From: Aquabacterium sp. CECT 9606
Lineage (GTDB): Bacteria; Pseudomonadota; Gammaproteobacteria; Burkholderiales; Burkholderiaceae_C
Reading direction: 5' to 3'
Assembly: GCF_918741295.1 (NCBI RefSeq)
Contig: NZ_CAKKNB010000002.1
Span: forward strand, 496,001-560,000
Length of the DNA stretch: 64,000 nucleotides
Position 1 is the stretch's first letter, and each line of letters begins with the position of its first letter. This document shows positions 1-64,000 of this stretch, piece by piece. The notes beneath the pieces were generated by a model. The model saw only the letters and a list, made by a program, of their open reading frames with translations. It had not been told where the DNA came from and did not search any database. Made by a program: the position numbers and the translations under genes.

Positions 1-1
1 G

Positions 2-895
2 GGCCAGATGATGATGGAGTTCTACAACGAGCTGCAAAGCGGCAATGGCCCGGTCTTCCTGAAGATGGACCACCTCGCTGAGGAGACCATCCAGACCATC
101 GAGACCATCCTGCACACCAACGAGCGACCCAGCCGCGGCCGCTTCCACGAAGGGCGCGGCACCGACTACCGCCACAAGATGGTGGAGATGCACATCTCCG
201 AGATCGGCTTCTGCAGCGGCCACAGCGCCTCGGGCGTGTACATCAACGAACGCGGCGAAACCACGGTGCCTGGCCTGTACTCGGCCGGTGACATGGCCGC
301 CGTGCCGCACAACTACATGCTCGGCGCCTTCACCTATGGCTGGTTCTGCGGCGAGAACTCGGCGGACTACGTGGCCACCAAGGGCGCGGTGGGCATCGAC
401 GAAGGCCAGATCGAGCGCGAGAAGGCCCGCATCGAAGCGCCTTTCAAGCGCGATGATGGGCTGCCTGCCAACCAGGTCGAATACAAGATCCGCCGCCTGG
501 TCAACGACTACCTGCAGCCCCCCAAGGTGACCCGCAAGATGGAAATCGGCCTGGACCGCCTGGCCCAGGTGCGCGCCGACCTGCCCTTAATGCATGCCCG
601 CAATCCGCATGAGCTGATGCGCTGCATGGAGGTGCACCACATCATCGACTGTGCCGAAATGGCCGCGCGCGCCTCGCTGTTCCGCGAGGAAAGCCGCTGG
701 GGCCTGTACCACTTCCGCGCCGACCACCCCGAGCGCAACGATGCCGAATGGTTCGCCCACTGCCACTTGCGCAAGGGCGCCAACGGCATGGAAAGCCTCA
801 AGCGCCCGGTCGAGCCCTACCTGTTCAAGCTGGACGACGACGAGAAGCAGGCCTACGACCGCCTGCGCGTCGTCAAGCAGGCCGAAGCCGCCTGA
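2..895 (+). CDS. AprA/FrdA-like FAD-dependent flavoprotein, C-terminal part
   Basis: This is the C-terminal 298 codons of a flavoprotein of the fumarate reductase / succinate dehydrogenase / adenylylsulfate reductase alpha family. The reading frame is open to the window edge. The ATG codons at 8 and 11 are probably internal, because the family is usually 550-650 residues long. The visible part has the late FAD-binding segment (VPGLYSAGDMA followed by a Gly-rich stretch near 300-350) and the helical C-terminal domain. A ferredoxin gene follows 37 bases downstream, which resembles the aprA-aprB pairing. The likely role is electron transfer to or from a small sulfur or carboxylic substrate in the cytoplasm. 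The substrate cannot be read from this fragment. Confidence 0.8.
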   Translation, partial: GQMMMEFYNELQSGNGPVFLKMDHLAEETIQTIETILHTNERPSRGRFHEGRGTDYRHKMVEMHISEIGFCSGHSASGVYINERGETTVPGLYSAGDMAAVPHNYMLGAFTYGWFCGENSADYVATKGAVGIDEGQIEREKARIEAPFKRDDGLPANQVEYKIRRLVNDYLQPPKVTRKMEIGLDRLAQVRADLPLMHARNPHELMRCMEVHHIIDCAEMAARASLFREESRWGLYHFRADHPERNDAEWFAHCHLRKGANGMESLKRPVEPYLFKLDDDEKQAYDRLRVVKQAEAA

Positions 896-932
896 GCCTT
901 CTCATTCACCTGTCATCCCTCAGGAGAACACC

Positions 933-1166
933 ATGCCCCAAGCCCTCGCGCCCACCAGCGTTCCGGTGGTCATCAATGAAGAGAAATGCATTGCCCAGAA
1001 AGGCTGCACCGTGTGCGTGGATGTGTGCCCGCTCGACGTGCTGGCCATCGACATGGTCAAGGGCAAGGCCTACATGAAGTACGACGAGTGCTGGTACTGC
1101 ATGCCCTGCGAGACCGACTGTCCCACCGGCGCGGTCGAGGTCAGCATCCCTTACCTGCTGCGTTGA
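933..1166 (+). CDS. 2[4Fe-4S] ferredoxin, AprB-like
   Basis: A 77-residue ferredoxin. The start at 933 follows a CAGGAG ribosome site at 921-926. Two cluster motifs are visible: C19-x5-C25-x2-C28-x3-C32-P and C53-x2-C56-x2-C59-x3-C63-P. The long first spacing and the CWYCMPC arrangement resemble the iron-sulfur beta subunit of adenylylsulfate reductases, without its C-terminal extension. It probably passes electrons to the flavoprotein just upstream (inference from adjacency). It belongs to the same operon as the HEAT-repeat gene, which starts 10 bases after its stop. Confidence 0.88.
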   Translation: MPQALAPTSVPVVINEEKCIAQKGCTVCVDVCPLDVLAIDMVKGKAYMKYDECWYCMPCETDCPTGAVEVSIPYLLR

Positions 1167-1176
1167 AAGGCTTGCC

Positions 1177-2130
1177 ATGACTGCTTCTCATCCATTCGCG
1201 CAGCCCAGTTTGATCAGGCAGCAACTGGTCGACGCCGATCCCGAAGTGCGCCGCGTGGCCATCCGCGAACTGCCCTACAGCGAGGAGGACGACTACATCC
1301 CCTTGCTGACCACCGCGCTCGGCGATGCGCACCCGGGTGTTCGGGCCGACGCGGCCCTGGCCCTGGAGGGCATCGAGCAGGAAGACGTGGTCTCGGTGCT
1401 GGTGCCGATGCTCAAGGACGACAGCCCGGAAGTCCGCCAGGCCGTGGCGCAAACCCTGACCGAGCTGAAGGAGCCCCAATGGGGCGGCCTGCTGCTGGGC
1501 ATGGTGAGCGACCCCGAGCCCCAGGTGCAGGCCAATGCCTTGAAGGCCTTGCGCGCCTTGCGGGTGGAAGCGGCCTTTGAGCCGGCCATGATCGCCACCG
1601 AATCCAGCGACGCGGCCGTGCGGCGCGAAGCCCTGGGGGTGCTGGCCTACCTGAAGAACCCCGGTGCGCTGCACAAGCTGACGCAGGCGGCCATGTCTGA
1701 TCCAGACGCGGAAGTGCGCCGTGTGGCGGTGGGCGGCCTGGGCTTTGCCAGCGGCGCCGACGCCAGCCCGGCCCTGGTGCGTGCGCTGACCGACGAGTCC
1801 TGGCAAGTGCGCCAGGAAGCGGCCAACACGGCGGGCAAGCTGCAACTGTCAGGGTGTGTGCCTGCTTTGATGCAGAGCATGGCCGACACCTACTGGCAGG
1901 TGCGCGTGGCCTGTGCCCGCGCCCTGGGCAAGTTGAAAGCACGCACGGCCTTGCCGACCTTGATCGAAGCCTTGAACCACGAGGTCAGCAACCTGCGCAA
2001 GGAGGCCGCCGTGGCATTGGGCGAGGTGGGCGATCCCGAGGCCAGGCCCGCGTTGGAGAACGCCGCCAACGACCCCGACCCCGATGTGCGCAAGCTGGCG
2101 CGCCTGGCGCTGTCGCGGCTGGCCGCCTGA
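1177..2130 (+). CDS. HEAT-repeat protein (PBS-lyase HEAT-like)
   Basis: This 317-residue protein is built almost entirely of about 30-residue helical repeats of the type DPxxxVRRxAxxxLG, recurring from about residue 15 to the C-terminus. There is no signal peptide and no membrane segment. HEAT-like proteins of this kind act as scaffolds, or as lyases and chaperones for cofactor proteins (family knowledge). Lying between two ferredoxin genes, it may organise or help mature the flavoprotein-ferredoxin complex (inference). The start at 1177 follows a GAAAGG ribosome site. No catalytic residues can be named. Confidence 0.85.
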
Positions 2131-2149
2131 CCACCTCAAGGAGCGTGTC

Positions 2150-2479
2150 ATGACCTTTGTCGTCACCGAAGCCTGCATCAAATGCAAGTACACCGATTGC
2201 GTGGAAGTCTGCCCCGTTGATTGCTTTCACGAAGGCCCGAACTTCCTCGTCATCAATCCCACCGAATGCATCGACTGCGGCGTGTGCGTGCCCGAGTGCC
2301 CAGCCAACGCCATCGTCGATGAAGGTGATCTGCCGGCCGACCAGCAGATCTACCTGGCGCTGAACGAGCAGTTGTCCAGGACCTGGCCCGTGATCACGTC
2401 CAGCAAATCGCCACTGCCCGATGCCGACGACTGGCGCGATGTGCAGGGCAAGCATGACCAACTCATCGCGGAGGCCTGA
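2150..2479 (+). CDS. fdxA: 7Fe ferredoxin FdxA
   Basis: A 109-residue ferredoxin of the FdxA / Azotobacter FdI type. The start at 2150 was chosen from the AAGGAG site at 2138-2143 and the conserved opening [12 protein letters not shown]. Cysteines follow the 7Fe pattern: C9-x7-C17-x3-C21 near the N-terminus, then C40-x2-C43-x2-C46-x3-C50-P. These would hold one [3Fe-4S] and one [4Fe-4S] cluster. A roughly 55-residue C-terminal tail is typical of the family. The next gene encodes a ferredoxin-NADP reductase and starts 3 bases after the stop, so the two probably work as an electron relay from NADPH. Confidence 0.93.
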
Positions 2480-2482
2480 GCC

Positions 2483-3556
2483 ATGAATGCACGCACCCCC
2501 ATCGAGCAACCCATCGAGACCGACGCGCTCATCATTGGCGCCGGCCCCGTCGGCCTGTTCCAGGTGTTCGAGCTGGGCCTGTTGGAAATCAAGGCGCACA
2601 TCATCGACTCACTGGCTCACCCGGGCGGGCAGTGCATGGAGCTGTATCCCGACAAGCCCATCTACGACATCCCCGCCGTGCCCGTGTGCACCGGGCAAGA
2701 GTTGACGGACAAGCTGCTGCAACAGATCGAGCCCTTTGGTGCCACCTTCCACCTGGGGCAGGAGGTGGTCGAGGTGATCCCGCAGGCCGATGGCCGCCAC
2801 CTGGTGGCCACCTCGAAGGGCACGCAGTTCCTGGCGCGGACGATCTTCATCGCTGGTGGCGTGGGCTCTTTTCAGCCACGCACCTTGCGTGTCGATGGAC
2901 TGGACCGCTTCGAGGGCACGCAGGTGTTCTACCGCGTGAAGAAGCCGACCGACTTCGCTGGCAAAAACCTGGTGATCTTGGGTGGCGGCGACTCGGCCCT
3001 GGATTGGGCGCTCAATTTTGTGCAGCCCGGCCCGCAGCAAGCCGAGAGCGTGGTGCTGGTGCACCGCCGCGATGCATTCCGCGCCGCGCCGGCCAGCGTG
3101 GCGAAGATGCGTGAGCACTGTGCCGCGATGGAGATGCAGTTCGAGGTGGGCCAGGTCACGGGCTTTCAGGAAACCGATGGCCGATTGAGCGCGGTCAAGG
3201 TGACCGGCAGCGATGGCGTGACCCGGGTCATGCCCTGCGACGCGGTGCTGGCCTTCTTTGGCCTGAGCCCCAAGCTGGGGCCCATCGCCAACTGGGGCAT
3301 TGCCCTGGACCGCAAGCAGATCGAGGTCGACACCGAGCGTTTTGCCACCAATGTGCCGGGCATCTTCGCGGTGGGCGACATCAACACCTACCCCGGCAAG
3401 AAGAAGCTGATCCTCAGTGGCTTCCACGAAGCCGCGCTCGCCGCGTTCGCCGCGGCGCCGCTGATCTTCCCTGACAAGCGCATCCACCTTCAGTACACCA
3501 CCACCAGCCCCAAGTTGCACCAGGTGCTGGGCGTGGAGACCCCCGTGTTCGACTGA
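2483..3556 (+). CDS. Ferredoxin--NADP reductase, thioredoxin-reductase-like
   Basis: This 357-residue flavoenzyme moves electrons between NADPH and ferredoxin. The FAD-binding GAGPVG is at residues 19-24, and the NADPH-binding Rossmann motif [11 protein letters not shown] begins near residue 167. The second FAD motif, [16 protein letters not shown], lies near residue 290. It lacks the redox-active CxxC of true thioredoxin reductases, which fits the TrxR-like FNR group (as in Bacillus YumC). Its position directly behind fdxA makes FdxA the obvious partner. With the upstream ferredoxin and flavoprotein it suggests an NADPH-driven reductive pathway (inference). Confidence 0.9.
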
Positions 3557-3640
3557 AACGAGCCCGCAGCCATGGCACGCGTCATGCAGATGTCATGACA
3601 AGCCAAGACCAGTTTCAACGCATTGCATCAGGAGTATTTC

Positions 3641-5071
3641 ATGATCCGCAGTTCATCGAATCAACGCTTGTTCATCTGGGCTCTGGGCGCGGCCTGGGGG
3701 ATGATGGCCGCCGTGGCCCATGCCGCCCCGCAAGAAGTGGTCGTGGGCATCGGCACCCAGAACACCACCACCAACACCGTGACCGGCGGCATCGTGCTGG
3801 ACAAGCTGGGCCTGCTGGAAAAGAACCTGCCCAAGACCGGCAAGTACGCCAATATCAAGTTCATCATCGATTGGCAGAACTTCACCTCGGGCCCGCCGGT
3901 GACCAACGGCATGATGGCCGGCAAGCTGCAGATCGGCATGATGGGCGACTACCCCTTGCTGGTGAACGGGGCCACCTTCCAGGCGGGCAATGACACCAAG
4001 AGCAAGCTCATCGCCATCCTGGCCTACAACCAGTTTGGAGCGGGCAATGGCGTGGTGGTGCACAAGGACTCGCCCTACTACCAGCTGTCCGACCTGAAGG
4101 GCAAGCGCATCTCCGCACCCTTCGGCTCGGCCGCGCACGGCATGCTGCTCAAAGCCATGGAAGACCGGGGCTGGAAGGACGACTTCTGGGACCTGTCCTC
4201 GCAAAGCCCCGAGGTGGGCACCACCAACCTGCAGGAAAAGAAGCTGGACGCGCACGCCGACTTCGTGCCCTTCATGGAATTGCTGCCGCACAAGGGCTTT
4301 GCCCGCAAGATCTTCGACGGGGTCGAGACCAAGCTGCCGACCTTCCACGGCGTGGTGGTGCGCGAGGACTTTGCCAAGCAGTACCCGGAGTTCGTCGTGG
4401 GCTACCTCAAGGCCGTGATGGAGGCCAACGACTGGGTGCGCAAGAACCCGAAGCTGGCCGCCGAGAAGATCGCCGAATGGACCAAGATCGACAAGGAAGT
4501 GGTCTACATGTTCCTGGGCCCGGCCGGCATCCACACGCTGGACCCAAGCATCAAACCCAAGTGGGTCGAGACCATCAAGTACGACACCGGCGTGCTGCAG
4601 CGCCTGGGCCGTGTCAAGCAATTCGACGTCAACGCCTGGGTGGATGACAGCTATGTGCGCGCGGCCTTCAAGGAGCGCGGCGAGGACTATGAAGCGCAGA
4701 AGGCCAGCTTCGCGGGCAGCGAGATCGCGGGTCAGGACGCCTTCTGCAAGAAGCCCATTGCCAAGTCGATCGAGGCGGGCGAGGTCTGGCTCAAGTCGGG
4801 CGACCTGATGGCTTACAGCAGCGCGGCTTGCACCCTGGGTGCCATCAAGCAGTTCATGGGGCAGGGCAAGGCCGTGGGCGCGTCTTACTTGTTTGACCAG
4901 AACCTGAACATCAAGCTCTTCGCCGACAAGGCCTTCTTCGCGGTCAACGACCAGGACCCGAAGGCCCTGGTGATCGAGCCCTTCCTGCTCAAGAAGGATG
5001 CCGAGCAGATGGCTGCCAAGCTCAAGGGCAAGGTGCTGGCTTACGAGCAGGTGCTCGCGCTCATCAAGTGA
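3641..5071 (+). CDS. NrtA/TauA-like ABC substrate-binding protein with NosL-like C-terminus
   Basis: A 476-residue periplasmic binding protein. The start at 3641 is favoured by GGAG at 3631-3634. An N-terminal signal peptide ends near residue 28 (AHA/A). Residues about 35-350 show the nitrate/sulfonate/taurine binding-protein fold, including SDLKGKRISAPFGSAAHGML. That fold normally makes a protein of about 320 residues, so about 120 residues are extra. The extra part (about 360-476) has a lone Cys in AACTLGAIKQF, then KAFFAV and a final KKDAEQMAAKLKGKVLAYEQV. This resembles the end of NosL-type copper-binding accessory proteins, recalled from the family and not computed. Permease and ATPase genes follow directly. 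The ligand is unknown. Confidence 0.82.
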   Translation: MIRSSSNQRLFIWALGAAWGMMAAVAHAAPQEVVVGIGTQNTTTNTVTGGIVLDKLGLLEKNLPKTGKYANIKFIIDWQNFTSGPPVTNGMMAGKLQIGMMGDYPLLVNGATFQAGNDTKSKLIAILAYNQFGAGNGVVVHKDSPYYQLSDLKGKRISAPFGSAAHGMLLKAMEDRGWKDDFWDLSSQSPEVGTTNLQEKKLDAHADFVPFMELLPHKGFARKIFDGVETKLPTFHGVVVREDFAKQYPEFVVGYLKAVMEANDWVRKNPKLAAEKIAEWTKIDKEVVYMFLGPAGIHTLDPSIKPKWVETIKYDTGVLQRLGRVKQFDVNAWVDDSYVRAAFKERGEDYEAQKASFAGSEIAGQDAFCKKPIAKSIEAGEVWLKSGDLMAYSSAACTLGAIKQFMGQGKAVGASYLFDQNLNIKLFADKAFFAVNDQDPKALVIEPFLLKKDAEQMAAKLKGKVLAYEQVLALIK

Positions 5072-5093
5072 ACCACTGAAACAGGAGTCCGCC

Positions 5094-5999
5094 ATGCGCA
5101 TCGCCGAACCTGTGATGGCCCCCTCGGCCAAAGGCCCCGCCTCCGAGGCCCCCACCTTGGTCATCGTGCCGCCTGCACCAGTGTCCACCGCCCAACGGCC
5201 AGCGCGGCGCCTGCCCTGGCGCATGCTGCGCACCGCGCTGAGCGCGACGGTGTCGTTGGGCGCGCTGCTGCTGGCCTGGCACTTGGCGGTGAAATACCGC
5301 CTCGACTTCTACATCCGCTTCAACAACATCCCCGCGCCCGCGGCGGTGTGGGAGGACGCGCAGACGCTGTTCGGCAATGCGCGCTTTCAAAAACACATCT
5401 ACCTGAGCCTGCAACGCATCTTCCTGGGCTTTGTGATCGCTTCGGTGGTGGGCGTGGGGCTGGGCCTGCTGCTGGGGCGCTTTCGGGCGGCCCGTGAACT
5501 GGTCTTTCCCGCGCTGGAGGTGCTGCGTCCCATCCCGGCCATCGCCTGGGTGCCCATGTCCATCATGCTGTGGCCCAGCAACGAGGTGAGCATCGTGTTC
5601 ATCACATTCTTGGGGGCCTTCTTTCCCATCTTGCTCAACACCATGCAGGGCGTGCAGGCGGTCGACAAGGTGCTGGTCCGCGCCGCGCAAAGCCTGGGCG
5701 TGACGCAGCGGGCCATGTTCCTCGAGGTCATCCTGCCGGGCGCCTTGCCGCACGTGTTCACCGGCCTGGCCCTGGGCATGGGCGTGGCCTGGGTGTCGCT
5801 GATCGCGGCCGAGATGATCTCGGGCCAGTTCGGCATCGGCTACTTCACCTGGGAAGCCTACTCGCTGGTGCGCTATTCCGAGATCGCACTCGGCATGATC
5901 GTCATCGGTGTGCTGGGGCTCTTGTGTTCCGGCCTGATCCGCCTGGTGGGGCGCTCGGTGATGCCCTGGATGGCCTACGGTGCCGCCAACCACGATTGA
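5094..5999 (+). CDS. ABC transporter permease, TauC/SsuC/NrtB type
   Basis: This 301-residue inner-membrane permease has about six hydrophobic helices after a long proline-rich cytoplasmic N-terminus (residues 1-45). The EAA loop that contacts the ATPase is visible as AAQSLGVTQRAMFLEVILPG. The start at 5094 follows AGGAG at 5083-5087. It forms the membrane channel of the importer encoded by the genes on either side. The unusually long N-terminal extension (STAQRPARRLPWR) is of unknown use. Confidence 0.92.
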   Translation: MRIAEPVMAPSAKGPASEAPTLVIVPPAPVSTAQRPARRLPWRMLRTALSATVSLGALLLAWHLAVKYRLDFYIRFNNIPAPAAVWEDAQTLFGNARFQKHIYLSLQRIFLGFVIASVVGVGLGLLLGRFRAARELVFPALEVLRPIPAIAWVPMSIMLWPSNEVSIVFITFLGAFFPILLNTMQGVQAVDKVLVRAAQSLGVTQRAMFLEVILPGALPHVFTGLALGMGVAWVSLIAAEMISGQFGIGYFTWEAYSLVRYSEIALGMIVIGVLGLLCSGLIRLVGRSVMPWMAYGAANHD

Positions 6000-6011
6000 A
6001 GGAGAAACACC

Positions 6012-6887
6012 ATGGACCGACATCCGCACAGTGACGTCAAGGGCCTGATCCAGGTCGATCACCTGGAGGTGAGCTTCGAAGCGCAGGGCCGCCTGGTGCA
6101 GGCCGTGGACGACGTGTCCATGCAGGTGCAGCCCGGCGAGTTCGTTTCCATCATCGGGCCGTCGGGCTGCGGCAAGTCCACGCTGCTCAATGTGGTCGCG
6201 GGCTTCTTGCAGGCCTCGTCGGGCAGCGCGCAAGTGGACCATCGCGCGGTCAAGGGGCCGGGCGCCGACCGGGGCGTGGTGTTCCAGCAGTACTCGCTGT
6301 TCCCATGGATGACGGTGCGCAAGAACGTCGAGTTTGGCTTGAAGATGAAGGGGGTGGACCGGACCTCGCGCGTGTCCACGGCGCGCACTTTGCTGTCGAT
6401 GGCCGGCCTGCTGGCCTTCGAGAACCATTACCCCGACCAGCTCTCGGGCGGCATGAAGCAGCGGGTGGGCATCGTGCGGGCTCTGGCCACGTCGCCACAG
6501 GTGCTGTTGATGGACGAGCCCTTTGGTGCACTGGATGCACAAACGCGCGTGGTCATGCAGGAGATCCTGACCAACATGTGGCAACGCCTGCGCATCTCCG
6601 TGCTGTTCATCACGCATGACATCGACGAGGCCGTGTTCCTGTCGGACCGCATCTACGTGATGACCGCGCGACCCGGGCGCATCAAGGCCGAGATCCGCGT
6701 GCCACTGCCCCGCCCGCGCACGCCCGCCATGACCAGCTCGCCGGAGTTCCTGCGCATCGTGCAGCAGATCAAGCAGTTGATCCGCGAAGAAAGCCTGAGC
6801 GCCATGGGCGGGGACTTGAAGGATGGTGCCTTGCAGGGCCTGAGCACCGAGATCGGCCCCACCGGGGTCGAAGGCCTCATGCATTGA
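6012..6887 (+). CDS. ABC transporter ATP-binding protein, TauB/SsuB/NrtD type
   Basis: The 291-residue ATPase energises the importer. Walker A is GPSGCGKST, the signature motif is LSGGMKQR, Walker B is VLLMDEP, and the switch histidine is in FITHDIDEA. The GAxDRGVVFQQYSLFPW Q-loop segment is typical of the nitrate/sulfonate/taurine subfamily. It extends about 30 residues beyond the usual end (after LIREESLSAMGG), with no recognised domain. It starts 12 bases after the permease stop. Confidence 0.93.
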   Translation: MDRHPHSDVKGLIQVDHLEVSFEAQGRLVQAVDDVSMQVQPGEFVSIIGPSGCGKSTLLNVVAGFLQASSGSAQVDHRAVKGPGADRGVVFQQYSLFPWMTVRKNVEFGLKMKGVDRTSRVSTARTLLSMAGLLAFENHYPDQLSGGMKQRVGIVRALATSPQVLLMDEPFGALDAQTRVVMQEILTNMWQRLRISVLFITHDIDEAVFLSDRIYVMTARPGRIKAEIRVPLPRPRTPAMTSSPEFLRIVQQIKQLIREESLSAMGGDLKDGALQGLSTEIGPTGVEGLMH

Positions 6888-6905
6888 AGAAGACGGGATC
6901 AGACC

Positions 6906-7211
6906 ATGATTGAAGAACTCCTGATCGACCAGCAGCGCGAGGTGCTCACCTTGCGCCTGGAGGATGGCCGGTGCATCGACCTGCCGGACTCGGTGCTGCG
7001 GGCTTCCTGCAAATGCGCCTTCTGCGAATCGGGGCGTCGCAAGGGCGAGCCGCCGCTGGTGGCCGAAGGCACGCACATTGTGGGCTGGGAGTCCATGGGT
7101 GCGGCCATCCACCTGAAATTCTCGGATGGCCACGCGCGGGGCATCTACCCCTACCCCTATCTGCTGACCTTGGCCGAGGCCCAGGCCGCCGAACTGCCCA
7201 CGGCGCCATGA
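6906..7211 (+). CDS. DUF971 / GBBH-like N-terminal domain protein
   Basis: A 101-residue single-domain protein of the DUF971 family, related to the N-terminal domain of gamma-butyrobetaine hydroxylase. The family core appears as LRLEDGRxIDLPDSVLRASCKCAFCESGRR (given here as a pattern) with C38, C40 and C43 close together, and later GWESMGAAIHLKFSDGHARGIYPY. The cysteines could bind zinc or an Fe-S cluster. DUF971 proteins often accompany Fe-S assembly or scaffold genes (family knowledge). The stop overlaps the start of the exporter gene by four bases (ATGA), implying translational coupling. Confidence 0.85.
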   Translation: MIEELLIDQQREVLTLRLEDGRCIDLPDSVLRASCKCAFCESGRRKGEPPLVAEGTHIVGWESMGAAIHLKFSDGHARGIYPYPYLLTLAEAQAAELPTAP

Positions 7212-8224
7212 CCGGCCTGGCCCTGGCTCGTCCGCCATCCTGGTGGTTGCGCTGGGGTGCCACGGCGCGAGGTGCCTTGCTGCCCGTCACGATTGCGATC
7301 GCGGCGCGGTTTCTCACCGACCACCAGGGCGGACCGGCCTTGCTGTACGCCTTGCTGCTGGGCATGGTGCTCAACTTCCTGCACGAGCAACCGCACATCC
7401 AGCAGGCTTGCCTGCATTGCGGATCACGCGGGTTGCGCATCGGCGTGGCCCTGCTGGGGGCCCGCATCACCTGGGCCCAATGCGCCGAACTGGGCTGGCA
7501 CACCCTGGCCCTGCTGACGCTGTGTGTGGTCTCGACGATCTTGGTCAGCGTGGTGATCGGCCGCTGGTTCCGCACGCCCTTGGCCGATTCGGTGGTGGCC
7601 GGGGCCGCGGTGGCCATTTGCGGTGCATCCGCGGCGTTGGCCGTGGCCGATGCATTGACCCCCAGGCGCGTCAAGCCCGCGCTGGTTTTGTTGGTGGTGG
7701 TGACCGTGACCTGCCTGTCGACCAGCGCGATGGTGCTGTACCCGGCCATGCTGCACGCGATGCACCTGGAAGGCGTCCAGGCGGGTGTCTTCCTGGGGGC
7801 CTCGGTTCACGATGTCGCCCAGGTGGTGGGCGCGGGCTACCACATGGGACCGGAAGAAGGCGATGTGGCCTCGGTCACCAAGATGATGCGCGTGGCCTTG
7901 CTGGTGCCGGCTGTGCTGCTGATTGGGTGGTTTTTCCGCAATCCGGCCGGGCATCTTTCGGCGGTCTCGGCGCCCCGGCCCTGGTTTCTGGCCGGCTTTG
8001 CAGCCTTGGTGGTGCTGAACTCTGGGGGCTGGCTGTCCCCTGCCGTGAAGACAGGTCTGATCACGGCATCGCAGTTTTTCATCCTGGTGGCCATGGCTTC
8101 GATGGGTTTGCGGACCTCCTTGAAGCAATTGTTCGAGGCCGGTTGGAAACTTCCCGCGCTGCTTCTGCTGGACACGCTGTTCATTGGCGCGCAAGCACTC
8201 ATTGGTGTTCATTTGATGTGGTAA
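7208..8224 (+). CDS. YeiH family putative sulfate exporter
   Basis: This 338-residue integral membrane protein of the YeiH/TauZ-type putative sulfate exporter family has about ten hydrophobic segments. Conserved family stretches include GIALLGARI-like LRIGVALLGARIT, AAVAICGASAALAVA, and GASVHDVAQVVGAGY. The ATG at 7208 overlaps the stop of the DUF971 gene. Homologous TauZ in sulfonate degraders is thought to export sulfate or sulfite (family knowledge). Its place at the end of this cluster therefore hints that the imported substrate contains sulfur and that an oxidised sulfur anion must be expelled. Transport direction is not shown by the sequence. Confidence 0.85.
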   Translation: MTGLALARPPSWWLRWGATARGALLPVTIAIAARFLTDHQGGPALLYALLLGMVLNFLHEQPHIQQACLHCGSRGLRIGVALLGARITWAQCAELGWHTLALLTLCVVSTILVSVVIGRWFRTPLADSVVAGAAVAICGASAALAVADALTPRRVKPALVLLVVVTVTCLSTSAMVLYPAMLHAMHLEGVQAGVFLGASVHDVAQVVGAGYHMGPEEGDVASVTKMMRVALLVPAVLLIGWFFRNPAGHLSAVSAPRPWFLAGFAALVVLNSGGWLSPAVKTGLITASQFFILVAMASMGLRTSLKQLFEAGWKLPALLLLDTLFIGAQALIGVHLMW

Positions 8225-8233
8225 ACCTGGGGC

Positions 8234-8884
8234 ATGAACAGCACCATCCCCTGGCTTTCGCTCCTCCTGTCTCTGGCCATCCTGGCGAGCTATGAATTGC
8301 ACCTGTCGGTGCTTTCCCGTCGCCAACCGCACGCCACGGCCCGCTCGGCCCATGCCCTGCTGCGCGTGGAGTGGGTGGAGGCCCTGTCCCGGCAGGCGGG
8401 CTCTGAAATCGTCGCCGTGCAGGCGCTCCGTAATTCGCTGATGTCGGCCACCATCACGGCCTCAACCGCGGCGCTGGCCTTGATGGGCACGCTGACGGTG
8501 ACCTCCACCACCGTGGCCCAGGACATGGCCTTGTTCGGCATGCGGCAAATGTCGACCCGCCTGGCGCTGGAGTTGCTGCTGTTGGCGACTTTGTTCGCTT
8601 CTTATGTGTGCTCGGCCACCGCCATGCGCTATTTCAGCCATGGCAGTTTCATCATGTCGCTGCCGGTGGGCTCGGAAGAACGCCTGCGCCGCACGCCCAT
8701 GGCCGTGGATTACGTGCGCCGTGCGGGTGTGCTGTACAGCTGGGGCCTGCGCTTGTTCCTGTTCCTCGCGCCCATCGTGGCCGGGTTGGTCAACCCGCTG
8801 GCCATGCCGGTGGCCGCCATCGTGCTCACCCTGGTCTTGAGGGCCTTTGACCGGGCGCCCGTGGGTTTGGCGCCGCTGGGTTAA
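8234..8884 (+). CDS. DUF599 family membrane protein
   Basis: A 216-residue protein with an N-terminal hydrophobic helix (WLSLLLSLAILASYELHL), a short soluble stretch, and three more membrane helices. The pattern NSLMSATITASTAALALMG followed by SYVCSATAMRYFSHGSFIM matches the DUF599 family of uncharacterised bacterial inner-membrane proteins. It starts 9 bases after the exporter gene but is not clearly part of the redox cluster. Function unknown. Confidence 0.8.
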   Translation: MNSTIPWLSLLLSLAILASYELHLSVLSRRQPHATARSAHALLRVEWVEALSRQAGSEIVAVQALRNSLMSATITASTAALALMGTLTVTSTTVAQDMALFGMRQMSTRLALELLLLATLFASYVCSATAMRYFSHGSFIMSLPVGSEERLRRTPMAVDYVRRAGVLYSWGLRLFLFLAPIVAGLVNPLAMPVAAIVLTLVLRAFDRAPVGLAPLG

Positions 8885-8944
8885 CCTGCGGTGATCGGCA
8901 TGCGAATTGCTGCTCTTTCCCGATCAATGCAAGCAGGTGTGCCC

Positions 8945-9781
8945 ATGCGCGAACTCTCCCACAGCGGCCAGCAGGCCATCAACGACATCGCTTACCGCAC
9001 CGGCTTCAGCCCCGACGCGGTGTTGAGCATGCTCGACTCGGTCATCAATGGCAATGGCGGCCTGGCCCAGTTCAACCACCCTGAGTTTGGTGGTTATGGC
9101 CAGCGGATGCGCGGTGGCATGACCATGGTGTCCGACATGTTCAACAACCAGCTCAAGGGCCGGGTTGACGGGCTGTGCTTCGAGCTGTCCAACCTGATCG
9201 CCAGCCAACCCGATCTGATCCGGACTGGCAGCTTCCAGTCGCAAAGCCAGGGTGGGCAGGGCGCGCACGGGCAGCAGCAACACCATCAACAGGGGTACAG
9301 CACGCAGTCGCAAGGCGGCGGTGCTTACCAGGAGTCGGCCAGCCTGTTCGTGCCCGGCACGTCCAGCGACTGGTGGCCGGCCGATCTGCGCTGGCCCAAC
9401 AGCACCGGTGCCCAGAATGGCGTGCGCTATGCCTACTTCGCGCAGGCCCGGCGCCTGGCGATTGATGTAGGCGGGCGCGTCACGGTCTACGACACGCTGG
9501 ACCACCAGATCGGGGGCTTCTCTCAGCAGCAATCGGGCAGCGGCTCGATCAGCTTCACCAGCCAACACGGCCTGATCGACGTGGCCTCACTGCCCGTGGT
9601 GTCGGGCGAAGGCGGGCCACGGACCGCCCCGCAGCGCTTTGAGGCGCCACCAACGCCCAACCTTGCCGACCCATCCGATATTTTCGGCACGATCGAAAAG
9701 CTGGCGGCCTTGCAGGCCAAGGGCATCATCAGCGCCGAAGAGTTCGCGGCCAAGAAGTCGGAGCTTCTGGGCCGCCTCTAG
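8945..9781 (+). CDS. SHOCT-domain protein
   Basis: The preferred start is the ATG at 8945, giving MRELSHSGQQAINDIAYRTG and 278 residues. In-frame starts at 8891 and 8900 would add up to 18 residues of poorer quality. An N-terminal conserved domain (about 1-85, with QFNHPEFGGYGQRMRGGMT and MFNNQLKGRVD) is followed by a Gln/Ser/Gly-rich linker (about 95-130) and a beta-rich middle. The C-terminal 30 residues form a SHOCT module (short C-terminal domain, IEKLAALQAKGIISAEEFAAKK). Such modules mediate oligomerisation or localisation. No signal peptide or membrane helix is seen. Role unknown. Confidence 0.78.
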   Translation: MRELSHSGQQAINDIAYRTGFSPDAVLSMLDSVINGNGGLAQFNHPEFGGYGQRMRGGMTMVSDMFNNQLKGRVDGLCFELSNLIASQPDLIRTGSFQSQSQGGQGAHGQQQHHQQGYSTQSQGGGAYQESASLFVPGTSSDWWPADLRWPNSTGAQNGVRYAYFAQARRLAIDVGGRVTVYDTLDHQIGGFSQQQSGSGSISFTSQHGLIDVASLPVVSGEGGPRTAPQRFEAPPTPNLADPSDIFGTIEKLAALQAKGIISAEEFAAKKSELLGRL

Positions 9782-9793
9782 GCTTTGCCGTCC

Positions 9794-10198
9794 TCAAAGC
9801 CAGGTGCCGGCGCCCTGGGGCATCTGGATGGCGTTGTCCGGGCTGCCGTCGGTGATGAACGAGCCGATGAACACGCTCAGCAGGGCAATGAAGATGCTGG
9901 CGAAAAAGGCGGTCCAGAAGCTGGAGACCTTGAAGCCTTTGACCAGCGAGGCCACCAGCATGATCATCAAGGCGTTGATCACCAGCAGGAACAGGCCGAA
10001 GGTGAGCAAGGTCAGGGGCAGGGTGAGCAAGATCAGCAGCGGCTTGACGATCGCGTTCGCGAAGCCCAGCAACAGCGCCGATATGAGCAGCGACGAGGTG
10101 TTGTCAAACCGCAGGCCCTTGAAGAGGTGGCTGGCCGCCCACAGCGACAGGGCGGTGATGCCCCAGTGGATCAGGAACGGCGTCAGGTTGTGAAGCAT
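9794..10198 (-). CDS. Phage holin family (superfamily IV) membrane protein
   Basis: The ATG at 10198 gives a 134-residue protein, MLHNLTPFLIHWGITALSLW onward, with four hydrophobic helices. The consensus GFANAIVKPLLILLTLPLTLLTFGLF is typical of the four-TM holin-like family (YvlD type) that is widespread on bacterial chromosomes and usually unrelated to phage. It converges with the SHOCT gene (12 bases apart) and diverges from ku. The function of chromosomal members is unclear; envelope-stress roles have been suggested for YvlD. Confidence 0.85.
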   Translation of the reverse strand: MLHNLTPFLIHWGITALSLWAASHLFKGLRFDNTSSLLISALLLGFANAIVKPLLILLTLPLTLLTFGLFLLVINALMIMLVASLVKGFKVSSFWTAFFASIFIALLSVFIGSFITDGSPDNAIQMPQGAGTWL

Positions 10199-10317
10199 GG
10201 GGTGGCACTGGAATGGGTGAAGCCCCATTATCAAGGCACCGACATCAAGGCACCACGGGCACGCCAACTGCTGGCAGCAGGAACCACCACTTCCGTCAAG
10301 GCTTCGCCTTGCCTGCC

Positions 10318-11223
10318 ATGCCGCACAGTCTCTGGAAAGGCGCCATTTCATTCGGGCTGGTCCACATCCCGGTCGCGCTGCACCCTGCCTCGCGCGAGGA
10401 TGCCATCGATTTTGACTGGCTGGACAGCCGGTCGATGGACCCGGTGGGCTACAAGCGCATCAACAAGCGCACGGGCAAGGAGATCACCAAGGAAAACATC
10501 GTCAAGGGCGTGAAGGTCGAGGATGACCGCTACGTGGTTCTCAGCGATGACGAGATCAAGCGCGCCTACCCCAAGACGACGCAGACCATCGAGATCGAGG
10601 CGTTCGTCAGGGCGCAGGACATCCCGTTCGTGCACCTGGAGCGCCCCTACTACCTGGCCCCGATCGCCAAAGGTGAAAAGGTGTATGCCCTGCTGCGCGA
10701 AACGCTGCTGGCCTCCAAGCGCATCGGCATTGCCCGCGTGGTCATCCAGACCAAGGAGCACTTGGCGGCCTTGATCCCGGTGGGGCCGGCACTGATGCTG
10801 AACACCTTACGGTGGCCGTCCGAGATCCGCCCGTGGGACGAGCTCAAACTGCCCGCTGAAGGCGCCAAGGCGGCCGGGCTGAGCGAGCGCGAGTTGAGCA
10901 TGGCCGCACAATTGGTGGACGACATGTCGGCCAACTTTGACCCGGGCCTGTACAGCGACAAGTTTCGCGATGCCGTGATGGCCCTGATCGAAACCAAGGC
11001 GCAGGCCGGGGAGTTGAGCGAGGTCAAGGCGCTGGAATCGGCGGACACCGGTACCAGCAGCAATGTGATCGACCTGACCGAGTTGCTCAAACGCAGCCTG
11101 AACAAGGGTGGGGCATCAGACAGCAAGGCCACGGCCACCAATCCACCGGCCAAGAAAGCCGCAGCCAGGAAAACTGCCGTCAAGAAGGCCGCGGCCCGTG
11201 CGCCCGCCCGCAAGCACGCTTGA
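10318..11223 (+). CDS. ku: Ku-type DNA end-binding protein
   Basis: This 301-residue bacterial Ku forms a homodimeric ring on double-strand breaks and recruits LigD for non-homologous end joining. The characteristic N-terminus MPHSLWKGAISFGLVHIPV fixes the start at 10318. The Ku core runs to about residue 255. The C-terminal tail (about 268-301) is rich in Ala and Lys, with repeated KKAA and ARKTA units. Such lysine tails help threading and sliding on DNA. The ligD gene lies one gene downstream. The YqcI-family gene between them starts 18 bases after the ku stop. Confidence 0.96.
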   Translation: MPHSLWKGAISFGLVHIPVALHPASREDAIDFDWLDSRSMDPVGYKRINKRTGKEITKENIVKGVKVEDDRYVVLSDDEIKRAYPKTTQTIEIEAFVRAQDIPFVHLERPYYLAPIAKGEKVYALLRETLLASKRIGIARVVIQTKEHLAALIPVGPALMLNTLRWPSEIRPWDELKLPAEGAKAAGLSERELSMAAQLVDDMSANFDPGLYSDKFRDAVMALIETKAQAGELSEVKALESADTGTSSNVIDLTELLKRSLNKGGASDSKATATNPPAKKAAARKTAVKKAAARAPARKHA

Positions 11224-11241
11224 CGCGCGCCAGGACCGACC

Positions 11242-11814
11242 ATGATCCATGCCCTGCCCACCCAAGACTTCCTGGCCGCGGTCCAGGACTTTGACCGGCA
11301 TGCGCGGCTGGGACGACAGCAAGCGCTGGGACGCGTGCCGGATCGATCGGCGCAGCGGCCCTGGAATCCGCTGCACCTGCATCCCCAGGCCTCGCGCTTG
11401 AGCAGTGAGCTGCCGCTGCGGCGGGTGGCTGGGCGATCGCTGGTGCGCATGGGCTTGTACCCCGAGCTGGGCGCGCCCGAATCAGCCTTGGCGGTGTGCC
11501 ACGACCTGTACGAATTTGCCCACGAGCTGGCCCAATCGGACGATGAACATGGCGCCTGCTTTGCCGCCTTGTTCAAGGGCCACCCCATTGGCAGCGAGTT
11601 GCTCTTTGAGCACCTGCTGTGGCGCCAGTTGCAGGCCATGCATGGCGTGGACGCCCAGTACTTCGACGCGGTTGACCCGGCCAGTGTCGATGCATCCCGG
11701 GTGCAGTTCTCATTTGGCGGCCGTGTCTATGTGGTCGTGGGTCGGCACCAGGGCGTGGGCGCCATGCCGCGGCCGTCGCTGGTGTTCTACCCGGTGTGGG
11801 ATCCGCGGCGATGA
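11242..11814 (+). CDS. YqcI/YcgG family protein
   Basis: A 190-residue protein matching the YqcI/YcgG family pattern: CFAALFKGHPIGSELLFEHLLWRQLQAMH in the middle (pattern seen near residues 111-139), then FSFGGRVYVVVGRHQGVGAM and PSLVFYPVWD. Some family members, such as GntA of the guanitoxin pathway, are heme-dependent N-hydroxylases (family knowledge). Whether this short member binds heme cannot be read from the sequence. Its stop overlaps the ligD start by four bases (ATGA at 11811-11814), so it is translated together with the end-joining genes. No known end-joining role. Confidence 0.7.
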   Translation: MIHALPTQDFLAAVQDFDRHARLGRQQALGRVPDRSAQRPWNPLHLHPQASRLSSELPLRRVAGRSLVRMGLYPELGAPESALAVCHDLYEFAHELAQSDDEHGACFAALFKGHPIGSELLFEHLLWRQLQAMHGVDAQYFDAVDPASVDASRVQFSFGGRVYVVVGRHQGVGAMPRPSLVFYPVWDPRR

Positions 11815-14375
11815 GGACCGAGCCCCTGGCACGCTATTGGGAGAAGCGGGACTTCGCCATCACCGCCGAGCCCCGTGGGCGGCGTGCGACCAAGGTGCAG
11901 CAGGGCTGGTCCTTCGTCATTCAAAAGCACGCGGCATCGCGCCTGCACTACGACTTCCGGCTGGAGCTGGACGGCGTGCTGGTGTCCTGGGCCGTGCCCA
12001 AGGGCCCCAGCTTTGACCCGAGCGACAAGCGCATGGCCATCCATGTGGAAGACCACCCGCTGTCGTATGGCGATTTCGAAGGGACCATCCCGCCCAAGCA
12101 ATATGGCGCGGGCACCGTGATCGTGTGGGACAAGGGGCGCTGGGAGCCGGTGGGTGATCCGCACAAGGGCCTGGCACAAGGCAAGCTGGTGTTCGCCTTG
12201 CATGGGCAGAAGCTGGCGGGGCTGTGGGAGCTGGTGAAGATTGCCAAGCCGGGTGAGCGACAGGAAGCCTGGCTGCTCTTCAAAAAGCGCGACGAGTTTG
12301 CCAGGCCACGGGCCGATTACGACGTGGTGACCGCACTGCCTGACAGCGTGGTGGGCAAGCCCATCGCGGCCGCGCTACCGGCCGTGTCACCCGCCGCGCC
12401 ATCGGCCCGGCCAAAAGCGCGCAAGGCTGAGTTGCCGGCCATGCTGGCCCCGCAACTGGCCACCTTGGCCACGGGTGTGCCGGCCACGGGCCAGTGGTTG
12501 TTCGAGCTCAAGTTTGATGGTTACCGTCTGCTCACGCGCATTGAGCGCGGCAAGGCCCGCCTCATCACCCGGGGCGGGCATGACTGGTCCGACAAGATGC
12601 CCCGCCTGGTCAAAGGCATCGAGCGCCTGGGCCTCAAATCGGGTTGGCTCGATGGTGAAATCGTGGTGCTTGGCGAAGACGGCGCTCCCAATTTCAACGC
12701 CTTGCAAAGTGCCTTCACCCACCACACGCATGCTGACAAGATCATCTACTTTCTGTTCGATGTGCCCTTCTTGAATGGCCAGGACTTGCGCCCCTTGCCC
12801 CTGTCAGAACGGCGGCGGCAACTCAAGGACCTGATCGACAGCCATGGCCAGGAGCCGATCCGGTTCAGCGCCGACTTCGAAGCAGACCCGGCCTCGATCC
12901 TGCAATCGGCCTGCCGCTTGAAGATGGAGGGTGTGATCGCCAAACGGGCAGACGCGCCTTACACCTCTGCCCGGTCCGAGACCTGGCTCAAGCTCAAATG
13001 CAAGCAGCGTCAGGAGTTCGTGGTGTGTGGCTACACCGACCGCAGCGATGGCCGCGCGCAGATCGGCAGCCTGCTGCTGGGTGTGCACGATGACCAGGGG
13101 GAGTTGGTGTCGGTGGGCAGCGTGGGCACTGGCTGGAGCGCGCAAGAGGCGCAAGCGCTGAAGGTGGCGCTGGCCAAGCTGCACAGCCCCCAGCCGCCGT
13201 TCAAGGCGGGCGTGAGCAAACCGGGTCGCTGGTCTCGGCGGGTGTTGGGCAGTGAGCGCTGGGTCCAGCCCAGCTTGGTGGCCGAGGTCGAGTTCGCCGA
13301 GTGGACCGCCGATGGCCAGATCAGGCATGCCTCGTACGTAGCCTTGCGAAGCGACAAGCCCGCGAAGGCCATCGTGCGCGAGGTGCCCAAAACTGTGGAG
13401 GATTCAGCCGCCATGCCTTCTTCTTCGACCGCACCCCCTTCTGCCCTGGGCAAGCTCAAGATCAGCCATGGCGAGCGCGTCATCGATCAAGCCTCAGGCA
13501 CCACCAAGCTGGAGCTGGTGCGTTACTACGAGTCGGTGGCCGACTGGATCCTGCCGCACCTCAAAGGGCGGCCCTGCTCGCTGGTGCGCGGGCCCGAGGG
13601 CGTGGGTGGCCAGCTCTTCTTTCAGAAGCACGGCGGCACCATTGGCATCGCGGGCGTGCGCGAGCTTGACCCCGCGCTGTGGCCTGGCCACGAGGCCTTG
13701 ATGGAAGTGGCCAGCGTGGCCGCCTTGCTGAGCGCCGCGCAGATGAACGTGATCGAGTTCCACACCTGGAACTCGCGCAGCCGCAACATCGACAAGCCCG
13801 ACCGCATGGTGTTCGACCTGGACCCTGGCGAGGGCACGCCCTGGGCGCATGTCCAGGAAGCGGCCACGCTGGTGCATTCTTTCCTCAATGAATTGGGCCT
13901 GGCCTCTTGGCTCAAGACCAGTGGGGGCAAGGGCCTGCACGTGGTGGTGCCTTTGACGCCGCGCTTGACGGCTGACACGGTGAAAGCCTTTTCCAAAGTG
14001 ATCGTGCAGCACCTGGCCACCACCATCCCCTCGCGCTTCGTGGCCAAGAGCGGGCCGGCCAACCGGGTGGGCAAGCTGTTCGTGGACTACCTGCGCAATG
14101 GCCATGGCGCAACCACGGCGGTGGCCTTCTCAGCCCGGGCCCGGCCCGGCTTGGGTGTCTCGATGCCCGTGGCCTGGGACGAGTTGCCCACGCTGAAAAG
14201 CGGTGCCCACTGGACGGTCGCCACGGCGCGTGATCGCCTGTCTTTCCAGAAGGACGACCCGTGGGCCGATTACTGGACACACAAGCAAACGCTGAGCGCG
14301 GCGATGAAGGCGCTGGGCTTCAGGCCCCAGGCCGACGGCGCTGCCCGCCCGCTTGCAGGCACCGGTCCAGGATGA
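11811..14375 (+). CDS. ligD: Multifunctional ATP-dependent DNA ligase LigD
   Basis: The 854-residue NHEJ ligase has domains in the order phosphoesterase, ligase, polymerase. The 3'-phosphoesterase domain (about 10-160) contains RLHYDFRLELDGVLVSWAVP with the metal-binding His and Asp. The ligase domain (about 205-520) has the catalytic Lys K234 in ELKFDGYR. The primase-like polymerase domain (about 555-845) has the two metal aspartates D669 and D671 in FDLDPGEGTPW. The ATG at 11811 is preferred to an in-frame GTG at 11796 because it overlaps the upstream stop. The 3' end overlaps the convergent permease gene by 56 bases. Confidence 0.97.
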   Translation: MRTEPLARYWEKRDFAITAEPRGRRATKVQQGWSFVIQKHAASRLHYDFRLELDGVLVSWAVPKGPSFDPSDKRMAIHVEDHPLSYGDFEGTIPPKQYGAGTVIVWDKGRWEPVGDPHKGLAQGKLVFALHGQKLAGLWELVKIAKPGERQEAWLLFKKRDEFARPRADYDVVTALPDSVVGKPIAAALPAVSPAAPSARPKARKAELPAMLAPQLATLATGVPATGQWLFELKFDGYRLLTRIERGKARLITRGGHDWSDKMPRLVKGIERLGLKSGWLDGEIVVLGEDGAPNFNALQSAFTHHTHADKIIYFLFDVPFLNGQDLRPLPLSERRRQLKDLIDSHGQEPIRFSADFEADPASILQSACRLKMEGVIAKRADAPYTSARSETWLKLKCKQRQEFVVCGYTDRSDGRAQIGSLLLGVHDDQGELVSVGSVGTGWSAQEAQALKVALAKLHSPQPPFKAGVSKPGRWSRRVLGSERWVQPSLVAEVEFAEWTADGQIRHASYVALRSDKPAKAIVREVPKTVEDSAAMPSSSTAPPSALGKLKISHGERVIDQASGTTKLELVRYYESVADWILPHLKGRPCSLVRGPEGVGGQLFFQKHGGTIGIAGVRELDPALWPGHEALMEVASVAALLSAAQMNVIEFHTWNSRSRNIDKPDRMVFDLDPGEGTPWAHVQEAATLVHSFLNELGLASWLKTSGGKGLHVVVPLTPRLTADTVKAFSKVIVQHLATTIPSRFVAKSGPANRVGKLFVDYLRNGHGATTAVAFSARARPGLGVSMPVAWDELPTLKSGAHWTVATARDRLSFQKDDPWADYWTHKQTLSAAMKALGFRPQADGAARPLAGTGPG

Positions 14376-15189
14376 TGGCCAGTACCACGATGACCAGGCC
14401 ACCCACCAGGCCTGTGCCGGGATCGTTGCGCTGCAGGCCGATCAGCACCGTTTCGCCCACGCCCCGCGCGCCAATCATGGAGGCCACAACCACCATCGCC
14501 AGCGACATCATTGCCGTCTGGTTGAGGCCTTGCAGGATGGAAGGCCAGGCCATGGGCAACTGGATGCGGCGCAAGATCTGCCAGCGCGTGGCGCCCAGCA
14601 CGCGGCCGGCTTCCACCGCGTCAACCGGCACCTGGCGCAACCCCAGGTCGGTCAGGCGCACCAGGGGTGGCGCGGCATAGACCACCGTGGCCAGGATGGC
14701 GGGTACTTTACCCAGGCCGAACAGCATCGCGGCCGGGATCAGGTAGACAAAGCTGGGGATGGTCTGCATCAGGTCCAGCAGCGGCGTGGTGAGGCGGCGC
14801 AGCCACCGCGACCTGGCGCACAGCACACCCAGGGGCAGGCCCAGCACCAGGGCCAGCAGCACCGCAACCAGAACCAAGGCGATCGACTGCATGGCTTGGT
14901 CCCATTGGCCCAGCGCTCCGATGAACCACAAGCCCGTACTCACGGCCAACGCGAAGGTCCAGCGCCGGCTCAGCCACCAGGCCAGCGCGGCCAGGGCCAG
15001 CATCACGGACCAGGCCGGGGCGCCGCGCAAGGCCTGTTCCAATGGCACCAGCACGTTCAGCAAGGCTTGCGACACGGCTTCGAACTGCTCGCCATGCCGG
15101 GTCACCAACTGGTCGATGAAGGCGTTGGCGCCGTCGCGCAAAGGCGTGCCCCAATCCGGAAAGGCGGGCAGGGTGAAGGCTTGGTTCAC
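14320..15189 (-). CDS. Glycine betaine/proline ABC transporter permease, ProW-like
   Basis: This 289-residue permease starts at a GTG (15189) that overlaps the stop of the binding-protein gene as GTGA. A periplasmic N-terminal segment of about 65 residues precedes six or more helices. The ATPase-contact loop is AGRVLGATRWQILRRIQLPMAWPSI, followed by AMVVVASMIGARGVGETVL, both typical of ProW/OpuAB permeases. No matching ATPase (ProV) gene is adjacent; the next gene downstream is the convergent ligD. The protein may borrow an ATPase encoded elsewhere. The last 56 bases overlap the 3' end of ligD. Confidence 0.9.
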   Translation of the reverse strand: MNQAFTLPAFPDWGTPLRDGANAFIDQLVTRHGEQFEAVSQALLNVLVPLEQALRGAPAWSVMLALAALAWWLSRRWTFALAVSTGLWFIGALGQWDQAMQSIALVLVAVLLALVLGLPLGVLCARSRWLRRLTTPLLDLMQTIPSFVYLIPAAMLFGLGKVPAILATVVYAAPPLVRLTDLGLRQVPVDAVEAGRVLGATRWQILRRIQLPMAWPSILQGLNQTAMMSLAMVVVASMIGARGVGETVLIGLQRNDPGTGLVGGLVIVVLAIILDRCLQAGGQRRRPGA

Positions 15190-16211
15190 AAGCCAGCCTT
15201 GACGCGGGCTGCCACCACTGGCGTAACCCAAGAGCCCCAGACTTCTTCATGGGTCCGCAGGAATTGCCGGGCGGCTTCGTCGGCCGTGCCTTGGCTGGCC
15301 TGCATGCCGGCCAAGGCTTGCGAGACCAGCGGGGCGGACGTGTGATACCGCTTTAGAAACGCGTACAGATTGGGCGCCCGGTCGGCAAAGGTCTTGCTGA
15401 CGCCCACCACCACCTGCACCGCCGGGTAAGCCGTGGCCGCCTTGACCACGCGGGGATCGGTGGCCTGTTCAAAGGCTTGCCAGGTGGCCGCTTCAAAGGC
15501 GGGCTCGCGGAGCATCACCAGCTCCTTGCCCCACTGGCCCAGCAGCCACGAGGGCCCCCAGTAATAAAACAGGATGGGGCGTTTGCGTTTGAGGCTGGCG
15601 GTGATGGCCGCGTCCAGCGCGGCCCCGGTGCCCGGCCGGAAGTTGCTGTAGCTGGCATCCAGCCCGTAGGCCGCGAGCTTCTTGGTGTTGAACAGCTCGC
15701 ACTGCCAGCCAGCGGGGCAGTTGTAGAAGCGGCCTTTGCCCGGGTCTTCCGGGTCTTTGAACAGGGCCTTGAAACGCGGCAGGTCGGTCACCGACTTGAG
15801 GCCGGGCGCGAGGGCCGCCGGGCCTTCAACCAGGTAGCGTGGCACGTACCAGCCCTGCGTGGCGTCGGCGAAATTCACGCCGGCTTCCAGCACCTTGCCG
15901 GACGCCAGCGCGGTGGTCCAGCTGGGCGGGGTGTTGGCCTTCCAGACCTCCATCACCACGTGCAGCTCGCCCCGGGCCACGCCATTGATCAAGGCCACGG
16001 TGCTGCCGGGCACGGTGTCGACCTGACAGCCGTAGCCATCGCGGATGATGCGTTGGGCCACCGCGGTGTGGAAGGCGTTCGACGCCCAATCCAGGCCCGC
16101 GAACACCACAGGTTTGGCCACCTCGCAAGGCGGCGCGGGCTGGGCGTGTGCCGTGTTCAGGCAGCCTGCCAGCGCGCAGGCGATGACCTGGGTCCAGCGC
16201 CGCGCGTTCAT
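15186..16211 (-). CDS. Glycine betaine-type ABC substrate-binding protein, ProX-like
   Basis: A 341-residue OpuAC-family periplasmic binding protein with a signal peptide ending near residue 23 (TAHA/Q). Aromatic residues that in this family form the quaternary-ammonium cage are well represented (FAGLDWASNAFHTA, QGWYVPRYL, YYWGPSWLLGQWG). The ligand could be betaine, choline or a similar compatible solute. The start codon overlaps the stop of the upstream hybrid kinase (ATGA, 16208-16211) and its stop overlaps the permease start. Kinase, binding protein and permease are thus translationally chained, unlike ordinary osmoprotectant operons. Confidence 0.88.
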   Translation of the reverse strand: MNARRWTQVIACALAGCLNTAHAQPAPPCEVAKPVVFAGLDWASNAFHTAVAQRIIRDGYGCQVDTVPGSTVALINGVARGELHVVMEVWKANTPPSWTTALASGKVLEAGVNFADATQGWYVPRYLVEGPAALAPGLKSVTDLPRFKALFKDPEDPGKGRFYNCPAGWQCELFNTKKLAAYGLDASYSNFRPGTGAALDAAITASLKRKRPILFYYWGPSWLLGQWGKELVMLREPAFEAATWQAFEQATDPRVVKAATAYPAVQVVVGVSKTFADRAPNLYAFLKRYHTSAPLVSQALAGMQASQGTADEAARQFLRTHEEVWGSWVTPVVAARVKAGL

Positions 16212-18175
16212 GCCATGCCACTCAAGATGGACCTCAGATCCTCGGGGTTCACGGGCTTGGTCAGGTGCCTGTCAAAGCCGGCGGCATCCGCGGCCTGCTT
16301 GTCCTGGGCCTGGCCCCAGCCGGTCACGGCCACGAGCAGCATGTTCGCGCCCCAAGGTTGTTGTCGGATCAGTTTGGCCACCTCGTAGCCGTTGAGCTTG
16401 GGCAGGCCGATGTCCAGCAAGGTCAGCTCGGGCAGGAACTCGCCGGCCAGGCGCAAGGCCGCCATGCCGTCGCCCGCGCTGCGCACCTCGTGCCCTTGCA
16501 GGCCGAGGAGCATCTCCAGGCTTTCTGCGGCATCCTCGTTGTCATCCACCACCAGGATGCGCTTGGCGCGGCTGGCATCGTCGTCCGGCTTGTCCGCCTT
16601 CATGGGCAGGGTGCTGGTGCCCTGAGCCAAGGGCAGTGTGACGATGAATTCACTGCCCATGCCGGGCCCGTCGCTGTGCGCTGCCACTGTGCCGCCGTGC
16701 AGCTCGACGAGGCCGCGCACCAAGGCCAGGCCAATGCCCAGGCCACCCTGTGAGCGGTCCAAGGCCGGTGTCAGTTGCGAAAACATTTCGAAGATGTTGG
16801 TCAGCTGCTCGCGGGGGATGCCCAGCCCCGAATCGCGCACGGTCACGGTCGCGCGCTCATCCGCTTGTTGGATGCCCAGCCAGATGCGGCCACCGGGCGG
16901 GGTGTACTTGGTGGCATTGTTGAGCAGGTTCAGGATGATCTGCGTGAGCCGCGTGGGGTCGGCGTCCAGCAGGATGGGTTGCTCGGGCAGGTCCACGGTC
17001 AACTCATGGCCGGCTGCTTGCACCAGGGGCGTGGCGGCTTCGAGCGCGCTGTTCACCGCTTGGACCAGTTCCACGGGTTGTCGGCGCAGCTCCAGCTTGC
17101 CCTGGGTGATGCGCGAGACCTCGAGCAAGTCGTCCACCAGGTGGGTCATGTGCTGCAACTGGCGCTCCAGCACTTCGCGTGTCCAGCGCAATTGGTTGGC
17201 GTTCAGGGCCTGGCGTTTGAGCAACTCGACCACATTGCGCATGGGCGCCAAGGGGTTGCGCAACTCGTGGGCCAGGGTGGCCAGGAACTCGTCCTTGCGG
17301 CGGTCGGCTTGTGCCAGCCGCTCGCTGATCTCCTGCCACTGGTCTTCCGAATGCTTGCGCTCGGTGATGTCAATGCCCAGGCCGTACAGGGTGGTCGGTT
17401 TGCCCTGGGCATCGTAAGCTGCGCGCCCTCGGCCTTCCATCCAGCGCCACTGTCCGCCAGCATGGCGAAAACGGAACTCGACGCTGTAGTCTGTGCCCAG
17501 CCTGATGGCCTGGTCGACCACCTGGCGAACTTTCAGCAGATCGTCTTCGTGCACGAAGTCGAAGAAGTCGGCTTCTGTGCTGGCGAAACCGTCGGTGGGC
17601 AGGCCCATGAGGACTTCGAGCTGGCTGCTCCACCAGACCTGGTTGGTGCTCAGGTTGCGTGACCAGGCGCCCATCTGGCCGCCACGCATGGCCAGGCCCA
17701 ACACATCGGCCGTTTCCTGCAAGGCCCTTTGGGCCTCGTGTTGAGCGGCCAGTGCGGCCTCGGCGTTCTTGCGAGCCTGGACCAGTTCGTCCTCGTACTT
17801 GTGGCGGTCGCGGACCACGATGACAGCCAGCTCATGGTAGGTGGTGTCGCCGTGTTGCCGGCGGATGGCGTTGAGCAGCATCGGGACGTGGCTGCCATCG
17901 CGGTGCACCATGTCCAGCTTGACTTCGGCCACCGAGCCCTGGATTTGGAGCAAGGGCAACCAGTGCGTCTGGTAGAAAACGCGCCCGCCCATGGTGAACA
18001 GTTCCTGCACCCGGCGCTGGCCCACCAGGTCGTCGGCGTCCTGGCCAATCCACCGGCAGAAGGTGGCGTTGGCGCGCAAGATCGTGCCATCGGGGTTCGT
18101 CAGCAACAGGCCCGAAGCGGCTTGCTCGAAGAGCGTCTCTGCGCTGGGCAGCATCGGCGACGGGCTGGCGGGCAT
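16208..18175 (-). CDS. PAS-PAS hybrid histidine kinase with receiver domain
   Basis: This 655-residue protein has no transmembrane segment. Two PAS domains (about 12-125 and 155-272) precede the HisKA domain with phospho-accepting H303 in ATLAHELRNPL. The HATPase follows (DSGLGIPREQL, GGLGIGLALVRGL), and then a C-terminal receiver (about 540-655) with the Asp in LTLLDIGLPKLNG. The gene starts 3 bases after the rsbQ-like gene. In Bacillus, RsbQ activates the PAS domain of its partner RsbP (family knowledge), so the hydrolase here is a plausible activator of this kinase. The receiver could pass phosphate onward through a separate HPt protein. Confidence 0.92.
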   Translation of the reverse strand: MPASPSPMLPSAETLFEQAASGLLLTNPDGTILRANATFCRWIGQDADDLVGQRRVQELFTMGGRVFYQTHWLPLLQIQGSVAEVKLDMVHRDGSHVPMLLNAIRRQHGDTTYHELAVIVVRDRHKYEDELVQARKNAEAALAAQHEAQRALQETADVLGLAMRGGQMGAWSRNLSTNQVWWSSQLEVLMGLPTDGFASTEADFFDFVHEDDLLKVRQVVDQAIRLGTDYSVEFRFRHAGGQWRWMEGRGRAAYDAQGKPTTLYGLGIDITERKHSEDQWQEISERLAQADRRKDEFLATLAHELRNPLAPMRNVVELLKRQALNANQLRWTREVLERQLQHMTHLVDDLLEVSRITQGKLELRRQPVELVQAVNSALEAATPLVQAAGHELTVDLPEQPILLDADPTRLTQIILNLLNNATKYTPPGGRIWLGIQQADERATVTVRDSGLGIPREQLTNIFEMFSQLTPALDRSQGGLGIGLALVRGLVELHGGTVAAHSDGPGMGSEFIVTLPLAQGTSTLPMKADKPDDDASRAKRILVVDDNEDAAESLEMLLGLQGHEVRSAGDGMAALRLAGEFLPELTLLDIGLPKLNGYEVAKLIRQQPWGANMLLVAVTGWGQAQDKQAADAAGFDRHLTKPVNPEDLRSILSGMA

Positions 18176-18178
18176 CGA

Positions 18179-18982
18179 CTAGCTCTCCAGCTGCCGCAAA
18201 AACTCGCCCATGGCGTCGGCGCTGGCGCTGGGCGCGCTCAAGTGCGGGCAATGCCCCACGTTGTCGATGATGCGCAGGGTGCTGCGTGGCATGGTGCGGT
18301 GCATGTACTGGCCCACGGACTGGGGCGCGATGATGTCGTCGCTGCATTGCAGGATCAACGACGGCGTGGTGACCTGGCTCAGTTCGGCCCGGTGGTCGGA
18401 CAGGAAGGTGACGCGGGCGAAATGCTTGGCGATTTCCGGGTCGGTGCGGCAAAAGCTGTTGGTCAGCTCCACGCTCAGTTCAGGTTGTTCGGGCGAGCCC
18501 ATGATGGCTGGCGCCATGGTGCTGGACCAGCCCAGGTAGTTGCGCTCCAGGGTGTTCAGCAAGTCGTCGATGTCGGGGCGGGTGAAGCCGCCGATGTAGT
18601 CGCCATCGTTGATGTAGCACGGCGAGGGGCCGACCATGATCTGCGCTTTGAAGCGCTCGGGGGCGGTGGTGGACGCCAGCATGCCAATGCATGCGCTCAC
18701 TGAATGGCCGACGAAGACCACGGGGCCTTCGGCGAACTCGTCGATGACCTCGATCAGGTCGGCCGCATGGCCCTGCAAGGTGCCGTACTTGTCGGTGTCG
18801 TAGGCCGACAGGTCGGAGCGGCCACTGCCCACCAGGTCGAACAGCACGGTCTTGAATCGGCCTTCGAATTGGGGTGCCAGCAGGCGCCACATGTGTTGAT
18901 CGCAGCCGAAGCCATGGCCAAAGACCATGGTGGCGGGGCCACGCCCCACTGTTCGCACATTGTTGCGTGCCTGAATGCTCAT
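18179..18982 (-). CDS. rsbQ: RsbQ-like alpha/beta hydrolase
   Basis: This 267-residue hydrolase of the RsbQ/KAI2 group starts at the ATG at 18982, preceded by GGAGAACAG. The nucleophile is S94 in VFVGHSVSACIG. The acid and histidine fall in LILQCSDDIIAP and IDNVGHCPHLSAP. The MVFGHGFGCDQHMWR oxyanion region and FDLVGSGRSD are typical of RsbQ. RsbQ is needed for energy-stress signalling through the PAS domain of RsbP and is thought to supply a small ligand (family knowledge). Here the partner gene, 3 bases downstream, is a PAS histidine kinase instead of a phosphatase. Confidence 0.9.
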   Translation of the reverse strand: MSIQARNNVRTVGRGPATMVFGHGFGCDQHMWRLLAPQFEGRFKTVLFDLVGSGRSDLSAYDTDKYGTLQGHAADLIEVIDEFAEGPVVFVGHSVSACIGMLASTTAPERFKAQIMVGPSPCYINDGDYIGGFTRPDIDDLLNTLERNYLGWSSTMAPAIMGSPEQPELSVELTNSFCRTDPEIAKHFARVTFLSDHRAELSQVTTPSLILQCSDDIIAPQSVGQYMHRTMPRSTLRIIDNVGHCPHLSAPSASADAMGEFLRQLES

Positions 18983-19061
18983 CTGTTCTCCAGCAAGACC
19001 GGTGCCTCCGGTCATTCTTTCACAGCAGGTCTGCGGTTTGCCTGCTCCGAACGTGGACGCT

Positions 19062-19074
19062 GGTTCAATGAACC
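19062..19074. promoter_or_regulatory. Perfect palindrome between rsbQ-like and receiver genes
   Basis: GGTTCA-A-TGAACC is a perfect inverted repeat with a one-base centre at 19068, in the divergent region between the rsbQ-like and single-receiver genes. It could be an operator for a dimeric regulator. A second, weaker hairpin (CTGATT at 19077-19082 with AATCAG at 19086-19091) partly covers the ribosome site of the receiver gene. No regulator can be named. Confidence 0.35.
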
Positions 19075-19100
19075 CGCTGATTTTCAATCAGGAGCAACTT

Positions 19101-19472
19101 ATGAACCAGGCTGCAGTCATGGGCAAGGTCTTGGTGGTGGATGACTGGCGGGATGGGGCTGAAAGTCTGGCCATGCTGCTGGATTCTGCCGGTTATCAGA
19201 CGGCCACGGCCTACAACGGGGCGCAGGCCGTGGAGGTGGCCAAGCACTTTGAGCCCGACACGGTCATCCTCGACATCAACATGCCCGTGATGGACGGGCC
19301 CCAGGCCGCGCGCGAATTGCGGCAGACTTTGCCGAATCGGCATTTGGTCCTGGTCGCGCTGACGGCGCTGGATCATTCATCACGGCCTGAGTTGCTGTCG
19401 GACTTCGACCTGTACCTTCAAAAGCCGTGTGACACGGCCTTGCTGCTCAAGTTGATGAGCCACCTGCATTGA
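19101..19472 (+). CDS. Single-domain response regulator
   Basis: A 123-residue protein consisting only of a receiver domain. The start at 19101 follows CAGGAG at 19089-19094. The acidic pair is D14-D15 in LVVDDWRD, the phosphorylation site is D58 in VILDINMPVMDG, and the conserved lysine is in YLQKPCD. There is no output domain. It is divergent from the RsbQ-like/PAS-kinase operon and may be the free receiver in that pathway (inference from neighbourhood). Such stand-alone receivers act as phosphate sinks or bind protein targets. Confidence 0.9.
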   Translation: MNQAAVMGKVLVVDDWRDGAESLAMLLDSAGYQTATAYNGAQAVEVAKHFEPDTVILDINMPVMDGPQAARELRQTLPNRHLVLVALTALDHSSRPELLSDFDLYLQKPCDTALLLKLMSHLH

Positions 19473-19497
19473 AGGTGGCCAGCCCAGGCTGCCGGTG

Positions 19498-20535
19498 TCA
19501 GCGCCGGCCCAGGCGGGCGTGGCCCTTGAAGAAGCGCAGCATCTCGCGGGTGGCATCCGGCCCCCGCGCGTCGGTGTAAGAGCCCTGCGCGCGGCCGCCC
19601 GACCAGGCGTGCGCCGAACCGTGAACCACCCAGTGCTCGGCCACCACCTTGCCGTGGGCATCGCGGTGCTGGCGGCGCGTGTAGGCGTGGCCACGGATCG
19701 AACGCACGTGCTCTTGTTCCACCACCGTCCCGGCGGCCAAGGTGGCGACCACGTGCTCACCATTGACCGGGTGCACCGTGGTGTCGCGGTCGCCATGGAA
19801 GACGATGGTGGGTGCAGGCGTCGTCTGCTTGCGGGAGGCCGTGCGCGGCGCGCCGTTCTTCATGGCCATCAAGGCGCCGTTGACATCCCGGGCGCAGCCC
19901 ACGGGCAGGCCGGAGTGAACCCCGACAGCCATGAACAGGTCCGGATAGGCCTCGCCCAGGATGGCGGCCATGGCGCCGCCAGCCGACAAGCCCGCGGCAT
20001 AGACCTGACCCGGATCAATGTTGTATTGCTTCATGACTTCGCGCGTCATGTTGGCGATCAGGGCGGGCTCGCCGCGGTCGCGTTGCTGGTGGTTGTGCTT
20101 GAACCAGTTCCAGCAGCGCTGGGGATTGCCCTGCTGCGATTGCGCGGGGTAGAGCACGAAAAAGCCGTCGGCCAAGGCCGCGTCGTTCATGCCGGTGCCG
20201 GCCGCAAAGTCGTCCGGGTCTTGTGTGCAGCCGTGCAGCATCACCACCAGTGGCAAGGGCTGCCCGGTGTAGGTGGGCGGCACGTAGAGCTTGTAATCGC
20301 GCGTGCCGATGGTCTCTGCGTGGGTGGCGCGCAAGAAACGCCCGGCGGCGGGTGCGGTGGGTGGTGCCTGGCCAGGTCCATGAACCTCCCGTGCCACCAC
20401 ATCGATGACGGTGGGGTCAGCCTTGGCCGTCCGTTGGGCCAGTGCGTCCTGGATGGCCGCGGTGGCCGCGCCCAGGTCACCCGTCAGTGTCAGGCGTGAG
20501 GCCTGGCCCATGAGTTGTTTGAAAAGAGGATTCAT
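19498..20535 (-). CDS. PHB-depolymerase-like esterase 1
   Basis: The ATG at 20535 gives a 345-residue alpha/beta hydrolase of the extracellular PHB depolymerase / feruloyl-esterase-like family. The lipase box is AAGLSAGGAMAA with S184. The oxyanion segment is VVMLHGCTQDPDDFAAGTGMN, and CWNWF is a family landmark. The C-terminal His is probably in VHGSAHAWSGG. It carries an N-terminal MNPLFKQLMGQASRLTLTGDL segment without a clear signal peptide, so it may stay intracellular. Substrates could be polyhydroxyalkanoates or other polyesters. It lies 25 bases downstream of the CopG-like gene. Confidence 0.87.
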   Translation of the reverse strand: MNPLFKQLMGQASRLTLTGDLGAATAAIQDALAQRTAKADPTVIDVVAREVHGPGQAPPTAPAAGRFLRATHAETIGTRDYKLYVPPTYTGQPLPLVVMLHGCTQDPDDFAAGTGMNDAALADGFFVLYPAQSQQGNPQRCWNWFKHNHQQRDRGEPALIANMTREVMKQYNIDPGQVYAAGLSAGGAMAAILGEAYPDLFMAVGVHSGLPVGCARDVNGALMAMKNGAPRTASRKQTTPAPTIVFHGDRDTTVHPVNGEHVVATLAAGTVVEQEHVRSIRGHAYTRRQHRDAHGKVVAEHWVVHGSAHAWSGGRAQGSYTDARGPDATREMLRFFKGHARLGRR

Positions 20536-20560
20536 TCGTGGTGTCCGGGTAAGGCGCGGT

Positions 20561-20980
20561 TCAGCGCAGTCGATCGGCCAGCGCGGCTTTGACGGCTGCG
20601 CTGGCATGCAGGGCGCCCATCACCGTCAACGAGTCGATGGTGGCCAAGGCCAGTTCGGGGCTGACGTCTGGGGCAATGGTGGCCAGGCCCAGCACGCGGA
20701 TCTGCAAGGTCTGGCCAGCGGCCTGCACGGCACGCAGGTCATCGGCGCTGAAGTGCTGGATGCCCAGTACCAGCATCTTCCGCGCCACCACTTGCCGCAC
20801 CACCTCGGCATGCGCGGACAACTGGTTGCGGATGGCTGTGCGGATCAGGTCGGTGCGGTTGGCGTAAAAGCCTTCCTGCACAAGCAGGTCGATCTGGCCC
20901 AGATCGACCACGCCGACGTTGATGGTGATTTTTTCATCCAGTGGTTTGCTGGAGGTGGCGGAGGGGCTGAGAGGAGGCAT
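20561..20980 (-). CDS. CopG/ribbon-helix-helix-like regulator
   Basis: A 139-residue protein. The N-terminal half contains ITINVGVVDLGQIDLLVQEG followed by YANRTDLIRTAIRNQLSAH, which fits a ribbon-helix-helix fold (strand, then two helices). The second half is a different, unassigned region (MLVLGIQHFSADDLRAVQAAG) that often accompanies this family. It sits directly upstream of the PHB-depolymerase-like esterase in one operon and may control it. The DNA target is unknown. Confidence 0.75.
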   Translation of the reverse strand: MPPLSPSATSSKPLDEKITINVGVVDLGQIDLLVQEGFYANRTDLIRTAIRNQLSAHAEVVRQVVARKMLVLGIQHFSADDLRAVQAAGQTLQIRVLGLATIAPDVSPELALATIDSLTVMGALHASAAVKAALADRLR

Positions 20981-21137
20981 GGTGCCATCCTATCACCATC
21001 CAAGTGGATGGTGCAAGCGCGACGTTGGGTCGCCTTTGAGTAGGACAGCGCTGACAACGCTTCGCGGTGAACGCTGCTGGATATCGGACAGAGTCCTGGG
21101 CCCAATGATCCATCTCGTTCACAAGGTTTTGACATTC

Positions 21138-22343
21138 ATGCGCATTGCTGGCGAAGCCGACGAACCAACTCCAACAACGTTCAGCTCTGAACCGGAGCGG
21201 GTGCTATTGCACATGCCGGTGGATGTGCGCAGCGCCTCGCTGGCCGTCATCGCCACCTTGCTGGGGTTGTTCGCCCTGCACTGGGCCCGCGCGGTGTTCG
21301 TTCCTTTGTTGCTGTCCATCATGTTCACTTACGCCTTGACGCCCGTGGTGGACGCCTTGTGCCGTTGGCGCCTGCCCCGCTCGTTGAGTGCTGCTGTGCT
21401 GATGCTGGGGCTGGTGTCGGCCATTGGCGCAGGGGCCTATACCTTGCAGGACGATGTCGACAACATGATCCAGTCGATGCCGGAGGCGGCGCGCACCTTG
21501 CGCAAAGCCATCCGGGGCACGCACGCACAAACCGACAGCAACATGGACAAGATGCAGAAAGCCGCCAACCAGTTGCAGTTGGCGGCCGAGCAGTTGAGCC
21601 AGGTCAACGCCTCGGGCGGCGCGGGCATCACCCGCGTGCGGATCGAGAAACCAGCCTTCAACATCAATGACTACGTGGTGGTGGGCACCTTGAGCATCGT
21701 GGAGATGATCGGCCAGTTCACGGCCGTGTGCTTCATCACCTACTTCATGCTGGCCTCGGGCGACATCTTCCGGCGCAAGCTGGCGCACATCGCCGGGCCG
21801 AACTTCGCCAAACGCAAGATCACGGTGCAGGCCCTCAACGAGATCACGCAACAGGTGCGGCGTTACCTGGTGGTGCAGATCGTCACCAGCATCGGCGTGG
21901 GCCTGGCCACCAGCTTGGCCTTCTGGGCCATTGGCCTCAAGCACGTGGCGGTGTGGGGCATTGCCGCGGCGGTGCTCAACCTGATCCCCTACTTGGGCTC
22001 GATCGCCATCTGCGTGTTGTCGGCCATCGTGGCGCTGACGCAGTTCGGCTCGATCGACAAGGCCGTGCTGGTGGCCGGTGTGTCGGTGCTCTTGCACGTG
22101 ATCTCCGGCTACATGATCACGCCCTGGCTCACCAGCCGCACCAGCCGCCTGAACACCGTGGTGGTGTTCGTGGGCATGCTGGCCTGGGGTTGGTTGTGGG
22201 GCGTGTGGGGCCTGCTGCTGGGCACGCCCATCCTGATGGCCATCAAGGCCGTGTGCGACCGGGTGGACGAGCTCAAGGCGGTGGGTGAGTTGATGGGCGG
22301 GATCGAGCCCGCCAAGGACAACGCCGCCATCAACGTGCCCTGA
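21138..22343 (+). CDS. AI-2E family transporter (PerM/YdiK-type)
   Basis: About 401 residues from the ATG at 21138; alternative in-frame starts lie at 21105 and 21210, with no decisive ribosome site. Hydrophobic helices appear at about 38-75, 85-105, and in five more segments in the C-terminal half. The soluble amphipathic middle (about 105-175) and the C-terminal GMLAWGWLWGVWGLLLGTPIL are hallmarks of the AI-2E/PerM family. Members export autoinducer-2 or function as sodium/proton antiporters (family knowledge). No quorum-sensing gene is adjacent, so the substrate is open. Confidence 0.87.
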   Translation: MRIAGEADEPTPTTFSSEPERVLLHMPVDVRSASLAVIATLLGLFALHWARAVFVPLLLSIMFTYALTPVVDALCRWRLPRSLSAAVLMLGLVSAIGAGAYTLQDDVDNMIQSMPEAARTLRKAIRGTHAQTDSNMDKMQKAANQLQLAAEQLSQVNASGGAGITRVRIEKPAFNINDYVVVGTLSIVEMIGQFTAVCFITYFMLASGDIFRRKLAHIAGPNFAKRKITVQALNEITQQVRRYLVVQIVTSIGVGLATSLAFWAIGLKHVAVWGIAAAVLNLIPYLGSIAICVLSAIVALTQFGSIDKAVLVAGVSVLLHVISGYMITPWLTSRTSRLNTVVVFVGMLAWGWLWGVWGLLLGTPILMAIKAVCDRVDELKAVGELMGGIEPAKDNAAINVP

Positions 22344-22366
22344 GCGGGCACGTCCCGCTCAGGCGT

Positions 22367-23164
22367 TCAAGCCCGTTCCACCTCGGGCAGGATCGCCAGC
22401 GTTTGAGCAGGGCCAAAGATGGTGGCGAAGGCCACGTCCTTGGCGTCGCGGCCGGTGGCGATCAGCACCAGGTCACGGGGCTCCGACATGCGCGTCGGGT
22501 CAAACAACTCCCAGCGCCCGCCCACATAGGCCTCGAACATGGCGTGGAAGTCGGGAGGCGGCGTGTCGAACATGGCATAGCCCACGGCCAGCCGCGCCGG
22601 GATGTTGAGCGCGCGGCAGAAGGTCACGCCCAAGTGCGCGAAGTCACGGCACACGCCGGCGTGCTTCAGGAACACGTCGCAGGCCGTGCTGGTGCTGTCG
22701 GTCGAGCCCGTGCGGTACTCGATGTTCTGATGGATCCATTCGCAGATGGCCTCCACCCGCGCACAGCCCGGTGGGATGGCGCCAAACAGCTTGACCGCGG
22801 CCGAGGCCAGCAGGTCGGATTCGCAATACCGCGTGGGCATCAGGTTGTGCAGCACCTCGTCCGGCAACTCGGCGATGGGCAGCTCGGGGGCCTTGCGCCG
22901 GCGAGGCGGCCGGCTGACCGCCACCTTGGCCCTGTAGCGCAAGGTCAGCGTGCCGGCCTTGGCCTGCACGCGCAGGAAGCGTTGACCCGCATGCGGGTCT
23001 TCATAGATCCGGTAGTGGGCGCTGGGCGTGATCTTGAAAGATTCAGACTGGATGTGTTGGTCAGCCCCCTCCAGCACGTGGATCTGGAACACGAAGTCGG
23101 TGGTCTGGGCCAGTTTGTAAGACAGCTTGCAGTCGACGTTGAACAACCGTGGCGTGATGCTCAT
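22367..23164 (-). CDS. Transglutaminase-like cysteine peptidase family protein
   Basis: A 265-residue protein with an N-terminal beta-rich domain (about 1-85) and a transglutaminase-like core. The catalytic triad is readable: C172 in HAGVCRDFAHLG, H207 in PPDFHAMFEAYV, and D222 in LFDPTRM. This arrangement is typical of bacterial transglutaminase-like proteins that act as peptidases or amidases. No signal peptide is seen. The ATG overlaps the stop of a small upstream reading frame (ATGA at 23161-23164). Confidence 0.9.
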   Translation of the reverse strand: MSITPRLFNVDCKLSYKLAQTTDFVFQIHVLEGADQHIQSESFKITPSAHYRIYEDPHAGQRFLRVQAKAGTLTLRYRAKVAVSRPPRRRKAPELPIAELPDEVLHNLMPTRYCESDLLASAAVKLFGAIPPGCARVEAICEWIHQNIEYRTGSTDSTSTACDVFLKHAGVCRDFAHLGVTFCRALNIPARLAVGYAMFDTPPPDFHAMFEAYVGGRWELFDPTRMSEPRDLVLIATGRDAKDVAFATIFGPAQTLAILPEVERA

Positions 23165-23316
23165 GATGTGCGCTCGGCACGGCGGAGCGGGGGGCCCCCG
23201 CGAACGCGTCGCGAGAGCTGGGCCACCAGGGCCAGGCTGCTGGCGAGGTACTGGTCATCGCTGAGGGGTTGGGGGCGTTGGCGCGGCCGTTTGGAATGGT
23301 GGTAAGACTTTGTCAT
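23161..23316 (-). CDS. Small basic protein of unknown function
   Basis: A possible 51-residue protein starting at the ATG at 23316. It is rich in Arg and Lys (SYHHSKRPRQRPQPLSDD near the start), with a short helix SLALVAQLSRRVRGG. The only positive evidence is its four-base stop/start overlap with the transglutaminase gene and its fit between two real genes. The ribosome site is weak. It could be a leader that couples translation, or not a gene at all. Confidence 0.4.
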   Translation of the reverse strand: MTKSYHHSKRPRQRPQPLSDDQYLASSLALVAQLSRRVRGGPPLRRAERTS

Positions 23317-23341
23317 GGTGGTCAAGGAAAAAACTGATCTG

Positions 23342-24358
23342 TCAGGCGTTGGCAAACGGCGTGCCTGCAAACTGTTTGGCCACGAATGACCAGATCATGC
23401 GAGAGGCATCCGGCCCTTGGGCATCGCTGTAGGCCTGCCGTGCATGGCCTCCGCTCCACGCGTGTGCCAGGCCGCCGATGCTGCACAGCGTGGCCACAGT
23501 GCGGCCGCCACGCACCTTGAAGTCGGTGACCGTCATGGGGTGGCGTCGTCCCCGGCTGACCTGGCGGCTTTTCTCCACGTGGGGCCCAGCCGCCTCGGCC
23601 CACAGCTTGGCGGCCGCCTGGCCATTGCTGGCCGCCACGATGGCATCGCGGTCGCCGTGGATGACCAGCAGCGCGGGCCAGTGGGTGTGGGTGGACAAGG
23701 CCTGCGTGGCGCCCCGGCCCCGCATCGCGGCCAGCGCCGACACCGAGGATTCGGCCGCCCCGGGCGGCACGCCCGAGTGCATGGCCACGGCCTTGAACTG
23801 ATCGGGGTAACGCGTCACCATCAGGGCGGCCATGCTCGCTCCCGCCGACATGCCCGCGATGGCCATGCGCTCGGGGTCCACCGGGTAGAGCAAGCGCACT
23901 TGCTGCACGGCCGCCATCAGGATGGCCGCCTCGCCATAGGCCACTTTGGTGCGCGTGCCGTACCAGTTCCAGCAGCCTTGGGGGTTGGCCCGGCGGTCCT
24001 GCTCGGGGTACAGCACCAGGAAGCGTTCACGCGCGGCCAGGCGGTTCATGCGCGTGCTGAGCGCGAACGATTCGGCATCCTGGCCGCAGCCATGCAGCAT
24101 CACCAGCAAGGGCAGGCGTTCATGCAATTGAACGCCGTGCGGTTTGAACAGATGGTAGCGGCGCGCGCCCATGGGCGACAGCGCCACCCCGGGGATCCAG
24201 TCGCCCTGCGCTTGGCCGCGTGGTGCCTTGGCCTTGGCGGTGGGGCGCAGCGACCGCTTCAAGGCCTGACTCCCGGCCTTGACCGTGCGCTGGGTGAGGG
24301 CGCCGACCGCCCGCTGGAAGGAGCGGCTCCAGATGGATTGTGGTGATCGCCTCGCCAT
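23342..24358 (-). CDS. PHB-depolymerase-like esterase 2
   Basis: The ATG at 24358 gives 338 residues. The nucleophile is S171 in MAIAGMSAGASMAALM, the oxyanion segment is LLVMLHGCGQDAESFAL, and the landmark GCWNWYG is present. A basic N-terminus (RTVKAGSQALKRSLRPTAKAK) precedes the domain. It is a diverged second member of the family of the esterase at 19498-20535, about 2.8 kb away. The reading frame is open further upstream only through the shadow of the opposite-strand kinase gene. It diverges from that kinase across 174 bases. Confidence 0.87.
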   Translation of the reverse strand: MARRSPQSIWSRSFQRAVGALTQRTVKAGSQALKRSLRPTAKAKAPRGQAQGDWIPGVALSPMGARRYHLFKPHGVQLHERLPLLVMLHGCGQDAESFALSTRMNRLAARERFLVLYPEQDRRANPQGCWNWYGTRTKVAYGEAAILMAAVQQVRLLYPVDPERMAIAGMSAGASMAALMVTRYPDQFKAVAMHSGVPPGAAESSVSALAAMRGRGATQALSTHTHWPALLVIHGDRDAIVAASNGQAAAKLWAEAAGPHVEKSRQVSRGRRHPMTVTDFKVRGGRTVATLCSIGGLAHAWSGGHARQAYSDAQGPDASRMIWSFVAKQFAGTPFANA

Positions 24359-24532
24359 TGACCTGACCTCGTGACTGCACTCCACTGTGGCGCACGATGG
24401 GTCGGGCGACCACCGGACAGCCGCCCCGGATCTTGTAGGACATTGCCGCGTCTTGCACTCAGGACGCCAGGAATGGCCGCAACTGTCCGACAATTCCAAG
24501 GCCTTCCTCTTGCCTTTCACTCGGATTCCCAG

Positions 24533-27500
24533 ATGCCCGAAAAGACTTCCCTTGAGACAGCGCATTTCCAACGTGTTCTGAAGCGGCACCTTGCCTTGCC
24601 CCTGGCTGTAGGCGCGTTCAGCGCCATGGTGTTCATCGGGTTGATCTTTTTCCTGCTCTCGCAGCTCAATTGGGTCGAGCACACACAGCGCGTCATCGGC
24701 AATGCCAACGAGCTGAAAACGGTGATCGTGGACCAGGAGACCGGCACACGCGGCTTCCTGCTCACGGGCGAGGACAAGTTCCTGTCGCCCTACAACCTGG
24801 CCAAGCCCAAGATGGCCTCCGAGCTGGCGAGCTTGAAAGCGCTGGTGCAAGACAACCAGCATCAGCTGGACCGGCTCAACCGCATCGAGGCACTGCAAAG
24901 GCAATGGGACGAGTTTGCCCAGCGCATCATCGAGCTGCGGCGAAGCCAGGGCGACTACTTGAGCATCATCCGGGCGGAAACTGGCAAGCAGCTGTTCGAC
25001 GAAATCCGCCGTGAAGTGCGCGACTTCCTCAACGAGGAAGACAAGCTCCTGCAAGAGCGCAATGAAATCGCGCGCAGCACCACCTTTTGGGTGATTGTGT
25101 CGTACGTGAGCCTGGTGCTGATCCTGAGCGGGCTCATCGCGCTGAGTGGGCGTCGTCAGATCATGACCCTGTCCGAGAACTACGGCGATGCGCTGCGCCA
25201 GCATGTGCTCAGCACCAAGGCTTTGCAAGAGAAGGCGTGGTTTCGCATCGGCCAGACCCAGTTGGCCGAGCGCCTGCTGGGGCAGCTGGCCTTGCCGGTG
25301 CTCAGCCGCCAGGTGCTGGAGTTCATGGCCGGCTACCTGGGCGTGGCCGTGGCCGCCTTGTACGTGCGAAACGCCGCGGGCAAGCTGCACCGCGTGGGGA
25401 CCTATGGTTTCAGCAAAGAGCTGGAAGCGCAAGAGCAAAGCCTTGACCTTGACCACGGCCTGGTGGGTCAAGTGGCCAAGGATGGGCAGCTCAAGCATAT
25501 TCCGCAGGTGCCCGATCACCACTTCCAGGTCACCACGGGCCTGAGCACGGGCGCCCCCACCGACGTGGTGCTGCTGCCCATCAGCAACGATGGGCAGGTC
25601 AATGGCGTGATCGAGCTGGGCTTCATGCGGCCCGTGGTGGAGCGGGATCTGGAGCTGCTGCGCATCCTGGCCACCAACGTCGGGGCCTCGGTCGAGGCGG
25701 CGCAGTACCGGCAGCGACTGCAGGATGCGCTCGAAGAAACGCATCAGCTCAATGAAGAGCTGCAGACCCAGCAGGAAGAGCTGCGCACCGCCAACGAAGA
25801 GCTGGAAGAGCAGTCGAGGGTGCTGAATGAATCGCAGACCAACCTGGAGCACCAGCAGGCCGAGCTCGAGCAGATCAATGTGCAGCTGACCGAGCAGGCC
25901 CTGCTGGTCGATCGGAAGAACGAAGCCCTCAAGCAGGCGCAGAGCGAACTCGAGAACCGGGCTGACGAGCTGCAGCGAGCCAGCCGCTACAAGTCCGAAT
26001 TCCTGGCCAACATGTCGCATGAGTTGCGCACGCCGCTGAACAGCTCGCTGATCCTGGCCAAGCTCTTGTGGGACAACAAGGCGGGCAACCTCAACGAAGA
26101 GCAGATCAAGTTCGCCAAGACCATCTATGGCGCGGGCAATGACCTGCTCACGCTGATCAATGACATCCTGGACATTTCCAAGGTCGAAGCTGGCAAGCTG
26201 GAGCTGACGCCTCAGGCGGTGTCGTTGAACAGCCTGGTGGAGTCCTTGCGCATGACCTTCACGCCGCTGGCCGACGACAAGCACCTGGCGTTCGACATCC
26301 AGGTGGCGGCCGATGCGCCCGTGTCGATCTTCACCGACCGCCAGCGGGTCGAGCAGATCCTCAAGAACCTGTTGTCCAACGCCATCAAGTTCACCGACAA
26401 GGGCAAGATCTCGATGACGGTGCAGGGCCGTGCCGATGGCCGCCTGGCCTTTGCCGTGTCGGACTCGGGCATTGGCATCGCACCGGAACAGCAAGAGGTC
26501 ATCTTCGAAGCCTTCCGCCAGGCCGATGGCACCATCAACCGGCAGTACGGTGGCACGGGCCTGGGCTTGTCCATCTCACGCGAACTGGCGGGCTTGCTGG
26601 GCGGCGCCATCTACGTGGACAGCGAGCCCGGGCGGGGCAGCACCTTCACGCTGGACCTGCCGCAGCGGTGGGTGGACACCAGCGGCGCCGACACCACGCC
26701 GCCGCCCGCGCCCACCCCGCGCCCCGCGCCTGCCAGCGCGCGCGCGCTGCCGGCTGCCCCTGTCGTGGCCAACCCTCCGCCCGAGAGCGAGACCATCCCA
26801 AGCTTTGCCGACGACCGGCAGGCCATCTCGGCGGCAGCGCGCCTGGTGCTGGTCATCGAGGACGATCCCCAATTCGCCGCCATCCTGTTCGACCTGGCCC
26901 ACGAGATGAATTACCAGTGCCTGGTGGCCCACGGCGCGGCCGAAGGATTCGAGCTGGCCACGCGGCACCTGCCCCACGCCATCTTGCTGGACATCCGCCT
27001 GCCAGACGACTCGGGCCTGGCGGTGTTGCAGCAGCTCAAGGACCACCCGCAGACGCGCCACATCCCAGTGCACATCGTGGCCGCCGAGGATGTCAGCGAG
27101 GTGGCGCTGCACATGGGGGCCATCGGGTTCGCCATGAAGCCCACCACACGTGAAGCCTTGAAAGAGGTCTTCAACAAGCTGGAAGAAAAAAGCGCCAAGA
27201 AGGTCAAGCGCGTGCTGGTGGTGGAAGACGATGCCCGTCAGCGCGACAGCATCGTGCACCTGATCGGCGACGACGACATCGAGATCGCGGCCGTCGAGCG
27301 CGGCGAGCAGGCCCTGGACCTGCTGCGCGAGACGGTGTTCGACTGCATGGTCATCGACCTGAAACTGCCGGACATGGATGGCAGCGAGTTGCTGGAGCGC
27401 ATGACGCGCGAGGACATCTGCTCCTTCCCGCCCGTCATCGTCTACACCGGCCGCAACCTGACCCGCCAGGAGGAGACCGAGCTGAACAAGTATTCGCGCT

Positions 27501-28021
27501 CCATCATCATCAAGGGAGCGCGTTCGCCCGAGCGTCTGCTCGATGAAGTGACGCTGTTCCTGCACACCGTCGAGTCGCAGCTGTCGGCCGAACGCCAGAC
27601 CATGCTCAAGACCGCGCGCAACCGCGACAAGGTGCTGGAAGGCCGCAAGGTGCTGCTGGTCGATGACGATGTGCGCAACATATTCGCCCTGACCAGTGCC
27701 CTGGAGCAGCGCGGCCTGCTGGTCGAGGTGGGCCGCAATGGCTTCGAAGCCCTGGCCAAGCTGGACGAAGTGGGCGACATCGACCTGGTGCTGATGGACA
27801 TCATGATGCCCGGCATGGATGGTCTGGAGGCCACGCGCCGCCTGCGGGCCAACCCCGCGTTCGCCAAGCTGCCCGTCATCGCGATCACGGCCAAGGCCAT
27901 GAAGGATGACCAGGAGCAATGCCGCCGCGCGGGCATCAACGACTACCTGGCCAAGCCGGTGGAGCTGGAACGCCTGTTCTCGCTCTTGCGGGTCTGGATG
28001 CCCGCCATGCAAAGGCTTTGA
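24533..28021 (+). CDS. CHASE3-GAF hybrid histidine kinase with three receiver domains
   Basis: This 1162-residue membrane kinase starts at 24533. TM1 is about 20-42 and TM2 about 184-204, with a CHASE3 periplasmic domain between them. A GAF domain (about 235-395) and a long coiled coil rich in Gln and Glu (about 395-485) follow. HisKA carries H496 in LANMSHELRTPL, and the HATPase has QYGGTGLGLSISREL. After a Pro-rich linker (about 725-760) come three receivers (Asp in ILLDIRLPDD, MVIDLKLPDMDG and VLMDIMMPGMDG). CheR, CheB and another kinase gene follow in the same operon. It is probably the central sensor of a phosphorelay linked to methylation control. Confidence 0.94.
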   Translation: MPEKTSLETAHFQRVLKRHLALPLAVGAFSAMVFIGLIFFLLSQLNWVEHTQRVIGNANELKTVIVDQETGTRGFLLTGEDKFLSPYNLAKPKMASELASLKALVQDNQHQLDRLNRIEALQRQWDEFAQRIIELRRSQGDYLSIIRAETGKQLFDEIRREVRDFLNEEDKLLQERNEIARSTTFWVIVSYVSLVLILSGLIALSGRRQIMTLSENYGDALRQHVLSTKALQEKAWFRIGQTQLAERLLGQLALPVLSRQVLEFMAGYLGVAVAALYVRNAAGKLHRVGTYGFSKELEAQEQSLDLDHGLVGQVAKDGQLKHIPQVPDHHFQVTTGLSTGAPTDVVLLPISNDGQVNGVIELGFMRPVVERDLELLRILATNVGASVEAAQYRQRLQDALEETHQLNEELQTQQEELRTANEELEEQSRVLNESQTNLEHQQAELEQINVQLTEQALLVDRKNEALKQAQSELENRADELQRASRYKSEFLANMSHELRTPLNSSLILAKLLWDNKAGNLNEEQIKFAKTIYGAGNDLLTLINDILDISKVEAGKLELTPQAVSLNSLVESLRMTFTPLADDKHLAFDIQVAADAPVSIFTDRQRVEQILKNLLSNAIKFTDKGKISMTVQGRADGRLAFAVSDSGIGIAPEQQEVIFEAFRQADGTINRQYGGTGLGLSISRELAGLLGGAIYVDSEPGRGSTFTLDLPQRWVDTSGADTTPPPAPTPRPAPASARALPAAPVVANPPPESETIPSFADDRQAISAAARLVLVIEDDPQFAAILFDLAHEMNYQCLVAHGAAEGFELATRHLPHAILLDIRLPDDSGLAVLQQLKDHPQTRHIPVHIVAAEDVSEVALHMGAIGFAMKPTTREALKEVFNKLEEKSAKKVKRVLVVEDDARQRDSIVHLIGDDDIEIAAVERGEQALDLLRETVFDCMVIDLKLPDMDGSELLERMTREDICSFPPVIVYTGRNLTRQEETELNKYSRSIIIKGARSPERLLDEVTLFLHTVESQLSAERQTMLKTARNRDKVLEGRKVLLVDDDVRNIFALTSALEQRGLLVEVGRNGFEALAKLDEVGDIDLVLMDIMMPGMDGLEATRRLRANPAFAKLPVIAITAKAMKDDQEQCRRAGINDYLAKPVELERLFSLLRVWMPAMQRL

Positions 28022-28027
28022 CCCACC

Positions 28028-28840
28028 ATGCCGCACGTCGACCTTGAACTGCGTTTGCTGATGGAGGCGATCTACGCCAAGTACAGCCATGACTTTCGCG
28101 ACTACTCCGGGTCGTCGCAAAAGCGCCGTGTGCTGTATGCCTTGCAGCAGTTGGAGTGCGACACCATCTCCACCTTGCAATCCAAGGTGCTGCACGACCC
28201 GACGGCCTTCCAGAAGCTGCTGGACATCCTGACCATCCCCTTCAGCGAGATGTTCCGCGATCCCAGCTACTTCCTGGCCTTGCGCCAGCATGTCATGCCG
28301 GTGTTGCGCACCTACCCGTCTCTGAAGGTGTGGATCGCCGGGTGCAGCACGGGCGAAGAGGTCTACTCCATGGCCATCCTGTTGCGCGAGGAAGGCCTGC
28401 TCGAGCGCACCATGGTCTATGCCACCGACATCAACCCGGCCTCGCTCGAGAAAGCGCGCCAGGGCATTTTCCAGTTGGCCAATGTGCAAGCCTTCACCGC
28501 CAATTACCAGGCGGCGGGCGGTACGGCGGCTTTTTCCGATTACTACACGGCGGCCTACAACGCCGTGCGCTTTGACCGCACGCTGACCGACAACATCACC
28601 TTTGCCGACCACAGCCTGGCCACAGACCACGTGTTCTCGGAGATGCACCTGGTGTGCTGCCGCAATGTGCTGATCTATTTCAAGCGCAATCTGCAGGACC
28701 GGGCCCTGGGCCTGTTCCACGAGTCGCTGTGCCACCGGGGCTTCCTGGGCCTGGGGTCGAAAGAGAGCCTGGATTTTTCAGCGTTCGCCGACCGGTTCGA
28801 GCCCGTGGTCAAGGCCGAGCGCCTGTTCCGCAAGCGTTGA
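28028..28840 (+). CDS. cheR: CheR-type protein-glutamate methyltransferase
   Basis: A 270-residue SAM-dependent methyltransferase that methylates glutamates on chemoreceptor-like proteins. The SAM-binding motif is AGCSTGEEVYSMA (residues 104-116). The family landmark LTIPFSEMFRDPSYF appears at about 68-82 and MHLVCCRNVLIYF in the C-terminal half. It lacks the TPR or beta-subdomain extensions of some CheR proteins. It starts 6 bases after the CHASE3 kinase gene. No methyl-accepting receptor is encoded in the window, so its target may be the kinase itself or a receptor elsewhere. Confidence 0.93.
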   Translation: MPHVDLELRLLMEAIYAKYSHDFRDYSGSSQKRRVLYALQQLECDTISTLQSKVLHDPTAFQKLLDILTIPFSEMFRDPSYFLALRQHVMPVLRTYPSLKVWIAGCSTGEEVYSMAILLREEGLLERTMVYATDINPASLEKARQGIFQLANVQAFTANYQAAGGTAAFSDYYTAAYNAVRFDRTLTDNITFADHSLATDHVFSEMHLVCCRNVLIYFKRNLQDRALGLFHESLCHRGFLGLGSKESLDFSAFADRFEPVVKAERLFRKR

Positions 28841-28851
28841 GGAGCGCCACC

Positions 28852-29463
28852 ATGACGCCGCACCCCAGCCCATCATTCGATCCCGAGTCGCCGGCCATCC
28901 GGGCCGTGGCCATTGGTGCGTCGGCGGGCGGCGTCGATGCCTTGATGAAGGTGCTGGTGGGCTTGCCCGCTTCGTTCAGCTTGCCCATCCTGGTGGTGCT
29001 GCACCTGCCCGAAGACCGGCCCAGCCGCCTGCCCGAGATCCTGGCCTACCGGCTGGAGATCCCCGTGCACGAGGCGATGGACAAGCAACCCATCGAGCCC
29101 GGCGCGGTGTACGTGGCGCCCACCGGCTACCACCTGTCGGTCGAGGGCGACCTCACCCTCTCGCTCAGTGGCGAAGAGCCGGTCAATTACTCGCGGCCCT
29201 CCATAGATGTGCTGATGAGTTCAGCGGCCGATGCCTACGGCCTGGGCCTGGTCGGCATCTTGCTGACTGGCGCCAACCACGATGGCGCGCAAGGCATGGC
29301 GCACATCAAGGCGCGTGGCGGCTGGACGGTGGTGCAGAACCCCGATCAGGCGCAATCCGACACCATGCCCCTGGCCGCCATCCGAAAGCAGGCGCCCGAC
29401 CTGATCCTGTCGCTGAGCGACATCCACGCATTGCTGCTTAAACTGGGACGAGAAAAATCATGA
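28852..29463 (+). CDS. cheB: CheB-type methylesterase domain protein without receiver
   Basis: A 203-residue protein containing only the CheB methylesterase domain. The catalytic triad is S24 in AIGASAGG, H51 in VVLHLPED, and D144 in LLTGANHDGAQG. It removes methyl groups from, or deamidates, receptor glutamates. The usual N-terminal receiver that gates CheB activity is missing, so control must come by other means. The receiver-kinase encoded next overlaps it by four bases (ATGA at 29460) and could play that part. Confidence 0.93.
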   Translation: MTPHPSPSFDPESPAIRAVAIGASAGGVDALMKVLVGLPASFSLPILVVLHLPEDRPSRLPEILAYRLEIPVHEAMDKQPIEPGAVYVAPTGYHLSVEGDLTLSLSGEEPVNYSRPSIDVLMSSAADAYGLGLVGILLTGANHDGAQGMAHIKARGGWTVVQNPDQAQSDTMPLAAIRKQAPDLILSLSDIHALLLKLGREKS

Positions 29464-30635
29464 CCGACGACCGCACCAAGCTGCTGATCGTGGACGACTT
29501 GCCGGAAAACCTGCTGGCGCTCAAGTCCCTGATCCAGCATGAAGACCACTTGGTTTACCAGGCCTCGTCCGGCGAAGAAGCCTTGGGGCTGTTGCTGGAA
29601 CACGAGTTCGCGCTGGCGATCCTGGATGTGCAGATGCCCGGCATGACGGGCTTCGAGTTGGCCGAGCTGATGCGTGGCACCGAGAAGACCCGCCACATCC
29701 CCATCGTGTTCGTGACGGCGGCCAACCGCGACCGCAACCACGCCTTCAAGGGATACGAAAACGGTGCGGTCGATTTTCTGTACAAGCCTCTGGACAGTTT
29801 TGCCGTGAAGAGCAAGGTCAGCGTGTTCGTGGACCTGCACCGCCAGCGCCAGCAGGTGCAGCGCCAGGTTGAAGCGCTGGAAGAAAGCCGCCGCCAGCAG
29901 CAAGCGCTGTTGACCGAGCTGCAGGCCACCAAGGAGGAGTTGCAGAATGCCTTGCGGATGCGCGACGACTTCATGTCGCTGGTGGCGCATGAATTGCGCA
30001 CACCCTTGAGCGCCTTGTCCATCGACATTCAGGTGCGCCAGAAGCACCTTGAGAAAGGCAATGCGGACTTCTTCGGGCCCCAGCAGCTGTCGGGCATGTT
30101 CGCCAAGTACCGGCGCCAATCACAGAGCATGACGCGCCTGATCGAGGACATGCTGGATGTGTCGCGCATCCGCAATGGCAAGCTGTCCATCCGCCCCTCC
30201 ACCACCGACCTGTCGCGTTTGCTGGAGCGCCTGGTGGGCGACTTCCCCAGGCTGGACAGCGACAGCGTGATCAGCCTGAACATCCAGCCGGGCGTGACGG
30301 GCCTCTGGGACGAGTTCCGCATCGAGCAGGTGGTCACCAACCTCTTGAGCAATGCCATGCGCTACGGTGCAGGCAAGCCGGTGGAGGTGATCCTCACGGC
30401 CTCGTCCGATGTGGCGCGCATCGAGGTGCGCGACTGGGGCATCGGCATCGCGCCCGATGCGCAGCGGCGCATCTTCGAGCAGTTCGTTCGCGTGGCCGAT
30501 CCGGCCGCCCACCGTGGCCTGGGCCTGGGGCTGTACATCACCCAGCAGCTGGTTGAGGCGCACCAGGGCACCATCAGCGTGGACAGCAAGCTGGGCGAGG
30601 GCTCGGTGTTCGTCGTCACATTGCCTTTGGCGTGA
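29460..30635 (+). CDS. Receiver-histidine kinase (REC-HisKA-HATPase)
   Basis: A 391-residue soluble kinase. The receiver (about 5-125) carries D56 in LAILDVQMPGMTG. A coiled coil (about 125-168) leads to HisKA with H177 in SLVAHELRTPLSA, then the HATPase (DWGIGIAPDAQR, GLGLGLYITQQL). It ends the kinase-cheR-cheB operon. Its receiver is a natural acceptor for phosphate from the CHASE3 kinase (inference). The 3' end overlaps the convergent ABC transporter gene by 20 bases. Confidence 0.92.
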   Translation: MTDDRTKLLIVDDLPENLLALKSLIQHEDHLVYQASSGEEALGLLLEHEFALAILDVQMPGMTGFELAELMRGTEKTRHIPIVFVTAANRDRNHAFKGYENGAVDFLYKPLDSFAVKSKVSVFVDLHRQRQQVQRQVEALEESRRQQQALLTELQATKEELQNALRMRDDFMSLVAHELRTPLSALSIDIQVRQKHLEKGNADFFGPQQLSGMFAKYRRQSQSMTRLIEDMLDVSRIRNGKLSIRPSTTDLSRLLERLVGDFPRLDSDSVISLNIQPGVTGLWDEFRIEQVVTNLLSNAMRYGAGKPVEVILTASSDVARIEVRDWGIGIAPDAQRRIFEQFVRVADPAAHRGLGLGLYITQQLVEAHQGTISVDSKLGEGSVFVVTLPLA

Positions 30636-32802
30636 GCAGTGGCGTCACATTCATGCGACCGGCGTCAGGCTCATCGTCTTCTGGCGGGGTCTGCTCCACC
30701 AGCTTGACCAGCTTGCCGCCCGACAGCACGTGGATCTCGTCGCCTTCGCTCAGGCTGTGCTGCCGGTGCGTGATGATGAACCGGCCACAGCCCAGGTGGT
30801 TGATGGCCTCTTGCACATGGCGTTCGGTCTCGAAATCGAGGTGGCTGGTGTATTCGTCCAGCAGCAAGAAGCGAGGCTGCTTGTAAAGCGCCCGGGCCAG
30901 CAGCAGGCGTTGCTTTTGCCCGCCCGACAACGTGGCCCCCATGCCGCCAACCAGGGTCTGGTAGCCCATGGGCATGCGCTGAATGTCTTCGTGAATGCAG
31001 GCTTGCTGGGCGGCGAGCATCACCTTCTCGGGCGTGGCCTCGGTGTCGTTCATGGCGATGTTGTCGTAGACCGAGCAGGTGAACAACTGGTCGTCCTGGA
31101 ACACGGTGCCCAGCACCGAGCGGAAGGCCTCGGAGCCGATGCGGCTGATGGGCACGCCATTGACCAGCACCTCGCCCGATTCAGGCGTGACCTGGCCCGA
31201 CAGCACCTTCAGCAAGGTGGACTTGCCGCAGCCTGACGGGCCCACCACCGCGATGGCCTGGCCACTGTGCAGGGTCATGCTGATGTCGTCCAGCACCGGC
31301 GCTTCACCCATCGCGTAGCGGAAGGTGACGTTGCGCAGTGACAAGGTCATCGGGCCATCGGTCTTCAAAGACGCTTCAGCCTGGGCAGGCGAGGGCGGTT
31401 CGGGCTCGGTCAGCACGATGTCGGCCAGGCGCTCGCCTTGCAGTTTCAACAGGCGCAGGTTGATGACCCGCTCCAGCAGCTCGGAGGCCCGCTGCAGGAA
31501 CTGGCTCTTGTAGGCCAGAAAGGCCACCAGCATGCCGATGGAGAACTGCTCGTCCAGGATCATGCGTGCGGCCAGGTAGATCACCAGCGATTGCTCGACC
31601 GCGCTGATCAGGCCGTTGACGCCCTGGTACAGCAGGCTGATGCGCTGCTGCTTGACCGAGGCGTTGACCATGGCCACCTGCTGGTTCATCCAGCCGCCCA
31701 CGCGCCAGCCCGGCTTGGCGAAGAACTTGATGGCGGCCACGCCGCGCAGGGTCTCCAGCAGGTAGGTCTGCGCGTTGGCTTCACGCACGATGGTCTCTTC
31801 GGTCGCTTGCCGGTAGGGCTTGAAGACGGCAAAGCGCACGATGGTCTGCAGCACGGCCACGGCCAGCACCACCATGGCCATCGTGGGGCTGTAGAAGAAC
31901 ATCAGGCCCAGCGTGATCAGGCTGACCGCGCCATCGAGCACCACCTCGACCAGGTGGTTGGTGATGGTGTCCTGGATGGTGTGGACCGAGCCGAAGCGCG
32001 ACAGCACATCGCCCGTGTGGCGCTTGTCAAAATAGGCCAGCGGCAGCTTGAGCATGTAGCGGAACACGTTGGCGCTGGACGACACGCGCCACGACAGGCT
32101 GGCGCCCAGCACGATCCAGGTCCGCACCAGGCGCGTGCCCAGCGACATCACCGCCAGCAGGAAGATGCCGATGGCCAGCACGGCCAGCAGCGGCGCATCG
32201 CGCGTGACCACCACGTCGTCGATGATCCACTGGCTGAGCATGGGCATGAGGATGCCGAACACCTCCAGCACGATGGAAAGAAGCGCCATCTGACCGAAGG
32301 CGCGCCACAGGCCGCGCTGGCCGGTGAACAAGAGGCGCAGGTCGAAGGGTGTCTTCTCTTGTTTCTTCTCGAAGCTGGTGCTGGGCGACAGCTCCAACGC
32401 CACGCCGGTGAAGTGCGGGCTGGCTTCCTTGAGGGTGAGGGTGCGCTCGCCCAGGGCGGGGTCGAGGATGGTGATGCGTTGCGAGTCGGCCTTGGTCAGC
32501 ACCACGAAGTGGTTCAGGTTCCAGTGCAGCAGGCAGGGGGTCTGCAGCTGCGGCAGCTCGTCCATCTCCAGGCGCACGGCCCGGTTGGCAAAGCCCAGGT
32601 GCTCGGCGATGTTCATCAGGCGGGCCAGCGTGGCACCACGCGATGACAGCTCGAAGCGGCGCCGCAAGGTCAGCAGGTCGGTCTCGTGGCCATGGGCGCT
32701 GGCGATCATGGCCAGGCAGGCCAGGCCGCACTCGGCCGCTTCCGATTGCAGGATCAGCGGTGCTTGTTTGCGCGGCCACAGGGAAAGAAGGTTGGTGCGC
32801 AT
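30616..32802 (-). CDS. C39-peptidase-containing ABC exporter for double-glycine peptides
   Basis: A 728-residue bacteriocin-type exporter (CvaB/LagD class). The N-terminal C39 peptidase domain has an intact triad: C25 in SEAAECGLACLAM, H98 in HWNLNHFVVL, D114 in ITILDPALG, with Q19 at the oxyanion hole. Six helices span about 155-440. The ATPase shows VVGPSGCGKST, LSGGQKQRLLLARAL and FLLLDEYTSHLD. It cuts leaders after Gly-Gly and exports the peptide. The ATG at 32802 shares one base with the hlyD stop. A matching double-glycine peptide gene lies at the head of the cluster (35655-35834). Confidence 0.96.
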   Translation of the reverse strand: MRTNLLSLWPRKQAPLILQSEAAECGLACLAMIASAHGHETDLLTLRRRFELSSRGATLARLMNIAEHLGFANRAVRLEMDELPQLQTPCLLHWNLNHFVVLTKADSQRITILDPALGERTLTLKEASPHFTGVALELSPSTSFEKKQEKTPFDLRLLFTGQRGLWRAFGQMALLSIVLEVFGILMPMLSQWIIDDVVVTRDAPLLAVLAIGIFLLAVMSLGTRLVRTWIVLGASLSWRVSSSANVFRYMLKLPLAYFDKRHTGDVLSRFGSVHTIQDTITNHLVEVVLDGAVSLITLGLMFFYSPTMAMVVLAVAVLQTIVRFAVFKPYRQATEETIVREANAQTYLLETLRGVAAIKFFAKPGWRVGGWMNQQVAMVNASVKQQRISLLYQGVNGLISAVEQSLVIYLAARMILDEQFSIGMLVAFLAYKSQFLQRASELLERVINLRLLKLQGERLADIVLTEPEPPSPAQAEASLKTDGPMTLSLRNVTFRYAMGEAPVLDDISMTLHSGQAIAVVGPSGCGKSTLLKVLSGQVTPESGEVLVNGVPISRIGSEAFRSVLGTVFQDDQLFTCSVYDNIAMNDTEATPEKVMLAAQQACIHEDIQRMPMGYQTLVGGMGATLSGGQKQRLLLARALYKQPRFLLLDEYTSHLDFETERHVQEAINHLGCGRFIITHRQHSLSEGDEIHVLSGGKLVKLVEQTPPEDDEPDAGRMNVTPLLTPKAM

Positions 32803-34052
32803 CACAGTTTTCCGCTGAAGGCGAAGAGGGGGTCGAGCATCCAGCGGACCAGGCGGCGCCTGTCGATCTCGATGTCGGCCGTGAGCGTGTGGCCCGGCCT
32901 CAGGGCGATGTCGGTGCCATAAGCGCGCACCTTGGCCTGGTCCAGGGCCACGCGCACGATGAAGACCGCGCGCCGGTCGGTGCCACCATTGCCGCTGGCC
33001 AGGGGCACGTCGGTTTGCGAGACGCTGCGCACCGTGCCTTGGTACTGCCCGAAGCGCTGATAGGGAAAGGCGTCATAGCTGATGCGCACGCGCTGGCCCG
33101 CCTTGATGAAGCCGACCGACGTGCTCGGCAGGTAAAGGGTGGCCTCCAAGGCCGAGCGCGTCGGCACGATGGAAGCCAGTGTGACGTTGGCGTTGACGCT
33201 TTGGCCCGGTGTGGCCAACAAGCCCGACACCACGCCATCGACCGGGGCCTTCAGCAGAACGCGCCTGGCGCCATGGCGCTGCACCTCTTCTTGTTGCAAG
33301 CCCAGCAGGTCGCGGTCCAGGCCAGCCTGGTCGATGCGGTGCTGGGCTTGCAGGCGTTGGCGCTCATCCTGTGATGAAGCCAGGTCGGCCTCGGCCGCGC
33401 TGCGCTGGCGCTTGAGTGTTTGCAAACGCGCGGTCTGGTCCAGCAGCAGTTGGCGTTGCTGCTCGTACTGCAGGTCGGAGATGATGCGTTCGTCCAGCAG
33501 GGGCTTGAACTGGTCCACCAGCTTGCGGGCCGATGCAATCTGCTGTTCTTGCAGCTTGATTTCCTCGGCCAGGGTCAAGAGGTCGCGGCGGCTTTGGGCC
33601 ACGCGCTGCTCCAGCGCGGCCAGGGAGGCGGTGCTCGCCTGGGCCTGGCCCTCGGCCTGATTGCGCATCTGGCTGCGCTGGCTTTCCAGGTTCTGCTGCA
33701 ACAGCGCTTGCGTGCTGCCCGCGTCGCTGAAGCGCTCGTTGCTGATCTCGGCGATCACGTCGCCGGCCTTCACGGCCTGGCCTTCGGTGACCAGCACACG
33801 CTGCACGATGCCGGGCTCCAGGGGCACCACCATGGCCACGCCATCGCGGGGTTGCACCACGCCCTGCACGCGCTCCTTCTTGGTGTAGTGGCCGAAGACC
33901 AGCACCGCCAGCACGAGCGCGGCCAGGCACAGGAAGAAGAAAGTGAGGCGGCCAGCGCCCACCGGGCGGATGTCGATGGAGGGGCCGGATGAGGTGTCTG
34001 AACGCGCGTCCAGAACCTCCTGGCGGAACAGGGATTGGGCGGGGGGGCTCAT
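32802..34052 (-). CDS. HlyD-family periplasmic adaptor protein
   Basis: A 416-residue membrane-fusion protein linking the inner-membrane exporter to the outer-membrane channel. One transmembrane helix lies at about 35-57 (LTFFFLCLAALVLAVLVFG). A lipoyl-like half-motif (VVPLEPGIVQRVLVTEGQAV) leads to a long coiled-coil hairpin (about 115-270). The second lipoyl half (APVDGVVSGLLATPGQSV) and a beta-barrel domain end it. Its ATG overlaps the tolC-like stop (ATGA, 34049-34052), so the export genes are translationally coupled. Confidence 0.94.
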   Translation of the reverse strand: MSPPAQSLFRQEVLDARSDTSSGPSIDIRPVGAGRLTFFFLCLAALVLAVLVFGHYTKKERVQGVVQPRDGVAMVVPLEPGIVQRVLVTEGQAVKAGDVIAEISNERFSDAGSTQALLQQNLESQRSQMRNQAEGQAQASTASLAALEQRVAQSRRDLLTLAEEIKLQEQQIASARKLVDQFKPLLDERIISDLQYEQQRQLLLDQTARLQTLKRQRSAAEADLASSQDERQRLQAQHRIDQAGLDRDLLGLQQEEVQRHGARRVLLKAPVDGVVSGLLATPGQSVNANVTLASIVPTRSALEATLYLPSTSVGFIKAGQRVRISYDAFPYQRFGQYQGTVRSVSQTDVPLASGNGGTDRRAVFIVRVALDQAKVRAYGTDIALRPGHTLTADIEIDRRRLVRWMLDPLFAFSGKL

Positions 34053-35599
34053 GGCGTGCTCTCTGCCAGCAAGGGCAAGGGGGCTGTGTCGAACAGGGGT
34101 GTCAGCGGCGCGACATGGTCGGCGTCCAACTGGTCCAGCAAGGCCAGGATGTTCACTTGGGCCGACAGGGCATGGATGCGCGCGGTGACCAGGCTTTGCC
34201 TGGCGGTGTAGATCTGCTGCTGGGCGTTGAGTAGGTCCAGGTTGGTGCGCAGGCCGGCCACAAAGGCCTTGCGCAGCGCCTCGTACGTGGCCGAAGCGGT
34301 TTGCTCGACCTGGCGCTGCAGCGTGATCACCTGCCGGGCCTGCGACAAGGTCTGGTAGGCATCGCGCAGGGCGGCTTCGACCTGGGCTTGCGCTTCATCA
34401 CGCCGGGCCTGGGCCTGGATCAGCAGGGCGGCGGATTCACGCGTGCGGCCCTGCTGCACACCGCCCGTGAACAAGGCCCAGTTCAACTGCACGCCGATGG
34501 CGCGTTCCCGGGTGGTCTGGCGCTGGCTGAAGCCGTCCAGCTGGGGCACTTCCCGGACCAGGCTGGCGCTGGCCACGGCGTCCACGGTGGGTTGCCAGCG
34601 CTCGGCGGTGCGAGCCTGGTCGGTGGCCGTGGCCGTGGTGATCTGGGCGAGGGCGTCGCGCAAGGGTGGATGGCGGCTGGGGGCCAGCAGCAGTGCTTCT
34701 TCCAGCGTGGTCACCACGGCGGGCCAATGGGTCTCCTCACCTCGCAGGCCGGCGGGCAGCACCACGGTCTGGCCGCTGAGCCGCTCCAGGGTGAGGTGCT
34801 GCGTGGCCAGCCGCGTGTCCAGTTCTTGCACGGCGGCGCGGGTCTGGTCGATGCGGGTGCGTGTTTCCAGCACGTCCAGGATGGTGCCGGCACCAGCTTG
34901 CAGGCGCCGGTCGTTGATGCGCCATTGTGCTTGCAGCAAGTCTTGCTGAGCCAGGGTGAGGCGCCGCTGTTCGGCCGCTTCGATGGCGCTCAGGTAGGCC
35001 ACGCTGAGTTCGCGGGCCACGTTGGCCCGGTTGCCTCTAGCCTGCCATTGCGCCTGGTCGGCCTGGGCGGCCTGGGCCCGGGCGTTGGCCTGCTCGGCGG
35101 CGCGCCACAACGGCCAGGTGGCCGACATGGACAAAGCGGTGGCGGGGGTGTTCACCGTGGTCTCGTTGATCTGCTGGTGGCGTCGGCTGGCACTGGCGCT
35201 GGCATCGGCCCGGGGCATCCAGGCGGTGGCCCAGGCTTGTTGGCTCATGGCCTGCGCGGCCCGTGCACCAGCGTCAAAGGCGCGGTTGGAAGCCGCTTGC
35301 TGGTCGGCCGCCAGCAGCATCAGGGGCCAGGGTGTGGGGCCCTTGCCGGCTTGCTGGCCCGCGGCTGGCGCTGGCATTGAAGCGTCGCGCGAGGCGGCAG
35401 GCAGGGGATCCTGCTGCATGCCCAGGGATGTGGCCCAGTGCAATGCCAAGGCGCCCGAGGCCAGGGTTGGCAGCGAGGTGAGCAGCAGGCTCAATGCCAG
35501 CGCGAGTTGGACCGCCGTGGCCGGGCGGGCATGGCCAAGCCCGCGAGGTTCATCGCGGAGGACGGGCATGGAGGGAACGGGATCCGGGCGTCTGGACAT
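34049..35599 (-). CDS. TolC-family outer-membrane channel protein
   Basis: An outer-membrane efflux protein of 516 residues if the ATG at 35599 is used, or 506 from 35569. A basic N-terminus precedes a hydrophobic export segment (AVQLALALSLLLTSLPTLASG). Two OEP-type halves rich in long helices follow, with repeated Ala/Gln heptads and the landmark GVQLNWALFTGG. It completes a type I secretion system with the HlyD and C39-ABC proteins. The upstream ATG lies directly behind the U-tract of a strong terminator, leaving poor room for a ribosome site, so the true start is uncertain. Confidence 0.88.
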   Translation of the reverse strand: MSRRPDPVPSMPVLRDEPRGLGHARPATAVQLALALSLLLTSLPTLASGALALHWATSLGMQQDPLPAASRDASMPAPAAGQQAGKGPTPWPLMLLAADQQAASNRAFDAGARAAQAMSQQAWATAWMPRADASASASRRHQQINETTVNTPATALSMSATWPLWRAAEQANARAQAAQADQAQWQARGNRANVARELSVAYLSAIEAAEQRRLTLAQQDLLQAQWRINDRRLQAGAGTILDVLETRTRIDQTRAAVQELDTRLATQHLTLERLSGQTVVLPAGLRGEETHWPAVVTTLEEALLLAPSRHPPLRDALAQITTATATDQARTAERWQPTVDAVASASLVREVPQLDGFSQRQTTRERAIGVQLNWALFTGGVQQGRTRESAALLIQAQARRDEAQAQVEAALRDAYQTLSQARQVITLQRQVEQTASATYEALRKAFVAGLRTNLDLLNAQQQIYTARQSLVTARIHALSAQVNILALLDQLDADHVAPLTPLFDTAPLPLLAESTP

Positions 35600-35600
35600 G

Positions 35601-35633
35601 AAAAAAACCCGCCTGGCTGCGTGGCCGGGCGGG
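35601..35633 (-). terminator. Intrinsic terminator between peptide gene and tolC-like gene
   Basis: On the - strand a 10-bp GC-rich stem (GCC-CGGGCGGG-type arms at 35608-35617 and 35624-35633, one G-T wobble) with a 6-base loop is followed by seven T residues at 35607-35601. It sits about 20 bases after the peptide stop codon and immediately before the tolC-like start. It should end most peptide transcripts while some read-through supplies the export genes, a common way to make more peptide than exporter. Confidence 0.85.
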
Positions 35634-35654
35634 CTTGTCAAACCTTCAAGCGGC

Positions 35655-35834
35655 TCAGGGAGCAGCCTTCTTCGTCACGTAAGGGATCTTCGTGGTCGAG
35701 AACAAATTGATCGCGAAGATGCCAGCGTTGATCAGGGGCACGCCGTAAGAGTTGTACTCGGCGCGGTGGATCGCGTCGATGAGGCTTTCGCCGCCGCTGA
35801 CTTGGGACACTTCCTGGGTGTTCAGAACTTTCAT
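35655..35834 (-). CDS. Double-glycine leader peptide, putative class II microcin/bacteriocin or signal
   Basis: A 59-residue precursor starting at the ATG at 35834, preceded by AAGGA. The leader is MKVLNTQEVSQVSGG. Counting back from the cut it has L-12, E-8, V-7, V-4, G-2 and G-1, the consensus for C39 peptidases. The predicted mature peptide has 44 residues, no cysteine, an acidic/polar first third (ESLIDAIHRAEYNSYG), a hydrophobic centre (VPLINAGIFAINLF) and a basic tail (KIPYVTKKAAP). It heads the export cluster at 30616-35599. I recognise no known bacteriocin in the mature part, and no immunity gene is evident next to it. It could instead be a signalling peptide. Confidence 0.85.
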   Translation of the reverse strand: MKVLNTQEVSQVSGGESLIDAIHRAEYNSYGVPLINAGIFAINLFSTTKIPYVTKKAAP

Positions 35835-35908
35835 GTTTTTTCCTTGTTTCAATGGATTTTTGAACGTGCCTTTGCAGGGCACATGAGGAATTTAATGATG
35901 ATCGTTCA

Positions 35909-35931
35909 GGGTTCCCATGTCGGGGAATCCC
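35909..35931. promoter_or_regulatory. Inverted repeat upstream of the double-glycine peptide gene
   Basis: GGGTTCCC (35909-35916) and the complementary arm ending at 35931 form an 8-bp stem with one bulged base and a 6-base loop, 75-97 bases upstream of the peptide start. The surrounding intergenic region (35835-36066) is clearly more AT-rich than its neighbours and must hold the peptide promoter, but no convincing -35/-10 pair was found. The repeat may be an operator or a leader hairpin. Confidence 0.4.
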
Positions 35932-36066
35932 TGGCGATCCTTCAGATCAGCGGAGGAGATACCCTTAAAATGGGAAGTTTGGAAGTTCAGTTTGTCAGAT
36001 GTTGATCCCGCCGTCGCCAATTAACCCCGATGGGCGTCGCGTTGACGCGTCACCGCCTTGTCAAAA

Positions 36067-37035
36067 TCACAACCAGCCCGCGCGCCTGAAACGCCAGTAC
36101 AGCACCGTGCATGTCGCGGCGATGAGGCCCAGCGCCGCGGGGTAGCCCCAGCGCCATTGCAATTCGGGCATGTTGGCGAAGTTCATGCCCCAGATGCCGG
36201 CAAAGGCCGTGGCCACGGCGAAGATGCCGGCCCAGGCGGCCAGGCGCTTGGTGGTTTCCGACTCTTCGATGGTGGCCATCGACAGGTTCACCTGGATGGC
36301 CGTGCCGATCGTTTCGCGGAAAGTATCCAGCGAGGCATTGATGCGGGCCAGGTGGTCATAGACATCGCGGAAATACTCGCGCGTGCCTGTGCAGACCATG
36401 GGCACGCGTCCGCTGGTGAGCTTGCCGGTGGATTCCAGCAAAGGCGTGACCGCGTGCTTGACCACCATGATCTTCTGCTTGAGCGCGTAAAGGCGCTCGA
36501 CGTTGCCCCGGGCCGTGCCAGGTTCGAAGATCTGCGCCTCGATGGCCTCCAGCTCGCCCTCCAGCGCATCGATGACCGGGAAGTAGCGGTCCACCACCGC
36601 GTCCATCAAGGCATAGAACACAAAGCCGGCGCCCAGCTTGAGCAGTTGCGGTTCGCGCTCGGCGCGGTCGCGCACGCCCAGCAAGCCTTGCTGGCTGCGG
36701 TTGCGGATGGAGATGACGTAGTTGGGCCCTGCGAAGACATCGACCTCGCCGATCTGCAGTTCGTCGGTGGCGGTGAACTCCACGGTCTGGATCACGGCGA
36801 ACACCATGTCGCCGTACTCCTCGACCTTGGGCCGTTGGTGGCCATGGCGGGCATCTTCGATGGCCAGGTCGTGCAGGCCGAATTCTTCCTGGACCTTGGC
36901 CAGCTCGGCATCGGTGGCGTCGCGCAGGGCGATCCAGACAAAGCAGTCGGGCCGCGCCAGGTAGTCGCTGATGGCGTCGGGCTCGATGTCAGCCAGGCGT
37001 TTGCCATCCTGGTAGGCCACGCAGTTGATCAACAT
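36067..37035 (-). CDS. corA: CorA-family Mg2+/Co2+ transport protein
   Basis: A 322-residue CorA-type channel starting at the ATG at 37035 (MLINCVAYQDG). The large cytoplasmic N-terminal domain contains a long helix (about 180-270). Two C-terminal transmembrane helices flank the signature GMN in GIWGMNFANMPELQWRWGYP, and the C-terminus is basic (WRFRRAGWL). It forms a pentameric divalent-cation channel in the inner membrane. It is a stand-alone gene unrelated to the export cluster. Confidence 0.95.
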   Translation of the reverse strand: MLINCVAYQDGKRLADIEPDAISDYLARPDCFVWIALRDATDAELAKVQEEFGLHDLAIEDARHGHQRPKVEEYGDMVFAVIQTVEFTATDELQIGEVDVFAGPNYVISIRNRSQQGLLGVRDRAEREPQLLKLGAGFVFYALMDAVVDRYFPVIDALEGELEAIEAQIFEPGTARGNVERLYALKQKIMVVKHAVTPLLESTGKLTSGRVPMVCTGTREYFRDVYDHLARINASLDTFRETIGTAIQVNLSMATIEESETTKRLAAWAGIFAVATAFAGIWGMNFANMPELQWRWGYPAALGLIAATCTVLYWRFRRAGWL

Positions 37036-37097
37036 GGGTGAGGCTCCGGGTGCTGCTGCGATGGAGCGCAGCATAAGGCCCGCAGGCCTTCGCGCGC

Positions 37098-38930
37098 TCA
37101 GGCCGGCAAGGTAGCCCGGGGCAGGTGCAGGGCCAATGTCTGCGCCAGATCCTCCGAACGGAAGGGCTTGGACAGTTGGCCGTTCATGCCGGCATCACGG
37201 CAGCGGTCGCCGCACAGGTCAGGGGCGTTGGCCGTCAGCGCCACGATGCTGATGGGGCCGGAGCCTTCCAGTTGTTCGCGGGCGCGGATTTGCCGCGTGG
37301 CCTCGAAGCCATCCATCACGGGCATTTCGCAGTCCATCAGCACCAGGTCTGCGCGCTGGTGGGCCAGCCAGTCAACGGCTTCGCGGCCATTGCCCAGCAT
37401 GGTCACCTTGACGCCCAGCAACTGCAGTTCGGCCTGCGCCACCAGGGCGTTCACGGGGTTGTCTTCCACCAGCAGCACGTGGGGCTCGGGCAGGTGGTCG
37501 GCCCAGGCGGGCTGGCCGTTGGCGTTGCCCCCCTCGATCGCCACGGCCTGGGTGGTCCGCTCGTCGTGCACGATGGGCAAGGGCAACGAGAAGGTGAACA
37601 GGGAGCCCACGCCGACTTCGCTGCGGCAATCCAGGTCACCGCCCATGGCGCGGCACAGCTCGCGTGAGATGGCCAGGCCCAGGCCGGTGCCGCCATAGCG
37701 GCGTTGGTAGGTGCCTTCGGCCTGGTGGAAGGCGTCGAACACGCGGGCCTGTTCGTGAGACGGGATGCCAATGCCGGTGTCCTGCACCTGGATGGTGACC
37801 TGGCCGCTGGCGGCATCGCGCCTGGCGTGCAGGCGCACGAAGCCCTTGCCCGTGAACTTGACCGCGTTGCCCAGCAGGTTGTGGAGCACCTGCCGGATGC
37901 GGACCGGGTCGCCCATGACGAACTCGTCGCGGTCCAGCTCAAGTTGCACTTTCAGGGCCAGGCCGTTTTCGGTGGCGCTCACGGCCGTGGCGTCCGCCAC
38001 CTCCGCCAACAAGGCGCGCAGCTTGAAGGGGCGCTCGTGCAAGGGCAGGCTGCCCGCTTCCATGCTGGAGAAATCAAGGATGTCGTTGATGACGCTGACC
38101 AGGTGTTCGCCTGAACTGCGCACCAGGTCCAAGCGGTGCACGGCCTGCGCATCCTGCTCGCGCTGGCGCAGCAGGCGGACCAGGCCAAGCATGCCGTGCA
38201 AGGGGGTGCGCATTTCGTGGCTCATCGTGGCCAGGAAGCGCCCCTTGGTGTCGCTCAGAATCTGGGCCTGCTGCAGTGCCTGGGCCTGCGCCCGGGCCAC
38301 CATCTCGCTTTGAAACCGCAGCCGCAGGAGTTCAACGATGCGCAGATTGGAGCGCCGCGCCTCCATGATCAAGGCCACCATCAGCCCGCTGACCGCCAGG
38401 GCGCAAAACCAGCCCAGGCCATCGTGGCGGGTCGAGGCGTACACGGCATTGGGCAAGGAGATGGGCACGATGAACAGCGCGGCCGTGATGAAATCGACGT
38501 GGAGCATGCAGGTGGCCAGGGCCGCCACCCCGATCAGCACGCTGATGCTGACGACGGCAACGTCCAACTGCTGGATGGGGGTCACAGCCCAGCCCAGCGC
38601 GCTCCAGGCGATGCTGTCCAGGACGGCCAGGAACCGGTAGATGTGCAGATCGTGCCGGCTTGAGGGGCCCGACGCCGACCTGCGCAAGCGGGAATGGGCC
38701 ACGCGGGCGATGGAAATCAGCAAACGCGCGGCGAACCAGGCCGCCAGCAGCCGGTGCGGCACCTTGTCCTGCAGCACCGCGACCACACCGGCGGCCGTCA
38801 CCACGCCAAAGGCCATCGAGAAGGGCAGCCTTTCGTGCAGGGCCTTGTGCAGGCCTTCTCTGAGTCGCGCCTCCATTTCAGGGTCGGGCACAGCGTTCGT
38901 GGCAATGGGTGACAGGGCGGAGGTCGACAT
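37098..38930 (-). CDS. Membrane hybrid histidine kinase with C-terminal receiver
   Basis: A 610-residue kinase. The N-terminal 195 residues form about six hydrophobic helices with no recognised sensor name. A short coiled coil (about 205-228) leads to HisKA with H238 in LATMSHEMRTPLHG and HATPase with RYGGTGLGLAISREL. The receiver (about 480-600) has its Asp in LVLMDCEMPVMDG. It diverges from the ABC exporter pair across 167 bases. There is no adjacent response regulator, so output probably goes through a separate HPt and regulator. Confidence 0.92.
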   Translation of the reverse strand: MSTSALSPIATNAVPDPEMEARLREGLHKALHERLPFSMAFGVVTAAGVVAVLQDKVPHRLLAAWFAARLLISIARVAHSRLRRSASGPSSRHDLHIYRFLAVLDSIAWSALGWAVTPIQQLDVAVVSISVLIGVAALATCMLHVDFITAALFIVPISLPNAVYASTRHDGLGWFCALAVSGLMVALIMEARRSNLRIVELLRLRFQSEMVARAQAQALQQAQILSDTKGRFLATMSHEMRTPLHGMLGLVRLLRQREQDAQAVHRLDLVRSSGEHLVSVINDILDFSSMEAGSLPLHERPFKLRALLAEVADATAVSATENGLALKVQLELDRDEFVMGDPVRIRQVLHNLLGNAVKFTGKGFVRLHARRDAASGQVTIQVQDTGIGIPSHEQARVFDAFHQAEGTYQRRYGGTGLGLAISRELCRAMGGDLDCRSEVGVGSLFTFSLPLPIVHDERTTQAVAIEGGNANGQPAWADHLPEPHVLLVEDNPVNALVAQAELQLLGVKVTMLGNGREAVDWLAHQRADLVLMDCEMPVMDGFEATRQIRAREQLEGSGPISIVALTANAPDLCGDRCRDAGMNGQLSKPFRSEDLAQTLALHLPRATLPA

Positions 38931-39097
38931 CAGGGACAGCGGTCGGTATGGGGTGCAACTAACTCAGCGTCCAGTGTCGCTGTCTGTCGGGGGTTTGCGT
39001 CGGGAATTGCCCGCACACCGGGGCCAGGATCATGACGGAATGCAGGTTTATCCACCCTCGAATGAGGGGCGCGGCCACATCGGGTATCGTGGCCGCC

Positions 39098-40024
39098 ATG
39101 CCTCACATCATCCAAGTCGACAAGCTGTCCAAGACCTACGCCTCCGGTTTTCAGGCGCTCAAGGACGTCACCCTGGACATCCGCCGCGGCGAGATCCTGG
39201 CCTTGCTGGGCCCCAATGGCGCGGGCAAGACCACCTTGATCAGCGCTATTTGTGGCATCGTCACCGCCAGTGCCGGCACCGTGGTGGTCGATGGCCACGA
39301 CAACGTGTCCGATTACCGGGCAGCCCGCGATCTGATCGGCCTGGTGCCCCAGGAATTGACCACCGATGCCTTCGAGACGGTGTGGGCCACGGTGTCGTTC
39401 AGCCGGGGGCTGTTCGGCAAGCCGGCCAACCCGGCCTACATCGAGAAGGTGCTGAAAGACCTGTCGCTGTGGGACAAGAAGGACAGCAAGATCATCACCT
39501 TGTCGGGTGGCATGAAGCGCCGAGTGATGATCGCCAAGGCCTTGTCGCACGAGCCTCAAATCTTGTTCCTGGACGAGCCGACGGCCGGGGTGGACGTGAA
39601 TTTGCGGCGCGACATGTGGAACCTGGTGCGCCAGTTGCAGAAGTCGGGCGTGACCATCATCCTGACCACGCACTACATTGAAGAGGCCCAGGAGATGGCC
39701 GACCGCATCGGCGTGATCAACAAGGGCGAGATCGTGCTGGTGGAAGACAAGGACGAGCTGATGCGCAAGCTGGGCAAGAAGCAGTTGACCTTGCAGTTGC
39801 AAGCGCCCTTGCAGCAGCTGCCCGCTGAGCTGGCAGGCCAGGCCTTGACCCTGGCCAACGAGGGCCGCGAGCTGACCTACACCTACGACTCGCTGGACGA
39901 GCGCACCGATGTCACCGCCTTGCTGTCCAGCCTGCAACAAGCCGGCATCAAGTTCAAGGACATCCAGACCAAACAAAGCTCGCTGGAAGACATCTTCGTC
40001 AACCTGGTGAAGGACCACGCATGA
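39098..40024 (+). CDS. ABC-2 type exporter ATP-binding protein, YadG-like
   Basis: A 308-residue ATPase. The ATG at 39098 ([18 protein letters not shown]) is preferred; the in-frame sequence upstream does not look coding. Walker A is GPNGAGKTT, the signature is [15 protein letters not shown], Walker B is [12 protein letters not shown], and the switch is [11 protein letters not shown]-terminal regulatory extension follows (about 220-308). With the overlapping permease it forms a drug- or lipid-type exporter like E. coli YadGH. Confidence 0.93.
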
Positions 40025-40782
40025 ACTGGCACGCCGTCAAGGCCATCTACGCGTTCGAGATGGCGCGAACCCGGCGCACCCTGATGCAAAGCATCATCTC
40101 GCCCGTGATCTCCACCTCGCTGTACTTTGTCGTGTTTGGCGCGGCCATTGGCACGCGCATCCAGCAGGTCGATGGCATCAGCTATGGCGCCTTCATCGTG
40201 CCGGGGCTGATCATGCTGTCGCTGCTCACGCAGAGCATTTCCAACGCGTCGTTTGGCATCTACTTTCCCAAGTTCACGGGCACCATCTACGAGCTGCTGT
40301 CGGCGCCCATTTCGTACTTTGAAATCGTGCTGAGCTACGTGGGCGCGGCGGCCACCAAGTCCATCCTGCTGGGCTTGATCATCCTGGCCACGGCAGGGCT
40401 GTTCGTGCCGTTGCACATCGCACACCCGTTCTGGATGCTGCTGTTTTTGGTGCTCACGTCGGTCACCTTCAGCCTGGTGGGTTTCATCATTGGCCTGTGG
40501 GCCGACAACTTTGAAAAGCTGCAGGTGGTGCCGCTGCTGATCGTCACGCCGCTGACCTTTTTGGGGGGCAGCTTCTACTCGATCAAGATGTTGCCGCCGG
40601 TGTGGCAAACCGTGACCTTGTTCAACCCCGTGGTCTACCTGATCAGCGGTTTCCGCTGGAGCTTTTACGGCATGGCCGATGTGGACGTGGGCATCAGCCT
40701 GGCCATGACCCTGGGCTTCATGGCCGTCTCGCTGGCCATCGTGGCCTGGATCTTCAAGACGGGCTACAAGCTCAAGCGGTGA
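40021..40782 (+). CDS. ABC-2 type exporter permease, YadH-like
   Basis: A 253-residue membrane protein with six hydrophobic helices in the ABC-2 arrangement. Its start overlaps the ATPase stop (ATGA), and its stop overlaps the start of the following MFS gene (TGATG at 40780-40784). Landmarks are [19 protein letters not shown] near the N-terminus and [17 protein letters not shown] in the C-terminal third. The substrate is not evident. Confidence 0.92.
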
Positions 40783-42221
40783 TGGTGAAGACGACCGCCT
40801 CGCGGATGTCGAGCCAGGTCAAGACCTTCCTGCCCTGGGTGGTGGCCACGGCGCTGTTCATGGAGCAGCTGGATTCCACCATCGTCAACACCGCGATCCC
40901 CTCGATGGCGGTGAGCCTGCAGGTCACGCCGCTGAGCCTGAAGGCGGTGGTCACCAGCTACATCCTGGCGCTGGCCGTGTGCATCCCCATGAGTGGCTGG
41001 GTGGCCGACCGCTTTGGCACACGGCGGGTGTTCATGGTGGCGGTGGGCACCTTCACGGTGGCCTCGGTGCTGTGCGGCCTGGCCGTGAATGCGCCCATGC
41101 TGGTGGCCACGCGCATCCTGCAGGGCATCGGCGCGGCCATGATGATGCCGGTAGGGCGCCTGGCCATCATCCGCACCTTTCCCAAATCAGAGCTGCTCAA
41201 GGCGATGAACTTCGTGATCATCCCGGCCTTGATCGGGCCGCTGCTCGGCCCCACGGTGGGTGGGCTGATCGTGCATTGGCTGTCGTGGCGCGAGATCTTC
41301 TTCGTCAACGTGCCGGTGGGCTTGCTGGCCTTGTACCTGATCCACCGGCACATGCCCGACTACCGGGGCGAGGCGCCACGCCCGCTCGATGTGGTCGGTC
41401 TGGTTCTGTTCGGCGCGGGCACGGCCCTGCTGTCCTGGTTGCTCGAGGTTTTTGGCGACCACCGCCTGGACGCCACCTCCGCTGGCGTCTTGTTTCTGCT
41501 GGCCTTCAGTTTGCTGGGTGCTTATTTTTTGCACGCCCGGCAATCGGCTTTTCCCTTGTTGCGCCTGGACCTGTTCAAGGTGCGCACCTTCCGCGTCTCG
41601 GTGGTGGGCGGCTTCATCACGCGCCTGGGCATCGGGGGCCTGCCTTTCCTGCTGCCTTTGCTTTACCAACTCGGCATGGGCTTGCCTGCGTGGCAATCTG
41701 GCTTGTTGATGATGCCTACGGCGCTGGCCGCGATGGGCATGAAGCTGGTGGCTCCGCGGGTGCTGCGGCGCTTTGGCTACCGGCGCGTGCTGGTGAGCAA
41801 CACCGTCATGATCGGGCTGACCATTGGCCTGTATGCCCTGATCACCGAATCAACGCCATTGGCCGCCATCGTGGCCTTGAGCTTGAGTCTGGGCTTCTTC
41901 AACTCGCTGCAGTTTTCAAGCATGAACTCCATGGCTTATGCCGACATCGAGTCCAAAGATTCGAGCATGGCCAGCACCCTGGCCAGCTCGCTGCAGCAAC
42001 TGTCCATGAGCTTCGGCCTGGCGTGCGGCTCCATCATCACCGCCTGGTACCTGGGCGATCTGCCGCAAACCGAACGCAGCTTTGTCACCGGTGCCTTGCA
42101 CCATGCCTTCCTCACCCTGGGGGTGCTGACGATCCTGTCGTCGCTGTCGTTCTGGACTTTGCGCGCCAGTGACGGCGAGAGCGTGACCCGAGGCGCCGCT
42201 GCCATTCCCGACAAAGCGTGA
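40782..42221 (+). CDS. DHA2-family MFS multidrug transporter
   Basis: A 479-residue, 14-helix drug:proton antiporter of the EmrB/QacA type. Motif D1 is LDSTIVNTAIPSMA, motif A is GWVADRFGTRRVF, and motif C-like GPLLGPTVGGLIV is present. It is translationally coupled to the YadGH-like genes by a one-base overlap, which makes a three-gene efflux operon. No MarR/TetR regulator lies next to it. An in-frame ATG at 40806 is an alternative start. Confidence 0.92.
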   Translation: MVKTTASRMSSQVKTFLPWVVATALFMEQLDSTIVNTAIPSMAVSLQVTPLSLKAVVTSYILALAVCIPMSGWVADRFGTRRVFMVAVGTFTVASVLCGLAVNAPMLVATRILQGIGAAMMMPVGRLAIIRTFPKSELLKAMNFVIIPALIGPLLGPTVGGLIVHWLSWREIFFVNVPVGLLALYLIHRHMPDYRGEAPRPLDVVGLVLFGAGTALLSWLLEVFGDHRLDATSAGVLFLLAFSLLGAYFLHARQSAFPLLRLDLFKVRTFRVSVVGGFITRLGIGGLPFLLPLLYQLGMGLPAWQSGLLMMPTALAAMGMKLVAPRVLRRFGYRRVLVSNTVMIGLTIGLYALITESTPLAAIVALSLSLGFFNSLQFSSMNSMAYADIESKDSSMASTLASSLQQLSMSFGLACGSIITAWYLGDLPQTERSFVTGALHHAFLTLGVLTILSSLSFWTLRASDGESVTRGAAAIPDKA

Positions 42222-42291
42222 CGCAGTTGGCGAATGCTTGACCTCGCGGGCTGCGCGCTCAAGCTTTGACGTGGGCGGCCGATAGCACCGT

Positions 42292-43440
42292 ATGCGCATC
42301 ACGCTTGACCGTCTGCTGGACAGCTCAACGCCTGCCAACCGGTGCCTGTTGGCAGTGGGCTTGTCCGTGCCGTTTTTCGGCGTGTTCTGGATGGCCAATG
42401 GCGTCGCCTTCCTCAATGCGGAAGTGGCGCGGGGCGTGCAGCAAGGGGTGTTGCTCGCCTTGCAGGCGTTTCTGAGCGTGGTGCTGCTGATCAGCGCCGT
42501 GATGGGCACCTGGCTGTGGCCACGGCGCGGTTTGCCGGACCGGATCCCACGGGCGACCCTGTTGGTCACCTTCAACATCGGCCTGGGTTACCTGGCGCTG
42601 GTGGTGGCCGCCGGCGCCTTCACCACCGGCATGAGCCTGGTGCTGCTGGGGGTGCTGGCCGTCGGCCTGTTGCTGTTCAGCGTGGGCACCATCTTGCGTG
42701 TCTTCATCGTGTGCGTGCTCATCCACGCCTGCCAGGACGGCTTGGTGCTGCTGGGCTGGTTGCCCTATGCGCCTTTGCTGAACGAACATGCCTTTGACGT
42801 GGGCGGCGCGCCCACCTGGTGGTGGTCCTTGTGGCAGAGCGCCGTGTTCTATGTGGGCTGGGCCATCATCCTGTTCCTCATCTTCAAGCTGTTCACCCGG
42901 CTGGATGGGCTGCACCAGCAGCTGGCCAAGCTGTCGTACACCGATGTGCTCACGGGCCTGGCCAACCGCCGCTATTTCATGGAGCGCCTGACCGCCGAAG
43001 CGCGCCGCTACGTTCGCGCCAAAACTCCGTACAGCCTGATCCTGATCGATGTGGACCACTTCAAGAGCATCAATGACCGCCATGGCCACCACGCTGGCGA
43101 CGAGGTGCTGCGCCGCCTGGCCCAGGTGTTGATCGAAGGCGTGCGCACGCCCACCGACCAATCTGCCCGCATTGGGGGCGAGGAGTTCGCCGTGCTGTTG
43201 CCCGACACCTCGCTGGCCGCCACCGAGATTGTCTGCCGGCGCATTGCCGAGGTGTTGCGCCAGCACACCTTCTCGGTCAACGGCCAAAGCTTCCACCTGA
43301 CCATCAGCATGGGGGTCGTCGAGTGCCGCGGCGAGCCGATCGAAGATGCCTTGAAGCAAGCGGACCGCAACCTCTACAAGGCCAAGCAAGGCGGCCGCGA
43401 CCAGGCCATCTATTCCATGGCCACGGAGGTGGCGCGATGA
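42292..43440 (+). CDS. Membrane-bound diguanylate cyclase (GGDEF) 1
   Basis: A 382-residue protein with six hydrophobic helices in the first 195 residues and a GGDEF domain (about 215-380). The catalytic signature is ARIGGEEFAVLLPDTS and the substrate-binding part is LIDVDHFKSINDRHGH, so it should make cyclic-di-GMP. The inhibitory I-site position five residues before GGEEF reads TPTD instead of RxxD, so product inhibition is probably absent. Its stop overlaps the start of a second similar cyclase (ATGA at 43437-43440). Confidence 0.93.
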   Translation: MRITLDRLLDSSTPANRCLLAVGLSVPFFGVFWMANGVAFLNAEVARGVQQGVLLALQAFLSVVLLISAVMGTWLWPRRGLPDRIPRATLLVTFNIGLGYLALVVAAGAFTTGMSLVLLGVLAVGLLLFSVGTILRVFIVCVLIHACQDGLVLLGWLPYAPLLNEHAFDVGGAPTWWWSLWQSAVFYVGWAIILFLIFKLFTRLDGLHQQLAKLSYTDVLTGLANRRYFMERLTAEARRYVRAKTPYSLILIDVDHFKSINDRHGHHAGDEVLRRLAQVLIEGVRTPTDQSARIGGEEFAVLLPDTSLAATEIVCRRIAEVLRQHTFSVNGQSFHLTISMGVVECRGEPIEDALKQADRNLYKAKQGGRDQAIYSMATEVAR

Positions 43441-44639
43441 GCTGGGCCGAGAAGCTGAGCAGGCTCACAGCCTGGCTGGCCGAGCAGTTGCTTGCGCGCC
43501 GGCCCGTCATCAGCTGCCTGCTGTTCGCGGCGGCGGGCATTCCCATGCTGCTGTTGTTCCTGGGTTTGCAGGGCTTTGCGCAGGCCCACGCTGCGGCAGG
43601 TGCGTTTTATCAACCGGCCGCCTTGATGGCCATGCAGGCCTTGCTGGCCGCCGTGGTGGCGGGCCTGGCCGGCGTGAGCCTGTACTGCTGGCAGCGCCGC
43701 AAGACCGAGTCGGCCTGCCACTGGCTGCCGATGCTCACGGTCACGCCCACCGTCATCACACTGATCGGCCTGGCCATCGCTTATGGCCTGAAGGACACGC
43801 CCGTGAGCGTGGCGGTGCTGACCGCGATCCTGCTGGCCCGTGCCCTGTTCGATTTCAAAACGCTCAAGCCCAGCCTGGCCATCGGTGCTGCCATGGTGCT
43901 GGTCAACGAGGTGCTGGTCATCCAGGGCGTGGTGCCTTATGCGCCCTTGCTCACCGCGCCAGTATTCTCTGGCGGCGAGCTGGCCTGGTGGTGGCAGATC
44001 TGGTGCCGTGCGGTGCTCGACTTCAGCTTGCTGTCGTTCTCGGCCATGGCGTTCTTTCTGTTCAGCACCTTGGGCCAACGCCGGCGCGAACTGGAGAGCC
44101 TGGTCCGCACTGACATGCTGACTGGCCTGGCCAACCGCCGGACCTTCATGGCCCAGCTGGAAATCGAATCCCACCGGCACGCGCGCAGCAAGCGCCCCTT
44201 CTGCCTGGTCATGTGCGACGTGGACCACTTCAAGAAGATCAACGACACCTGGGGCCACCCGGCCGGCGATGCCGTGCTGGTGGAGCTGGGTCGCATCCTG
44301 AAGAACACCACGCGTGAGCAGATCGACACGGCGGCGCGCATTGGTGGTGAGGAGTTCGCCGTGCTCTTGCCCGAGACCGGCCTGGAGCAGGCCGAACGCG
44401 TGGCGCAGTTGATGTCCTCAGGGGTGCGCTCCCAGATCTTCGTCTTCGATGGCCAGCAGTTCAGCGTGACCCAGAGCGTGGGCATCGCCCAAGCCTGTGA
44501 TGGGGACGGTGATGGCGCCATGCGCGTGGCCGATGACAACCTGTACATCGCCAAGCGACAAGGGCGTGACCGCATCGTGGCCTCCGTGGCCACGTCCCCG
44601 GCCGCCGTGGACTCTCAGGTCGCCTGCTCCTTGAAGTGA
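43437..44639 (+). CDS. Membrane-bound diguanylate cyclase (GGDEF) 2
   Basis: A 400-residue paralogue of the preceding gene with the same layout: about six membrane helices (residues 20-215) and a GGDEF domain with ARIGGEEFAVLLPETG and MCDVDHFKKINDTWGH. The I-site position reads EQID, again lacking RxxD. The membrane halves share landmarks with the first protein (VVPYAPLL here, WLPYAPLL there; GGAPTWWWSLWQSAV there, GGELAWWWQIWCRAV here), indicating tandem duplication. The sensed signal is unknown. Confidence 0.93.
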   Translation: MSWAEKLSRLTAWLAEQLLARRPVISCLLFAAAGIPMLLLFLGLQGFAQAHAAAGAFYQPAALMAMQALLAAVVAGLAGVSLYCWQRRKTESACHWLPMLTVTPTVITLIGLAIAYGLKDTPVSVAVLTAILLARALFDFKTLKPSLAIGAAMVLVNEVLVIQGVVPYAPLLTAPVFSGGELAWWWQIWCRAVLDFSLLSFSAMAFFLFSTLGQRRRELESLVRTDMLTGLANRRTFMAQLEIESHRHARSKRPFCLVMCDVDHFKKINDTWGHPAGDAVLVELGRILKNTTREQIDTAARIGGEEFAVLLPETGLEQAERVAQLMSSGVRSQIFVFDGQQFSVTQSVGIAQACDGDGDGAMRVADDNLYIAKRQGRDRIVASVATSPAAVDSQVACSLK

Positions 44640-44685
44640 GTTTCTTTCGCCGATACTGACCGGGTGTCGAATGTGGAAGGGATGA

Positions 44686-46803
44686 ATGGTTGCGAGAGAT
44701 GGTGAGTCGACCTTCGGGCCGCCAGGGGGCAAGGGCTTGGTCACGGCGCAAGCGCTGGAAGAGGCGCTGGTGCGCCGAACGTTCTGGTTCCTGGCCGTTT
44801 GCAGTGTCCTCATCCTGATCCCGGTGAAGTTGTCGTGGTTGCTGCAAGGCGGGCGCGTGGTGGGCTTGCTGGGCATCCTGGAGCTGGTGACTGTGCTGTG
44901 GTGCTCGTGGCGGGTCTGGACCAGCCAGACCGGGGCCGCGCGTTTTCTGGGCGTGGGCCTGACCATCATGTACCTGCAGGTGGGGGCGGTGGCCTGGATG
45001 CAAGGTGGCCTGCAGGCGCCCGCCTTGCGCTGGCTGGCCGTGCTGCCCATCATCGCGATCGTGGCCGGCAACCTGCGCCTGGGCTTGGGCTTCTGCGTGG
45101 CCTTCGTCGTGCAAATCCTCGTCATGGCTTTTTACGAGCCACCTTACCTGGCCACCCTGCGGCCCATGGTGTTGCCCAATGCCCATGCGCAAGCCCTGGT
45201 GTCTACCGTGGGCTCGGTGATGTTGTTCTCCGCCTTTGGTTGGATCGCGGTGCGCTGGCGATCACAGGTGCACCAGGTGCTGGAAGCCTCGCACCAGCAG
45301 GCGCAGCGCGGCAGCGAGGCCAAGCAACGCTTCCTGGCCATCATGAGCCACGAGATCCGCACGCCGCTCAATGGCATCGTGGGCACGGCTTCCCTGCTGC
45401 GGCAAAAAAACATGGCGCCCTCCGAACAGCGGCAAATGCTGCACCTGCTGGACCACAGCGCCCAGACGCTGCGCAGCCTGCTCGACGATGTGCTGGACTG
45501 GGCCAAGCTGGAGGCTGGACAGCTCGATGTGCGCCAGGAGCCGGTGCGCTTGCGCGACCTGGTCGTGGACAGCGCCGAGCTGTTCGCCGTCACCGCCTTC
45601 GACAAGGGGCTGGAGCTGACCTACAGCTTCGAGGTTGGCGTACCGTCCTTGCTGTTGGGCGATGAGATGCGCTTGCGCCAGACACTCAACAACCTGGTCT
45701 CCAACGCCGTCAAGTTCACCCGCCAGGGTGGCGTGCATGTGCACCTCGCCACCGAGCCCTCGCCCACCCCGCAGGACGCCCGCGTGTGGGTGCGCATCGG
45801 GGTGCAGGACACCGGCATCGGCATGAACTCGGCCCAGGTGGCCAACCTGTTCCAGCCCTTCACCCAAGCCGACCAATCGACCACGCGGCAGTACGGTGGC
45901 ACCGGGCTGGGCTTGTCCATCAGCCGCGAGCTGGCCCGTTGCATGGGCGGGGACATCGTGGTGTCCAGCCGCGTCGACGTGGGCAGTTGCTTCGTGATCC
46001 GGGTGCCCATGGGCCTGGCCGAGGCCATCACCGACGAGCCGCCAGAGGCCTCCCCTCTGGCGGGCCTGCGCCTGCGCCTGGTGACCGGCAGCCTGGGTCT
46101 GCGCCGGCAAGTCCAGTCCTTGTGCGCTGCGCTGGGCCTGGTGCTGGCGCCTGAGGATGCCAGCGATGCCGAGGTGGACGCCGTGTTGGTCGACGCCGCG
46201 GTGGGGACCCTTGGTGCCCCTGCTGCTGCGGCCTGGTCCTGGGGCGCTCCGGCGCTGCCCAAAGCCCTGGTCTCTTCGGCCATGGACACTGCTCCCGCGC
46301 GTTTGCCCCCCGAGGTGCTTCACCTGTACAAGCCCTTGCGCGGCCAAGCCTTGGCCGATTGGCTCAACGGGACTTTGGCCGCCACGGCCGATCCATTGCC
46401 CAGCACCCGGCCGAGCGCGGCCCTGAAAGTGCTGGTGGCCGAAGACAGCGAGCTCAACCGCACCTTGCTCCGTGAAATGCTGTCCCATTGCAGGGCGACG
46501 GCCGAGCTGGTGGGCACGGGCCTGGCAGCGGTCAAGGCGGTGAAGGCCCGGCGCTTCGACCTCTTGTTGATGGATTACCAGATGCCCGAAATGGATGGTC
46601 TGGCCGCCACCCGCGCGATCCGCCAGCACGAGGCCGAGCATGGCGGCCCCAAGCTGCCCATCGTGCTGATCAGTGGCGAGGTCAGTCTCGATAGCCACGC
46701 CGTGTGGCGGGCCGCCGGCGTCAACCACATCTTGTGCAAGCCCTATGCCTTCGACGAGTTGGCGCGCGTGCTCGCGATGATCACCCCAGTCCCAGCGAAC
46801 TGA
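44686..46803 (+). CDS. Membrane hybrid histidine kinase with degenerate and intact receivers
   Basis: A 705-residue kinase starting at 44686 behind GGAAGGG. About five hydrophobic helices (35-195) precede HisKA with H222 in LAIMSHEIRTPLNG and HATPase with QYGGTGLGLSISREL. Residues about 450-570 look like a worn receiver: the strand LRLRLVTGSLGLRRQ and VDAVLVDAAVG remain but the acidic pocket is lost. The intact receiver follows (about 580-700, Asp in LLLMDYQMPEMDG, Lys in LCKPY). The 3' end overlaps the convergent kinase gene by 23 bases. Confidence 0.91.
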   Translation: MVARDGESTFGPPGGKGLVTAQALEEALVRRTFWFLAVCSVLILIPVKLSWLLQGGRVVGLLGILELVTVLWCSWRVWTSQTGAARFLGVGLTIMYLQVGAVAWMQGGLQAPALRWLAVLPIIAIVAGNLRLGLGFCVAFVVQILVMAFYEPPYLATLRPMVLPNAHAQALVSTVGSVMLFSAFGWIAVRWRSQVHQVLEASHQQAQRGSEAKQRFLAIMSHEIRTPLNGIVGTASLLRQKNMAPSEQRQMLHLLDHSAQTLRSLLDDVLDWAKLEAGQLDVRQEPVRLRDLVVDSAELFAVTAFDKGLELTYSFEVGVPSLLLGDEMRLRQTLNNLVSNAVKFTRQGGVHVHLATEPSPTPQDARVWVRIGVQDTGIGMNSAQVANLFQPFTQADQSTTRQYGGTGLGLSISRELARCMGGDIVVSSRVDVGSCFVIRVPMGLAEAITDEPPEASPLAGLRLRLVTGSLGLRRQVQSLCAALGLVLAPEDASDAEVDAVLVDAAVGTLGAPAAAAWSWGAPALPKALVSSAMDTAPARLPPEVLHLYKPLRGQALADWLNGTLAATADPLPSTRPSAALKVLVAEDSELNRTLLREMLSHCRATAELVGTGLAAVKAVKARRFDLLLMDYQMPEMDGLAATRAIRQHEAEHGGPKLPIVLISGEVSLDSHAVWRAAGVNHILCKPYAFDELARVLAMITPVPAN

Positions 46804-48733
46804 TCATGGACTCGACCGCGCTGGCCAGTGACTCGGCCGCGCCAAAGGCTGCTTCGGGTTGGGTGAGGCAGCGCTCTTCCACATGGCTGGCCAACCAACG
46901 CAGGTCATTGACCAGCAGATTGGCGGCCATGCCCTTGGTGTTGTGCGCGAGCGCGCGCAAGCGGCTCGCATCTTGCCGGGCCGCGGCTTCGCGCAATTGG
47001 CGCGGCAGATCCTGGCTGGTCTCCCGGATGGTCACGAACAGGCGGTCGATGAACTGCGCACCTTGGGGGTAGTGGTTGATCAGCGCCTGCCGATCGATGC
47101 TGAAACCAGTGGCGGGTGCGCTGCGCCGTTCGGGTGCGGCTGGCGACGGCTGCTGCGCATGCTTGGCAATGTTTTTGACCAATTGGTCGATCATGTAGGG
47201 CTTGGTCAGGTAGTCGGTCATGCCCGCGGCCATGCCCTGCTGGCGCGCCACCTCGAAGGCGTGTGCGGTCAGACCGATGATGGGCAGGTTGGGGGCCATG
47301 GCCCTGATCTGGCGCGTGGCCTCGTAGCCGTCCATGACAGGCATTTCGATGTCGCACAGCATCACGTCAAACACCTGGCCTGCGCGCACCTGCGCGACGG
47401 CCAAGGCGCCGTTGTCCACGCAGTTGATGAGGGCGCCTTCCGCGGCCAGCAAGTCGTTCAGCACCATCTGGTTCACCGGGTGGTCTTCTGCCACCAACAC
47501 CCTCAGGCCCGACAGCCGGGGCCCGCTGGCAGCGGTCTGCTCTGGCACTTGCGCCGGGGGGGCGATCGTGCGCAAGGGTTGGCCGTCATGCAGCGCACCC
47601 ACCACGGGCAGGTTGATCTCGAACGTGCTGCCCTGGCCGGGCGCGCTCTGGACGCGGATGTGGCCACCCATGATGTCCACCAGACGCTTGCAGATCGACA
47701 GGCCCAGGCCCGTGCCGCCAATGCAGCGCGTGCGGGTGCGGGTGCCATCGCCTTGCACGAAAGGTTGGAACAAGTGGGACTGCACCTCGGGCGACATGCC
47801 GATGCCGGTGTCCTTCACCTGCAGGACCAACCATTGGGCCTGGCCCTCCACGCGCAAGGTCACGCTGCCATGCTCGGTGAACTTCACGGCATTGCTCAGC
47901 AGGTTGATCAGCAACTGCATGATGCGCAGTTCGTCGCCTTGAAACGAGTGGGGCACGCGCAGCCCTTGTTCCATGCGCAAGGTCAGGCCCTTGGCCCGCG
48001 CTCGTGCCGCCACCATGTTCATGGCCTGCTCGATGACCTGGGCCAAATCGACGCGGTCAGCTTCCAGCACGATCTTGCCGGCCTCGATCTTGGAAAAATC
48101 CAGCACGTCGTTGACCAATGCCAACAGGTGCTGGCCCGACTCCAGGATGTCCTTGAAGGTCTGGGCTGCGCGCGGGTCGGTGGTGGCCCGTTCGCCCACC
48201 TGGGCCAGCCCCAGCACCGCGTGCAGCGGGGTGCGGATCTCGTGGCTCATGCTGGCCAGGAAATCGCTCTTGGCCTGGCTGGCCGCCTCGGCTTTTTCCT
48301 CGGCCAGCTTGATCTGCGTGATGTCGAAGATCATGGCGAAATAGCCTTTGACCTGGCCCTCGACCATGTCGGGCACCAGGTGCAGTTGCACGTACTGGTC
48401 GCCCACCGAATTGGGCATGCGCACCACGCGTTCAAAGCGCTGGGGCTCACCCCGCAGCACGGCCTCGATGTGGTGTCGGTCCAGCTCGAAGCTTTCTTCG
48501 CCGATGACTTCGGTCAGCCGTTTGCCGGTGATGTCTTCACGCGACGGGCCCAGCCAGTCCAGATAGGCGCGGTTGCAAAAGCGGTTGCACAGATCCTGGT
48601 CCCAGTAACTGACACGGCCCGGGATGCCGTCCAGGATGGAGCGCAGCTGTCGCTTGCGTTCGGTGAGTTGTTCCAGCGTGGCTTGAAGTTGTTGCGCAGA
48701 GGCTGCCGCCTCCAGGTGAACTGCTGAATCCAT
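46781..48733 (-). CDS. PAS hybrid histidine kinase with receiver and HPt domains
   Basis: From the ATG at 48733 (GGGAG upstream) the protein has 650 residues. The frame extends further upstream, but with unconvincing sequence. A PAS domain (about 28-145) leads to HisKA with H164 in LASMSHEIRTPLHAV and HATPase (IGGTGLGLSICKRL). The receiver (about 410-530) has its Asp in DVMLCDIEMPVMDG, and a C-terminal HPt (about 550-645) has its His in RALAHNTKGMAANL. It carries all steps of a His-Asp-His relay except the final regulator. It could serve as HPt donor for other kinases here. Confidence 0.92.
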   Translation of the reverse strand: MDSAVHLEAAASAQQLQATLEQLTERKRQLRSILDGIPGRVSYWDQDLCNRFCNRAYLDWLGPSREDITGKRLTEVIGEESFELDRHHIEAVLRGEPQRFERVVRMPNSVGDQYVQLHLVPDMVEGQVKGYFAMIFDITQIKLAEEKAEAASQAKSDFLASMSHEIRTPLHAVLGLAQVGERATTDPRAAQTFKDILESGQHLLALVNDVLDFSKIEAGKIVLEADRVDLAQVIEQAMNMVAARARAKGLTLRMEQGLRVPHSFQGDELRIMQLLINLLSNAVKFTEHGSVTLRVEGQAQWLVLQVKDTGIGMSPEVQSHLFQPFVQGDGTRTRTRCIGGTGLGLSICKRLVDIMGGHIRVQSAPGQGSTFEINLPVVGALHDGQPLRTIAPPAQVPEQTAASGPRLSGLRVLVAEDHPVNQMVLNDLLAAEGALINCVDNGALAVAQVRAGQVFDVMLCDIEMPVMDGYEATRQIRAMAPNLPIIGLTAHAFEVARQQGMAAGMTDYLTKPYMIDQLVKNIAKHAQQPSPAAPERRSAPATGFSIDRQALINHYPQGAQFIDRLFVTIRETSQDLPRQLREAAARQDASRLRALAHNTKGMAANLLVNDLRWLASHVEERCLTQPEAAFGAAESLASAVESMISSLGLG

Positions 48734-48852
48734 GCTGGTGTTCTCCCCAGGTCCGTCGTCATCAGGCACCGCGCCAAGCGCGTGTTGGTCCACCAGTATG
48801 GACCGGCTGTTGATCGCCTGCAAGTCGGCCTGTGTTCCCCAAAACGACAAAT

Positions 48853-48877
48853 GCCGACGATGAAATCCATCGTCGGC
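48853..48877 (-). terminator. Probable terminator downstream of the outer-membrane barrel gene
   Basis: A perfect 10-bp stem (GCCGACGATG at 48853-48862, CATCGTCGGC at 48868-48877) with a 5-base loop. Read on the - strand it is followed by ATTTGTCGTTTT. It lies about 110 bases after the stop of the barrel gene and upstream of the PAS hybrid kinase gene. The T-tract is interrupted, so efficiency may be moderate. A second hairpin (48942-48948 with 48961-48967) lies between it and the barrel gene. Confidence 0.6.
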
Positions 48878-48986
48878 ACCGGGGTTCACACCCTGCCCTT
48901 GTGAAGGCCTTTATCGGTGTCCGATGAAAAGCCGGGGCGGTGCCAGCCTGCGGTGAAGCGGGCTGGCCATTCCTTGCTCGAAACGG

Positions 48987-49667
48987 TCAGTAGCGGTAGC
49001 TCACGCCCACGCTGAGTTGGGGGATGAAGCGGATGTCGCCCACGTCATCGCGCAGCTTCTGGGTTTGGGCGTCCACGTCGGCCTGCGTCACCACGCCGGG
49101 GTGGTTGGCCACCACGTTCTGTGTGGTGGTGAGCTTGGCCTTGCCGATCATCACGCCCAGGTCGGCCACGAAGCCCAGGCCTTGCTCGCGTGCTTGGTGG
49201 CCCCAACCCACACCCAGGTAGGGCATGACGCGGGGAAACTTCAGCTCGGCGTTGAAGTAGTCAGCGGCTGTGGGCACGAGGGTCTGGCTGCCCACGGTCA
49301 CCGGGGTGGTGCCGTCAAACTGTGATTTCAGGCTGAGCCTGGTGCGGTTGAAGGTCAGGCCGGTGCTCAGGCGAAAGCCGCCTTGCATGGGAAAGTAGTC
49401 GGCGAACAAGACCAGGCGCTGCGCCTTGATCGTGCCTTGGTAGGTGATGCCCGATTCGGTGAACTGGCGGTTCAGGCTGCCCAACGTGGCCACGTCGCCG
49501 CGCAGTCCCCATTGGCTGTTCACCGTGTGCGCGTAACCCAGCATCACGCCCGGCACGCCCACATTGGCGTAAGACTCGCCAGCGTGGGCGGTGGTGGTGC
49601 TCAGGCCCGCCGCAAGGGTGGGCAGTGTGACGATCAATGCCAAAGTCAAGCGGCGGGTCAGGGTCAT
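48987..49667 (-). CDS. Outer-membrane beta-barrel protein
   Basis: A 226-residue protein with a signal peptide (MTLTRRLTLALIVTLPTLAAG, cut near TAHA/G at about residue 29). Alternating strands end in the aromatic C-terminal residue of SVGVSYRY, as expected for an eight-strand barrel assembled by the Bam complex. Repeated aromatic strand motifs such as GVMLGYAHTVNSQWGLRGDV and VMPYLGVGWGHQ resemble small OmpA/OmpW-type barrels. Function unknown. It is a single gene. Confidence 0.8.
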   Translation of the reverse strand: MTLTRRLTLALIVTLPTLAAGLSTTTAHAGESYANVGVPGVMLGYAHTVNSQWGLRGDVATLGSLNRQFTESGITYQGTIKAQRLVLFADYFPMQGGFRLSTGLTFNRTRLSLKSQFDGTTPVTVGSQTLVPTAADYFNAELKFPRVMPYLGVGWGHQAREQGLGFVADLGVMIGKAKLTTTQNVVANHPGVVTQADVDAQTQKLRDDVGDIRFIPQLSVGVSYRY

Positions 49668-49779
49668 GGGGCCTCGTCCTGTGTGTTGTCAACCTAGCCT
49701 GCTAATGTAGGCAGGATCTGCATCCGGCCAACGCCGCTGAACTCGTGCAAAAACAGGCCTTATCCCGAGAGTCAAGGAT

Positions 49780-50787
49780 TCAGGCGCTGCACTGGTCTCT
49801 GTAAGCCGAGGGGGCCACGCCCTCCCAACGCTTGAAGGCGCGCCGGAAGTTGGCCTGGTCGTTGTAGCCCAGGCTGTAGGCGATCTCCTGGATCGACAGT
49901 TGCTGGCCTTTCAGGTGCTGCACGGCCAGCATGTGGCGAACCTCTTCGAGGAGGTCGTGGTAGGAGCTGCCTTCATCCAGCAGCCGCCGGTGCAGCGTGC
50001 GCGGCGTCAGGTGGAAGAGCCGCGCCGTGACCTGCAGCGAAGGGAAGCCGTTCTGCCGCTCCAGCAGGATGCGCCGGACTCGGGCGCTCATCGACGTTTG
50101 CTCGGCGCGCTTGTCGAGCTCACGCTGGCAGATGCGCGCGGCTTCTTCAAAACTGGCCGGGTCGGCCGTGCTCAGCGGCTCATCGAGCACGTGCACGGGC
50201 ACCGCGAAGCCGGTCCATGATTGGCCGTAGTGAACTTCGCACTTGAACATGTCCCTGGCCAGGGACGCATGCTCAGGTTCGGGGATGCTGAAGCAGACCC
50301 GCGTGACCTGGCATTGGCCCATGGTGATGTGGTCGAGCAGGTTCTTGACCGTCAACACGATGGCCTCCATCACGGCGGTTTCGATCTCGCCCATGGGGTG
50401 CGTCGGCTCGAAGATGAGCTCCAGTTCGCCATCCCGGATGCGGTGACTGACCGACACCAGCGTGGTCCGCACGCCAATGAAGCGCTCGAACAGGTCCATG
50501 GCCTGGCGCAGGGTGCCGCTGTTCATCGCGGCATAACCCAGCATGCCGTGCGTGTTGATGCGCAGGCGTTCGCCGACCAGCAGGCCCAGGGCCGGTTCAT
50601 TCGTGATCCGCAAGCCCTCGCTCATCAGGCGCTGGAAGGTCTGGTAGCTCAGGCCCCGCGTGGAGTCGGCCAGATCGGCCTCGGTCAGGCCAGCCTGGGC
50701 CAGCCAGTGCGGGACGTCGATGTTCATCCCCGCCACCAGTTCGGCGATGAGTCGGACGTAGTGAACGGGGAGCGAGAAATCTGGCAC
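49780..50787 (-). CDS. AraC-family transcriptional regulator
   Basis: About 335 residues from the GTG at 50787 (VPDFSLPVHYVRLIAEL); a longer frame begins at a TTG (50829). The Arabinose_bd-type N-terminal domain (about 10-200) is followed by the AraC double helix-turn-helix (about 235-335), with LHRRLLDEGSSYHDLLEEVR and IAYSLGYNDQANFRRAFKRWEG. It resembles the AlkR/OruR type that controls neighbouring catabolic genes. It is divergent from the hydroxylase operon, and TGTCAAT direct repeats lie between them. The TTG start would place those repeats inside the coding sequence, which favours the GTG. Confidence 0.88.
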   Translation of the reverse strand: MPDFSLPVHYVRLIAELVAGMNIDVPHWLAQAGLTEADLADSTRGLSYQTFQRLMSEGLRITNEPALGLLVGERLRINTHGMLGYAAMNSGTLRQAMDLFERFIGVRTTLVSVSHRIRDGELELIFEPTHPMGEIETAVMEAIVLTVKNLLDHITMGQCQVTRVCFSIPEPEHASLARDMFKCEVHYGQSWTGFAVPVHVLDEPLSTADPASFEEAARICQRELDKRAEQTSMSARVRRILLERQNGFPSLQVTARLFHLTPRTLHRRLLDEGSSYHDLLEEVRHMLAVQHLKGQQLSIQEIAYSLGYNDQANFRRAFKRWEGVAPSAYRDQCSA

Positions 50788-50795
50788 CGGCGAAT

Positions 50796-50831
50796 TGTCA
50801 ATAAATGACCTGTGAATGTCAATCCGCAACC
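50796..50831. promoter_or_regulatory. Tandem direct repeats 21 bp apart, likely AraC-type operator
   Basis: TGTCAAT occurs at 50796-50802 and again at 50817-50823, exactly 21 bases apart. Each copy is followed five bases later by ACC, so the shared pattern is TGTCAAT-N5-ACC. Two sites on the same DNA face at this spacing are the classic binding layout of AraC/XylS regulators. They lie between the divergent regulator and reductase genes. A possible -10 (TACCAT, 50855-50860) for the reductase-hydroxylase operon follows at a suitable distance. Confidence 0.65.
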
Positions 50832-50908
50832 TCGTGCGAAAGGCGTGGGATTTTTACCATCCACCCATCGTCAGCCATGGTGCCGACCCCAGTGTCCGCC
50901 GAGGAACC

Positions 50909-51940
50909 ATGTTTTCATTTTTCTCACGCAAAGGCCCGGTCACCGCGCACATCAACGCGGTGCCGGTCACGGTCAACCCCAAGGAGACCCTGCTGCAGGC
51001 CGCATTGCGCCAGGGCATCGACTTCCCGCACAGCTGCCGGGTCGGGGGCTGCGCCTCGTGCAAGTGCAAGCTGGTCGAAGGCAAGGTCAAGGAGCTGACC
51101 CAGACCAGCTACATCCTGTCCGACGAAGACCTGGACCAGGGCTACATCCTGGCCTGCCAGAGCGTGCCACAGGGCGATGTGCGCATCGAGGTGGACCTGT
51201 CCGCCCAGGCCGCCAAGCGCCGTGTCGAGGGCCGGGTCATCGGCCAGGACCGGCTCACCAGCGACATCGTCCGCCTGCGTGTGCAGCTGGACGAATCCTT
51301 GCCCTACAAGGCGGGTCAGTTCGCCAACATCGGCATCGCTTCCCAGCCTGGCGTGAGCCGCAGCTACTCGTTCGCCACCGCGGTTCAGCCCGATGCGCAA
51401 GTGAGCTTCTTCGTGCGCAAGGTGCCCGACGGCCAGTTCTCGTCCCTGATCAATGACGCCAATGTGCTGGGCCAGGCCATGAGCATCGAAGGCCCGATGG
51501 GCGACTTCTGGTTGCGCCCGGCCGAGGCCCCTTTGTTGCTGATCGCGGGTGGCAGCGGCCTGGCCCCTGTGCTGGCCATGTTGCAAGACGCGCTGGACAA
51601 CGGTGTGAGCCGCCCGGTGACCCTGCTGTTTGGCGCCCGCCGCGAGGGCGACCTTTATGCCCTCGACACGATCCAGACCATCGCGCGCCAATGGCCCGCG
51701 GAGTTCCGCTTCGTGCCGGTGTTGTCGGAAGAGCCTGAGGGCTCCAGCTGGCCAGGCCTGCGCGGCCTGGTGACCGGCCAGGTCGCCACGCACCTCCAGG
51801 AGGGGGCCCATGCTTACCTGTGCGGCCCACCCGCCATGATCGACAGCGCCGTGAACATCCTGCGTGACCACGGCGTGCCGCGCGACCACATCCACGCAGA
51901 CCGATTCACCACCCAGCAAGACGTTCTCGTCACCGCCTGA
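50909..51940 (+). CDS. 2Fe-2S/FAD/NAD(P)H oxidoreductase, XylA-like electron donor
   Basis: A 343-residue reductase, started at 50909 behind GAGG. The plant-type [2Fe-2S] domain (about 1-95) has C43, C48, C51 and C83. The FAD domain has RSYSFATAV and the NAD domain has LLLIAGGSGLAPVLAML. It carries electrons from NAD(P)H straight to a membrane oxygenase, as XylA does for XylM (family knowledge). The hydroxylase gene starts 13 bases downstream, so the pair probably replaces the rubredoxin system used by classic AlkB. Confidence 0.93.
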   Translation: MFSFFSRKGPVTAHINAVPVTVNPKETLLQAALRQGIDFPHSCRVGGCASCKCKLVEGKVKELTQTSYILSDEDLDQGYILACQSVPQGDVRIEVDLSAQAAKRRVEGRVIGQDRLTSDIVRLRVQLDESLPYKAGQFANIGIASQPGVSRSYSFATAVQPDAQVSFFVRKVPDGQFSSLINDANVLGQAMSIEGPMGDFWLRPAEAPLLLIAGGSGLAPVLAMLQDALDNGVSRPVTLLFGARREGDLYALDTIQTIARQWPAEFRFVPVLSEEPEGSSWPGLRGLVTGQVATHLQEGAHAYLCGPPAMIDSAVNILRDHGVPRDHIHADRFTTQQDVLVTA

Positions 51941-51953
51941 AAGCACCACCACC

Positions 51954-53156
51954 ATGATGTTCTTTCACTACCTCAAGTACTTCCTCTTCCACGCGATCGG
52001 CTTGTTCTCGCTCGCCTTGCTGCTCGCGGGCGGCGCCTACATCACGGCCGGTGTGTTTGTCGTGCTGGCCGTCTACCTGATTGGCGATGGCCTGTTGGGC
52101 GACGACACCTCCACGCCCAAGTTCAAGCACCCCGGCATCCTGACCGTGCAGTTGTGGATGGCTTTGCCACTGCTCTCGCTGATCGTGTTCACGGCCGTCT
52201 GGTCCGTCAGTGCTGGCGATCCCTTCGGGTATGGCGCTTTCGTCACCCAGCTCACCGGCTATGACGTCATTGCCGCGCGGGATGCCACCTTCTGGGCGCA
52301 CCGCATCTCCATCTGGCTGGGCGCTGGCCTGATGATCGGCATGATCGGCACGATCACTGCCCACGAACTGACGCACCGCACCTGGGACCCGGTCTCGATG
52401 TTCATCGGCCGCTGGCTGCTGGCCTTCAGCTTCGACACCATCTTCGCGATCGAACATGTGTATGGCCACCACCGCTACGTGTCGACCAAGGAAGACCCGG
52501 CCACGGCGCCGCGCGGACGCAATGTCTATACCCACATCGTGGCGTCGACCATCAAGGGCAACATCAGCGCGTGGAACATCGAGGCCAAGCGCCTCAAGCG
52601 TGCTGGCCAGGGCCTGTTCTCATGGCACAACGCCGTGATCCGTGGCCACGGCATGAGCCTGCTGCTGGTGGCCGCCGCTTATGCCATCGGTGGCTGGGCC
52701 GGTGCGGGCTTCTTCGTGGCCTGTGCGCTGTGGGGCAAGTCGCTGCTGGAGATCGTCAACTACATGGAGCACTACGGCATGGTGCGTGACCCGGCTACGC
52801 CAGTGCAGCCCCGCCACTCCTGGAACACCAACAAGCGCATCAGCTCTTGGGCCATGTTCAACCTGACCCGCCACTCGCACCACCACGCCCAAGGCGAAGT
52901 GCCGTATCAGGACCTCAAGCCTTTCCCCGATGCCCCGATGATGGTCAACGGTTACCTGACCACCATCATGGTGGCCATGCTGCCGCCGCTGTGGCACAAG
53001 CTGATGACCCCCAAAGTGCTGGCCTGGGACCGCGACTACGCCAGCCCCCGCGAACGCCAGCTGGCCGCCGAGGCCAATGCCGCCAGCGGTATTCCAGAGA
53101 TGATGGCCATGGCGGCCAGGCAGCAGTCCGGTGAGCGGATCAAGACGGCGGCCTGA
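51954..53156 (+). CDS. AlkB/XylM-like membrane non-heme diiron hydroxylase
   Basis: A 400-residue integral membrane oxygenase with about six hydrophobic helices. The histidine boxes are HELTH (137-141), EHVYGHH (167-173) and RHSHHH (306-311), plus the HYG motif in NYMEHYGMVR (H273). These ligate the diiron centre. Box 2 reads EHVYGHH instead of the EHNRGHH of typical alkane hydroxylases, so alkanes, alkyl aromatics or other hydrophobic compounds are all possible. There is no fused rubredoxin. It converges with xthA (1 base apart). Confidence 0.9.
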   Translation: MMFFHYLKYFLFHAIGLFSLALLLAGGAYITAGVFVVLAVYLIGDGLLGDDTSTPKFKHPGILTVQLWMALPLLSLIVFTAVWSVSAGDPFGYGAFVTQLTGYDVIAARDATFWAHRISIWLGAGLMIGMIGTITAHELTHRTWDPVSMFIGRWLLAFSFDTIFAIEHVYGHHRYVSTKEDPATAPRGRNVYTHIVASTIKGNISAWNIEAKRLKRAGQGLFSWHNAVIRGHGMSLLLVAAAYAIGGWAGAGFFVACALWGKSLLEIVNYMEHYGMVRDPATPVQPRHSWNTNKRISSWAMFNLTRHSHHHAQGEVPYQDLKPFPDAPMMVNGYLTTIMVAMLPPLWHKLMTPKVLAWDRDYASPRERQLAAEANAASGIPEMMAMAARQQSGERIKTAA

Positions 53157-53157
53157 G

Positions 53158-53970
53158 TCAGAGCTTGAAGTCGTAGTCCACGATCAAGGGCGCGTGGTCC
53201 GAGAACCATTGCCCCTTGTAGACCGAAGCATGCCGGGCCAGTGGGGCCAATCCCGGCGTGGCCAGGTGATAGTCGATGCGCCAGCCCACGTTCTTGGCCC
53301 GCGCCTGGCCCCGGTTGCTCCACCACGTGTAGCACTCGTCGGTGGCCTCGGGGTGCAAGCGGCGGTACACGTCGACCAGGCCGATGCCCTTGTCCGGGTC
53401 GAGCAGGGTGGTCATCCACGCACGCTCTTCGGGCAAAAAGCCGCTGTTCTTGAGGTTGCCCTTCCAGTTCTTCAAGTCCTTCTCGTGGTGCGCGATGTTG
53501 ACGTCGCCCACCAGGATGTACTCGCGCTCGGCCTTCAGGCGCGCCAGGTGCGGTGCGATCATGCCCAGGAAGCGGAACTTGGCCTGCTGGCGGTCTTCCG
53601 AGCTGGAGCCGCTGGGGAAGTAGCAGCTGATCAGCGACAGCTTGCGGCCTGGTTTGTCGAAGCGCACCTCCACCCAGCGGCCTTCGGCGTCGAACTCGGT
53701 GGTGGTGTCGTGCGTGCCCAAGCCGATCAGCACGTCGGACGGGGTATGCCTGCTGTACAGGCCCACGCCCGAATAACCCTTCTTTTCCGCATGGTGAAAA
53801 TAGCCTTGCATGCCTGCCATGGCCGACAAGTTAGGGGTCAGGTCGGCGGCCTGCGCCTTGAGTTCCTGCACGCCCATACAATCGGCCGCAAGCTCTTCAG
53901 CCCAGGGGATCAGGCCCTTGTTGGCGGCTGACCGGATGCCGTTCAGGTTGAGTGAGACGAGTCGAAACAA
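53158..53970 (-). CDS. xthA: Exodeoxyribonuclease III
   Basis: A 270-residue AP endonuclease / 3'-exonuclease of the XthA family acting in base-excision repair. Catalytic landmarks are LNLNGIRSAANKG at the N-terminus, VQELKAQ (metal-binding Glu), VGDVNIAHHEKDLKN, GWRIDYHLATP and WFSDHAPLIVDY (catalytic His). Length is normal. It is divergent from pyrE, with only 14 bases between the starts, a tight shared promoter region. Confidence 0.96.
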   Translation of the reverse strand: MFRLVSLNLNGIRSAANKGLIPWAEELAADCMGVQELKAQAADLTPNLSAMAGMQGYFHHAEKKGYSGVGLYSRHTPSDVLIGLGTHDTTTEFDAEGRWVEVRFDKPGRKLSLISCYFPSGSSSEDRQQAKFRFLGMIAPHLARLKAEREYILVGDVNIAHHEKDLKNWKGNLKNSGFLPEERAWMTTLLDPDKGIGLVDVYRRLHPEATDECYTWWSNRGQARAKNVGWRIDYHLATPGLAPLARHASVYKGQWFSDHAPLIVDYDFKL

Positions 53971-53984
53971 GAGGTACTTTCAAG

Positions 53985-54662
53985 ATGAGCAACACCCCTT
54001 CCAACAGCGCGCTGGCACAGGATTTCGTGGCCTTCGCGGTTCAATCGCAGGTGTTGCGGTTCGGGGAATTCAAGACCAAGGCCGGGCGCCTGTCGCCTTA
54101 CTTCTTCAATGCCGGCCTGTTTGACGATGGCGCCAAGTTGGGCCGCCTCGCGCAATTCTATGCACAGCGGCTGATCGACTCGGGCTTGCAGTTCGACATG
54201 CTGTTCGGGCCGGCCTACAAGGGCATCACGCTGGCCGCCGCCGTGTCGATCGAGTTGGCGCGCCTGGGCAAGAACGTGCCGTTTGCCTACAACCGCAAGG
54301 AAGCGAAAGACCATGGCGAGGGTGGCACGCTGGTGGGTGCACCCGTCAAAGGCCGTGTGCTGATCATCGACGACGTGATCTCGGCAGGCACCTCGGTGCG
54401 CGAGTCCATCGACCTGATCGCCAGGGCGGGCGCCACCCCTTGCGGCGTCACCATCGCGCTCGACCGCCAGGAAAAGGCCACCCTGAATGGTGAAGAATGT
54501 CCGGAAAGTGCCGTTCAACAGGTGGAACAGCACTACCAACTGCCGGTTGTTTCCATTGCGAGCCTGGCCGACCTGTTGCAATATCTGAGTCATCAATCGG
54601 ACCCGGCGCTGGTCTCATTCCATTCTGCGGTGGCCGCGTATCGCCAGCGCTACGGGGTCTGA
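53985..54662 (+). CDS. pyrE: Orotate phosphoribosyltransferase
   Basis: A 225-residue enzyme making orotidine-5'-phosphate from orotate and PRPP in pyrimidine synthesis. The start at 53985 (MSNTPSNSALAQDFVAFAV) lies behind GAGG at 53971-53974. The PRPP-binding motif is VLIIDDVISAGTS and the flexible loop is NRKEAKDHGEGG. Length and motifs match the proteobacterial enzyme. Two secreted small-protein genes follow on the same strand. Confidence 0.97.
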   Translation: MSNTPSNSALAQDFVAFAVQSQVLRFGEFKTKAGRLSPYFFNAGLFDDGAKLGRLAQFYAQRLIDSGLQFDMLFGPAYKGITLAAAVSIELARLGKNVPFAYNRKEAKDHGEGGTLVGAPVKGRVLIIDDVISAGTSVRESIDLIARAGATPCGVTIALDRQEKATLNGEECPESAVQQVEQHYQLPVVSIASLADLLQYLSHQSDPALVSFHSAVAAYRQRYGV

Positions 54663-54693
54663 GGCGGCGCACCACCTGGCTCACACAGCACCC

Positions 54694-55260
54694 ATGCAGC
54701 AATCAGTGCGACACCTGTTCTGGCTGGCCTCTTTGGCCGGCACCTTGACTTCGCCAGTGTTCGCGGGGGGCACCATGTTCCGCTGTGGCAGCTCCTACCA
54801 GGACCGCCCTTGCGACGCGGGCCAGCCCGCCAAGGTGATCAACAGCAGCGGCGTGGCCCGCGATCAGGCACCCCCGGTGGCCGCGCCATCCACCTCGCCG
54901 GCCTTGGTGCCGGCGTCGGTGGCCACTCCGGCGGTCAAGGTCGATGCTGAATGCGCCGCCCTGGGCAACCGCGCCAAGCAGGTCGTGTGGGCCAAGGAGT
55001 CGGGCCGGACGGCGGAGGTGCAACTGGCCGCCGCGACCACCGACGACGACCGCCGCCTGATCGCCGATGTCTTCAACCGGCGCGGCTCCTCCCTGGAGGT
55101 TCGCCAGGCGGTCGAATCCGATTGCATGTCTTCCAAGGGTCCCGGCGCCCTGGCTAATCTCTGTCAAGTGTTGAAGGGGCAGATGGGCGGCGAACAGACC
55201 GAGTCCAACAATCGACAGCGGCAAGCAGCCGCAAAGGCGTGGCGTGATGCGGGTTGCTGA
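54694..55260 (+). CDS. Secreted small protein, DUF4124-like N-terminus
   Basis: A 188-residue exported protein with a signal peptide (WLASLAGTLTSPVFA, cut near residue 24). After it comes a short cysteine segment (MFRCGSSYQDRPCDAGQPAKV) of the kind found at the start of DUF4124 proteins, then a Pro/Ala linker and a helical domain with three further cysteines (AECAALG, ESDCMSS, NLCQVL). The cysteines probably pair in the periplasm. It overlaps the next gene by 14 bases. Function unknown. Confidence 0.72.
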   Translation: MQQSVRHLFWLASLAGTLTSPVFAGGTMFRCGSSYQDRPCDAGQPAKVINSSGVARDQAPPVAAPSTSPALVPASVATPAVKVDAECAALGNRAKQVVWAKESGRTAEVQLAAATTDDDRRLIADVFNRRGSSLEVRQAVESDCMSSKGPGALANLCQVLKGQMGGEQTESNNRQRQAAAKAWRDAGC

Positions 55261-55930
55261 CATCGGCTTGAAGCCGACATCCTGGGGCGTGGCCCTGCTG
55301 GGCGCGCTCGCGATGTGGGGCGCCGCCTCGGCGCTGGCCGCGCCCGCCATCTACTCCTGCGACGACGGCAAGGGCCACAAGCTCACCTCGGACCGGCCGA
55401 TCCAGGAGTGCCTGGACCGCGAGCAGCGCTTGCTCAACAAGGACGGTTCGCACCGCGAAACTGTGCCGCCGCGCATGACGGCCGAGGAAATGGCGGTGTA
55501 CGAAGAGCAGCAACGGGTGAAAGCCGCGCAAGAGTCCGCCCGCAAGGACGCCATCCGCCGTGACCGCAACCTGATGCTCCGTTTCCCCAACGAGCCCGCG
55601 CACAACAAGGGCCGTGTCGCGGCACTGGATGACTTGCGCAAGGCCATCGCCATTTCTGAAAAGCGCGTGGCCGAACTGCAAGCCGACCGCAAAGGCCTGA
55701 TGACCGAGGCCGAGTTTTTCAAGGGCAAGCAGCTGCCATTCAAGCTGCGCCAGCGCATCGAAGACAACGAAGCGACCCAGCAGGCCCAGCGCGACATCAT
55801 CATGAACCAGAAGGCCGAGATGGTGCGCATCAACGCCCTGTACGACGCTGAACTGGCCCGCTTGCGGCGCCTGTGGGCTGGCGCGCCGTTGGGCTCGCAA
55901 GCGACGGCGCCAACCTCGGCACCGCGCTGA
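55247..55930 (+). CDS. DUF4124 domain protein, secreted
   Basis: A 227-residue exported protein from the ATG at 55247 (a GTG directly before it is possible). The signal-type segment ends near AALAA/P. The DUF4124 motif IYSCDDGKGHKLTSDRPIQECL follows as a pattern, and then a long charged coiled coil (about 80-215). It overlaps the previous gene, suggesting a pair expressed together. DUF4124 proteins are common in the proteobacterial periplasm, with no settled function. Confidence 0.82.
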   Translation: MRVADIGLKPTSWGVALLGALAMWGAASALAAPAIYSCDDGKGHKLTSDRPIQECLDREQRLLNKDGSHRETVPPRMTAEEMAVYEEQQRVKAAQESARKDAIRRDRNLMLRFPNEPAHNKGRVAALDDLRKAIAISEKRVAELQADRKGLMTEAEFFKGKQLPFKLRQRIEDNEATQQAQRDIIMNQKAEMVRINALYDAELARLRRLWAGAPLGSQATAPTSAPR

Positions 55931-55943
55931 GCCGCAGCAGTCT

Positions 55944-57428
55944 TCAGCCCTCCAGCTTCTTCTTCAGCAGTTCGTTGACCGTGGCGGGATTGGCCTTGCC
56001 CTTGGTGGCCTTCATGGCCTGACCGACCAGGGCATTGAAGGCTTTTTCCTTGCCGGCGCGGAACTCCTCGACCGACTTGGCGTTGGCGGCCAGCACTTCG
56101 TCCAGGATGCGTTCCAGCTCGCCCGTGTCGCTCATCTGCTTGAGGCCCTTGGCCTCGATGATGGCGTCGATGCGCGCAGTGGGCGCAGTGGCCGACGCCC
56201 CTTCCGTCCACAACGCGTCAAAGACCTGCTTGGCGCCATTGTTGGCGATGGTGCCATCGGCGATGCGCGCGATGAGGGCGGCCAGCAGTTCGGCGCTCAC
56301 CGGGCTGTGCTCGATGCTCTGCTCAGCCGCGTTCAAGCGTCGCGAGACCTCGCCCATCACCCAGTTGGACACCAGCTTTGGCTGGCCGCAAGCCTTGGCA
56401 GCCGACTCAAAGAAAGCACCCACAGCCTTGGACTGCGTCATCAGCGCCGCGTCATAAGCGGGCAGGCCATAGTCGGCCTGGAAGCGCGCGGCCATGGCAC
56501 GCGGCAACTCGGGCATCTCGCCGCGCACACGTTCAATCCACTCTGGCGCGATCACCAGGGGTGGCAGATCAGGATCTGGGAAGTAGCGGTAATCGTGCGC
56601 GTCTTCCTTGCTGCGCATGGCGCGCGTTTGGCCGGTGTCGGCGTTGAACAGCACGGTGGCCTGCTGGATCTGCCGGCCGTCCTCGATTTCGTCGATCTGC
56701 CACTGGATCTCGTAATCGATCGCCTGCTGGATGAACTTGAAGCTGTTCAGGTTCTTGATCTCGCGCCGCGTGCCGAAGGGCGCACCAGGCTTGCGCACCG
56801 ACACATTGGCGTCGCAGCGGAAAGAGCCCTCCTGCATGTTGCCGTCGCAGATGCCCAGCCACACCACCAGGGCGTGCAGGGCGCGCGCGTACTCGGCCGC
56901 CTCCACGCTGGAGCGCATGTCCGGCTCGGTCACGATCTCGAGCAGCGGCGTGCCGGCGCGGTTCAAATCGATGCCGCTGGACTTCTCGCCATTGAAGCCG
57001 ACGAAGTCATCGTGCAACGACTTGCCCGCGTCTTCTTCCAGGTGGGCGCGCGTGAGCTGCACCGTGTGCTCCACATCGCCGATGAAGAAGCGCACCGAGC
57101 CGCCTTGCACCACGGGGATCTCGTACTGGCTGATCTGGTAGCCCTTGGGCAGGTCGGGGTAGAAGTAGTTCTTGCGCGCGAAGATGGAGCGCGGGGCCAC
57201 GGTGGCGCCCACGGCCAGGCCGAAGGCGATGGCGCGGTCCACGGCGCCACGGTTCATCACGGGCAGGGTGCCGGGCAAAGCCAGGTCCACGGGGCAGGCC
57301 TGGGTGTTGGGAGCGGCGCCAAACTCGGTGGCGGCCCCCGAGAAGATCTTGGATTGCGTCGACAGCTGGGCGTGGGTTTCCAGGCCGATGACGACTTCGT
57401 AACCGCGGATGAGGGCAGGTGGGGTCAT
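55944..57428 (-). CDS. gatB: Asp-tRNA(Asn)/Glu-tRNA(Gln) amidotransferase subunit B
   Basis: A 494-residue subunit of the amidotransferase that converts misacylated Glu-tRNA(Gln) and Asp-tRNA(Asn). The start at 57428 begins [22 protein letters not shown]. Landmarks are [18 protein letters not shown], the Cys-containing [12 protein letters not shown], and the C-terminal YqeY-like tail domain. It is the last gene of the gatC-gatA-(PF10118)-gatB series and starts 31 bases after the inserted hydrolase-like gene. Confidence 0.97.
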
Positions 57429-57459
57429 GGGGCGTTCAGCGTGAAGAATGGATTCAGGT

Positions 57460-58308
57460 TCAGGGGCGGCTGCCGACGGTGCGGTAGCTCTGGGCGTTTT
57501 GCTGGCGCCAGCGCTCGAGCAGGGCCTGGTTGTCGTGTTGCCAGGGGTGGAAGCGGGGTTTGAAGTAAGCCAGCCAGTGGGGCAGGGTGTGCCAGGCCAC
57601 GCCATCGCGTCCGAACCAGAAGCCCAGCGCGCTGCGGTGCGTGGACCACTTGAAGAGCACGCCGTCGCGGCGCAGCATCTTGCCGGTCTGGATGGCCACC
57701 CAGATGTTGAACTCGATCGAGATCAGCAGGAAGAGCGACACGCGCATCAGGTAGCCGCCACCGACCGCGTTGTAGGTGTCCATGGCCACGGCCTTGTGCT
57801 CGGACTCTTCGGCCGCGTGCCAGGTCCACAGGGCGCGCATCATGGGCGTCATGCGTTCGGTCCAGCTGGCGCGCCGCAAGAGGCCATCGCCCAGCACGGC
57901 GGTGAAGTGCTCGTAAGCCACCGTGATCGCCAGCTTGAAGCGTGGCGACGAGTGGCGCGTGAGGTGCATGACGCGCTGAAGCGTGCGCTCCACCCAGGCG
58001 TCGTAGCCCATGGCCAGCAGGTGGTCGTTGTACTGCTGGTGCAGGTGGCGGTGCGTGGCTTCCTGGCCAGCGAACAGCTTGATGTCCTTGGCCAGTTGGG
58101 TGTTGCCCTGGCGTTCTACTTCGGGCAGGAAATGGCGCACCGCGTCGATGAAAAACTGCTCACCCACCGGGAACATGAAGGACAGGGCGTTGAACACCTG
58201 CGAACGGTAGGCATCGCCCCCGTTCCAGTGTGGCTCGAAGCCCTGGCTCAAATCGATGTCCAGGTGGCGGATGGTCATGTCATGCGGTGACGCGGTGGCG
58301 GTGCTCAT
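57460..58308 (-). CDS. Predicted metal-dependent hydrolase, PF10118 family
   Basis: A 282-residue protein matching the family of predicted metal-dependent hydrolases related to ferritin-like diiron helical bundles. Candidate ligands are in [26 protein letters not shown] and [15 protein letters not shown]. Later hydrophobic stretches ([18 protein letters not shown]) suggest membrane association. It lies between gatA and gatB with gaps of 7 and 31 bases, so it is co-transcribed with the tRNA amidotransferase genes. No link to translation is known. Confidence 0.83.
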
Positions 58309-58315
58309 GGTCGGC

Positions 58316-59824
58316 TCAGGCCAGGCTCGCGGGCACGCGCTGGTGCCAGTCGGTGGTGTGCTGGAAGGCGTGCGCCGTGTGCAGCAAGGTGCCTTCCTGC
58401 CAGTAGTTGCCGATCAACTGCAGACCCACGGGCAGGCCATGTTCGCCAAAGCCGGCGGGCACGCTCATGCCGGGTAGACCGGCCAGCGAGGCGGGCAGTG
58501 TGAAGATGTCGGCCAGGTACTCGCCCAGCGGGTCGGCCTGGCGGCCCCCGTCGGCGGCAATGGGTCTGGCCACGTTCGGCGCCACCGGGCCAGCGATCAC
58601 GTCGCAGTGCTGGAAGGCCGACTGGAAGTCGTCGGCGATCATGCGGCGCAACTTTTGCGCTTGCAGGTAGTAGGCGTCGTAATAACCGTGCGACAGCACG
58701 TAAGTGCCAATCATGATCCGGCGCTTGACCTCGGGGCCGAATCCTTCGGCGCGGGTCTTGCGGTACATGTCGGCCAGGTCGGTGTACTGCTTGGCGCGGT
58801 GCCCGAACTTGACGCCATCGAAGCGGCTCAGGTTGGACGAGGCCTCGGCCGGCGCGATGATGTAGTACACCGGGATCGACAGCTCGGTGCGCGGCAGGCT
58901 GACGTCCACCAGGGTGGCGCCCAGCTTTTGCAGTTGGGCCAGGGCCTGCTTGGTGGCATCGAGCACACCGGGGGCCACGCCCTCGCCGAAGAACTCCTTG
59001 GGCACGCCCACGCGCAAGCCTTGCAGTGGTTGCTCGGCGGTGGCGTGGGTGCGGGGTGCCCGCAGGCCCGCCACGAAGTCGGGCACACCTTGCTGGGCGC
59101 TGGTGGCATCGCGCTCGTCGAAGCCGCTCATGGCCTGCAACATCAGGGCGCAGTCTTCGGCGGTGCGGGCCAGGGGGCCAGCCTGGTCGAGTGACGAGGC
59201 AAAAGCAATCATGCCGTAGCGCGAGCAGCGGCCGTAGGTGGGTTTGATGCCGGTGATGCCGGTGAGCGCCGCAGGTTGGCGGATCGAGCCGCCGGTGTCG
59301 GTGCCTGTGCTGCCAGCCACCAGGCGCGCCGAGACGGCCACGGCCGAGCCGCCTGATGAGCCGCCCGGGATGCGGTCGGTGGCCCAGGGGTTGCGCGCCA
59401 GTTGGTAGGCCGAGTTCTCATTGGCGCCGCCCATGGCGAACTCGTCGCAGTTGAGCTTGCCCACGGTGACGGTGCCGGCCGCTTTCAGACGGGCCACCAC
59501 AGCGGCGTCAAACGGACTGACATAGCCGTGCAGGATTTTCGAGGCGGCCGTGGTTGGCAGGTCCTTCGTCACAAAGATGTCCTTGTGCGCGATGGGAATG
59601 CCGTCCAGGGGACCCAGGGCCTGGCCAGCGGCGCGGCGGGCATCGGCGGCAGCGGCTTGGGCCAGTGCGCCGTCCGCGTCCACGTGAAGAAAGGCGCCCA
59701 AAGCATGGTGCGCCTCGATGCGCGCCAAGGCATGGCGGGTCAAGGCCACGCTGGTGGTCTGGCCTGAGGCCAGTTGCTGGCCGGACTGGGCCAAGGTTAA
59801 ATCATGTAAAGACTGTGCGCTCAT
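58316..59824 (-). CDS. gatA: Asp-tRNA(Asn)/Glu-tRNA(Gln) amidotransferase subunit A
   Basis: The 502-residue amidase-signature subunit releases ammonia from glutamine. The Ser-cis-Ser-Lys triad is K81 (IPIAHKDIF), S156 ([12 protein letters not shown]) and S180 ([11 protein letters not shown]), with the same spacing as in characterised GatA. The start overlaps the gatC stop by four bases (59821-59824). Length is normal. Confidence 0.97.
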
Positions 59825-60120
59825 TCGATCACCTTGGGCACCAGAAACAGGCCGTTTTCCTGGGCCGGGGCGTTGCGCATGTTGGCGTCGCGATCGTTGG
59901 ATTCGCTGACGGCGTCTTCACGCAGGCGCAGGGTCACGTCTTCGATGGCCGACAGGGGGGTATAGAGGGGCTCCACGCCGGAGGTGTCCACGGCGCGCAT
60001 CTTCTCGACGATGGCGAAAAAGTCATTCAATTGGGTCAGCATGGCGGTTTGCTCCTCGCTGCGCAGTTCCAGGCGCGCGAGTTGGGCAATCCGGCTGACG
60101 TCAGCGGGGGTCAGGGCCAT
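59821..60120 (-). CDS. gatC: Asp-tRNA(Asn)/Glu-tRNA(Gln) amidotransferase subunit C
   Basis: A 99-residue stabilising subunit. The start at 60120 ([19 protein letters not shown]) matches family members; an ATG nine bases upstream (60129) is possible. GatC wraps around GatA and bridges it to GatB. Landmarks are [22 protein letters not shown] and the C-terminal [12 protein letters not shown]. It heads the operon and is divergent from mreB. Confidence 0.95.
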
Positions 60121-61449
<1,329 letters not shown>

Positions 61450-61512
61450 GCTGGTGACACGGTGAGCACCGCTGGCTAGCGCGGTGCCTGCCTTTTTGCG
61501 CGGGAACGCTGC

Positions 61513-62475
61513 ATGCCCCTGGTCACACTGGATCGCTCACCACCGCCCTTCTTCAAGCAAGGGCCGTCGGCGTTCACGCGGCTGATGTTCTTCTCGGCCC
61601 TGGCCATCTTCCTGATGGTGGCCGACACACGCTGGAAGGTGACGCAGCCCCTGCGCGCCGTGGTGGCCACCATGCTGCAACCCGTGCAAAGCGTGCTGCT
61701 GGCGCCTCAGGCCTGGTGGGCCGATGCCGGGCACTACATGTCCGGCCTCGAAGCGGCCCGCATTGATCAGCATGAATCCCAGAAAAAGGCCGCGGCCCAG
61801 GCCGAGCGCGTCATGCGCGTCGACCAACTGGAGCGCGAAAACGCCCGGCTGCGCGAGCTGCTGGCCCTGCGGCCCCGCGTCAATGTGCAATCCCAGGCGG
61901 CCGAAGTCCTGTACGACGCGCCCGACCCCTTCACCCGCAAGGTGGTCATCGACCAGGGCAGCCGCCATGGCGTGATTTTGGGGTCGCCCGTGATCGACGA
62001 TGCCGGGGTGCTGGGGCAGGTCACACGCGTCTACCCGCTCACCTCCGAGGTCACGCTGGTGACCGACAAGGACGCGGCCGTGCCCGTGGTCAATGGCCGC
62101 ACCCGCCAGCGTGGTGTGGCCTACGGGACGCCGCAGGTGCTGGGCATGGAGCTGCGCTTCATGGCCGGCAACGCCGACGTGCAGGTGGGTGACGAACTGC
62201 AGACCTCAGGCCTTGACGGCGTGTACCCGGCAGGCTTGCCGGTGGCCAAGGTGGCGAGGGTGGACCGCCGCGCGGATTCCGCCTTCGCGCGCATCGTGCT
62301 GACGCCCAAATCCGAGCCCGACAACTCGCGCCACGTGCTGTTGCTGCACCCGGTGGCCGACCAGTTGCCCGATCGTCCTTCCGAGGCCGAAGCCCTGGCA
62401 GGCGGCGCTTCCGCGCCGGCTTCTGCCGCCAGCGCGCACCACGCCCACCCCGCCGCTTCAGGAGCCAAGCCATGA
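61513..62475 (+). CDS. mreC: Rod-shape-determining protein MreC
   Basis: A 320-residue bitopic protein with one transmembrane helix (about 22-42, LMFFSALAIFLMVADTR), a periplasmic coiled coil (about 75-120) and the MreC beta-barrel core with GVILGSPVIDDAGVLGQV and TSGLDGVYPAGLPV. The C-terminus (about 285-320) is Ala/His-rich and low in complexity. It links MreB to the wall synthases. The stop overlaps the mreD start (62472-62475). Confidence 0.96.
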   Translation: MPLVTLDRSPPPFFKQGPSAFTRLMFFSALAIFLMVADTRWKVTQPLRAVVATMLQPVQSVLLAPQAWWADAGHYMSGLEAARIDQHESQKKAAAQAERVMRVDQLERENARLRELLALRPRVNVQSQAAEVLYDAPDPFTRKVVIDQGSRHGVILGSPVIDDAGVLGQVTRVYPLTSEVTLVTDKDAAVPVVNGRTRQRGVAYGTPQVLGMELRFMAGNADVQVGDELQTSGLDGVYPAGLPVAKVARVDRRADSAFARIVLTPKSEPDNSRHVLLLHPVADQLPDRPSEAEALAGGASAPASAASAHHAHPAASGAKP

Positions 62476-62987
62476 TGCGGCGTGGCAGTCCGCTGCTGAT
62501 GCCGGTCAACCCGGTGTTCATCTGGGTGAGCCTGTTGCTGGCATTCGCCTTCAACTTGGTCCCCATGGGGCGCACAGGCGCCGTGCCAGACCTGCTGGCT
62601 GTTGCGCTGGTGTTCTGGAACGTGCACCAGCCGCGCCGTGTGGGTGTGGGCGTGGCCTTCGCGTTTGGCGTGTTCATGGACGTGCACCAGGGGGCCCTGC
62701 TGGGCCAGCACGCGCTGGCCTACACGCTGCTCAGCTACTCGGCCATCGCGGTGCACCGGCGCCTGCTGTGGTTCACAGTGGGCTCGCAGGCTGTGCAGAT
62801 CCTGCCCTTGTTCATCGCGGCGCACATGGTGTCGCTGATGGTGCGCTTGATCGCGGGCGCGGGCTTCCCGGGCTGGACCTTGATGGTCGCGCCCTTGCTG
62901 GAGTCTGCCTTGTGGCCGGTGGTGACCTTCCTGCTGCTGGCACCGCAGCGCCGCGCCCCCGACCGCGACAAGAACCGCCCGCTGTGA
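62472..62987 (+). CDS. mreD: Rod-shape-determining protein MreD
   Basis: A 171-residue inner-membrane protein with about five hydrophobic helices, following mreC with a four-base overlap. The family pattern PDLLAVALVFWNVHQPRRVGVGVAFAFGVFMDVHQGALLGQHA is clear in the first half (positions 62590-62720). It acts with MreC in the elongasome. The basic C-terminus faces the cytoplasm. Confidence 0.95.
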   Translation: MMRRGSPLLMPVNPVFIWVSLLLAFAFNLVPMGRTGAVPDLLAVALVFWNVHQPRRVGVGVAFAFGVFMDVHQGALLGQHALAYTLLSYSAIAVHRRLLWFTVGSQAVQILPLFIAAHMVSLMVRLIAGAGFPGWTLMVAPLLESALWPVVTFLLLAPQRRAPDRDKNRPL

Positions 62988-63009
62988 GTTCGGCTGAGCT
63001 GACGCCCTC

Positions 63010-64000
63010 ATGACTGAAATCAAGAACCTGGAACAGGAGCTGGGCCGTTTTCGCACCCGCTTGTGGGCTGCGGTGGGGTTCGTGCTGTTCTGCTTTGGCC
63101 TGCTGGCTTCGCGCCTGGTGGTCTTGCAGGTCAACCGCCACGAAGAGCTGTCCACCCAGGCCGAGAACAACCGCATCGCGGTGGTGCCCATCGTGCCCAA
63201 CCGTGGTCTGATCGTGGACCGCAACGGCGTGGTGCTGGCCAACAACTATTCGGCTTACACGCTCGAGATCACGCCCTCCAAGGTGGACAACGTCGAGGCC
63301 ACCATCGAGGCCCTGGCCAAGATCGTCGAAGTGGCCCCGCGCGACCGACGCCGCTTCAAGCGCCTGCGCGAAGAATCCAAGAGCTTCGAATCCATCCCCA
63401 TCCGCACGCGACTGACCGACACCGAAGTGGCCCGCTTCACCGCGCAGCGCTTCCGCTTCCCGGGGGTCGACATCCAGGCGCGCCTGTTCCGCCACTACCC
63501 TTATGGCGAGCTGGCCAGCCACGTGCTGGGCTACATCGGCCGCATCAATCAAAAAGAGAAAGAAGCCATCGAAGAATGGCCCGATGAAGAGCAGGCCAAT
63601 TACCGGGGCACGGATTACATCGGCAAGCTGGGCATCGAGCAGAACTACGAGCGCGAGCTGCACGGCCTGACCGGTGTTGAGGAAGTCGAGACCAGCGCGG
63701 GTGGCCGGGCCGTGCGCCGACTGCGCTCCAAGCCACCCACGCCCGGCAACACGGTGCACATGTCCATCGACATCAAGCTGCAGGCCCTGATCGAGCGCCT
63801 GTATGGCGCCCGCCGCGGCGCCCTGGTGGCGATTGATCCGCGCAATGGCGAAGTGCTGGCCTTCGTCAGCAAACCCACCTTTGACCCCAATCTGTTCGTC
63901 GACGGCATCGACAGCGACAACTGGAAAGAGCTGAACGAATCGCCCGACAAGCCCTTGCTCAACCGGGCCTTGCGCGGCACCTACCCACCCGGGTCGACCT
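63010..64000 (+). CDS. mrdA: Penicillin-binding protein 2, 5' part
   Basis: The first 330 residues of the monofunctional transpeptidase PBP2 of the elongasome. A transmembrane anchor (about 18-38, LWAAVGFVLFCFGLLASRL) precedes the dimerisation domain (PNRGLIVDRNGVVLANNYSAY) and the beginning of the transpeptidase domain (GALVAIDPRNGEVLAFVSKP). The window ends within the active-site SxxK motif: the last residues are PPGST, where the serine is the nucleophile. The gene continues beyond the window and starts 22 bases after mreD. Confidence 0.96.
   Translation, partial: MTEIKNLEQELGRFRTRLWAAVGFVLFCFGLLASRLVVLQVNRHEELSTQAENNRIAVVPIVPNRGLIVDRNGVVLANNYSAYTLEITPSKVDNVEATIEALAKIVEVAPRDRRRFKRLREESKSFESIPIRTRLTDTEVARFTAQRFRFPGVDIQARLFRHYPYGELASHVLGYIGRINQKEKEAIEEWPDEEQANYRGTDYIGKLGIEQNYERELHGLTGVEEVETSAGGRAVRRLRSKPPTPGNTVHMSIDIKLQALIERLYGARRGALVAIDPRNGEVLAFVSKPTFDPNLFVDGIDSDNWKELNESPDKPLLNRALRGTYPPGST

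Follow-up and report, generated by a model that had tools for sequence, protein, structure and literature searches.

The locus studied here lies in a 64,000-nucleotide stretch of Aquabacterium sp. CECT 9606 DNA (the window). It contains a gene for a 59-residue double-glycine precursor and, following it on the same strand, a complete dedicated exporter, which confirms the reading of the locus in the initial annotation. The features are:

35835..35993, minus strand: upstream region, common to the second genomic copy and to the copies in genomes G034, G014, G004 and G039
35655..35834, minus strand: precursor peptide gene, type A, 59 aa, with ATG start and AAGGA ribosome-binding site
35790..35834, minus strand: double-glycine leader MKVLNTQEVSQVSGG, found by a leave-family-out leader model (E 4.3e-6)
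35658..35789, minus strand: mature part, 44 aa, without Cys; low-confidence single helix at 16-47 (precursor numbering) and a loose tail
35601..35636, minus strand: intrinsic-terminator-like hairpin with T-run in the precursor/tolC gap, -21.6 kcal/mol, a value without shuffle control
34049..35599, minus strand: TolC-type outer membrane channel (OEP, PF02321); start ATG at 35599 or 35569, frame open from TTG 35641
32802..34052, minus strand: HlyD-type adaptor (PF13437, HlyD_3)
30616..32802, minus strand: C39-peptidase ABC exporter (PCAT), catalytic residues intact; start ATG 32802, GTG 32805 possible

The precursor and its exporter

A model of 17 leaders from other cargo families, with the type A and type B rows left out, ranks the precursor first among the 745 open reading frames of the window (E = 4.3e-6; runner-up E = 1.6). 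Within the mature part pN/pS is 0.38 among ten A copies and 0.18 among nine copies of the homologous type B peptide; by this measure the precursor is a real coding gene, and together with the ribosome-binding site these results bear out the 59-residue precursor first proposed. Glycine makes up 2-9% of the A/B peptides, which are thus not Gly-rich. The confidence of the predicted structure (mean pLDDT 65.8, pTM 0.35) is too low to support a comparison of folds. A sequence search of the PDB gave no relatives of the peptide (best E 0.12), NCBIfam gave no match, and the top Pfam match, PF10439, falls on the leader with 12.7 bits, below its cut-off of 27.1. With nothing above cut-off in either model collection, the statement that the peptide resembles no recognised microcin or bacteriocin stands.

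The exporter genes are tightly packed, tolC and hlyD overlapping by 4 bases and hlyD and the exporter gene by 1 or 4. Scores for OEP, HlyD_3 and Peptidase_C39 with ABC_membrane and ABC_tran far exceed the Pfam cut-offs, and frames and domains agree with the gene order initially read. All parts of a PCAT-type type I secretion system are therefore present: the C39, ABC membrane and ATPase domains in the exporter, and HlyD and OEP in its partners. The C39 site has kept its Gln, Cys, His and Asp, as had been claimed for the triad (the numbering C25 is correct with the ATG start and becomes C26 with GTG). Two further C39-like ABC proteins of the same genome are without Cys and His, leaving the window exporter as the only intact one of three. 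Among its full-length PDB matches are ComA and chains titled "ABC-type bacteriocin transporter"; the NHLM/NHLP microcin exporter model TIGR03796 scores 480.6 bits, below the NCBIfam cut-off of 853.3. The view that a double-glycine peptide of unknown family has a complete exporter dedicated to it is thus supported.

Two features had escaped the initial annotation. One is a second genomic copy, 95% identical and about 200 kb away (G000:C2:331085-331261), which the same exporter would serve. The other is the terminator-like hairpin, found in all four type A exporter loci, though not among the elements listed by a consensus scan; a terminator behind the precursor would yield more peptide than exporter. 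In folding predictions the last 60 or so nucleotides of the upstream region cover the ribosome-binding site. All 7 close type A copies are predicted to do this, with z from -1.1 to -3.3, and the three copies at greater distance are not (z 0.9, 0.9, -0.9). The mean z is -1.06 across 40 precursors and -0.19 across 164 control genes (p 7e-5), the sequences being related and non-independent, and the fold consensus contains zero pairs with changes on both sides. Folding models thus offer a suggestion of sequestered ribosome-binding sites. A known RNA element was rejected, since nothing in Rfam came near the gathering score. A promoter word shared across cargo types was likewise discarded: the best 9-mers reach six families, equalled by one of three mononucleotide shuffles.

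Distribution and conservation in the genus

Within the sets searched, relatives of the peptide occur in Aquabacterium only; a 33% match in G061, a genome of another family (E 0.036), gained no confirmation from the alignment model. A mobile origin was rejected, the peptide being unmatched in 72,556 plasmid records with no match confirmed in viral contigs; 50,697 phage records gave one weak match (E 0.4, 39.6%).

Exporter orthologs are present in 25 of the 42 genomes and in one more (G015), where a contig ends within the operon; the 44% exporter of G002 was left out of this count. One TGA lies inside the match in the second PCAT of G018 and in the PCAT of G006. All 26 exporter genomes, and none of the 16 exporter-free ones, carry leader-bearing precursors (Fisher p 6e-12), the positive half of this association holding partly by construction. 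Of the 24 loci where a single contig holds both neighbours, 23 have such a precursor adjoining tolC. The exporters of G041 and G019 reach the end of their contigs, and adjacency was left unscored there; in G003 precursors and exporter lie on two contigs with fitting ends (C7 end, C8 start) and are presumably adjacent. The initial idea survived the check that the peptide should lie beside the exporter in relatives: peptide A does so in three close species (G034, G014, G004) and type B in seven further species, while in the close species G039 the exporter has no adjacent precursor. The A/B core is present in 18/42 genomes of the genus and missing from 8/26 exporter genomes. Two rows were dropped from this search, G039:C1:415915 (E 0.49), which overlaps a gene in antisense, and G017:C6:45209 (E 0.10), which falls inside another gene; G032:C137 (E 0.15) was unclear. 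In G021, G025, G015 and G024, where the exporter slot carries other cargo, A/B is kept at separate sites.

Cargos of this exporter share their leaders and have mostly unrelated mature parts: among nine representatives identity is 53% in the leader and 28% in the mature part, shuffled sequences giving 28%. Up to six precursors occur in one genome (G024), and G018, G024 and G003 carry a tandem two-peptide pair, E2+G. To judge from their sequences, the Gly-rich E1, tandem E2+G and Cys-rich C cargos look bacteriocin-like. Type B behaves differently from the rest of its operon. Beside the exporters of seven species its mature part averages 94.5% identity, against 78% for PCAT (ATPase), 62% for HlyD, 48% for TolC and 73% for its own leader, and the pair G013-G011 has dS 1.0 with dN 0.02. 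Type A in the window clade is conserved like its exporter (mature part 96.6% vs PCAT 97.2%) and is less constrained between clades (dN/dS about 0.43 for the window and G025).

Rooting the exporter tree places the exporters of type B at the base of the genus or close to it (forks 92/100 and 91/94); an initial tree that did not include the inactive ABC proteins failed to resolve the backbone. A sister lineage of the exporter is accompanied by precursors of Trp-ending hexapeptides in pheromone-like repeats.

Signal, bacteriocin or surface factor

From the intact parts and the co-occurrence we infer that the exporter's C39 domain cuts the precursor after the two glycines, and that the 44-residue peptide would leave through HlyD and TolC. 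Exporter/precursor co-occurrence, adjacency to tolC and the lack of Cys and His in the other C39-like proteins count for this explanation. What would the peptide do outside the cell? Our best reading, with a little under an even chance of being right, is that A/B is a secreted signal-like peptide, working within the genus as a signal and not as a poison, on a conserved target that its own kind carries. Such a signal would need no immunity partner, and would explain why type B changed less than its exporter.

Immunity bears most directly on the main rival, a class II microcin-like bacteriocin that is processed and exported in the same way and inhibits relatives, its producer being protected by an unlinked gene, the exporter itself or a resistant target. 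As initially noted, no immunity gene is evident at the window, where 0/6 nearest genes fall within 30-250 aa. The screen took three nearest genes on each side and covered 29/42 precursors (four loci with fewer than six neighbours), and no convincing immunity gene emerged from the 29 loci; our home-made gene caller had a floor of 30 aa, which a very small immunity gene could escape. At the other 28 loci, 8 have no candidate and 20 have candidates of fitting size, of which only two, of 195 aa (G018) and 94 aa (G011), have a notable hydrophobic stretch, both with signal-peptide-like starts. PMC9746304, in its available part, describes class II microcins as having a cognate immunity protein near the precursor, with conserved export parts and variable cores. 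We find the GG/GA leader, the PCAT with Cys/His/Asp triad, the membrane fusion protein and TolC; we find neither an immunity gene near the precursor nor a match to verified microcin families, and since that immunity gene defines the class we do not place the peptide in it. The conserved leaders with cargos unrelated between clades, the several precursors per genome, the tandem pair and the likeness to the microcin pattern in that part of PMC9746304 all speak for a bacteriocin. The immunity screen, the lack of any microcin or bacteriocin model above cut-off, the near-same peptide made by related species, and the type B mature part being the best conserved piece of its operon, argue against it. 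We consider a bacteriocin plausible, if on balance improbable.

For the signal reading count the excess of type B mature-part identity over PCAT, HlyD, TolC and leader, the want of a convincing immunity partner, the persistence of A/B at separate sites, the basal type B exporters and the hexapeptide tails of the sister lineage. Against it count that we identified no receptor or response gene for A/B, that type A is no more conserved than PCAT in its own clade and more relaxed across clades, that the other cargos are bacteriocin-like, and that eight exporter genomes are without A/B and the G039 exporter is without an adjacent precursor.

The link to nearby hybrid kinases proposed initially did not hold. 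Kinase genes do flank the operon (24533-28021, named by eye; 29460-30635; 37098-38930), and the A peptide might be their ligand. However, homologs of two flanking kinases, the nearest ones (at least 50% identity), adjoin the exporter only in the window's own clade (G034, G014, G004, G039), and A and B occur elsewhere without them. Kinases of 28-41% identity lie near three other exporter loci (G003, G018, G019) and none at the remaining loci. Because the close homologs do not track the exporter, we rejected this as the main reading and hold it highly improbable; the unlinked kinases also count against a signal. A TetR-like gene (by eye) adjoins type B at 9/9 loci read and is absent at the divergent B2 locus in G019; relatives of 46-48% identity occur also in genomes without B.

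The peptide could instead coat or link cells without a regulatory receptor. Its role would then be at the surface or in biofilms, as for EbfG1-4 of Synechococcus elongatus, whose exporter is the PCAT PteB. The parts are of the same kind as in the available portion of PMC4997328 (several small double-glycine proteins, a C39 transporter), the low-confidence helix with loose tail would suit it, and in G000 and G039 the separate copy adjoins a gene whose product, read by eye, has a secretion signal and an anchor-like C-terminus (L031, L038). Type B near-invariance exceeds what coating would seem to require, by eye none of the genes in the listed neighbourhoods looked related to amyloid or matrix, and we regard this role as quite unlikely.

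Judged from sequence, then, the peptide resembles an antibiotic less than it does a message or surface factor. The initial annotation had left a new microcin and a secreted signal side by side; the microcin loses ground with no immunity gene seen and type B strongly constrained, and the signal appears to fit better. Its exporter with its own peptide stands, its kinase link falls, and a signal-like function is tentatively favoured. Rather unlikely is the wider proposal that A/B serves Aquabacterium as its core pheromone and that its exporter is one branch of a Gram-negative lineage of oligopeptide signalling, so far unrecognised, within this Burkholderiales family, the sister branch exporting species-specific Trp-ending hexapeptides and the Aquabacterium exporter having adopted a new and longer signal and, later, a swarm of accessory cargos.

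Comparison with known systems

Double-glycine peptides of Gram-negative bacteria are usually taken for microcins. Here one exporter lineage serves a constrained core peptide and accessory peptides that can be swapped, and no immunity genes were seen. This puts the choice between signal and toxin within reach of a test. A true signal would be a peptide pheromone of Gram-negative bacteria, of which, to our knowledge, there are few worked examples.

RaxB of Xanthomonas is the dedicated exporter of RaxX. The 60-residue RaxX precursor resembles ours in length, while, compared by description with the available part of PMC6637879, the RaxX/RaxSTAB system differs in that no sulfotransferase was present among the genes scanned or read beside the Aquabacterium operon. 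Nap peptides of Neisseria are double-glycine peptides with a C39 peptidase gene, and the part of PMC11798529 at hand reports no killing of competitors; their island differs, by description and without alignment, in carrying a FapF-type channel, a regulator and napI, a candidate immunity gene. The contact-dependent bacteriocin Cdz of Caulobacter (PMC5380434, in part) also uses small peptides and type I secretion, and the Gly-rich E1 cargos recall its glycine zippers; unlike our locus it has an RTX-like leader and the immunity gene CdzI, and A/B is not Gly-rich. EbfG1-4/PteB share several small GG-motif proteins and a C39 transporter, with a non-antibiotic role, and the word immunity is absent from the main text of PMC4997328 as available; the EbfG cores are there without homologs in other cyanobacteria, whereas the A/B core spans 18 of the 42 Aquabacterium genomes. 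Class II microcins (CvaB-type PCAT, MFP, TolC), as far as PMC9746304 in its available part describes them, share the double-glycine leader, PCAT triad, adaptor, TolC and small core. The Aquabacterium locus differs from them in having no visible immunity gene, a core below the microcin model cut-offs and, in type B, a mature part more conserved than the exporter that carries it.

A double-glycine operon and its predicted expression signals

The initial annotation recognised a double-glycine precursor and a complete type I export system in the window, and both are borne out. The peptide gene precedes genes for an outer membrane channel (TolC), an adaptor (HlyD) and a C39 peptidase-ABC exporter (PCAT), listed here in order of transcription.

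35655-35834, minus strand: precursor gene, 59 codons, first in transcription order
35601-35636, minus strand: hairpin with a T-run, between precursor gene and tolC
34049-35599, minus strand: tolC, after the hairpin
32802-34052, minus strand: hlyD, after tolC
30616-32802, minus strand: C39 peptidase-ABC exporter, last in order

A leader model built without any sequence of type A (the cargo family of the window's peptide) or type B (its homologous family in other species) singled out the precursor from 745 window ORFs (E = 4.3e-6; runner-up E = 1.6). The exporter keeps the C39 active-site Gln, Cys, His and Asp; since Cys and His are missing from the two other C39-like ABC proteins of this genome, it appears, judging by active-site residues, to be the only functional double-glycine exporter there. 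Upstream of the operon lie corA and then a hybrid kinase gene, and downstream a convergent kinase gene, before which stand cheB- and cheR-like genes. Such neighbours invite the reading that the peptide is a ligand of these local kinases, which we consider highly improbable.

A T-run hairpin follows 19 of the 23 exporter-side precursors or pairs, a count made without a shuffle control; it follows all four exporter-side type A precursors and none of the six type A copies that lie elsewhere. At loci where tolC and precursor share a strand, the hairpin would set the peptide level above that of the exporter. The 5' leader of the window's gene (35835-35898) has a predicted fold that pairs the ribosome-binding site, found in 7/7 close type A copies and absent in three distant ones; no covariation was found for this fold among type A copies. 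A sigma-70 consensus scan of the region gave no hit.

Distribution, cargos and the second type A copy

The A/B peptide is present in 18 of 42 genus genomes (alignment model of both types, E <= 1.1e-8), and among 399 genomes drawn evenly from the order the same model matched the window's own genome alone. Seven of the eight named records with the peptide carry the name Aquabacterium; the eighth, labelled Leptothrix sp., appears to belong to G039, which is counted in the same genus. Exporter orthologs (>= 65% identity) occur, among the matches listed, in 25 of the 42. At E <= 0.01 a leader-only model matched 41 sites spread over 26 genus genomes, namely these 25 and G015, whose assembly is 53% complete and shows tolC and hlyD beside a precursor at a contig end; the model gave no match at this threshold in the other 16. 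Exporter and leader-bearing precursor thus co-occur (Fisher p = 6e-12, 42 genomes), the positive half of this association being partly by construction because many of the model's leaders came from beside exporters; this does not apply to its empty half, nor to precursors that lie far from an exporter.

Cargo families beside orthologous exporters (G000 is the window's genome; C to G are further mature parts after the common leader)
A: G000, G034, G014, G004
B: G013, G028, G016, G011, G001, G029, G022
C: G021, G025, G015
C2 (Cys-rich): G024
D: G031, G032, G006, G017
E1, and tandem pair E2+G: G018 (two exporter loci)
E2+G: also G003, across a contig end
F: G005, G038

A precursor stands beside the exporter in 23 of 24 loci having both neighbours on one contig, divergent from tolC at several B loci and at E1. 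The expectation that the peptide is conserved beside the exporter in relatives holds for type A in G034, G014 and G004 and for homologous type B in seven species, but fails in G039 of the window's clade, which keeps the exporter while the ~140 bp separating corA and tolC contain no precursor. Across nine cargo representatives mean identity is 53% in the leader and 28% in the mature part, the same as for shuffled sequences; A and B are homologous, with the common motif LIDAIHxxEWNxYGxPLxN.

In several genomes precursors also stand apart from any exporter; G024 has five such genes in addition to the one at its exporter. In that genome, far from the exporter, two identical Gly-rich 59-aa precursors form a tandem (L105:5242-5765). 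TetR-like and acyl-CoA-dehydrogenase-like genes, named by eye, adjoin the type B precursor at all nine loci read (L042-L049, L100), even where the exporter sits elsewhere (G024); the TetR-like neighbour is a candidate regulator. A 44%-identical exporter in G002 has two different small GG-type frames of low coding score upstream (L095:8221-8634).

The window's genome holds a second type A copy, 95% identical (C2:331085-331261), flanked on one side by an efflux-gene cluster and a homocysteine-methyltransferase-like gene and on the other by ybeY- and phoH-like genes, all named by eye. About 160 bp upstream are common to both copies and to those of G034, G014, G004 and G039, and the likeness between exporter-side and separate sites stops at the stop codon. 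Type A genes occupy the same chromosomal site in G004 (at a contig end), G039, G021, G015 and G025; therefore the gene probably stood first at the separate site and was inserted beside the exporter later. A gene for a ~262-aa protein with, by eye, a secretion signal and an anchor-like C-terminus follows the separate copy (L031:8139-8927 in G000; L038:10293-11078 in G039).

Trp-ending precursors of related exporters

The window exporter's nearest relatives in other genera are 40-48% identical. A search of 200 family genomes, which scored five candidates in each, gave matches at E <= 1e-150 in 68, including two genus members. These other-genera exporters often have a precursor ~1.3-1.9 kb upstream, with a GG leader and a tiny tail xPxx(G/T)W. 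A filter requiring the final Trp picked it out at nine of 13 loci read. Of the other four, L111 carries a GG precursor of another kind, L113 yielded none, and L119 and L120 run into contig ends. Run on the 200 genomes, a model of these nine gave 30 matches at E <= 5e-4; 28 lie 1.3-1.9 kb upstream of a surveyed exporter, and none is in the draw's three Aquabacterium (G000, G026, G038).

Trp-precursor loci
L112, L114-L118, L121-L123, L136-L155 (e.g. L118:5383-5622, L147:265-516): other genera of the family

Of 29 precursors read, 26 end in W, nine having been selected for it; among the 20 further model-found places 17 do. Seven of the 29 contain at least two hexapeptide units, in every case protein-identical within the precursor with at least one synonymous codon change, and the seven repeated hexapeptides all differ from one another. 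For nine of these precursors no Pfam or NCBIfam family matched above cut-off, and six of the hexapeptides do not occur in the literature searched. These hexapeptides look like species-specific oligopeptide pheromones. The identical, synonymously differing repeats, distinct among precursors, support the view that the exporter lineage at large serves signalling, and say nothing direct about the window's peptide.

Constraint, immunity and the role of the peptide

Is the A/B peptide a signal or a weapon? In the seven species whose exporter adjoins a B gene, the mature part has 94.5% mean pairwise identity, against 73% for the leader, 78% for PCAT, 62% for HlyD and 48% for TolC, and between G013 and G011 it shows dS 1.0 and dN 0.02; type B is under constraint. 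The mature parts of other cargos vary more than their own PCATs (D 68% vs 90%, F 61% vs 86%, C 84% vs 94%), therefore B behaves unlike them, and A is its homolog. In the window's young clade the mature part (96.6%) is level with PCAT (97.2%) and HlyD (94.9%) and above TolC (86.3%); comparison across clades shows looser constraint on type A (pN/pS 0.38, ten copies). A tree covering 16 genus exporters, 13 of other genera and the genome's two inactive ABC proteins places the genus orthologs in one clade (96/100) and groups A exporters with the type C exporter of G021 (88/95). B-type exporters lie at or near the base of the genus clade, at forks (92/100, 91/94) below the tree program's starred level and with very long outgroup branches. 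That the peptide is coding and conserved is shown; that it is cut after GG, exported, and meets a conserved target outside the cell we infer.

PMC9746304 takes as immunity candidates genes of 30-250 aa among the three nearest on each side. By this rule the window has none, in agreement with the initial annotation, and nine of 29 precursor loci (22 exporter-side, seven separate) have none, with a gene caller limit of 30 aa below which a smaller immunity gene could be missed. Candidates at the other 20 are, by eye, regulators, ybeY, others without a membrane stretch and one second precursor; two, of 195 aa (G018) and 94 aa (G011), have a notable hydrophobic stretch and signal-peptide-like starts. 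A microcin accounts for the A/B pattern less well than a signal-like or surface role does. We tentatively read the peptide as a signal; a bacteriocin with immunity encoded elsewhere is possible if doubtful, and a surface factor is unlikely.

In the literature searched, Aquabacterium and microcin were co-mentioned only in a pancreatic cancer review, and the bacteriocin and double-glycine matches listed do not mention the genus. A 2004 survey by Dirix reportedly covered double-glycine peptides of Gram-negative genomes, and systems related to this one could be among them.

As for the accessory cargos, these could well be bacteriocins carried by this exporter too. The E2+G tandem pair recurs in G018, G024 and G003 (L087:10782-11241, L110:4273-4601, L104:5884-6320), adjoining the exporter in G018 and lying far from it in G024, and is like two-peptide bacteriocins.
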